The notes: generated by a model not told the origin, from the sequence alone. DNA of 32,917 nt from Phycisphaerales bacterium (GCA_020847545.1 JADLBV010000044.1:1-32917), one strand, 5' to 3'; counted from the stretch's first letter, positions 1 to 32,917 are shown. Numbers and translations: made by a program.

Positions 1-123
1 CCTCCCCCGGTACGCCGGGGGAGGGTAAGGGTGGGGGTTTTCCCTCAAATTTGCCGAAATGGACCCCCTCCCCAGCCCTCCCCCGGAAATACCGGGGGAG
101 GGAGAAAATACAAATGCGATTGC
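1..123. repeat. Interspersed palindromic repeat, family A (copy 1, left end cut by window)
   Basis: Non-coding repeat that recurs at 18523-18698 and 32793-32917. This copy holds the two C/G-rich blocks and the right terminal repeat at 105-123 (AAAATACAAATGCGATTGC). The G-run block near 17-38 has four closely spaced G tracts, which could form a G-quadruplex; the block near 64-85 is its C-rich counterpart. The left terminus lies outside the window. No open frame in it looks like a gene. Confidence 0.85.
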
Positions 124-383
124 CCTGCCCTTGGAGTCGGCCGCGAAAGCGGCTTAACCGCACGGCGGAGATTTCAATGATATGCGTATCGTGGATGAAG
201 CAACTCTTACTCAAGCCCGTGGCCGGAAAATCAGGGTGATCGCTGTCGAGGGGGAAACAATTGCCGCTATAACACTGGCTCGTGATGGGAAAACAGCCGA
301 TCAGCTCATTTGGACGTATTTGAACGATCAGCCAAGGTCGCATGTCGGCACATCCATGCCACTGAACCTCGGCGTTGTGGATG
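124..383. other. Gene-poor stretch with one unassigned open frame
   Basis: No convincing gene was found here. A plus-strand open frame at 182-412 would encode 76 residues (starting MRIVDEATLTQARGRKIRVI) and overlaps the end of the minus-strand gene at 384. Its codon choice (ATA, AGG) differs from that of the neighbours, its ribosome binding site is weak (GGAG about 12 bases upstream), and no family is recognised. It may be a gene remnant or chance. No minus-strand gene that could be a toxin partner for the 384-974 gene is visible. Confidence 0.3.
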
Positions 384-974
384 TCAAAGCGTTGCATCAG
401 CGCCGGGGTTGAATGGGCATGGCATCGCAGCGGCCGTTTCAGGACTGACGACAGGCCGATCCAGCCGATATCGTCGCTGGTCACCACTGTCGCGGGCGAT
501 CACCTCGAAAGGAATCGGTGTCGAGGTGCCATCGACATAGATGTCGCGATATTCGGGAAGTGCGTGCGTTTGGTGGACCAGTTTCCAGGTTTGCAAAGCT
601 CCGTGATCTTTTACGACCTGATCCAATACCTTCCTGTCGGCATCATTCAGCAGCGTTTTGCCGGGATCTTCGCGAAGACTCACCTGTGTATCCACGACGT
701 GGATAAAGCGGAATACGCGATCCCGATTGATGAGGGCCACACCATTGAGCAAATCCAAACAACCCGACGGCACTGGCCCGTATTGCATCGCCACCAACCG
801 ATCCCCGGTGATGCTCACACCCCGTTCAATAAACGATTGACGATCCGCCAAATACAGGAGCTTGGTGAGCTTCACCTTCTCCATCGATCCACCCATTGAC
901 GACAAAATATAAGTGATCGCCTGGACGGCCTTGTCGGGATTGAAGCGAAAAGTAATCCGCATCCGATGTGACAT
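384..974 (-). CDS. SocA-like antitoxin-domain (Panacea/DUF4065) protein
   Basis: The 196-residue product carries a Panacea (SocA antitoxin-like) domain: an opening helix KAVQAITYILSS, then KVKLTKLLYLADRQSF and a MQYGPVPSG motif typical of the family. Such proteins act as antitoxins, or as adaptors that present a toxin to a protease, and normally pair with a toxin gene. The start at 974 is preferred because AGGA lies just upstream on the minus strand; a longer frame to 1067 has no ribosome binding site. An extended -10 promoter lies at 1053-1061. No toxin gene is seen on either side, so this is an orphan antitoxin, a regulator of other use, or a pair whose toxin was not recognised. The domain call is by motif reading only. 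Confidence 0.75.
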   Translation of the reverse strand: MSHRMRITFRFNPDKAVQAITYILSSMGGSMEKVKLTKLLYLADRQSFIERGVSITGDRLVAMQYGPVPSGCLDLLNGVALINRDRVFRFIHVVDTQVSLREDPGKTLLNDADRKVLDQVVKDHGALQTWKLVHQTHALPEYRDIYVDGTSTPIPFEVIARDSGDQRRYRLDRPVVSPETAAAMPCPFNPGADATL

Positions 975-1052
975 TCTATTCCTGATCGAACAATTTGGGC
1001 TATCGGTTAAATGTAAATGCGAACATGAATGGACCCAATCAACCCGCGCCAA

Positions 1053-1061
1053 ATTATAGCA
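1053..1061 (-). promoter_or_regulatory. Extended -10 promoter for the Panacea-domain gene
   Basis: On the minus strand the sequence reads TGCTATAAT, a match to the extended -10 consensus (TGnTATAAT). No good -35 hexamer is present, which is usual for extended -10 promoters. It implies a leader of about 70 bases before the ATG at 974. Confidence 0.55.
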
Positions 1062-1081
1062 TACCAAACGAGCCGAAGCTT

Positions 1082-1109
1082 AACCCGATTGGGATTATCC
1101 CAATGGGTT
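1082..1109. promoter_or_regulatory. Long dyad between divergent genes, candidate operator
   Basis: The core ATTGGGAT-T-ATCCCAAT (1088-1104) is a perfect palindrome. It extends to AACCC on the left (1082-1086) and GGGTT on the right (1105-1109), with a single unpaired G. It lies upstream of both the minus-strand promoter at 1053-1061 and the plus-strand promoter at 1147-1174, a suitable place for a shared operator. No T-run follows it, so it is unlikely to be a terminator. The binding protein is unknown; the Panacea-domain product or a partner is one guess. Confidence 0.45.
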
Positions 1110-1146
1110 CACATCGTCAAAAATGAAACCCATCCAAATCCGCCCC

Positions 1147-1174
1147 TTGACAGAGGATAATTTGATGTTATTTT
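1147..1174 (+). promoter_or_regulatory. Sigma-70-type promoter for the PEP-CTERM gene
   Basis: A perfect TTGACA (1147-1152) is followed after 16 bases by TATTTT (1169-1174). Transcription would begin near 1182, leaving a leader of about 30 bases before the ATG at 1213. Confidence 0.5.
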
Positions 1175-1212
1175 CTGCTTATACAGAGACTCAATCTCAA
1201 TTAGGAGCGAAG

Positions 1213-2142
1213 ATGAAGAACCTGCTTTCGATTGTTCCGGCCATCGCCGGCTTGGGCCTGGGCGTTGTCCCGGCATTTGCCTCAACCTCCGTCCAATTTG
1301 ACCTGCTGACCTGGGGAGATGGCCAAGCCACCGTGCAACTCCCTTCCGCAAAAGGACTTAAGCCATCGGCAGCGCTGCCCAATACCGGCGATTGGCTGAT
1401 TTTCAATGGGGATGATGCGACCAACCAATCCAATCCCCAAGGGTCACTGAGTCATAATTTCGCCGACTTGTCAGGCCAAGGCGGAGCGGCGGGATACAAC
1501 ATGGCCCCATCACTGACCGGCTCAATCACCTTGGATTTCAATCCATCCAACCCCAACGCTTGGGATGTCTCGGTGACGGATTTGACCTATAGCGGCCAAG
1601 CCACCTCCATGATCTTTATGAACCAGCATCTGATCACCCCCGGTAGCCCAGCCACGCAAACCCCATCGTATCTTGTGGATGGCATCGGCAACGCCGGCAC
1701 ATGGTCATCGGATACGGCCGGCGGGTGGGCCATCCAGTACAATATGGATTTCTATTTCGACGCCAACATCAGCCCCGATGCGATCGATGTCACCTTCGAT
1801 AACACCCAAAACAACGGCTACCTGTTGCCGGTCAGCCTGCTGACCACCCAAGGGTTGGCGAATTTGACCTTGGATGACCCTGCCAATCTCTATGGCGGCG
1901 ATTTTGAGAATTATCTGCTCACACAAATTGCCCCCCGACTTCCCGGCGACGCCACTTATCTGCTGATCACGCAGATGAATAAGACCCACCCCGGCTACGC
2001 CAGCTCCGGTATGCCGTTGGGAATTTCCGGCCTGGTCGGCAACACCACCTTCGCCTACACCACCAGCGCCATCCCCGAACCGGCCGGCCTGGCCTTGCTT
2101 GGACTTGGCGGAATGTTCCTCCTCAAACGGAGATCCAACTAA
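1213..2142 (+). CDS. PEP-CTERM sorting domain protein
   Basis: The 309-residue exported protein begins with a signal peptide (MKNLLSIVPAIAGLGLGVVPAFA). It ends with a classic PEP-CTERM tail: the motif IPEPAG, a short hydrophobic helix (LALLGLGGMFLL) and a basic end (KRRSN). Proteins with this tail are exported and processed by an exosortase, often in species that make extracellular polysaccharide. The middle is rich in Asn, Gly, Thr and Asp, has no recognised domain, and looks like a secreted beta-rich protein. The start at 1213 is chosen over an in-frame ATG at 1123 because AGGAG lies five bases before it and the signal peptide begins there. Its substrate or structural role is unknown. Confidence 0.88.
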   Translation: MKNLLSIVPAIAGLGLGVVPAFASTSVQFDLLTWGDGQATVQLPSAKGLKPSAALPNTGDWLIFNGDDATNQSNPQGSLSHNFADLSGQGGAAGYNMAPSLTGSITLDFNPSNPNAWDVSVTDLTYSGQATSMIFMNQHLITPGSPATQTPSYLVDGIGNAGTWSSDTAGGWAIQYNMDFYFDANISPDAIDVTFDNTQNNGYLLPVSLLTTQGLANLTLDDPANLYGGDFENYLLTQIAPRLPGDATYLLITQMNKTHPGYASSGMPLGISGLVGNTTFAYTTSAIPEPAGLALLGLGGMFLLKRRSN

Positions 2143-2165
2143 CCCTTTTACTTTTTGGTGATCCC

Positions 2166-3014
2166 ATGATGACCCATTCTCCCCCGATGGATAACAGTTG
2201 CGATTGCATGCCCGGCGCCGGTATTGATCCGGCCAAAATGCCCGGCCACTGGCTGCTGGCCCGACTGGGAAAACGCGTCCTGCGTCCCGGCGGGCTGGGG
2301 CTGACCCGTAAAATGCTCGCGGCATTGGCGCTCTCCTCAAACGACCACGTCGTGGAGTTCGCTCCGGGTCTGGGCGTGACGGCCAAAATGGCCCTCGCAT
2401 CCAACCCCGCCAGCTACACCGCCATCGAACGCGACCCGGCGGCCGCGACACAAGTCCGACGCTGGCTGGGGGATGGAGCGCCAAATCAATCCCGCCAGGT
2501 CATCAACGGGCTGGCACAGGAAACCCATCTTCCCGACGCCTGTGGCACGGCCGTCTATGGTGAGGCGATGCTTTCGATGCACACCGAAACCCGCAAACGC
2601 CAGATCATCCGCGAGGCGTATCGTCTGCTCAAGCCGGGCGGCCGATATGGTGTGCATGAACTGAGCCTCGTCCCCGATGATCTGCCGGCCGACGACGCCG
2701 AGCGAATCTGCCGCGATGTCACACAGGCGATTCATCATCAGGCCGTCCCGTTGACCCACAGCAAGTGGGAGGCGCTTTTCCGTTCCGAAGGTTTTGAAAT
2801 CGCCCACCGATCCAGCGCCCCGATGGCGCTGCTGCAGCCTATGCGGCTGATCAAGGATGAAGGATTGTGGGGCGCGATCCGCTTTTTTGGCCGGGTGCTG
2901 ACCAATGGACCGGCGCGCCGACGGGTGAAGGAAATGAAGCGCGCCTTCCAACAGCACCGCCATCAACTGGCCGCGATCTGCCTGGTTCTCCGCAAGCCCC
3001 AAAGCCCTCAATGA
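2166..3014 (+). CDS. Class I SAM-dependent methyltransferase
   Basis: The 282-residue protein has a Rossmann-type methyltransferase core. Motif I is VVEFAPGLGVTAKMAL, followed by an acidic residue at the end of strand 2 (AIERDP) and the post-motif III segment LLKPGGRYGVHEL. The substrate cannot be told from sequence. The C-terminal part (from about residue 190) has an extra helical region ending in basic residues. The start at 2166 has only a weak GGTGAT ribosome binding site, and ATG at 2169 is equally possible. Its stop codon overlaps the start of the next gene (ATGA at 3011-3014), so it is probably translationally coupled to the prepilin-like protein, although no functional link between the two is known. 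Confidence 0.8.
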   Translation: MMTHSPPMDNSCDCMPGAGIDPAKMPGHWLLARLGKRVLRPGGLGLTRKMLAALALSSNDHVVEFAPGLGVTAKMALASNPASYTAIERDPAAATQVRRWLGDGAPNQSRQVINGLAQETHLPDACGTAVYGEAMLSMHTETRKRQIIREAYRLLKPGGRYGVHELSLVPDDLPADDAERICRDVTQAIHHQAVPLTHSKWEALFRSEGFEIAHRSSAPMALLQPMRLIKDEGLWGAIRFFGRVLTNGPARRRVKEMKRAFQQHRHQLAAICLVLRKPQSPQ

Positions 3015-3829
3015 GCCATTTATCCCGACATCATCGCCCCCACGGCTTTACCCTCATTGAACTGCTCACGGTTGTCGTCATCATCGCCATGTTGATGTCG
3101 ATTCTGATGCCGGCACTGGGCAAGGCGCGCGAATCGGCCCGCCAAATCCAATGCCAAAGCAACCTGAGCCAGATCGCCAAGGCCATCTTCGCCTATGCCA
3201 GCGAACATGGAGGTATGATGCCGGTCGCCGCCCCACAGGAACTGGGCGGCCCGCAGGGGATCGTCCCCGCGGTCGATCCCTGGCTCACCGCGCGAATGTT
3301 CGGCGGATCGCTCCCGGCCGAACAGCGCCCACTCAATGCCTATTTGAAGTCCCCCGACGTCTTCCGCTCCCCCTGCGATCGCGGCGAACCGCTCTGGTGG
3401 TTTGACACCGCCCCCTATCAGGCAACCGCAACCTGCTACGAACTGTACGGCAGCAGCTATTTTTACGCCTCCGGGTACAACCGCATGGGAGGCGTCGTCG
3501 CCCCCATGGGAATCGCCAAATTCATCGGCCTCGAATTTTCATACGACCGGTTCGCCTCAATCCCGCTCGACACCGGCCAGGCGTTGAAAATGACCTCCTA
3601 TCCCTCCTCCTCACGCAAGGTTCTCATCGGCAGCATCCCGATCCACCGCACCATGAGCGGCGTCGTCGCCCCAAATTCGCGGGCGCAATGGTACAAAAAC
3701 GACCCCGACCACCTCTGGGCCAACGCCGCCTTCGTCGATGGCCACGTCGAGTTCGTGCGGGTCTTTCCGTACGACCCCGATTTCCAAAGCGTCTTCACAC
3801 CCCCCGATGAAGCCAACCCCTATTTCTAA
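3011..3829 (+). CDS. Prepilin-like protein with N-terminal methylation motif and VDGHVEF tail
   Basis: This 272-residue protein opens with a type IV prepilin-like leader: HGFTLIELLTVVVIIAML, with the cleavage site after Gly and Glu at position 5 of the mature helix. It continues with the ARESARQIQCQSNLSQIAKA segment seen in planctomycete pilin-like proteins. Near the C-terminus NAAFVDGHVEF matches the H-X9-DG type ending of this large family. Members are thought to be secreted pseudopilins or surface proteins; their exact job is unknown and many paralogues occur per genome. The start overlaps the upstream stop codon, and the next gene follows after two bases, suggesting one transcript. Confidence 0.88.
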   Translation: MSHLSRHHRPHGFTLIELLTVVVIIAMLMSILMPALGKARESARQIQCQSNLSQIAKAIFAYASEHGGMMPVAAPQELGGPQGIVPAVDPWLTARMFGGSLPAEQRPLNAYLKSPDVFRSPCDRGEPLWWFDTAPYQATATCYELYGSSYFYASGYNRMGGVVAPMGIAKFIGLEFSYDRFASIPLDTGQALKMTSYPSSSRKVLIGSIPIHRTMSGVVAPNSRAQWYKNDPDHLWANAAFVDGHVEFVRVFPYDPDFQSVFTPPDEANPYF

Positions 3830-3831
3830 AG

Positions 3832-4251
3832 ATGAACGCACCGTCACAATCCCGAACCAAAAAAGTGGCGTTGCTTGTCATCCTGCTGTGCGCATTGACT
3901 GCGTTGCTGATCTACAACTGGCGATCCAACCGATTCAATGAATCCGAACTTCGCGACACCGCCGGCATCCAGGTCAACATCACCAAATCCCAACAAACTC
4001 CCCAGGGCATCCTGATCGTATACACCATCGAAAACCACTCGCAAAAAACCGCCTCCTCCATCGTCCTGACCGCGCAGGTCCGCGACAACTCCGACAAACC
4101 CATCGCCGCCAATCCCCTGATCAACATCCTGACCCTCTCCCCCGGCCAAAAACGCACCCAAAACGCACTCGCCCCCTATTTGCCCAACGCCCAACCCACC
4201 TCAACCTTCAAACCCATCCTGCAAACCACCCTCGTCCGCTGGATGGAATAA
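3832..4251 (+). CDS. Membrane-anchored protein with an Ig-like (FxLYD/DUF3426-like) domain
   Basis: The 139-residue protein has a short basic N-terminus, one membrane segment ([19 protein letters not shown], about residues 12-30) and an extracytoplasmic domain. That domain ([20 protein letters not shown], then a LTAQVRDN strand) resembles the beta-sandwich of FxLYD or DUF3426 proteins, where I/V-x-N-x-S strands are typical. This resemblance is weak. It starts two bases after the prepilin-like gene and is probably co-expressed with it. It has no enzymatic motif and may help assemble or position the pseudopilin. Confidence 0.6.
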
Positions 4252-4267
4252 ACTTTTCAACGTTCAA

Positions 4268-4330
4268 CACCCATTGCATGGGTGAAAGTCAGTCGCTATC
4301 AATGTTCCATCACAGGCCGTCGGGACGGCC
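4268..4330. other. Two hairpins in the leader of the GlcG/HbpS-family gene
   Basis: CACCCAT-TGC-ATGGGTG (4268-4284) and GGCCGT-CGGG-ACGGCC (4315-4330) are perfect inverted repeats 30 bases apart. Neither is followed by a T-run, so they are not obvious intrinsic terminators. They could form RNA hairpins in the leader of the gene at 4365, or be protein-binding dyads. No known riboswitch pattern was recognised. Confidence 0.4.
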
Positions 4331-4364
4331 AACGTTCAATCATTTAACGGGAAAGAGTTTCATC

Positions 4365-4916
4365 ATGGCACGCAAGACTTCCGGTTGGGTTTCGGCGGGT
4401 TTGATCGCGTTCGGGCTGGTGGCCGGCGTTTGGATCAGCAATTTCAACTCCAGCGCATCGGCCGAGGATGGCGCCATGCCATCAAGCAAACAACAACCCG
4501 CCGCACTGGAAAACAAGGACATCAGCCTCGACCAGGCCCATGTCGTGCTGGAAGCGGCCGTGAAAAAAGCGCAGGAAACCAACACCAAAATGGACATCGC
4601 CATCGTCGATGCCGGCGGCAATCTCAAAGCCTTCGCCCGCATGGATGGCGCGTGGCTGGGGAGCATCGACATCTCCATCAAAAAGGCGAAAACCGCCCGC
4701 TACTTTGACATGAACAGCGGCGAGATTGGCAAGCTCTCCCAACCCGGCGGGCCACTCTACAACATCGAAATCTCCAACGGCGGCCTGATCTCCTTCCCCG
4801 GCGGCGTCCCGCTCAAGGCATCCGATGGAACCGTCATCGGCGCCATCGGCGTCAGCGGCTCCACCGTCGAAAACGACCACACCGTCGCCTCCGCCGGCGC
4901 CGAGGCGCTGAAATAA
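4365..4916 (+). CDS. Exported GlcG/HbpS-family (DUF336) protein
   Basis: The 183-residue product has an N-terminal signal or anchor helix ([16 protein letters not shown]) followed by a GlcG/HbpS domain from about residue 50. Typical family segments are present: [20 protein letters not shown], then a Lys/Ala-rich helix, then a C-terminal [13 protein letters not shown]. Members include extracellular haem-binding HbpS and GlcG of unknown role; the signal sequence argues for a periplasmic or secreted form. The start is set by GGAAAGAG just upstream of ATG 4365; an in-frame ATG at 4278 lies before the hairpins and would hide the signal peptide. It converges with hisS. Confidence 0.85.
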
Positions 4917-4934
4917 GCCGCCAAATCCGCTTGA

Positions 4935-6209
4935 TTATGGCCGAATGGCCTGCAACTCGGAAATGATCTGATCCTCCGGAACAGATCGCTGATCTCCCGT
5001 GGCCAGCGATTTGATCAGGATCGTCTTTGTTGCCAATTCGCTGTCTCCGCGAATCAAACAAAAGGAGGCCTGCTCACGGTCGGCGATCTTAAACTGCGCC
5101 TTGACCGACCGCCCCGACAAATCCATATCCGCCACCAACCCCGCGTGACGCAAATCCTGCATCAAGGCAAAGTTGGCCTCCGTCGCGGCCGGGCCGTGCG
5201 AAATCAGGTAATACAATGGTGTTTTGGCATCGCTCGGCTCAACCTTCTGAGCCTCCAATGCCAGCAGCAGCCGTTCGATCCCCGATCCAAACCCAACCCC
5301 CGGCGTCGGCCGGCCACCCAGTTGTTCCACCAGATTGTCATATCGCCCCCCGCCACCAACCGCATTTTGCGATCCCAATCCCGCCGCCGTCACTTCCCAC
5401 AGCGTATCGGTGTAATAATCAAACCCGCGCACCAGCATCCCATCAACCACAAAATCAACCTTTTGCGCACCCAATAACTGCCGCACGCGATCAAAATGCC
5501 CCCTGCTACGCGGCGAAAGAGCCTCATACGCCGATGGAACACCCTGTCGGGCCTCGACATCGCGCGGGTCCTTGCTGTCCAGAATCCGCAGCGTGTTTTC
5601 TTCCAGCCGGCGCTGCGAATCCTCGCTGAGCTTGGCCGACTTCGGACGGAAAAACGCCTGAAGCATCTGCCGATACCGCGCCTTGCTATCCGCATCCCCC
5701 AGGCTGTTGAGCCGCAGACTCAAATCCTTCAACCCGCACCGGCGATAAAAATCCAACTGCAACAAAATGCACTCCACATCCTGTTGCGGCTCGGCGATGC
5801 CGAATGCCTCGGCGCCAAATTGATGATGTTGTCGCAGCCTCCCTTTTTGCGGGCGTTCATAGCGGAAATTGGGGCCGATGTAGTACACCTTCAGCCGCGC
5901 CCCCTCCTGCGCCAGCAGGTTGTTCTCAATCGCCGCCCGCACCACCCCGGCAGTCCCTTCGGGGCGCATCGTCATCGACTCATCACCCCGATCGGTGAAG
6001 GTGAATGTCTCCTTGTGAACGATGTCCGATGTCTCCCCCACGCCGCGATGAAACAGTTCGGTGCATTCCAGAATTGGTGTGCGAATCTCCGCGAAATGAT
6101 ACACCCGACCCACCTGGCGCGCAATCCCCTCCACCGCCTGCCAGCGACCGCTGTCGCCCGGCAAAATGTCCACAAATCCCTTGGGTGCGCTGATTTTCGT
6201 CATGTGCAT
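4935..6209 (-). CDS. hisS: Histidine--tRNA ligase
   Basis: This 424-residue class II aminoacyl-tRNA synthetase charges tRNA-His in the cytoplasm. Motif 2 (YYIGPNFRYERPQKGR, residues 109-124, continuing to about 137), the histidine-specific LVRGFDYYT (259-267) and motif 3 (GVGFGSGIERLLLAL, 304-318) are all present, followed by an anticodon-binding domain from about 330. Length is normal for the family. ATG at 6209 and ATG at 6203 are both possible starts. The ribosome binding site (GGGAG) lies in the end of the repeat at 6212-6387, which separates this gene from tig upstream on the same strand. The two may share a transcript. Confidence 0.96.
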   Translation of the reverse strand: MHMTKISAPKGFVDILPGDSGRWQAVEGIARQVGRVYHFAEIRTPILECTELFHRGVGETSDIVHKETFTFTDRGDESMTMRPEGTAGVVRAAIENNLLAQEGARLKVYYIGPNFRYERPQKGRLRQHHQFGAEAFGIAEPQQDVECILLQLDFYRRCGLKDLSLRLNSLGDADSKARYRQMLQAFFRPKSAKLSEDSQRRLEENTLRILDSKDPRDVEARQGVPSAYEALSPRSRGHFDRVRQLLGAQKVDFVVDGMLVRGFDYYTDTLWEVTAAGLGSQNAVGGGGRYDNLVEQLGGRPTPGVGFGSGIERLLLALEAQKVEPSDAKTPLYYLISHGPAATEANFALMQDLRHAGLVADMDLSGRSVKAQFKIADREQASFCLIRGDSELATKTILIKSLATGDQRSVPEDQIISELQAIRP

Positions 6210-6211
6210 TT

Positions 6212-6387
6212 ACTCCCTCTCCCTGACTTCGGCGAGCTCCCTTCGGGTCTGAGCCTCAGGGTCGAAGACAGTCGAACCGTACTCAGGGAGAGGGCAGGGG
6301 AGAGGGTTCTTTGGCATGGGAAAGGGTTCTTCACGTCAAGAAAAACAACCCTCTCCCTAACCCTCTCCCTGTTTACAGGGAGAGGGA
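6212..6387. repeat. Interspersed palindromic repeat, family B (long copy)
   Basis: The element is bounded by CCCTCTCCCTG-type sequence on the left and its complement CAGGGAGAGGG on the right (ending near 6387). Its left half, with a nested dyad near 6227-6267, is nearly identical to 10514-10609. G tracts around 6286-6306 (GGGAGAGGGCAGGGGAGAGGG apart from one base of framing) could form a G-quadruplex. The left edge abuts the start of hisS and gives it a purine-rich ribosome binding site on the minus strand. Confidence 0.8.
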
Positions 6388-6416
6388 ACCAGAGCATCAT
6401 TCACCAAAGCGGCAAT

Positions 6417-7796
6417 TCAGGCCGATGCGTCCGCTTTTGTCTGCATCTGGCTCGGCTCCACTTCCTCGATCTGTGCCGATTCCAGAATCTTGTCGATGGC
6501 CTTCTGTTCGCGCATCTGCAAATACAGGTTGGCCAGACTGCCGTCCTTGGACATCTCCTGCTTGAGCTTCTCCGGCCGGCGCTCGCGCTGGGCCGCGATC
6601 ATCGCGATCCGCCCGTTCAATTCGGCTTCATCCACATCCACATTCTGATCCTGCGCCACCTTCTGCAGGATGAAAAACAGCTTCAATTCGCGAACCGCTT
6701 CATCCTTGGCCCCGCCGCGAAGTTGCTCAATGTGCCCCTCCACCTCTTCACGCGGCACACCCCGCATCATCAGATCAACCGCGCGCCGATTCACAACGCG
6801 ATCTTCCTGACGATCCGACAACTTGGCCGGCAACTCGATATTGACGCTCTCCAGCAGTTGCTTGTTGACCTGTTCGCGCATCACCCGCTGAACATCCGCC
6901 TTGATCCGCTCATTCAACTGCTCACGCAGCGCCTCGCGAACCTCCTGCTCGGTCTCAAACCCAAGACCCGTCAAAAACGCCTCATTCAACTCGGCCAGTT
7001 CCAACCGCTTGATATCCTTGACCTTGATCTCGATCTCCACGTCCTTGCCGGCAATTTCCGCCTCGGAATGCCCTTCGGGCGCCTTGACCGTAAACGTGCG
7101 AACATCGTTGGGCTTGGCCCCCTCAATCCGCTTGGCCAGATCATCCACCTGAATCCCCGCGATCCGCCCCGGCCGGGCAACGATCTGCGCATCGTGTCGA
7201 TGGGTGATCTCCCTGCCCTCAAACTTCACATGCACATCCGCGACGACATAATCCCCCTCCTCAATGCCGCGGTCTTCAACCGGAAGCAATGCCCCCTGCT
7301 GCTGGCGAAGATTCTTCATCGCCTCGTCAACATTGGCCTCCGTCACCTCGATCTTGGGCTTTTGGATCTTCAACCCCTTCAATTCAGGCAACGTGATCTG
7401 CGGCTGCACCTCCACCTGAAACGAATAGCTCATCTCCCCATTGTCCGGCAGCTTGATCTCATCGGGATTGTCAAATTCCGGCTCACCCAGAACCTGCAAC
7501 TCGTTCTTCTCCAGCGCCTGCTTGTAGCTTTCCTGAATCAAATCCCGTCGCACCTGCTCGCGCACATCGGTGTTAAACCGCTTCTCCACCAGCTTTTGCG
7601 GCGCGTGACCCGGCCGAAACCCCGGAATCGCCGCGTGTTGGCGAACATCCTTGAACTGCTCGGCCAGTTTGGCGTCGATCCGCTCCCGCGGAATCTTCAC
7701 CGAAACCTTCTTGGTTCCCGGCCCGGCATCCTCAATGGAAACCGGATACGCAAATTCCTGTTGTGCCTCGGCGGCGGCGGTGGAACTCTCTGTCAT
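6417..7796 (-). CDS. tig: Trigger factor, ribosome-associated chaperone
   Basis: The 459-residue protein is trigger factor, which binds near the ribosome exit tunnel and shields nascent chains. The N-terminal ribosome-binding domain carries the signature GFRPGHAP (residues 59-66). A peptidyl-prolyl isomerase-like domain spans about 175-260; it is divergent, lacking several usual aromatic residues, so isomerase activity is uncertain. The long helical C-terminal arms follow (RERRPEKLKQEM near the end). GAGGAAAT upstream of ATG 7796 supports the start. The 190 bases between this gene and the dehydrogenase end at 7987 hold no gene; a weak minus-strand promoter may lie there. The gene is followed by repeat family B, then hisS. 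Confidence 0.96.
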   Translation of the reverse strand: MTESSTAAAEAQQEFAYPVSIEDAGPGTKKVSVKIPRERIDAKLAEQFKDVRQHAAIPGFRPGHAPQKLVEKRFNTDVREQVRRDLIQESYKQALEKNELQVLGEPEFDNPDEIKLPDNGEMSYSFQVEVQPQITLPELKGLKIQKPKIEVTEANVDEAMKNLRQQQGALLPVEDRGIEEGDYVVADVHVKFEGREITHRHDAQIVARPGRIAGIQVDDLAKRIEGAKPNDVRTFTVKAPEGHSEAEIAGKDVEIEIKVKDIKRLELAELNEAFLTGLGFETEQEVREALREQLNERIKADVQRVMREQVNKQLLESVNIELPAKLSDRQEDRVVNRRAVDLMMRGVPREEVEGHIEQLRGGAKDEAVRELKLFFILQKVAQDQNVDVDEAELNGRIAMIAAQRERRPEKLKQEMSKDGSLANLYLQMREQKAIDKILESAQIEEVEPSQMQTKADASA

Positions 7797-7986
7797 TGCT
7801 ATTTCCTCACTTACTCATCAAAAATCGCATTCCTCAAGGCGCACGGCCATCCCGCGCCGCAGGGGCGAAAGTTCAGAATCGTATCCCATATTGCTGATTT
7901 TGGAAAGAGCCTCCCCTCCCTTTGCCGACCCGACGACCCAAATTGGAAATGCCATCCTAACAAATGCCTGATATGATCGCCCTGCT

Positions 7987-9204
7987 TCAAGGCTCCACCA
8001 TCACCTTGATCCCCTGTTGTCCCTTGGCAGTCTCAAACGCTTCGCCGATGCGATCCAACGGGAATCGGTGTGTGATCAATTCCGCCAACGGCAATCCAAT
8101 CCGTCGTGCCATCGCCAGGAAATGATAGGTATTGGGGTATTCAAAACTGTTGTAAACCCAGCTTCCCACCAGCGTGATCTCCTTGCGACAAAAATCCCGG
8201 TGGGGATTAACCTGACACTCGCCATTGTCAACAAAATGCCCCACCTCGCAGATGCCGCCGCCACGTCGAATCAGGTTAAACAAATTGGCCGCTGCCTTGG
8301 GCAAACCCGTACATTGGAATCCAAAATGAGCGCCCAGACCTTTGGTCAGAGAGTTGACCGCTTCAACAACCCCTTCATTGCCGCCCAGTTCCTTGAAATT
8401 CAGCAGATGATCGGCCCCCATCCGCTTAGCCATCGCAAGCCTCGCTGGAGAGCCATCGATCGCGATGATGTTGTTCACCCCCGCCGACCGCACCGCCGCG
8501 ATCATCAACTGCCCGATCGGACCGCAACCCTGCACAATCACTCTGCTGCGAAAATTCAGCAGATTGGCCGCCGCCCGTCGCGACCGTTCCAACGCATGAA
8601 CGCATACGACCGCCGGCTCCATCAGCACGCGCAATTCCAGTGGCAGGTCGTTGGAGATGAAAAACGTGCTGCCGGCGCGAACCATCAGATAGTCGCCGAA
8701 ATATCCGTTGAAATGGTGCCCGCTGCCCGGTTCTCCAGGTCGATCCGGCTCATCCGCCAGCAAACCATACACCTGAAGATCGTCGCACAGATTGGCCTTG
8801 GTCGGATTATATTTGGCAATCACACAGGCATCGCTGACCTTCATCACGCTGGTGACAATCCGATCACCCACTTTGATCGGATGACCCACACTGTCCTCGC
8901 GGACGTTTTTGCCCAGCGCCACCACTATGCCGGTCCCTTCGTGACCCAGCACGACCGGGCATAGTCCAAATGGATCGCCGTTATAACAATGCACATCCGT
9001 GCCGCAGATACCGCACGCTTCCACCTGTATGAGGATCTCCCCTTCCAACGGCTGACGCAATGGAAATCGGCGCAGCTCCAACTGCCCCGGCTTCACCAAT
9101 ACTGCCGCTCGAGCAGACTCCGGAATCGTTTGTAATGGGTTGACACGGCCCAGGTGGGCATCAATGGCACTGCGAACCAGCCGCTCCAACTCAGCCTGCC
9201 GCAT
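7987..9204 (-). CDS. Zinc-type medium-chain alcohol dehydrogenase family protein
   Basis: This 405-residue NAD(P)-dependent oxidoreductase has the catalytic zinc ligands Cys67 (CGICGTDVH) and His88-Glu89 (LGHEGTG), and a Rossmann fold beginning VQGCGPIGQL (about 224). The lobe that usually binds a structural zinc through four cysteines has only Cys127 and Cys140, so that site is probably lost. The substrate cannot be named; threonine- and sorbitol-type dehydrogenases are relatives. About 30 extra residues precede the usual start of the fold. ATG 9204 is chosen because GGAGG lies nine bases upstream; a TTG at 9225 would lie before that site. The gene follows the winged-helix regulator by 36 bases and is probably controlled by it. 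Confidence 0.85.
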   Translation of the reverse strand: MRQAELERLVRSAIDAHLGRVNPLQTIPESARAAVLVKPGQLELRRFPLRQPLEGEILIQVEACGICGTDVHCYNGDPFGLCPVVLGHEGTGIVVALGKNVREDSVGHPIKVGDRIVTSVMKVSDACVIAKYNPTKANLCDDLQVYGLLADEPDRPGEPGSGHHFNGYFGDYLMVRAGSTFFISNDLPLELRVLMEPAVVCVHALERSRRAAANLLNFRSRVIVQGCGPIGQLMIAAVRSAGVNNIIAIDGSPARLAMAKRMGADHLLNFKELGGNEGVVEAVNSLTKGLGAHFGFQCTGLPKAAANLFNLIRRGGGICEVGHFVDNGECQVNPHRDFCRKEITLVGSWVYNSFEYPNTYHFLAMARRIGLPLAELITHRFPLDRIGEAFETAKGQQGIKVMVEP

Positions 9205-9240
9205 TGAAAACAACCTCCGAAGCAACCTTCGAGGGTCATT

Positions 9241-9624
9241 TTAATCGATCCACTCATCGGCCGCCACGACCGTAATTTCGGGATACTGCGGTGCTTGTGT
9301 CTTGTCAGGCTTCGATTCAACAGCCGACCCGGCAGTCTCCAGCCTTCGGTGACTCATCGCCGACAACAACCGCCTGACATGGGTTTCCAGCGCCGTCCGT
9401 CCCTGCGGCGTCAATTTCATGCTCGTCACGGGCTTGCCCTGACGAAACGACTTGTCGATGTCCACCAACCCCGCCGTCGCCAGCCGTTTGGCATGGCTGC
9501 TCAGATTCCCATCCGTCAGCTTCGTCACCCGACGAAGATGGACAAATTCCACCTCGGCCTCCACCGCCAACGCCGTCAAAATGCTCAGTCGGCCCGGATT
9601 GGCAATCAATGAATCGAACGACAT
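9241..9624 (-). CDS. Winged-helix transcriptional regulator (HTH_34 type)
   Basis: The 127-residue protein is a small winged-helix DNA-binding regulator. FDSLIANPGRLSILTALA forms the first helix, LTDGNLSSHAKRLATAGLV the recognition helix region, and KPVTSMKLTPQGRTAL the wing, all typical of the MarR/ArsR-like HTH_34 group. No metal-binding cysteines or clear ligand pocket are seen. The last 35 residues are acidic and probably disordered. It lies directly upstream of the dehydrogenase on the same strand and may regulate it and itself. No strong ribosome binding site precedes ATG 9624. Confidence 0.82.
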   Translation of the reverse strand: MSFDSLIANPGRLSILTALAVEAEVEFVHLRRVTKLTDGNLSSHAKRLATAGLVDIDKSFRQGKPVTSMKLTPQGRTALETHVRRLLSAMSHRRLETAGSAVESKPDKTQAPQYPEITVVAADEWID

Positions 9625-9691
9625 ATTCGACTTATCGGACGATCCACACCCGTTTCACCACAAAATTTGCCTCCAACCCGCCCATTTTTGG

Positions 9692-10510
9692 TTAATCCTC
9701 ATCCACCCGCTGATACTTGAAGACCGCCCGATACAACCCCGACACCTCTTGTGCCTCCACCGTGCGCGGGGGATATTTTTCGTTTCTGGGCTGCAACCTC
9801 AGCACCGAATTCCCACCCTCATCGGATTCAAAAAAGACCCGCTTGAACGTCGTCTGCCCATCGCCAAACCGCACGAAGCAATCATCCCCATTGCGCACCG
9901 TCGTCCCCGGCGAAAAAACCACGATGTCCCCCGCGCGATACTTGGGACACATCGAATCCCCATGCACCCGCGCCCCGAACGCCTGGTCATCATGCAAATC
10001 CGGGCAGGAGACATAATCATCCGCCACGCCGCGCGGATAAGACAAATCCGTAAAATCCCTCGGATACCCCGCCGACACCTTGTTGATGATCGGCACCGCA
10101 TTCGTTGTCACATGCTCGATGTTGCCGGCCGAACGGTCCACAAATTCCTGCAAAGCCCCCGATAAATACGCATCATCCAGATTCACCGACTCGGCCCCCG
10201 ACTTTTTTGGCTCAACGACCCTGACCTCACCCTCCGGCTTCTGTTGCGCCAATAATTTCTGCAACACCGCCCGCACATCCCTCGGCGTGCGCTGAAGATG
10301 CGCCTGCGTCAACAATTGCCCCGGCACAAACGCCAACGACTGCTCCAGCTTCCTCAACTTTTCATCACTGGGTGGATTGGGAACCCGACCGGTCTCAATC
10401 AACGACAAATAAGGCTTCGATATCCCCGTCCGCCCCGCCAGTTCATCCAACGTCAACCCCAACCGACGCCTCTGCCGACGAAGTTGTATCCCAAGCCCTT
10501 CCATCATCAT
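9692..10510 (-). CDS. CI/LexA-type repressor: XRE helix-turn-helix plus S24 self-cleaving domain
   Basis: The 272-residue protein joins an XRE-type DNA-binding domain (LGLTLDELAGRTGISKPYLS, residues 17-36) to a LexA/CI-like S24 peptidase domain. The parts of the latch are present at family-like spacing: the Ala147-Gly148 cleavage site (VSAGYP), Ser186 (HGDSMCPKYRAGD) and Lys223 (TFKRVF). Such repressors cut themselves when RecA filaments form after DNA damage, releasing their operators. It is transcribed away from the gene run at 10776-14967 and shares a control region with it, as in phage immunity regions. Its ribosome binding site (GGGAGGAG) is the end of the repeat at 10514-10609. Three ATG codons in a row start the frame; the exact one is uncertain. 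Confidence 0.9.
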   Translation of the reverse strand: MMMEGLGIQLRRQRRRLGLTLDELAGRTGISKPYLSLIETGRVPNPPSDEKLRKLEQSLAFVPGQLLTQAHLQRTPRDVRAVLQKLLAQQKPEGEVRVVEPKKSGAESVNLDDAYLSGALQEFVDRSAGNIEHVTTNAVPIINKVSAGYPRDFTDLSYPRGVADDYVSCPDLHDDQAFGARVHGDSMCPKYRAGDIVVFSPGTTVRNGDDCFVRFGDGQTTFKRVFFESDEGGNSVLRLQPRNEKYPPRTVEAQEVSGLYRAVFKYQRVDED

Positions 10511-10513
10511 CTC

Positions 10514-10609
10514 CTCCCTCTCCCTGACTTCGACAAGCTCCCTTCGGGTCTGAGCCTCAGGGTCGAAGACAGTCGAGCCGTACCCCGGAGAGGGGCAGGG
10601 GAGAGGGTT
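10514..10609. repeat. Interspersed palindromic repeat, family B (short copy)
   Basis: This copy matches the left half of 6212-6387 closely: CCCTCTCCCTGACTTCG, then the CTTCGGGTCTGAGCCTCAGG core, then GGGTCGAAGACAGTCGA and a G-rich end. The right half of the long copy is missing. On the minus strand it ends in GGGAGAGGGAGGAG, which serves as the ribosome binding site of the repressor gene at 9692-10510. Confidence 0.8.
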
Positions 10610-10643
10610 TTAGCAACTTTATTTAACAGCTCCAATACACTAA

Positions 10644-10672
10644 TAAATACACGCTTCCAAAAAATAAATCAA
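10644..10672 (-). promoter_or_regulatory. Promoter for the S24 repressor gene
   Basis: On the minus strand TTGATT (10672-10667) is followed after 17 bases by TATTTA (10649-10644). The region is strongly A/T-rich compared with its surroundings. The leader would run through the family B repeat before the start codon at 10510. Confidence 0.5.
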
Positions 10673-10681
10673 GAAAAATAC

Positions 10682-10709
10682 TTGACATTTCCCTAACATG
10701 GTATATTCT
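10682..10709 (+). promoter_or_regulatory. Promoter for the terminase-module genes
   Basis: A perfect TTGACA (10682-10687) is followed after 16 bases by TATTCT (10704-10709). It would give a leader of about 60 bases before ATG 10776. The next two genes follow closely, and the module may be one transcript. Confidence 0.6.
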
Positions 10710-10715
10710 AAGGAA
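10689..10715. promoter_or_regulatory. Candidate repressor operator over the -10 region
   Basis: TTCCCTA, 13 bases, then TAAGGAA form an inverted repeat with seven-base arms and one mismatch. It is centred on the -10 hexamer of the plus-strand promoter, where a bound dimer would block transcription. A second, shorter dyad (GTTTA, 8 bases, TAAAC) lies just downstream at 10719-10736. The divergent CI-like protein is the natural candidate to bind these, which is inference. Confidence 0.45.
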
Positions 10716-10775
10716 GTAGTTTAGCGGCTATTAAACACGCCGCCATCAGTTCCTCCGGTCGAATGGGAAGCGGCC

Positions 10776-11186
10776 ATGTCCATCCTCGAAGAAATCTCCG
10801 AAAATCCTCGAACCTCCTCCTTTTCCTCACACCATCTCCTCGACCGCATCCGCTATCTGGACGAGGCCGACCAGATGCTTTTCACCCTCATCAAACAGGG
10901 CACGGTCAGCCTTCGCCAAATCTCCCGCCTGACCGGCATCCACGGCGGCACGCTCTCCCGCCGGGTCCATCGACTCGCCAACCGCCTCCACGATCCGGTC
11001 GTGGCCTCACTCATCGACCACGGAAAAGCCCTTCGTCAGGAACACCGCCAACTTGGAATTGAACATTTTCTGCACGGCAAAAGCATCACCCAACTCGCTG
11101 AACTGCATCAAATGACCCGCCGGGAAGTCGCCCGCATCCTGACCTTCCTGCGCGGCTGGTCACGCGGAATCACCATGCGCGGCTGA
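10776..11186 (+). CDS. Helix-turn-helix protein at head of the terminase module
   Basis: The 136-residue protein has two apparent helix-turn-helix segments: VSLRQISRLTGIHGGTLSRR in the middle and ITQLAELHQMTRREVARIL near the C-terminus. The pattern resembles sigma factor region 3/4 or a terminase small subunit DNA-binding domain, and no exact family can be named. Its place upstream of a terminase large subunit makes a DNA-recognition role likely, either as a regulator or as the site-binding partner of the terminase. The start has a weak GGGAAG upstream. It is the first gene after the divergent promoter. Confidence 0.65.
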   Translation: MSILEEISENPRTSSFSSHHLLDRIRYLDEADQMLFTLIKQGTVSLRQISRLTGIHGGTLSRRVHRLANRLHDPVVASLIDHGKALRQEHRQLGIEHFLHGKSITQLAELHQMTRREVARILTFLRGWSRGITMRG

Positions 11187-11214
11187 AGCCCATCCACTCA
11201 AAAAGGGGTAAATC

Positions 11215-11826
11215 ATGTCCAACACAACACTTGCATCCGACCATGCGCAACGAATCCGTTGCTGGTTCGATCTTTCTTCCAACCCTCCGATTCGATTTCC
11301 CGATTACGAATCAGACCCACCCCAGCCCGGCCAACTCCATCTCATCACCGGGCCATCCGGCTCTGGGAAATCCCTCCTCCTGCGCCGACTTCGACGACGC
11401 TGGCATCGCGAATTTTCCATTTACGACCTGGATGCGACCAAACTTCCGCGATCTCCCACCATCGAATGCTTTTCCCAACTTCATCTTGAAGATGCACTGC
11501 ATCTGCTCTCCCGCGTCGGCCTGGCCGAGGCGCACACATGGATTTTGCCGACCCATCATCTCAGCCAGGGTCAACAATGGCGATTGAAACTGGCTATTGC
11601 CTTGATGAATCTCCGCAACGCCAGTCGCCCGGCCATTTTATTCGCCGATGAATTTGCCGGCTGTCTGGATCCCCTGACCGCCCGAATCATCTCCCACACC
11701 CTGCGCCGACAAGTTCACACCTTCAATCTTCGCGTCCTGATCGCCACCTCACGCAATGACCTGTTGAACGCCTTGCAACCGGACCATGTCACCCAATGCG
11801 ACTTTGGCACATTTGTCCCGCAATGA
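11215..11826 (+). CDS. Small ABC-type ATPase, like the ATPase half of COG2401
   Basis: The 203-residue protein is a single soluble ABC ATPase domain with no membrane partner nearby. Walker A is GPSGSGKS (46-53), the signature LSQGQQWRLKLAIAL (116-130), Walker B ILFADE (141-146) and the D-loop LDPLTAR (151-157). The usual switch histidine after the D-loop is replaced: the segment reads IATSRND (177-182 region), with Arg where His is expected. The ADEFAGCLD and TARIIS segments recall COG2401, an ABC ATPase fused to an acetyltransferase; here the acetyltransferase is the next gene, 22 bases away. The cellular role of this family is unknown. The absence of a transporter points to a DNA- or RNA-related role. 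Confidence 0.78.
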   Translation: MSNTTLASDHAQRIRCWFDLSSNPPIRFPDYESDPPQPGQLHLITGPSGSGKSLLLRRLRRRWHREFSIYDLDATKLPRSPTIECFSQLHLEDALHLLSRVGLAEAHTWILPTHHLSQGQQWRLKLAIALMNLRNASRPAILFADEFAGCLDPLTARIISHTLRRQVHTFNLRVLIATSRNDLLNALQPDHVTQCDFGTFVPQ

Positions 11827-11848
11827 ACTCGCCAACAAGGAGAATCCC

Positions 11849-12511
11849 ATGCAACCGCGCCCATTCCTCCCCGGCCAATTCACCATCGAACCGGGCACAC
11901 GAATCGATTATTTCAACCTGCATCGTTTTCATTACTGCTTCAAGCCCCCCGCGACATTCAATGCCATCCGGGCAATACGGTATGACGAAACAAACTCGAC
12001 CCGTCGGCTCGCCGGCGTCGCGGTGGTTTCATGGCCCGCGCCGTGCAATCTTGGCCGACAAATCTATTTCCGCACGCGCGATTCCCCCTTTGGACAGAGA
12101 TTGCATTGGATCAACCAACATCTGCGAACCATCAGCCGGATCATCATCCACCCGCAATTTCGCGGCATCGGGCTGGCAACCGATCTCGTACAACACATTC
12201 TGACCACCAACACCACGCGATTCATCGAAGCCACCTCCAAAATGGCCGCCATTCATCCCTTTTTCGAGCGCGCCGGCATGAGACGCGTGCCCTTGCGCGA
12301 CAACGAAGTCGCCTACTTCATTTTTGACCAATTCAATGGGGGAAATCATGACCAGCTCGTCAACCGAATCCATCGACCTGTGGCAACCCTGCTCAAATCC
12401 GCAGATGCTGCGTCAATGGATCGATCAGCATCTGAACCTGCGCCTGCCGGCACACAACATCTGCCCGGATCACCAGTCGCCGATGCAATATCTGATCCAA
12501 TCCTACTTTGA
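11849..12511 (+). CDS. GNAT-family N-acetyltransferase, like the other half of COG2401
   Basis: The 220-residue protein has a GNAT fold: strand TISRIIIHPQFRGIGLATDL (94-113), with the acetyl-CoA-binding RGIGLA loop, and a C-terminal IHPFFERAGMRR (135-146). Both motifs fit the acetyltransferase domain of COG2401. AAGGAG at 11837-11842 fixes the start at 11849. The fold should end near residue 160; the last 60 residues overlap the terminase start by 164 bases in another frame and look like low-complexity read-through, so they may not be functional. The substrate is unknown. It could modify a protein of the module or a small molecule. Confidence 0.78.
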   Translation: MQPRPFLPGQFTIEPGTRIDYFNLHRFHYCFKPPATFNAIRAIRYDETNSTRRLAGVAVVSWPAPCNLGRQIYFRTRDSPFGQRLHWINQHLRTISRIIIHPQFRGIGLATDLVQHILTTNTTRFIEATSKMAAIHPFFERAGMRRVPLRDNEVAYFIFDQFNGGNHDQLVNRIHRPVATLLKSADAASMDRSASEPAPAGTQHLPGSPVADAISDPILL

Positions 12512-13787
12512 ACCTGCCGCCGACCTGGTCGTCTGGGCGCCGCGAGGCGGAGGCAAAACCCGCTTGGGCGCCGTCGCCACACTACTCGATTTGTTTCACA
12601 AGCCCGGATGCTCAATCCGCATCCTGGGCGGGTCATTGGAACAAAGTTACAAAATGTGGGACCACCTGCTGCCCGATGTTCAGCGCCTGGCGGCTAATCA
12701 ACTCACCACCCGCGGCAATGCCAAACGATTTCGCCTCGAAAACGGCTCCGAAGCCTCGGTCCTGACCCAAAGCGAGCGTGCCGTTCGTGGCGTGCGCGTG
12801 CAAAAAGTCCGCTGCGACGAGGTGGAATTGTTTCGCCCCGAAGTCTGGGAAGCCGCCCAACTGGTCACGCGCAGCCACACACCCGCCGATGGTGAGACAG
12901 GCGTCGAAATTCGCGGTGTGATCGAAGCCTTTTCCACCTGGCACCGCGTCGGCGGCATGATGCAGCAGATCGTCGAATCGGCCCGCAAACGATGCACCAC
13001 CATCATCAAATGGTGCCTGCTGGAAGTCCTGCAGCGCTGCCCGACTGAACGATCGTGCGAGTCATGCCCGCTGTGGGATGAATGCCGTGGAATCGCCAAA
13101 ACCCGCTGCGACGGCTTCATCAGCATCGACGACGCCATCCGCATGAAACAGCGCGTCTCACAGGAAGTCTGGGAGGCCGAAATGCTCTGCAAACGCCCCA
13201 GCAGGCGCAACGCGGTCTTCGCGGCGTTCAATGCCGAACAGCACATCCGCGAGCAGATGCCGGACATCACCTCATCCGCGGAAGCATGGCTTGCGATGGA
13301 TTTCGGGTTCGTCAATCCGTTTGTCTGCCTGTGGATTATCAAGCTCGATGAGGTGACGTATGTTCTGGATGAATATGTTCAGGAACAGCGCACGATGCAG
13401 GAGCATCTGGAGCAGATCAAGGCCCATTCGTGGAAAAGAGTTCGCCGAATCGCGTGTGACCCGGCCGGTTCGGGGCGAAACGAGCAGACCGCCGTATCGA
13501 ATGTGCAGATGTTGCGTGCCGCCGGTTACACGGTGCGGTTTCGCGGCAGCCGGATTGTCGAAGGGATCGAGATGATCCGCGCCGCCTTGCGGCCGGCCGC
13601 CGGCAAACCGACCTTGTTTGTGCATCCGCGCTGCGCGCGGTTGATTGAGGCTTTGCGCAACTATCGTTATGGCGAACAATCCAGCGAATTGCCCCTGAAG
13701 GATGGAATTCATGACCACCCGATCGACGCCTTGCGGTATTATTTCGTCAACAGCCGGCGCGCCGAACCGCCGCCAAGGTCGTATTGA
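12348..13787 (+). CDS. Phage-type terminase large subunit
   Basis: The 479-residue protein has the two domains of a DNA-packaging motor. The ATPase carries a Walker A variant APRGGGKT (64-71) and Walker B with Asp157-Glu158 (VRCDE). The C-terminal RNase H-like nuclease has acidic residues at Asp318 (AMDFGF), Asp371 (ACDPAG) and Asp460 (HPIDALRYY). Between them lies a cysteine cluster (Cys231, 237, 240, 246 and 254) that may bind zinc or an iron-sulfur centre. In phages this enzyme cuts concatemeric DNA and pumps it into a capsid through a portal; no portal, capsid or protease gene is nearby. The start at 12348 has GGGGGA upstream and overlaps the GNAT gene. Length and motifs look intact, not decayed. 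Confidence 0.85.
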   Translation: MTSSSTESIDLWQPCSNPQMLRQWIDQHLNLRLPAHNICPDHQSPMQYLIQSYFEPAADLVVWAPRGGGKTRLGAVATLLDLFHKPGCSIRILGGSLEQSYKMWDHLLPDVQRLAANQLTTRGNAKRFRLENGSEASVLTQSERAVRGVRVQKVRCDEVELFRPEVWEAAQLVTRSHTPADGETGVEIRGVIEAFSTWHRVGGMMQQIVESARKRCTTIIKWCLLEVLQRCPTERSCESCPLWDECRGIAKTRCDGFISIDDAIRMKQRVSQEVWEAEMLCKRPSRRNAVFAAFNAEQHIREQMPDITSSAEAWLAMDFGFVNPFVCLWIIKLDEVTYVLDEYVQEQRTMQEHLEQIKAHSWKRVRRIACDPAGSGRNEQTAVSNVQMLRAAGYTVRFRGSRIVEGIEMIRAALRPAAGKPTLFVHPRCARLIEALRNYRYGEQSSELPLKDGIHDHPIDALRYYFVNSRRAEPPPRSY

Positions 13788-13844
13788 TGATTTTCACCTG
13801 ATCCTGCCGATGAAAACGAAGCTGCCGCAATCCGCCGCAAGACC

Positions 13845-14117
13845 ATGCAGGCCACGGGACCACATTGTCCGTTTCTCAACCGTTCCGATGAGCGGTGCGG
13901 CGATCATTTTCGGTTGGACCACCTGCATCATGCGTACAAATATTGCTTCGACCGCTACGCCGCCTGCCCGGTTTATCTCGAACTGCTGGTGGAACGACGG
14001 GTGCGCCGAAATACGTCCACGGGGGTGAGCCATGAACCCCAAATCACCCCCGTCCAGGTCACGGTCCGCCGTCGAAACCACCAACCGCTCGCCGCGGGCG
14101 CGCCCGTTTCTGCTTGA
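13845..14117 (+). CDS. Small Cys-rich protein between terminase and recombinase
   Basis: The 90-residue frame holds a compact Cys/His-rich domain: CPFLNRSDERC, then LDHLHHAYKYCFDRYAACPVY. Four cysteines and nearby histidines suggest a small metal-binding domain, reminiscent of bacterial CPFLG...YC...CP proteins of unknown role. The reading frame is the same as that of the terminase, after two stop codons, and the codons before the first ATG (reading DENEAAAIRRKT) also look protein-like, so the true start may be non-standard or further upstream. No ribosome binding site is visible. The last 28 codons overlap the recombinase gene. An alternative frame at 13702-14028 reads as noise. Confidence 0.5.
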   Translation: MQATGPHCPFLNRSDERCGDHFRLDHLHHAYKYCFDRYAACPVYLELLVERRVRRNTSTGVSHEPQITPVQVTVRRRNHQPLAAGAPVSA

Positions 14118-14967
14118 ACTGGCCTCCGAACGGGGGCTGGCGGACAATTCCATCCACGCCTATCGACGCGACCTCGAAGACCTCGACCGCTTTCTGGAAT
14201 CGCGCGGCAAGAATCTTGAAAACGCCGATGTGGACGACTATCGCGGCTATCTTCAGAATCAGACCCGTCTTCACAAAAGCACCCGCACGGTTGCCCGGCG
14301 GCTGGCGGCCATCCGCGTCTTTTTGCGATTCCTCGCCTCCCAGGGACAAGACACGACGCCGATCCTTCAGCAGTTGGAACGCCCCAAACCCGAACGATCC
14401 TTGCCCAAAATCCTCAGCCGCGCCCAGGTCAACCAGCTCATCGGCGCGCCCAATCCCAAATCGATGCTCTTCGCGCGTGATGTGGCGATTCTGGAGTTGC
14501 TCTACGCCAGCGGCCTGCGCGCCAGCGAACTGTGCGACCTGAACCTGCGCGATGTCAACCTGACGGTTGGTTGCGTGCGCGTGCTGGGCAAGGGGGCCAA
14601 GGAGCGCATCGTCCCCCTTGGCCGGGCGGCGGCCGAGGCGATGGGACGATACCTGCTGGATTGTCGCCCGAAACTGGAAAAATCCCCGGCCGAGCGGGTT
14701 TTTCTCTCCCGCACCGGCAAGCCGATGGAGCGGGTGGGGTTGTGGATGCTGGTCGAAAAATATGGCCGATCCAGCGGACTGCTCAATGATGTCTCCCCCC
14801 ACGTCCTGCGTCATTGTTTCGCCACCCACCTGCTGGGGGGCGGCGCGGACCTGCGCATCGTTCAGGAACTGCTGGGCCACAGCGACATCAGCACCACGCA
14901 AATCTACACCCACGTCGACCAATCTCGATTGAAATCGATCCACCAGAAATACCACCCGCGACGTTGA
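14032..14967 (+). CDS. XerD-type tyrosine recombinase
   Basis: The 311-residue protein has an N-terminal core-binding domain (from about 24) and a tyrosine recombinase catalytic domain with the full active site: Arg163 (ASGLRASEL), Lys187 (GKGAKER), His257 and Arg260 (PHVLRHCFATHLL), His283 (LGHSDIST) and Tyr292 (IYTHVD). It would cut and rejoin DNA at a paired site. The pattern is closest to XerC/XerD, which resolve chromosome dimers at dif, but a phage or element integrase of this type is also possible. About 24 basic, Ser-rich residues precede the usual start. GGGGGTGAG upstream supports 14032. It is the last gene of the run starting at 10776. Confidence 0.9.
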   Translation: MNPKSPPSRSRSAVETTNRSPRARPFLLELASERGLADNSIHAYRRDLEDLDRFLESRGKNLENADVDDYRGYLQNQTRLHKSTRTVARRLAAIRVFLRFLASQGQDTTPILQQLERPKPERSLPKILSRAQVNQLIGAPNPKSMLFARDVAILELLYASGLRASELCDLNLRDVNLTVGCVRVLGKGAKERIVPLGRAAAEAMGRYLLDCRPKLEKSPAERVFLSRTGKPMERVGLWMLVEKYGRSSGLLNDVSPHVLRHCFATHLLGGGADLRIVQELLGHSDISTTQIYTHVDQSRLKSIHQKYHPRR

Positions 14968-15048
14968 CCAGGCTCCGTCTGACATTGCCCGTTTACGGTT
15001 TTGGGCAAGCGCGTACAATGTCGTTTCCAAAATTGCAGAAAGTCCGCC

Positions 15049-16224
15049 ATGGCTTCAATCTGTTTTTACTTTCAGGTTCATCAACCCTTTCGGTTGCGGC
15101 GATACAGCGTCTTCGACACCGACCGACATTATTTTGACGACTACAAGAACGGGGAAATCTGCCGCAAGGTGGCGCTCAAGTGTTATCTGCCCGCCAACCG
15201 GATGATGCTGGAGACGATCAAGCGCCACGAGGGGCGGTTTCGCATCTCCTATTCGATCACCGGGGCGGCGCTGGAACAGTTTGAACAATACACGCCGGAG
15301 GTGATGGAGACGTTCCATCAACTCAACGCCACCGGATGCGTCGAGTTTTTGAGCGAGACGTACTACCACTCGATGTCGTTTTTGTATTCGCGCGAGGAAT
15401 TTCGGGCGCAGGTGGAGCTGCATCGCCAGAAGATCAAGCAACTCTTCGGCCAGGAACCTCGGATTTTTCGCAATACGGAGCTGATCTACAACAACGATCT
15501 GGCTCATTTTGTCAGTCACATGGGATACGACGGCGTGCTGGCGGAGGGGGCGGATCAGATTCTTGGGTTTCGCAGCCCCAATTTTGTCTATCGCCCGCCG
15601 CACGCGCCCAAATTGAAACTGCTGCTGAAAAATTACCGGCTCAGCGATGACATCGCGTTTCGTTTTTCCAACCGCGCCTGGGAACAGTGGCCATTGACGG
15701 CCGAAAAATTCAGCAAGTGGATCAACCAGATCAACGGCAACGGCTTCCTCTGCAATCTGTTCATGGATTACGAAACCTTCGGCGAACACCAATGGGCGGA
15801 CACGGGGATTTTCGACTTCATGCGTCACCTCCCCGGCAACGTGATGAAACATCCTGACAACAATTTCCTCACCCCCTCGCAGGTGTGCGACCGCTACGAA
15901 CCGGTCGGTGAAATTGATGTCCCCCACATGATTTCATGGGCGGACACCGAGCGCGACCTGTCGGCGTGGCTGGGCAACGCCATGCAATCCAACGCCCTGC
16001 ACGAACTGTACAAACTCGAAGGCCCGCTGAAGGAAAAAGGGGATGAGCAATTGCTCTCCGACTGGCGCAAGCTGACGACCAGCGACCATTTCTATTACAT
16101 GTGCACCAAATACTGGTCGGATGGGGATGTCCACAAATATTTCAGCCCGTACGAAAGTCCGTACGACAGCTACATCAATTTCATGAACGTGCTGGACAAC
16201 ATCCAATCCCGCCTGCGGGAATAA
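15049..16224 (+). CDS. Glycoside hydrolase family 57 protein
   Basis: The 391-residue protein belongs to GH57, retaining enzymes acting on alpha-glucans (alpha-amylase, amylopullulanase, branching enzyme and relatives). The opening HQP motif (residues 11-13), the catalytic nucleophile Glu144 in RNTELIYNN and the acid/base Asp240 in FMDYETFGEH are present. There is no signal peptide, so it likely acts on cytoplasmic glycogen or maltodextrin. Substrate choice within the family cannot be decided from sequence. ATG 15049 fits the start of the fold; an upstream in-frame ATG at 15001 adds residues that do not look family-like. It is convergent with htpX, with 13 bases between. Confidence 0.88.
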   Translation: MASICFYFQVHQPFRLRRYSVFDTDRHYFDDYKNGEICRKVALKCYLPANRMMLETIKRHEGRFRISYSITGAALEQFEQYTPEVMETFHQLNATGCVEFLSETYYHSMSFLYSREEFRAQVELHRQKIKQLFGQEPRIFRNTELIYNNDLAHFVSHMGYDGVLAEGADQILGFRSPNFVYRPPHAPKLKLLLKNYRLSDDIAFRFSNRAWEQWPLTAEKFSKWINQINGNGFLCNLFMDYETFGEHQWADTGIFDFMRHLPGNVMKHPDNNFLTPSQVCDRYEPVGEIDVPHMISWADTERDLSAWLGNAMQSNALHELYKLEGPLKEKGDEQLLSDWRKLTTSDHFYYMCTKYWSDGDVHKYFSPYESPYDSYINFMNVLDNIQSRLRE

Positions 16225-16237
16225 TCATCCGCATTCT

Positions 16238-17104
16238 TTACGCCGCGTGGCGAAACATGCCGGTGGTGGGTTTTCCGATGAGGTTCATCAACCGTTTTTC
16301 CAATGGTGGGTGGGTCTGAAAAAGCTGGGCGACCGATTGCAATGCGTTGAGCGGTTCCATGATGAACATGCTGTTGAACGCCGGGTTGACATCCAATGGA
16401 ATGCGCCGGGAGGCGAGATTGATTTTCTCCAGCGCCGTGGCCAGCCACATGGGGTTGCCGCACATTTCGGCGCCGGCCTTGTCGGCGTTGAATTCGCGCG
16501 ACCGGCTGATGGCGGCCTGAATCAAACCGGCGGCCAACGGCCCCAGCAACATGATCAGCAGGCCGGCGATCGGATTGGCGGATTCACCCTCCTCGTCGCG
16601 CCCGCCGCCGCCCCACATGAACATATATCCCAACATGCTGATCGCCCCGCCGATGGTGGCGGCGACCGATTGAATCAGGATGTCGCGGTGGCGGACATGA
16701 GCCAACTCATGGGCCATGACGCCGGTCAATTCGTTGCGGTCCAGCAGTTGCAAAATACCCTGCGTGGCGCAGACGGCCGCATGGCTTGGCCCGCGGCCGG
16801 TGGCAAAGGCGTTGGGCGCGGGCGTCGGCGAAACATAGACGCGCGGCATGGGGAGATTGCCGCGTTGAGCCAGGCCGGCGACGATCTGATACAATTCATG
16901 GTCCGGGCCGACCTCCTCGGCCCGCATGGAGGCCAGGGCGATTTTATCGCTGAAAAAATACCCCACGAAATTCATCGCCGCGGCGAAAAAGAGGGCGATG
17001 ACCACCCCCTGCCGCCCACCCAGAAGATGGCCGGCAAAGAGAATCAGGGCGGTCAACAGCCCCATCAGGACCGCAGTTTTGACGTTGTTGTAGAATTTGC
17101 TCAT
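16238..17104 (-). CDS. htpX: Membrane metalloprotease HtpX
   Basis: The 288-residue M48-family protease degrades damaged membrane proteins in cooperation with FtsH. Two N-terminal membrane helices (VLMGLLTALILFAG and VVIALFFAAAMNFVGYFF) are followed by the zinc site H132-E-L-A-H136 and the third ligand Glu204 in SREFNADKAG. Two further hydrophobic segments lie between (about 147-163 and 180-198). Length is usual for the family. No strong ribosome binding site precedes the start. The gene is divergent from the gene at 17213 with about 100 bases between. Confidence 0.94.
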   Translation of the reverse strand: MSKFYNNVKTAVLMGLLTALILFAGHLLGGRQGVVIALFFAAAMNFVGYFFSDKIALASMRAEEVGPDHELYQIVAGLAQRGNLPMPRVYVSPTPAPNAFATGRGPSHAAVCATQGILQLLDRNELTGVMAHELAHVRHRDILIQSVAATIGGAISMLGYMFMWGGGGRDEEGESANPIAGLLIMLLGPLAAGLIQAAISRSREFNADKAGAEMCGNPMWLATALEKINLASRRIPLDVNPAFNSMFIMEPLNALQSVAQLFQTHPPLEKRLMNLIGKPTTGMFRHAA

Positions 17105-17182
17105 CAGAGGGTTGAATGTACAAAAACCGGGCCGGGCCGGAAATTAGAATTTTCAACAAAGATTCAACCTCGATTTACAGGC

Positions 17183-17188
17183 TATAAT
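17183..17188 (+). promoter_or_regulatory. Candidate -10 box for the 17213 gene
   Basis: A perfect TATAAT lies 25 bases upstream of the ATG at 17213. No clear -35 hexamer is found at the proper distance. AGGAGG at 17198-17203 then gives a strong ribosome binding site. Confidence 0.35.
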
Positions 17189-17212
17189 AGGTGTGACAGG
17201 AGGACCGACACC

Positions 17213-17932
17213 ATGAAATGGATGGGATGGGGGTTTGTGATGTTTTTTAGCGCGATCTGTCTTGGCGCGCCGACCACCAGGCCGGCCAATGTGCGCATCG
17301 GCGTGATGCCTTTTGCGGCGATCGGGCCGGCCGGCGGGTATGAATGGATGGGCAAGGCGATTCAACAGAGCCTCATCGCGGACCTGTCGCGGATGAATGA
17401 TGTACAGGTGGTGGAGATCGAATCGCGAGAACAGGCTGACAATGTGGATTGGGTGGTGGAGGGTGAATTTCAGATTCTCGGGCCGGATTTGCGCATCACG
17501 GGACAGGTGATCGAATCGGCCGACGGAAATGTGATCGGCGGGATCAAAACCAGCGGCGGCGTGCGCGACTTGTTCGCACTGGAAGACACGGCCGGAATGC
17601 AACTCAAACGAATTGTGAATCCGCCCGCGCAAACGACCCAAGCACGCGCGAAAGAGGAAATCGCCCCTTCAACCGATGTCCGGATGAGTCAATACACACT
17701 GCGTCCATACGAAGGCTCGGCATTGCAGCGGGCGGTCAACGGCGCGGGTGTGGTTGAGCGTTATCAAAATCAGCAGATGTATTACGAACGATACATGCTG
17801 GGATGGCCGGGTGTTGGATATGGTTATGGCTATTCCAACGCCCCCTATGGGCCGTACGGATATGGTGTGCCGGTGTATGGATGGCGAAATTTCGGGGCCT
17901 GTCGGGTGGACCGGCATCATTGGCGACACTGA
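17213..17932 (+). CDS. Exported FlgO/TolB-N-like protein with Gly/Tyr-rich tail
   Basis: The 239-residue protein begins with a signal peptide (MGWGFVMFFSAICLGAP). The domain that follows (IGVMPFAAIGP, then MGKAIQQSLIADLSRMND, then a VVEGEFQILGPDLRITGQ strand pair) matches the FlgO/TolB N-terminal-like fold, in which a conserved PF motif begins a strand. The last 50 residues are rich in Tyr and Gly (WPGVGYGYGYSNAPYG). Such proteins are envelope components of undefined role. AGGAGG nine bases upstream fixes the start. The same frame stays open for almost 1 kb upstream, but that part is the complement of htpX and is not coding. Confidence 0.72.
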   Translation: MKWMGWGFVMFFSAICLGAPTTRPANVRIGVMPFAAIGPAGGYEWMGKAIQQSLIADLSRMNDVQVVEIESREQADNVDWVVEGEFQILGPDLRITGQVIESADGNVIGGIKTSGGVRDLFALEDTAGMQLKRIVNPPAQTTQARAKEEIAPSTDVRMSQYTLRPYEGSALQRAVNGAGVVERYQNQQMYYERYMLGWPGVGYGYGYSNAPYGPYGYGVPVYGWRNFGACRVDRHHWRH

Positions 17933-17985
17933 GATGGATTGCGAGGGTTTGACGGATACGCATCCGGCGTCGATCATGTCGCCCC

Positions 17986-18507
17986 ATGACAAAAGAACAA
18001 CTGGCCAAACGGATCGCGGAAGTGTCGCTGTTGCGCGGTGAATTCACGCTGCGCAGCGGGCGCAAGAGCAACTATTATCTGGACAAATACCGGTTTGAAA
18101 CCCAGCCGGATGTGCTCAAGGCGCTGGGTGAATTGTTCGCCCGGCATGTTGGCGCGAAGGTGGACCGCATCGCCGGCGCCGAACTGGGCGCCGTCCCACT
18201 GGCCGCCGCGACGAGCATGGCCAGCGGCAAGCCGTGCGTCTTCATTCGCAACCAGAAAAAGGATTACGGCACGGCCAAGCAGATCGAAGGCGTATTGAAC
18301 GCCGGCGAAACCGTGCTGATCGTGGAGGATGTCCTGACCACCGGCGGACAGGTGCTGGAGGCGGCCAAGGTTCTCAAGGAACTGGGTGCGAAGATCGACA
18401 AGATCGTCGCGGTGATCGACCGTCAGGAGGGGGCGCGGGAAAATATCGAAGGGGCGGGGTTCGTGTTCGAGGCGCTGTTTACAACATCCGACATGGGGAT
18501 TGGATAA
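17986..18507 (+). CDS. pyrE: Orotate phosphoribosyltransferase
   Basis: The 173-residue enzyme joins orotate to PRPP to form OMP, the fifth step of pyrimidine synthesis. The PRPP-binding motif VLIVEDVLTTGGQ (about 105-117), the flexible-loop region RNQKKDYGTAKQIEG and the N-terminal FTLRSGRKSNYYLD are present. It is about 20-40 residues shorter than the E. coli type but typical for the shorter bacterial and archaeal form. pyrF lies 5.4 kb downstream, not adjacent. A family A repeat begins 16 bases after the stop codon. Confidence 0.93.
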   Translation: MTKEQLAKRIAEVSLLRGEFTLRSGRKSNYYLDKYRFETQPDVLKALGELFARHVGAKVDRIAGAELGAVPLAAATSMASGKPCVFIRNQKKDYGTAKQIEGVLNAGETVLIVEDVLTTGGQVLEAAKVLKELGAKIDKIVAVIDRQEGARENIEGAGFVFEALFTTSDMGIG

Positions 18508-18522
18508 GCCGACGCGCCCAGT

Positions 18523-18698
18523 GCAAACACATTTATATTTTAGCGGCGTTCATTACACAGGCGCAGCCTCTTTATTCCCTCCTCCGGTAATCCGGGGAAG
18601 GGTTAGGGTGGGGGTTCTTCATCGAATTTGGCGAACGAACCCCCTCCCCAACCCTCCCCCGGAGTACCGAGGGAGGGAGAAAATACAAATGCGTTTGC
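18523..18698. repeat. Interspersed palindromic repeat, family A (complete copy)
   Basis: This 176-base element has terminal inverted repeats of 19 bases with two mismatches: left GCAAACACATTTATATTTT (18523-18541), right AAAATACAAATGCGTTTGC (18680-18698). Inside are C/G-rich palindromic blocks. The G-rich half (18594-18615) carries four G tracts separated by one to three bases, and the C-rich half (18639-18661) mirrors it, so G-quadruplexes are possible on either strand. No gene is encoded. It lies between pyrE and the DUF485 gene and fills most of that 306-base gap. The rest (18699-18813) holds only a weak possible -10 (TACAAT, about 18753) and the ribosome binding site of the next gene. Confidence 0.9.
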
Positions 18699-18813
18699 CT
18701 TGTCTATCCGCCGAATAACGACGGAAATTTCTTTTCATTCACGGACCTCGAAATTACAATCCGGACGTGTCGGCGCCATTTCCATCGCGCCGACCCTGAT
18801 CAGGAGAGAGGCC

Positions 18814-19056
18814 ATGGACGATGAACCATCCAATCAGCAAACCGGGACAAGCCGGGCCGGCCGGATCGGGCTGGTGTTGTTCGCGGTGTATGTTGTCTTC
18901 TATGCCGGGTTCATGGGGTTGAGCGCCTTCGCGCCGGATGTGATGTCGTCGCGGCCGCTGGGGGGTGTGAATCTGGCGATTGATTATGGAATGGGGTTGA
19001 TCCTGGGGGCGTTTGTGTTGGCGCTGCTGTACATGGCGCTGGCGCGCAAGTCTTAA
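18814..19056 (+). CDS. DUF485 membrane protein, symporter partner
   Basis: The 80-residue protein has two membrane helices (IGLVLFAVYVVFYAGFMGL and LAIDYGMGLILGAFVLALLYM). The layout matches DUF485 proteins, which typically sit directly upstream of acetate-type sodium symporters, as here. The function is not known; a role as a small subunit or stabiliser of the transporter is likely. AGGAGAG upstream of ATG 18814 supports the start. The symporter follows after 27 bases. Confidence 0.85.
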   Translation: MDDEPSNQQTGTSRAGRIGLVLFAVYVVFYAGFMGLSAFAPDVMSSRPLGGVNLAIDYGMGLILGAFVLALLYMALARKS

Positions 19057-19083
19057 TCACATTGGCGATTTTGAGGACCGTGC

Positions 19084-20979
19084 ATGCTCTACAGCACTTC
19101 GGCCGGGGCGATCTCGATCTTCCTGTTTTTTGTCGCGGTTGTATTGGGGTTGTCGTTTTATCTGGGCCGAAAGGCCAAAAGCGCCAAGGGATATTACGCC
19201 GCACATGGCCAGATCGGCTGGTTCGTCAACGGGATCGCCTTCGCGGGGGATTATCTGTCGGCCGCCAGTTTTCTGGGCATCTGCGGCATGATCGCCTTTT
19301 ATGGTTACGATGGTTTTTTATATTCCATCGGATATCTGGCCGGGTGGATCGTGGCGCTGTTCGTGATCGCCGAACCGATCAAACGCCTTGGCAAATTCAC
19401 CTTCGCGGATGCGATGGATGCGCGATTCAATTCGCGCGGCATCAAGCTGGCGGTGGCGATTTCGACGCTGATCGTGTCGGTTTTTTACCTGATCCCGCAG
19501 ATGGTGGGGGCGGGGGCGCTGGTCCGCCCGCTGCTGGGTTTGCGTTATGAATGGGGTGTGCTGCTGGTGGGGATCACGGTGACGCTGATTGTCGTCACGG
19601 CCGGCATGGTCAGCACGACTTGGGTGCAGTTCATCAAGGGTTCGCTGCTGGTCATCTTCTGCGCCATCCTTGTGGGGATGATTCTCAACCGAGGATTGGT
19701 CGAAAAATCGGGCGGGCAGATCGAAATGGCGCAGCCGGTCGTCTCCTCCGCCATGCAGCCGCAGGGAGGCTGGTTGAACAAACCCTATCTGCGCATCGCA
19801 CAGAGCGGGGGTAAAATCGCAACCTATCGGATCGCCCCGGCGAAGGATGGTTCAACAACCTATACCCTTGCACAAACGCTGACAACCACCGCCGATGGGC
19901 AGGTTCTGATCAACGGCCTTCCCCAGTCGGAACACAACGACCTCAAATCGGTCGGCACCATCGCCGATCTGCCCGGCGACAAAACCCGGACCGGCCCGCT
20001 GGGTCCAATGTCATTTTTATCCACGCTGCACGACTCGACGATCATCACCTGGGCCAAAGAAAAGATCACCGAGGCCGATGGAACCCGGACGGTGGTTTAT
20101 TATCAGGTTCCCAAAAAAGGGTCTGACCTGCTGGCCCCCGGCGCTTCCCCAACGTTTTCAGGTGTGCGGTCCGCCTCCATCACCAAAAAACTCGACTTCA
20201 TCTCCCTGATGCTGGCCCTCTTTTGCGGCACGGCCTCGCTGCCTCACATTCTGATCCGCTATTACACCGTCAAGGACCAGTCGGCCGCCCGCAAAAGCAC
20301 CGTGGTCGGCATCGCGGCCATCGGATTTTTCTACGTCCTGACCCTCTATCTGGGCCTGGGCGCGATGACCAGCGGCGCGCTGGACCCAACCGATTCCAAC
20401 ATGGCCGCCCCGCTCCTGGCCAAGAGTTTCAACAACACCCTCTTCGCCGTCATATCAGCCATCGCTTTCACCACGGTCCTTGGAACCGTTTCGGGCCTGA
20501 TCATGGCCGGCGCCGGCGCGGTGGCGCACGACCTGATGGAAAACTGCTTCAAAATGAAGATGGACGACCACCAGAAGGTCTTTTACGGCAAGCTGGTGGC
20601 CGTCTTTCTGGGCGTGGGGGCGATGGGGCTGGGGATCGCGTTTCAGAAGATCAACGTGACATTTCTGGTCGGGTGGGCCTTCAACATCGCCGCCAGCGCC
20701 AATCTGCCGGCACTGGTGATGCTCCTTTTCTGGAGACGCACCACCTCCAAGGGGATCACCGCGGCCGTCACGGTGGGGATGATCTCCAGCCTCGCGTGGA
20801 TCTTGCTCTCAAGACAGGCCTATTCGGAAGTCTACAACCTCGACCCCAATCGCTCGATCATCCCCTTCTCCCAGCCGGCGCTGGTGACGATCCCGCTGGG
20901 GTTTGTCGTGCTGGTGGTGATGTCGTTGTTGACCAAAAAGAAGACCCAGCCGGCCGAAACATCCGTTGTATCCGGTTGA
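19084..20979 (+). CDS. Sodium:solute symporter, acetate (ActP-like) type
   Basis: This 631-residue multi-helix transporter belongs to the SSS family and most resembles cation/acetate symporters. Family-type segments include NGIAFAGDYLSAASFLGICG, LIPQMVGAGALVRPL and the late GAGAVAHDLMEN. Residues about 205-365 form a large soluble insertion (rich in Thr, Gly and Lys) between membrane segments, making the protein longer than the roughly 550 residues of ActP. It probably imports acetate or another small carboxylate with sodium, but the insertion makes the substrate less certain. DUF485 lies upstream, probably in one operon. The 'actP' symbol is not assigned because the substrate is not proven. 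Confidence 0.85.
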   Translation: MLYSTSAGAISIFLFFVAVVLGLSFYLGRKAKSAKGYYAAHGQIGWFVNGIAFAGDYLSAASFLGICGMIAFYGYDGFLYSIGYLAGWIVALFVIAEPIKRLGKFTFADAMDARFNSRGIKLAVAISTLIVSVFYLIPQMVGAGALVRPLLGLRYEWGVLLVGITVTLIVVTAGMVSTTWVQFIKGSLLVIFCAILVGMILNRGLVEKSGGQIEMAQPVVSSAMQPQGGWLNKPYLRIAQSGGKIATYRIAPAKDGSTTYTLAQTLTTTADGQVLINGLPQSEHNDLKSVGTIADLPGDKTRTGPLGPMSFLSTLHDSTIITWAKEKITEADGTRTVVYYQVPKKGSDLLAPGASPTFSGVRSASITKKLDFISLMLALFCGTASLPHILIRYYTVKDQSAARKSTVVGIAAIGFFYVLTLYLGLGAMTSGALDPTDSNMAAPLLAKSFNNTLFAVISAIAFTTVLGTVSGLIMAGAGAVAHDLMENCFKMKMDDHQKVFYGKLVAVFLGVGAMGLGIAFQKINVTFLVGWAFNIAASANLPALVMLLFWRRTTSKGITAAVTVGMISSLAWILLSRQAYSEVYNLDPNRSIIPFSQPALVTIPLGFVVLVVMSLLTKKKTQPAETSVVSG

Positions 20980-21041
20980 CCCGCCACAAAACTTCATGGC
21001 AATAAAATACAATTTGCCATGGAAATCGTGATAAAAATAAT

Positions 21042-21070
21042 TTGACTGTTACTAACCTTACGGATACTTT
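21042..21070 (+). promoter_or_regulatory. Promoter for the PrsW-like gene
   Basis: TTGACT (21042-21047) is followed after 17 bases by TACTTT (21065-21070). Just upstream, CATGGCAA (20995-21002) and TTGCCATG (21014-21021) form an 8-base inverted repeat without a T-run, possibly a hairpin after the symporter gene or an operator. Confidence 0.5.
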
Positions 21071-21125
21071 TGCATCTGATGGGGTGGGTTCCATGTCAGG
21101 CGCCTTTTCAAATAGGGAGTAGGCC

Positions 21126-22139
21126 ATGTTTCAAGCCGGTGCAAATGCCACGGCCTTATGGGTTGCGGTGATCGTCGCAATTATTTATCTGATTCTGGTC
21201 CGTCTTGCGGACATGAACGAAAAAGAGCCGCTATGGGCGGTGGCGGTGGTCTTTTTGTTCGGGTTTGTCGGGGCGATAGTCCTGATGTTCGCGGTCGATT
21301 CGATCACGCTCGAATTTAATCTCTGGGCCTCCGCCATCTGGGAGGAATTGGTTCGATTCCTCGCCTTGTTCGCCGGCATGTTGGCGTTGGGGGCCTTTGC
21401 CCAGTCGCGCGGCTGGAGCGAGATGGGTGGGATGATGGATGGCATCGTCTATGGCGCAACGGCCGGTTTGGGTTTCGCGGTCGGGCAGTCGTTTGTCCAT
21501 GATGTCATGATGCCCCCGCACGCCGGCCCGCTGGCGGTGGTTATGGCCCCGAGCTTTGGCACGCTGATCTGGACCACGGCCCTCAAGGGGCTGGCCGATG
21601 GGTTGTTTGGCGCGATCATGGGGGCCTTCTTCGGGGCGGCCGCCTATCGCCGTTCCGCCTTCGCACGGATGATTCTGCCCGTCATCGGGCTGGCCGTGGC
21701 AATCGCGGCCCATTATGGCTATCGCAAACTGGCCTATGGCAACGCACTGGGCGGATCAACCGGCATGATCCAACTCTGGATCGCCCTGTTGATCCCACTG
21801 GCCTTCATTGTTGCCCTCATCATTTACTCGATGTCTTGGGAACGCCACGCCATTCGCGAGGAACTGGTCGGTGAAGCCGCCGGCGGCACGGTCACCAGCG
21901 ATGAGCTGGCCGTGCTTGGAGGGGCGGCCGCCCGCAAGAGCCGATATGTGGGAATGCTCCTCTCCGGCCGATATCGCGAATATGTCGCCTCCCGCGCGTT
22001 GGCCAACTGGCAGGTGGAGCTGGCGATGACCAAGCGAAGGCTCAATCGTGAACAGGATGCCCGCCGCCGGCAGGTGCTGGAGACCGAAGTGTCGCGCATC
22101 CGCGAGACCATTCTCCGCGCCAAGGCGCAACAACCATAA
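21126..22139 (+). CDS. PrsW-like intramembrane protease family protein, active site degenerate
   Basis: The 337-residue protein has about seven hydrophobic segments in the first 235 residues and a soluble, Arg/Glu-rich C-terminal tail that may form a coiled coil. Family-type features are DMNEKEPLW (29-37), WEELVRFLALFAG (72-84) and MMDGIVYGATAGLGFA (103-118). In active PrsW proteases the motifs are EExxK, a Glu-Asn after the GLGFA segment, and a later His. Here Lys is Arg, GLGFA is followed by VGQSFVHD, and the late helix reads ADGLFGAIMGAFFG without His. The protein may be a non-catalytic relative. A GGGAG ribosome binding site precedes ATG 21126. Confidence 0.72.
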   Translation: MFQAGANATALWVAVIVAIIYLILVRLADMNEKEPLWAVAVVFLFGFVGAIVLMFAVDSITLEFNLWASAIWEELVRFLALFAGMLALGAFAQSRGWSEMGGMMDGIVYGATAGLGFAVGQSFVHDVMMPPHAGPLAVVMAPSFGTLIWTTALKGLADGLFGAIMGAFFGAAAYRRSAFARMILPVIGLAVAIAAHYGYRKLAYGNALGGSTGMIQLWIALLIPLAFIVALIIYSMSWERHAIREELVGEAAGGTVTSDELAVLGGAAARKSRYVGMLLSGRYREYVASRALANWQVELAMTKRRLNREQDARRRQVLETEVSRIRETILRAKAQQP

Positions 22140-22218
22140 ATACGAACGAATCTCAACTTTCAGACGGACATTAAAAACCACCGGTTTAATCCGGACCAAT
22201 CGTTAAAGGGAGACTGCG

Positions 22219-22971
22219 ATGAATTCACATCCTTCCAAACCACGCCGACCTTATACGCTCCTGACCATCGCCACGTTGGTGGCGGTGCTCACCGGAGTTG
22301 CGGCGATCAGTTACGCACTGGATGGACAAAACAGACCCGTCAAAGCCCCGGTTTCCGTGCTGCTGGCACAGTTCGGCGGCTTCGGCAATGGTGGCGGCAA
22401 CCAAGGCGGCAATCAGGGTGACGACCAGGGGGGCAACGGCGGCTATGGCGACCAGGGTGGAAACGGTGGTTACGGCGATCAGGGAGATGAACCCCCGCCG
22501 CCCCCCCGCCGCCACCAGCCCCGTCGTAAAGGCCCCTCCCAGCGCCAACCCCGTCAACCGGCCCCCAATCGCGGCGCATTGGATCAACTCGTTCAGCGCA
22601 CCGTCGGCGATTTTGAACTCAAGGCCGCCCAACGCGACAACAACGCCATCCAGCAAGGGGCCATCGACGCCTTGCAAATGCAATACGAAGATTCGCAGGG
22701 TGTCCGGCTGGGCCACTATTTGATCGCCCTTCAATCGCCCGATCAGGCCAAACAAGGGGCACAAAACCTCGCCAATGAATTTCAACAGAAATTCCAACTC
22801 TCCGGCGAAGGGGATGTCAAAACCTCCGAAGGAAAAGTCCAGGGTCACATCTGGGTTTTCCACAGTGACAACGGCGAGGAGGCCGTCCTCTGGTACAACG
22901 CCCAAATCATCGCCTTGGCCGGATCGGCCGAAGGGTATGCCGTTCAGTTCATGAAAGACCTGCCCTACTGA
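22219..22971 (+). CDS. Exported or anchored protein with Gly/Asn- and Pro-rich linkers
   Basis: The 250-residue protein starts with a basic stretch and one membrane or signal helix (YTLLTIATLVAVLTGVAAISYAL). Residues 52-90 are Gly/Asn/Gln/Asp-rich and include two copies of GGNGGYGDQ; residues 91-117 are Pro/Arg-rich (PPPPPRRHQP). The C-terminal 130 residues look folded (VRLGHYLIALQSPDQAK ... GHIWVFHSDNGEEAVLWYN) and may be a small alpha/beta domain outside the membrane. No family is recognised. AAAGGGAG upstream supports the start. A strong intrinsic terminator follows at 23012. Confidence 0.75.
   Translation: MNSHPSKPRRPYTLLTIATLVAVLTGVAAISYALDGQNRPVKAPVSVLLAQFGGFGNGGGNQGGNQGDDQGGNGGYGDQGGNGGYGDQGDEPPPPPRRHQPRRKGPSQRQPRQPAPNRGALDQLVQRTVGDFELKAAQRDNNAIQQGAIDALQMQYEDSQGVRLGHYLIALQSPDQAKQGAQNLANEFQQKFQLSGEGDVKTSEGKVQGHIWVFHSDNGEEAVLWYNAQIIALAGSAEGYAVQFMKDLPY
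22429..22482 (+). repeat. Tandem repeat of 27 bases, two copies, in coding sequence
   Basis: The two units both encode GGNGGYGDQ. They differ at several third positions, so the protein repeat is kept while the DNA has drifted, which suggests selection on the peptide. Confidence 0.7.
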
Positions 22972-23011
22972 CCGGGCCGGCTTTCAAGAACACCCATAAG
23001 ATCACTTTGCG

Positions 23012-23044
23012 ACACCGGCGGCTTGATCCCGCCGGTGTTTTTTT
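23012..23044 (+). terminator. Intrinsic terminator after the 22219 gene
   Basis: ACACCGGCGG and CCGCCGGTGT form a perfect 10-base stem with a 7-base loop, followed by a run of seven T. Confidence 0.92.
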
Positions 23045-23052
23045 GGCGCAAT

Positions 23053-23088
23053 AAAAAACCCCGCAGGCGTGGGTGTAACCTACGGGGT
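23053..23088 (-). terminator. Intrinsic terminator for the Nfu-N gene
   Basis: On the minus strand ACCCCGTAGG pairs with CCTGCGGGGT (one mismatch) around an 11-base loop and is followed by six T. It lies about 90 bases after the stop codon at 23179 and back to back with the terminator at 23012. Confidence 0.75.
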
Positions 23089-23178
23089 AAGGAGGGAAGA
23101 AACACGTCGCAACTGTCTTACGCGAGTCGCTTGTGTAAAGTTCGTCAAAAGACCCGAAAAATATTCAATTATTATTAG

Positions 23179-23442
23179 TTATAGGACCTTCAATCTCCTG
23201 CGTACGCCTTCTTTGATCGCCGGCCACTTCGCTTCAGCTCGCTTGTTGACAGTGATGAAGTCGCCCAACAGCAGCAGACTGCTCACGCCTGGAATCTCGA
23301 ACAACGCTGACGCCACCGGATGATCCTTCGCCGCGGCGGCGTCAAAAAAACTGGTCGACTGCTCCGAAATGGACCGGTTCAGGATGAACTTCAGGGCGTT
23401 GGGATTGGGGGTCGGTTGAACCTCCAGCACCTCAAAACCCAT
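23179..23442 (-). CDS. Stand-alone Nfu N-terminal-domain protein
   Basis: The 87-residue protein matches the Nfu/NifU N-terminal domain: VQPTPNPNALKFILNR, then a central DAAAAKDHPVASALFEIPGVSSLLLLGDFITVNK and a C-terminal WPAIKEGVRRRL. In full-length Nfu this domain precedes a CxxC iron-sulfur carrier domain, which is absent here. It may bind a partner in Fe-S cluster transfer, but it holds no cluster ligands itself. GAGAGGA lies just before ATG 23442; a longer frame to 23598 crosses the promoter region. It has its own promoter and terminator. Confidence 0.85.
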   Translation of the reverse strand: MGFEVLEVQPTPNPNALKFILNRSISEQSTSFFDAAAAKDHPVASALFEIPGVSSLLLLGDFITVNKRAEAKWPAIKEGVRRRLKVL

Positions 23443-23466
23443 TCCATCCTCTCTTGTTGGCGGCGA

Positions 23467-23475
23467 AGTATAGCA
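23467..23475 (-). promoter_or_regulatory. Extended -10 promoter for the Nfu-N gene, divergent A/T-rich region
   Basis: The minus strand reads TGCTATACT, an extended -10, about 25 bases before the ATG. The 50 bases upstream (23490-23540) are almost pure A/T, like an UP element. On the plus strand TTGATC (23501) and TATATT (23526) with a 19-base spacer could drive the gene at 23641, but this is weaker. Confidence 0.5.
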
Positions 23476-23640
23476 ATCCATTTTTTTATCGCTATGCCTT
23501 TTGATCGTAATTTTCAAATTTTTTTTATATTTTTTTTCGCACCCCCTTTTCGAACCGCATCTGATCTCGACGGACGCTGGACGAACGCCCTCCGCCACGC
23601 TAATTTAACCCCGCATAAGACCCTGAAAGGAGACCCCCGC

Positions 23641-23715
23641 ATGGCCAAGCCACGGCGCCGACGCAAAGTCGGCAGCAAGAAGCGAAAAGCCCGGCGCGAC
23701 CGGCGCAAGCGATAA
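23641..23715 (+). CDS. 24-residue highly basic peptide
   Basis: The peptide MAKPRRRRKVGSKKRKARRD (first 20 residues) ends RRKR. Sixteen of its 24 residues are Lys or Arg and one is acidic. A strong AAAGGAG ribosome binding site lies 9-15 bases before the ATG, an A/T-rich promoter region lies upstream and a hairpin terminator follows, so it looks like a complete small gene. The composition recalls tiny ribosomal proteins such as bTHX, but the sequence is not that family. A role in binding rRNA or DNA is plausible. No neighbour explains it. The frame stays open upstream, but that part lacks coding character. Confidence 0.6.
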   Translation: MAKPRRRRKVGSKKRKARRDRRKR

Positions 23716-23778
23716 CTTGATCATTGATTCGGCGGCACTGTCCGTCGTCACCCATTTGCACGGGTTAATCAACAAGCC

Positions 23779-23828
23779 ATCGGCATTAAAACCCCCATTG
23801 GGGTTGAGATGCCGATTGCTTTGTTTTT
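23779..23828 (+). terminator. Hairpin terminator after the basic peptide gene
   Basis: ATCGGCAT (23779-23786) pairs with ATGCCGAT (23809-23816) outside an inner AACCCC/GGGGTT stem, followed by a T-rich stretch (TGCTTTGTTTTT). It also lies just upstream of pyrF. Confidence 0.65.
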
Positions 23829-23867
23829 CCCGTTGAGTTGCCACAACAGTTCATTGGTGAGAAACTC

Positions 23868-24806
23868 ATGGCCGATCATTTTGCCGATCATCTGCTGGAG
23901 AAGATCGCTCAAAAAAAATCCCCCATCTGCGTCGGGATCGACCCGATCCTCGATTCATTCCCCGCCTCGGCATCCGCGGCCTCACGCCGACAGGGTGATT
24001 CGCTGGATGCGGCCGTTGATGATTTATTCCAGTTTTGCCAGAAAATCCTCGAAATCGTCGCCCCGCATGTCCCTTGTGTGAAATTTCAGTCGGCCTACTT
24101 TGAGCGCTATCTGTGGGAAGGGGTCGAGGCGTACTATTCGCTGGTGCAATACGCCCGCGAACTGGGGCTGGTGGTGATCGGCGATGTCAAACGAGGGGAC
24201 ATCGGCTCCACCGCCTCCGCCTACGCGGCAGGCCATCTGGTTGAGCCACCCTTCGCCGAAATGGATGAGGTCGCCGCTCCCGATGCCATCACTGTCAATC
24301 CGATGCTGGGGATGGACACCCTCGAACCGTTCATCAACTCGGCCAAATCGCTCAACAAAGGGCTGTTCGTTTTGGTGCGAACCAGCAACCCTGGATCGGC
24401 CGCCTTGCAGGATGTGGCGATGGCGGATGGGCGAACCTGGTCCGAAGCATTGGCCGATCACCTTCGCCCCTTGACCGAAGACCCCGCGATGGTGGGTTCC
24501 AGCGGCTGGTCGGCCATCGGCGCGGTGGTCGGGGCGACACAGACCCACACCATCCAATCCATGCGGCAGCGGCTTCCCAAAAGCATCTTCCTGCTCCCCG
24601 GATATGGCACGCAGGGAGCGACCGCCGAGATGACCCGCGCGGCCTTCATCGATGGCCGTGGGGCGCTGGTCTCCGCCAGCAGAAGCATCCTTTATGCCCA
24701 CCGCACCCCGAAATTCGCTTCACAATTCGGCGACGATTGGGAAAAATGTGTCGAAGCGGCCGTCCTGGAGATGAAACAGGAAATCAGCGGAGTGGTTGGT
24801 TCGTAG
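23868..24806 (+). CDS. pyrF: Orotidine 5'-phosphate decarboxylase, type 2
   Basis: The 312-residue enzyme converts OMP to UMP, the last step of pyrimidine synthesis. The catalytic DVKRGDIGSTASAYA (Lys108) and the N-terminal CVGIDPILDSF match the longer type 2 form. The C-terminal GYGTQGATAEM segment contributes the phosphate site. GGTGAG upstream supports ATG 23868; an ATG at 23838 is in frame but has a poorer context. murD follows on the same strand 36 bases after the stop. Confidence 0.93.
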   Translation: MADHFADHLLEKIAQKKSPICVGIDPILDSFPASASAASRRQGDSLDAAVDDLFQFCQKILEIVAPHVPCVKFQSAYFERYLWEGVEAYYSLVQYARELGLVVIGDVKRGDIGSTASAYAAGHLVEPPFAEMDEVAAPDAITVNPMLGMDTLEPFINSAKSLNKGLFVLVRTSNPGSAALQDVAMADGRTWSEALADHLRPLTEDPAMVGSSGWSAIGAVVGATQTHTIQSMRQRLPKSIFLLPGYGTQGATAEMTRAAFIDGRGALVSASRSILYAHRTPKFASQFGDDWEKCVEAAVLEMKQEISGVVGS

Positions 24807-24842
24807 GTTCCAGACAAGATACGAAGCCGACACATTGCCACC

Positions 24843-26147
24843 ATGGAGTCATTGCAATCAAAGCGAATCACGGTGATGGGGCTGGGCCGGTTCGGCGGCG
24901 GCATCGCGGTGGCGCGCTGGCTGGTGGAACAGGGTGCCACGGTGCTGGTCACAGACCGCGACCCGGCCGAAAAACTGGCCGATTCGATCAAATCACTCGA
25001 TGGCCTGCCCATCCAATGGCAACTGGGAGGACACCGAACCGAAGATTTCATCGACACCGATCTGATCGTCGCCTCGCCGGCGGTTCCGCTGGACAACCCC
25101 TTTCTGGCGGCCGCCCGACAAGCCGGTGTGCCGATAACGACCGAAATCAAACTATTCATCGAACGCTGCCCCGCAACCATCATGGGCGTCACCGGAACCA
25201 AGGGTAAATCAACCACCACCGCCATGCTGGGGGCGATTTTATCTTCGCGATATCGCACCTGGGTGGGTGGAAACATCGGCCGATCGCTGCTGGCCGACCT
25301 GCCCCACATCGACAAAAAAGACCCGGTGGTGCTGGAACTCTCCAGTTACATGCTCGAACACCTGCGCCCGATGTCCTGGTCCCCTCATGTGGCGGTGGTG
25401 ACGATGATCGCGCCCGATCACCTGGAATGGCATGGCTCATTTGAAGCCTATACACGGGCCAAACGCACCATCGTGCAATTTCAACGGGTGGATGATGTCG
25501 CGATCCTCAATGGCAATGATCCGGGCGCCAAAGAGTTGGCCACGGCCGGCCGGGGCAAGGTAATCTGTTTTGGCGGAGCCGAATCGCGGCCGTTTGAACT
25601 CACGTTGCCCGGTTCACACAACCAATCCAACGCACAGGCCGCGTACTCGGCCGCATCGGTGTTGGGCATCTCATGGGATGAGGCGCAGGAATCGCTGCGA
25701 CATTTTGTCGGCCTCCCCCATCGCCTGCAATTGGTGCATGAATCGGCCGGCGTGCGCTATTTCAACGACTCGATCGCCACCATCCCCGAAGCGGCCATCG
25801 CCGCGTTAAACGCATTCGCGCCGCGCACGGTCATCCAGATTGTCGGCGGATATGACAAGCATCTTCCCTTTACCGCGCTCAGCGCCGCATTGGCCGAACG
25901 GGCCAAGGCCGCCTTGTGCATCGGCGTCACCGGCCCGGCCATCGCCGAACTGATGGCCCAATCCGCACTCCCCTCCCCCGCGCCGGCCTATTCGTGCGGC
26001 GACCTCCCCACCGCATTGCGCATGGCCCGCCAGATCGCGGTCGCCGGAGATTGCATCTTGTTGTCTCCGGGATGCGCCAGTTACGATCAATTCATCAATT
26101 TTGAAAAACGCGGCGAATCATTCGCCAAATTGGCAAAGGAGTTTTGA
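24843..26147 (+). CDS. murD: UDP-N-acetylmuramoyl-L-alanine--D-glutamate ligase
   Basis: The 434-residue Mur ligase adds glutamate to UDP-MurNAc-L-Ala in peptidoglycan synthesis. The ATP loop GVTGTKGKSTT (115-125), Lys207 in the position carbamylated in MurD (RAKRTIV), GSHNQSNAQAA (257-267) and the C-terminal LLSPGCASYDQF are present. One motif departs from the E. coli form: NDSKATN is here NDSIATIP (308-315), with Ile in place of the Lys near the glutamate site. The gene lies apart from other cell-wall genes, next to pyrF. Presence of MurD argues that this planctomycete makes peptidoglycan. Confidence 0.92.
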   Translation: MESLQSKRITVMGLGRFGGGIAVARWLVEQGATVLVTDRDPAEKLADSIKSLDGLPIQWQLGGHRTEDFIDTDLIVASPAVPLDNPFLAAARQAGVPITTEIKLFIERCPATIMGVTGTKGKSTTTAMLGAILSSRYRTWVGGNIGRSLLADLPHIDKKDPVVLELSSYMLEHLRPMSWSPHVAVVTMIAPDHLEWHGSFEAYTRAKRTIVQFQRVDDVAILNGNDPGAKELATAGRGKVICFGGAESRPFELTLPGSHNQSNAQAAYSAASVLGISWDEAQESLRHFVGLPHRLQLVHESAGVRYFNDSIATIPEAAIAALNAFAPRTVIQIVGGYDKHLPFTALSAALAERAKAALCIGVTGPAIAELMAQSALPSPAPAYSCGDLPTALRMARQIAVAGDCILLSPGCASYDQFINFEKRGESFAKLAKEF

Positions 26148-26168
26148 CCCTCCCGCCAAGGAGCCGAC

Positions 26169-27398
26169 ATGGCCCAAAAATCTCAACCCCTCCAGACCAC
26201 CTGCTGCATCGCCGGCGGCGGGCCGGCGGGAATGATGCTGGGGTATTTGCTGGCCCGCGCGGGGGTGGAGGTGGTGGTGCTGGAAAAGCACCGCGATTTT
26301 TTTCGTGATTTTCGCGGCGATACGATTCATCCCTCCACGCTGGAATTGATGAACCGGTTGCATCTGCTGGATGAATTGCTTGCCCTGCCGCACCAGCAAT
26401 TGCGACAAATCACGGCCCATTTTGGCGGGCGGACGGTTCACATCGCCGATTTTTCACGTCTGCGCACCCACAGCAAATTCATTGCCTTCATGCCGCAATG
26501 GGATTTTCTGAATTTTCTTGAACGCAAGGCAAAACAAATTCCCACTTTTCACCTGCACATGGAATCGCAGGCCACCGATCTGATTTGGGATGCTGGCCGG
26601 GTGGTCGGCGTCATCGCCACCACACCCGCGGGACAAGTCGAGGTGCGCGCCGATCTGGTTGTCGGTGCCGACGGGCGCGGTTCAACCGTTCGCCAAAGCG
26701 CGGGATTGGAAGTCATCGACACCGGCGCGCCCATTGATGTACTGTGGTTTCGACTCACCAAACACCCGGATGATCCACCCCAGGCGTTCGGGTTCGTCGG
26801 CGCGGGGCAATTCATGGTCTTGATCAACCGCGATGAGTATTGGCAATGCGCGTATGTCATTCGCAAAGGGGCTTTTGAAGCAAAACAGCAGGCCGGGCTG
26901 GATGCGTTTCGCGATGAAATCGCCCGTTGTGTCCCATTTTTGAAAGGGCGCACCGATGAAATTCGACAGTGGGATCAGGTGAAACTGTTGACGGTCAAGG
27001 TCGATCACCTGCGGCGGTGGCATCGTCCGGGCCTGCTGTGCATCGGCGACGCCGCACAGGCGATGTCGCCGGTGGGCGGTGTGGGAATCAATTTGGCCAT
27101 ACAGGATGCCGTCGCGACCGCCCGAATACTGGCTCCCCGGCTGCTTCATCACAATCTGCGATCATCCGACCTGCAACGAGTGCAAACCCGTCGACAATTC
27201 CCCGCAAGGCTGACCCAGCGCGTGCAGGTCTTTTTACACCGTCATCTGCTGGAGCCGATTTTCGATTCCCCCACGCTTATTCCACCCCCATTGCCGATGA
27301 AACTGGCCGAGCATTGTCCGCCCCTCCGCCGACTGTTGGCCAACCTGATCGGCGTCGGCATTCGGCCGGAGTACATCCCGCCAAAGTTCCCCTTATAA
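26169..27398 (+). CDS. FAD-dependent monooxygenase (PHBH/UbiH type)
   Basis: The 409-residue protein has the FAD-binding GGGPAGMMLGYLLARAG near the start, a central GADGRGSTVR and a C-terminal CIGDAAQAMSPVGGVGINLA. These are the three FAD motifs of aromatic or quinone hydroxylases. The substrate is not known; relatives hydroxylate phenols, ubiquinone precursors or antibiotics. AAGGAG precedes ATG 26169. The methyltransferase at 27406 begins eight bases after its stop, so the two may work together on one small molecule, as hydroxylase and methyltransferase pairs do. This pairing is inference. Confidence 0.87.
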   Translation: MAQKSQPLQTTCCIAGGGPAGMMLGYLLARAGVEVVVLEKHRDFFRDFRGDTIHPSTLELMNRLHLLDELLALPHQQLRQITAHFGGRTVHIADFSRLRTHSKFIAFMPQWDFLNFLERKAKQIPTFHLHMESQATDLIWDAGRVVGVIATTPAGQVEVRADLVVGADGRGSTVRQSAGLEVIDTGAPIDVLWFRLTKHPDDPPQAFGFVGAGQFMVLINRDEYWQCAYVIRKGAFEAKQQAGLDAFRDEIARCVPFLKGRTDEIRQWDQVKLLTVKVDHLRRWHRPGLLCIGDAAQAMSPVGGVGINLAIQDAVATARILAPRLLHHNLRSSDLQRVQTRRQFPARLTQRVQVFLHRHLLEPIFDSPTLIPPPLPMKLAEHCPPLRRLLANLIGVGIRPEYIPPKFPL

Positions 27399-27405
27399 TC
27401 GGCTC

Positions 27406-28221
27406 ATGCCCAAGGACCGATCCCGCCGGTATCACGACCGTGTCGCACGGCAATATGACAGCATCTATGATGATCCATATTGGCATTTTCACGATGATCT
27501 GACCTGGCGGATGATCAAGCCGTATTTGCCGCGCGATGCAACCGCGCCCTGCGCCGATCTGGGGACGGGGACCGGCAAATGGGGTTTGCGGCTGCTCAAA
27601 AGCGGGTTCCCAACCACTTTTCTGGACCATGCCGCCGCGATGATCGAACAGGTGCGCCAGAAACTGGCCGACAACCCCCGCGCCTCCAAGGCGACGCTGG
27701 TGGTCGGTGATCTGGTTGATCTGCGTGATCTGCCGGATGATCATTTTGGACTGATTCTGGCGATGGGGGATCCGTTGAGCATCTGTTCGGACCCGATTAA
27801 GGCCACCCGTGAGATATTCCGAATCTGTCGGCCGGGCGGGACGGTCATCGCCACCGCCGACAACAAACTGGCGGCCATCAACCATTACATCGAACGGGGC
27901 AAACTCGATGAATTGGAGCAATTTATCGACACCGGCCGCACCCAATGGCTGACGGCCGACCAGCGCGAACGGTTTGAATTGACCATGTTCACGCCACTGA
28001 CCTTACGCCGGCTTTTTGAACGCTCCGGGTTCGCGGTGGTGGACATCAGCGGCAAAACCATCCTGCCGATCCGACAGAACAAACACCTGCTGGATGGGCC
28101 AGAGGCGCAAAAAAGGCTCTTAAAACTGGAATTGGAGCTGCTTAAAGATCCCACCACCGCGGCCTGTGCGGCCCATTTGCAGATTACGGCTCAGAAGACG
28201 GTAAATGTGCCGGAAAGATGA
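27406..28221 (+). CDS. Class I SAM-dependent methyltransferase
   Basis: The 271-residue protein has a Rossmann methyltransferase core: motif I CADLGTGTGKWGLRLL (about 49-64), LDHAAAMIEQ for strand 2, DLRDLPDDHFGLILAMGD and ICRPGGTVIATADN. The N-terminal YHDRVARQYDSIYDDPYW resembles small-molecule or ubiquinone-type methyltransferases. It follows the FAD monooxygenase closely and a strong terminator lies 145 bases downstream. No ribosome binding site is obvious in the eight-base gap, so translation may be coupled. Confidence 0.85.
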   Translation: MPKDRSRRYHDRVARQYDSIYDDPYWHFHDDLTWRMIKPYLPRDATAPCADLGTGTGKWGLRLLKSGFPTTFLDHAAAMIEQVRQKLADNPRASKATLVVGDLVDLRDLPDDHFGLILAMGDPLSICSDPIKATREIFRICRPGGTVIATADNKLAAINHYIERGKLDELEQFIDTGRTQWLTADQRERFELTMFTPLTLRRLFERSGFAVVDISGKTILPIRQNKHLLDGPEAQKRLLKLELELLKDPTTAACAAHLQITAQKTVNVPER

Positions 28222-28366
28222 AATTACAAAATTTAATTTGCCTCCATTCGCATTGAATCGTAAATCATTCTCGTCAGGAACAAGTGAAGAATCGAACACC
28301 CGAATGCCTCGATGTGAGATTTTTCGCCCAAGCCTGACACGACGCTCCCCTTCCCACTTTCTGGCG

Positions 28367-28401
28367 ATGCTCGCCCCGGCGATCCGGGGCGAGCATTTTT
28401 T
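28367..28401 (+). terminator. Intrinsic terminator after the methyltransferase
   Basis: ATGCTCGCCCCGG and CCGGGGCGAGCAT form a perfect 13-base stem with a CGAT loop, followed by TTTTTT. It serves the plus-strand gene ending at 28221. The 187 bases between that gene and the convergent one hold nothing else recognisable. Confidence 0.93.
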
Positions 28402-28408
28402 GATTTTT

Positions 28409-29986
28409 TTACCAGCCGGCCGGCAAAGTCGATCCCCCCTCGGCGATGTTGTCGATCAATTTCAGGTTGCCAAATGCCGGATCGTGATGGGGCGCATCGG
28501 GATTCCATCGAACAACCCGGCGGATCGCCAATCGACCATAACCGGCGGATGTGGCGCAATGATCGAACCTATTGGCTTTCACCGTGACATCGTACGCGAA
28601 TGGCCCTTCATCGTAATTTTCACCCAGACCCGACTCGAATGAGATGCCTGCACCGCTCAGATGGGTGAAAATGTTGGCTTCGATCAACCCCTCACCCGTC
28701 TGGATACGGCAACCGATGCCGCGCGATGGGCCGAAGGTGTTGTCGCGGATGATGAATCCTTCGCCGCCGCGGGAGAGATTGATCGCGCGATTAGGGGTCA
28801 AATTGGCCGACAATGCAGGTTCGCCATGAATAATTCCATCGCTCAATTGGATAATTTTGATCAGCCGACCTTCTCCCGGCGCGGCATTGGCGTATACCCA
28901 CAATCGATCCCCTATCTTCAATGGAATGGCCGACGGATCGTAGCGCAACCCACTCGCATCCGTTTTGGACGAGACTGCAAATGGTTTGGCATACAGATGA
29001 ATCGCATCATCCCCCAACGCCTCAAAATGCGAATCATGGATGAACGGCCCGCTCACCCCACCCTGATAATGCACCCCGTCGCCGGGAGATACCACCCACT
29101 GGCCAGCCGCGCGTTCCATGCGGAGATGATCCAATTCCAGCCGGTCGCACCCATACGCCTCGATCATCAACCCGCGCGAGGCGAAAATATGAATGTTGCG
29201 CAGTGTCGGGTGGACATTCTGGCCGTTGAAACAAAACAACGACTCCCCCGGCTTTCGGCGCATCAGCACCACCTTCCGGCCTTCCAGAAACGCGGTCGGA
29301 TCAACATTCCCCCATTCGCCGCAGATCACGCGCAACTCCCCTTGTGCCGGCTGAACATCCCGCACCGAAAAATAATCGGGAAAATCCTCTCGCGGCTGAC
29401 CCACCTCATTCAATGCCATGCCGACACAGCCGCTGGTCGGCGTGGCAAACACCCCCGGCCGAAACGGAGGCGAGTTTTGATCCAACACCAGATCAAAAGT
29501 CACATTCCCGGCGTTATCCCTTGCCACATGCCTTGCGATCCCCGCCAGCCAGTCCCGCGCTTGGGGCGCAAAATCAATCGCCAAATCCCGCAGGACAAAT
29601 TCCCGTGTGTTGCTGATCGAAAAAACCTTCCGCAAAAACCCCGCCTGATTGGGCGTGTTGTCGCGCACCACCAGCCGAGTCCGATCCCCCTGGCCGCGAA
29701 TCACCAGATGGTCCACCCCGTTGATTCCCACCAGCGCCCCCTGGTCCCCCTCCACCGCATCCAGCAGATATTCACCGGTCGCCAAAACCATCTCGGCAGC
29801 CGAATATCTCCCCGACCGCATCCCCTCAATCGCCCTCCCAATCCCCTCCCGAATCAACAGTGTTGCATTTTTCCCATCTCCCGGCGGCTCGATTCGCACT
29901 TGAAAAACGCCACCCTCCCCCCCGCCTTGGGCGATATTCATGCCCAAAACGCAAAAAATCATAAAATAGAGGGCCAATCGGTTCAT
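28409..29986 (-). CDS. Exported right-handed parallel beta-helix protein
   Basis: The 525-residue protein starts with a signal peptide (MNRLALYFMIFCVLGMNIAQG) and contains repeated beta-helix coils: HLVIRGQGDRTRLVV, REFVLRDLAIDF, PTLRNIHIFASRGLMIEAYG, HFEALGDDAIHLY, EGFIIRDNTFG and GLIEANIFTHLSGAGISFESG. This pectate lyase-like fold is used by many secreted polysaccharide-acting enzymes; no catalytic set was identified. GDDAIHLY resembles a motif of glycoside hydrolase 28/110-like proteins, but this is weak. ATG 29986 is chosen for the signal peptide; ATG 30001 is possible. TATACT on the minus strand at 30030-30035 could be its -10. Confidence 0.8.
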   Translation of the reverse strand: MNRLALYFMIFCVLGMNIAQGGGEGGVFQVRIEPPGDGKNATLLIREGIGRAIEGMRSGRYSAAEMVLATGEYLLDAVEGDQGALVGINGVDHLVIRGQGDRTRLVVRDNTPNQAGFLRKVFSISNTREFVLRDLAIDFAPQARDWLAGIARHVARDNAGNVTFDLVLDQNSPPFRPGVFATPTSGCVGMALNEVGQPREDFPDYFSVRDVQPAQGELRVICGEWGNVDPTAFLEGRKVVLMRRKPGESLFCFNGQNVHPTLRNIHIFASRGLMIEAYGCDRLELDHLRMERAAGQWVVSPGDGVHYQGGVSGPFIHDSHFEALGDDAIHLYAKPFAVSSKTDASGLRYDPSAIPLKIGDRLWVYANAAPGEGRLIKIIQLSDGIIHGEPALSANLTPNRAINLSRGGEGFIIRDNTFGPSRGIGCRIQTGEGLIEANIFTHLSGAGISFESGLGENYDEGPFAYDVTVKANRFDHCATSAGYGRLAIRRVVRWNPDAPHHDPAFGNLKLIDNIAEGGSTLPAGW

Positions 29987-30048
29987 CGCCTCAACTCGCA
30001 TCGCTGGATGGTGAAATTCGCCCCAAACCAGTATACCATGACCCCCCT

Positions 30049-31650
30049 ATGCCCAAGATCACCGTGGATGGAAAAGTTATCGATTGCAAGGACCGGCAGA
30101 TGGTGCTCCAGGCGTGCCTGGATTCGGGGATGGAACTGCCGCACTATTGCTATCATCCGGGGCTGTCGATCCCGGCCAGTTGCCGCATTTGTCTGATGGA
30201 AGTGGAAGGGATCCCCAAGCTCGTCCCCTCCTGTCAGACCCCCGTGCGCGATGGGATGGTCGTTCACACCAAAAGCCCCAAGTCCATCGCCAATCAGAAA
30301 CAGGTGATGGAATATCTGCTGGTCAACCACCCGCTGGATTGCCCGGTGTGCGATCAGGCGGGCGAATGCTATTTGCAGGATTATTCCTACGACTACGGCC
30401 GCAGCCAATCCCGCTTTGAGGAAGACAAACACAAAAAGCCCAAAAAAGATGTCGGGCTGAATGTGCTGCTTTATAACGACCGCTGCATCATGTGTACCCG
30501 CTGCGTGCGTTTCACACGCGAAATATCGGGGACCAGCGAGCTGTATGTGGATGGACGGGGCCACCGCGAGGAGATCGACATCTTCCCCGGCAAGCCGCTG
30601 GACAACAAACTCTCCGGCAACGTGGTTGATTTGTGCCCGGTCGGGGCACTGCTGGATAAGGATTTTCTGTTCAAACAGCGCGTCTGGCTCCTCAAGAGCA
30701 TCCCCTCCATCAGCCCCGTCGACAGCGGCGGGGAAAACATCTATCTCGATGAGAACAACCGCCAGATCTGGCGCATCAAACCGCGATACAACGCACAGGT
30801 GAACACCTGGTGGATCAGCGATGATTCACGCTACGCCTACAAGGCGCTGTACGATCCCAAACGTCTCAAGACCGCCATGCGCACACAATTTGGCGCACAG
30901 GTTGAGACCACCTACGTCAACGCCCTGCAACAGGCATCGGCCGACCTGAAAAATCTGGCCGCCACCAACGGCCCGGGAAGCATTTATGCGATGCTCTCCC
31001 CCATGATGGCGTGCGAGGAAGCATGGTTGCTGGGCCAGTGGATTCGCTCGGTGGACCCGCAGGCGGTGCTGGTCCTTGGGCCGGTCCCGACCACCGGCGA
31101 AGATAAGATTTTCCGCAATTCGCTGACGGGAAAGCAAACCTTTGTCATCAAGGGCGAAAAAGTCCCCAACGCCGCCGGCATCCGCCGGGTAATGGAATTG
31201 ATGGGTGGGCCAACGGCAAAGTATGAAGAATTTGCCGCCGGCACCAAGGCCGAAATCAAAAAGCTCAAGGGTGGCTGGATCGTCGGCGGATATCTCAGCA
31301 ACTGGATCCCCGCGGATCAACCGATGTTGATGAAACGGGGTTACAAGGTTGTGCAGGATGCGTTGCAAAATGCACTGACCAGCAGCGCCGATGTGCTGTT
31401 GCCCTCGGCGTTCTGGGCCGAAAAAGATGGGTGCTGGGAAAATTACCAGGGCATTTTGCAGGCGTTTGTCGCGGCCGTCCCGCCGGTTGAAGGGACACGC
31501 CGCGAAGGGGATGTCTATCAGACATTGCTGGAACGGCCGGGCATATACAACGCCGCGCAGGTTCGACAGGAGATGGGCGAACCATTCGCCGCGGTGCAAT
31601 TGCCAACCGATGATGCCGAGGCGCCGGCGTTCGCATTTTCCGAGTTGTAA
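30049..31650 (+). CDS. nuoG: NuoG-like iron-sulfur subunit of NADH dehydrogenase, short form
   Basis: The 533-residue protein has the three N-terminal cluster sites of NuoG. These are a 2Fe-2S site (Cys34, 45, 48, 62), a His-Cys3 4Fe-4S site (His94, Cys98, 101, 107 in HPLDCPVCDQAGEC) and a 4Fe-4S site (Cys146, 149, 152 and 196). The rest is a shortened molybdopterin-oxidoreductase-like domain without cofactor motifs. It would pass electrons inside complex I. E. coli NuoG is about 900 residues, so this is a short form. Other nuo genes are not in the window. No ribosome binding site is visible before the ATG. The aminotransferase follows after two bases. Confidence 0.82.
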   Translation: MPKITVDGKVIDCKDRQMVLQACLDSGMELPHYCYHPGLSIPASCRICLMEVEGIPKLVPSCQTPVRDGMVVHTKSPKSIANQKQVMEYLLVNHPLDCPVCDQAGECYLQDYSYDYGRSQSRFEEDKHKKPKKDVGLNVLLYNDRCIMCTRCVRFTREISGTSELYVDGRGHREEIDIFPGKPLDNKLSGNVVDLCPVGALLDKDFLFKQRVWLLKSIPSISPVDSGGENIYLDENNRQIWRIKPRYNAQVNTWWISDDSRYAYKALYDPKRLKTAMRTQFGAQVETTYVNALQQASADLKNLAATNGPGSIYAMLSPMMACEEAWLLGQWIRSVDPQAVLVLGPVPTTGEDKIFRNSLTGKQTFVIKGEKVPNAAGIRRVMELMGGPTAKYEEFAAGTKAEIKKLKGGWIVGGYLSNWIPADQPMLMKRGYKVVQDALQNALTSSADVLLPSAFWAEKDGCWENYQGILQAFVAAVPPVEGTRREGDVYQTLLERPGIYNAAQVRQEMGEPFAAVQLPTDDAEAPAFAFSEL

Positions 31651-31652
31651 GC

Positions 31653-32792
31653 ATGCGTGATCCTCGCGAATACATATCGGCCCGTGCGATGGGCGTGGAT
31701 GCTTCGGGTATCCGCAAGGTCTTCGATCTGGCGGCCAAGATGAAGGACCCGATCAATTTTTCGATCGGACTGCCCGATTTTGACGTGCCGCAAGTCGCCA
31801 AGTCGGCCGCCATCGAGGCGATCAAAAGCGGCCACAATCGATACACGCAGACCCAGGGGATCGCTCCGTTGCGCGAACGTCTTCGCCGCGATTTGTCGGC
31901 CGAGGTTGGACGGGATGTGGGTGATGTGCTGATCACCAGCGGCGTGTCGGGAGGGTTGTTCCTGGCGATTTTATCGGTGATCAATCCGGGCGATGAGGCG
32001 ATTTTCCTCGATCCCTATTTCGTCATGTCCAAACACCTGCTGACACTGGCCGGCGGCAAGTCGGTGGCGGTGGACAGCTACCCTGATTTTCGATTTCACG
32101 CCGACCGGGTTGAACGGGCCATCACGCCGCGAACCAAGATGCTGATGCTCAATTCGCCCAGCAATCCCACCGGCGTGGTGATGAGCCAGCAAGAGGTGGA
32201 TCAGGCGGTCGAGCTGGCCCGCAAGCATGATCTGCTGCTGTTGAGCGACGAGATTTACGAGCCGTTTTTGTACGATGACGCCGGCGGCACCAAGCCCAAG
32301 CTCGCCTCCGCCGCCAGGCAATATGACAAGACGATCATCCTGCGCGGGTTTTCCAAAAGCCACGCCATGACCGGCTGGCGGTTGGGATATGCGGCCGGGC
32401 CGGAGGCGATCCTCTCGCAGATGACCAAATTGCAACAGTACACATTTGTCTGCGCCCCATCCCCGTTGCAATACGCGGCATTGAAGGCGCTGGATGTGCC
32501 GATGGATCAGCCGGTGGCCGAATATCGCCGCAAGCGCGATCTGGTCCACAACCTACTGTCCAAACGATTTGAAGTGGTCCGGCCGCAGGGTGCGTTTTAC
32601 ATCTTCCCCAAGGCTCCGGACGGCCAAAATGCAACCGAATTTGTCGCCAAGGCAATCGAAAACAACGTCCTGATCATCCCCGGAAACGTCTTTTCCGATC
32701 GGGACACGCATTTTCGCATCAGCTACGCCACCACGGACCAGAAGATTCAGGAAGGTTGCGACATCCTCAATCGGCTGACCGGGTCAGGGTAA
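31653..32792 (+). CDS. Class I/II PLP-dependent aminotransferase
   Basis: The 379-residue fold-type I enzyme has the PLP lysine Lys235 in RGFSKSHAMTGWRLGY, the cofactor-binding NSPSNPTG (Asn171), and DEIYEPF (Asp199, Tyr202). An Arg near the C-terminus (HFRISYAT) should bind the substrate carboxylate. It resembles aspartate or aromatic aminotransferases; the substrate cannot be fixed. It starts two bases after the nuoG-like stop codon, so the two are likely on one transcript, though no metabolic link is clear. A family A repeat begins right after its stop codon. Confidence 0.9.
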   Translation: MRDPREYISARAMGVDASGIRKVFDLAAKMKDPINFSIGLPDFDVPQVAKSAAIEAIKSGHNRYTQTQGIAPLRERLRRDLSAEVGRDVGDVLITSGVSGGLFLAILSVINPGDEAIFLDPYFVMSKHLLTLAGGKSVAVDSYPDFRFHADRVERAITPRTKMLMLNSPSNPTGVVMSQQEVDQAVELARKHDLLLLSDEIYEPFLYDDAGGTKPKLASAARQYDKTIILRGFSKSHAMTGWRLGYAAGPEAILSQMTKLQQYTFVCAPSPLQYAALKALDVPMDQPVAEYRRKRDLVHNLLSKRFEVVRPQGAFYIFPKAPDGQNATEFVAKAIENNVLIIPGNVFSDRDTHFRISYATTDQKIQEGCDILNRLTGSG

Positions 32793-32917
32793 TCGCATTT
32801 ATAATATTAGCGGCATTCATAATGCCCGCAGAGCCTCTTTATCCCCTCCCCCGGTACTCCGGGGGAGGGTTAGGGTGGGGGTTTTTCCTCGAATTCGGCG
32901 ATACAGCCCCCTCCCCA
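32793..32917. repeat. Interspersed palindromic repeat, family A (copy 3, right end cut by window)
   Basis: The copy begins next to the stop codon of the aminotransferase with CGCATTTATAATATTAGCGG, which matches the left terminus of the complete copy at 18529-18545. The G-rich block (32859-32882) again has four G tracts, here with tracts of five, three, three and five. The window ends within the C-rich half. Confidence 0.88.

Follow-up and report, generated by a model that had tools for sequence, protein, structure and literature searches.

Results

A repressor gene faces an operon that ends in a terminase

We analysed a window of 32,917 nucleotides, which makes up the whole of contig C55 in a draft planctomycete genome. 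A predicted autocleaving repressor of the LexA/CI type, made of an XRE-type helix-turn-helix (HTH) and an S24 domain (9692–10510, minus strand; Pfam and PHROG matches), is divergent from an operon on the plus strand. The first gene of the operon encodes a double-HTH DNA-binding protein of family A3 with weak HTH and sigma-r4 matches (10776–11186). It is followed by an ABC-type ATPase (11215–11826; phrog_11143, E 5e-24) that retains the Walker A, LSxGQ and Walker B motifs and has no transmembrane partner, and by a GNAT acetyltransferase-like protein (11849–12511; phrog_886, E 4e-12) that retains the R-x-x-G acetyl-CoA motif. The GNAT frame overlaps by ∼160 nt the start of the last gene, which encodes a terminase large subunit (TerL, 12348–13787), an ATPase joined to an RNase-H-like nuclease. 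Neither a TerS nor a ParB gene was found beside this TerL, and the window carries a reduced form of the module, S24 | HTH-ABC-GNAT-TerL.

The sequence-only reading of this DNA had drawn the operon as a run of six genes that also took in a Cys-rich open reading frame (13845–14117) and a XerD-type recombinase (14032–14967). The S24 gene facing an intact HTH-ABC-GNAT-TerL run stands, but the last two genes do not belong to it, since they adjoin the module in this genus only. XerD passes the NCBI cut-off of TIGR02225 and its partner XerC lies on contig C73, so XerD is an ordinary chromosome-dimer recombinase, one half of a housekeeping XerC/XerD pair. The proposal that the module recombines DNA had depended on this gene, and is not supported. 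The module ends at 13787, and the observation holds for 9692–13787.

The flanks of the module are those of a chromosome. Upstream lie housekeeping genes (trigger factor, a histidyl-tRNA-synthetase-like gene and alcohol dehydrogenase) and downstream a GH57 gene, an M48 protease and an NADH-dehydrogenase-like gene. The downstream side and the immediately upstream genes are common to the sister genome (G001), and the module occupies the identical chromosomal place in both genus members. As the sequence-only reading had claimed, no portal or capsid gene was found beside the block in the window.

TerL is an intact terminase large subunit with a four-cysteine motif

TerL matches Terminase_6C (Pfam, E 4e-10) and phrog_2 (E 4e-17). 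Its predicted model (pLDDT 89) matches the solved D6E, T4 and HK97 terminases, and the protein combines the P-loop Walker A/B motifs with an RNase-H-like nuclease and its acidic triad, as a terminase large subunit should. Across 23 relatives, neither the Walker A and Walker B residues nor the acids of the nuclease vary, in agreement with the earlier claim that the catalytic residues are kept. From what is known of the family, TerL should thus cut and move DNA.

Between the ATPase and nuclease domains lies a four-cysteine (Cys4) motif, C-x5-C-x2-C-x5-C (13038–13085, plus strand), a candidate metal or Fe-S site that we take to resemble the Fe-S loop of EndoIII/MutY. Its four cysteines are invariant in A1, and the pattern occurs in 54/55 TerLs of the class Phycisphaerae, the remaining one being a spacing variant. 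Neither the phage relatives examined nor the two full-length TerLs outside the class have it. A search of IMG/VR returned no close viral relative of TerL, the best match having 26% identity.

The repressor and its promoter

The S24 protein matches Peptidase_S24 (E 2e-18) and HTH_31 (E 6e-12) in Pfam and has the HTH, the Ala-Gly cleavage site and the Ser/Lys dyad of CI/LexA-type repressors. The cleavage site, Ala147-Gly148, and the catalytic Lys223 are invariant among 10 relatives (A5), and Ser186 is nearly so. We infer that RecA triggers self-cleavage of the protein, which would derepress the operon.

A predicted sigma-70-like operon promoter, TTGACA-N16-TATTCT (10682–10709, plus strand; 10/12 matches), is kept in the sister genome. 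The motif TACCWAACA occurs exactly in 9/20 S24/HTH intergenic regions of the class (200 shuffles gave a mean of 0.09 and a maximum of 2), a count to be read with the fact that the motif was picked after viewing the same sequences that were scored; we therefore call it a candidate operator only. It sits within the −35/−10 spacer in the window's genus and in G010, and the window copy, TCCCTAACA (10690–10698, plus strand), has one mismatch to the class consensus. A search for exact palindromes in the promoter revealed no clear common dyad.

The module recurs across the Phycisphaerae

TerL orthologues were found in about two thirds of the sampled Phycisphaerae genomes, in at least 14 families and mostly in single copy. 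With a loose cut-off, 43/61 relatives had a TerL match, the weakest of which cover the nuclease domain alone. Among 392 genomes sampled across the phylum, full-length TerL was present in 30/41 genomes of the class and in only two outside it; the other outside matches were to the nuclease domain only.

We annotated 55 class TerL loci by profile searches. The order that recurs is fuller than that of the window, S24 | HTH-ABC-GNAT-ParB-TerS-TerL, and its recurrence across the class puts it far beyond chance. GNAT lies in the same stretch as TerL in 44 loci and ParB in 18; a TerS-like gene is beside TerL in 29 (in L039, for example, phrog_2538 at E 8e-8), a divergent S24 gene is adjacent in 22, and HTH family A3 holds the first position of the operon in most. 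Variants of this order exist: ABC and GNAT form a single open frame in G051 and G057. G012 and G056 carry an undivided HTH-ABC-GNAT trio that is located far away from TerL.

The module is inherited vertically and kept by selection

We compared TerL and RpoB trees of 26 genomes. The trees had 11/23 splits in common, where none of 5000 permutations gave more than 3, and their distances were correlated (Mantel r 0.60, a value that no permutation reached). Supported conflicts were confined to short branches within the window's own family. Between the window and its sister genome, dN/dS was 0.112 for TerL, 0.10 for S24, 0.12 for HTH, 0.235 for ABC and 0.277 for GNAT, and in both genomes all module frames are intact, with no stops. 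These values (∼0.1–0.28) indicate selection, and the earlier description of an intact, phage-derived and repressor-controlled terminase module is supported; no frameshifted terminase was found in the sister genome, which favours that description, and an in-frame stop was seen in the TerL of a distant relative, G236.

Genomes keep or lose TerL and GNAT jointly, even where the two are unlinked: 34 genomes have both, 14 have neither and 6 are discordant (34/1/5/14; Fisher odds ratio 95). Five of the discordant genomes are TerL-negative and GNAT-positive, and 4/5 of these carry open frames of ∼500 residues, that is, the fused form. In the window, ABC and GNAT are separate genes tied to TerL. In the co-loss test on the tree, TerL changed at least 7 times, and 4.3/5 independent pairs changed in the same direction as GNAT (median p 0.125), five pairs being too few to reach significance alone.

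Tailed phages carry a related block

Matches to GNAT and TerL fall jointly in the Rhizobium phages RHph_X66, B1VFA and V1VFA-S, and also in the Stenotrophomonas phages ANB28 and BUCTxx99 and the E. coli phage CMS-2020a. The module's own profiles detect ABC, GNAT and TerL in SSU5, RHph_X66 and nickie, where the genes stand in the order ParB-(ParB)-ABC-GNAT-DNA-binding-TerL-portal-capsid. SSU5-like phage-plasmids, Nickievirus and RHph_X66 thus have the same order as the class module, ABC-GNAT-(DNA-binding protein)-TerL, plus ParB. By contrast, their blocks run on into portal and capsid genes, lack Cys4 and have only ∼20–29% identity to the class module, which is chromosomal, vertically inherited, S24-controlled and without head genes. 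More generally, T5/SSU5-type phages share a ParB-ABC-GNAT-TerL block that is joined to portal and capsid genes. The phrog_11143 ABC-GNAT family is homologous to the module's ABC and GNAT, and is presumably linked to the COG2401 ABC-ATPase/acetyltransferase fusions.

Head genes are attached to the module in a single genus

In genus g27 (family f6; G030 and G039), the module continues into a portal (phrog_145, E 1e-31), a scaffold (phrog_206, E 5e-17) and an N4-gp56-type capsid (phrog_1357, E 2e-47; TIGR04387 above cut-off). The head cluster is colinear in the two genomes and its recognised head proteins are 69–90% identical. We recognised no tail genes in it, and in G030 the cluster ends at ordinary chromosomal genes. 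Nothing else points so clearly to an origin of the block within a packaging-plus-head cluster as this joined form. Within the class, attached head genes were seen in g27 only, so homologues of the window module are not always embedded in full prophages, a result in favour of the sequence-only reading.

We searched for head genes elsewhere with five capsid and portal profiles. The HK97 capsid profile PF05065 matched in 7/27 genomes and the portal profile PF04860 in 4/27, in each case never on the TerL contig; phrog_212 matched in 1/30 (weakly), phrog_145 in 2/30 and phrog_1357 in 3/80 genomes. None of the five matched in the near-closed genomes G028, G037, G041 and G054, and outside g27 they revealed no linked capsid or portal partner. 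These absences argue against a conserved particle, as far as these five profiles can tell. Virion proteins diverge fast, so with five profiles tried, unlinked head genes could be missed.

Some matches were considered as the missing partner and rejected. The HK97 capsids of G000 (C44) and G001 (C61) are mutually unrelated, and that of G001 lies within an island carrying its own integrase-like gene. The weak phrog_212 match, an SSU5-type capsid in G008, comes from a distinct prophage, which has a TerL of its own on the same contig.

Discussion

Taken together, these results suggest that the locus is an anciently captured phage packaging-initiation module that is maintained by the host, probably induced by stress, and acts without a capsid of its own; we put the probability of this reading at roughly 0.55. 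The anatomy, the descent and the phage origin of the module are well supported, and we are highly confident of these parts. A more specific version, in which the whole class would use a capsid-independent cellular terminase machine (Cys4 TerL, loaded by ParB/HTH/TerS and ABC-GNAT and switched on through S24) to cut and translocate DNA in defence, repair or DNA release, has somewhat less than an even chance. Several observations count against the captured-module reading: in g27 the module can form part of a head-gene cluster, neither TerS nor ParB was found beside the window's TerL, S24 is adjacent to TerL in only the 22 loci given above, and the co-loss test has only five strongly supported independent pairs.

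Under the captured-module reading, an ancestor of the Phycisphaerae would have acquired a tailed-phage block of HTH, ABC ATPase, GNAT, ParB, TerS and TerL under a CI/LexA-type S24 repressor. The genes for portal, scaffold and capsid would once have been joined to it, and later have gone or become unlinked in nearly all lineages. The S24 protein may repress the operon from sites in the operon promoter, and its self-cleavage, presumably on RecA activation, would allow expression. The DNA-binding proteins, helped by the ABC/GNAT pair, could then load TerL onto DNA, which it would cut and then translocate with ATP. Because the module has no portal of its own, its product would not be a virion. We infer that it is induced, acts on DNA targets, translocates without a portal and benefits its carrier; the likeliest use would be to process DNA for the host's benefit during stress or infection.

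The strongest competing explanation is a gene transfer agent (GTA). The module would then be the packaging part of a particle found across the class, with portal, capsid and tail genes located elsewhere in the genome or too diverged to be recognised, and g27 would retain the ancestral joined form. The vertical descent of selected phage-derived genes, with repeated losses and S24 control, resembles GTAs, and in G030 and G039 the block does run on into portal, scaffold and N4-gp56-type capsid. RcGTA was derived from a headful-packaging phage (PMC7947584), which also speaks for this explanation. GTAs of the RcGTA type likewise have host-inherited phage packaging genes with an intact TerL. However, RcGTA has another TerL lineage and another gene set, and in the window and most of the class the module is without linked portal, capsid or tail genes. 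Portal and capsid would be expected to be about as conserved as TerL, yet the five profiles revealed no linked or class-wide partner, and a conserved set of head and tail genes, whether linked or scattered, appears in part in g27 alone. Moreover, the HK97 capsids of the same-genus genomes G000 and G001 belong to unrelated islands, and the g27 cluster has no recognisable tail genes. We therefore consider a GTA unlikely.

Complete packaging initiators without a capsid also recall satellite strategies, and some TerL-positive genomes contain capsid-bearing prophages and islands; a host terminase might thus dock on the portals of infecting or resident phages and, with foreign capsids, package host DNA or block the phage. 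Like PICI-like satellites, the module has packaging genes but no full virion set. Satellites are mobile and carry integrases, whereas the module has no integrase, is inherited vertically, keeps the same place in both genus members and holds a full TerL rather than TerS alone. In many TerL-positive genomes, in addition, no HK97-type capsid or portal was found, so that helper-dependent piracy or interference seems improbable. Nor did the module match a known anti-phage defence system over its effector: with the PADLOC models, neither TerL nor GNAT had a match, and the ABC ATPase matched mad3 (E 4e-12) over part of the profile only. A prophage remnant, or recurrent acquisition of similar phages, would explain why every part has phage homologues and why the TerL of G236 carries a stop. 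The window holds no portal, capsid and tail genes with the terminase, nor did we find a phage integrase or horizontal spread. The TerL tree follows RpoB, TerL is under selection (dN/dS 0.11) with invariant catalytic residues, IMG/VR yielded no close viral relative, and the phage relatives examined lack the Cys4 motif. Decay, which the sequence-only reading had named as its main alternative, is thus contradicted, and we regard a remnant as very improbable. The role may be GTA-like, defensive or another.

Terminases are known as virion-filling motors, and we found nothing in the literature on one in Phycisphaerae or on a domesticated capsid-less terminase. Cells keep or lose the ABC/GNAT pair along with TerL, which ties this pair, unexplained in T5/SSU5-type phages, to DNA packaging. 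If it is true that the terminase is host-inherited, selected and capsid-less, then the class would have either a GTA with a scattered or unknown shell or a new cellular use of a viral DNA motor. Genus g27, with portal and capsid still attached, makes this question directly testable.

A chromosomal ABC-GNAT-ParB-TerS-TerL-portal-x-scaffold-N4-type capsid cluster was observed in two genomes of one genus, G030 (L216/L296, contig C3) and G039 (L304, contig C136). The cluster is colinear between them, and no tail genes were recognisable in it. Taken alone, this cluster is a candidate gene transfer agent or reduced prophage.

The sister genome carries an integrated small island (L291, G001:C61:44000-63000) that combines an HK97-type capsid with an integrase-like gene and a large ORF resembling a primase; this island is possibly a capsid-bearing satellite. 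In G008, the module TerL stands solitary, but ∼10 kb away is a region resembling a prophage (L289, G008:C106:20000-39500), which has a TerL of its own and a portal-like gene.

The GNAT and TerL reading frames share ∼160 nt in the window's genus (window 12348-12511). Beyond TerL, a small Cys-rich ORF (window 13845-14117), for which no family match was found, overlaps XerD in a different frame; it is kept in the sister genome, matching at 92% over the stretch that precedes the overlap.

An in-frame TAA splits TerL at L319 (G236:C33), possibly reflecting a recent pseudogene or an assembly error. Fused ABC-GNAT proteins of ∼500 aa were seen in TerL-negative genomes (L210 in G027, also G045, G053 and G059), where they apparently represent a TerL-independent version of the pair.
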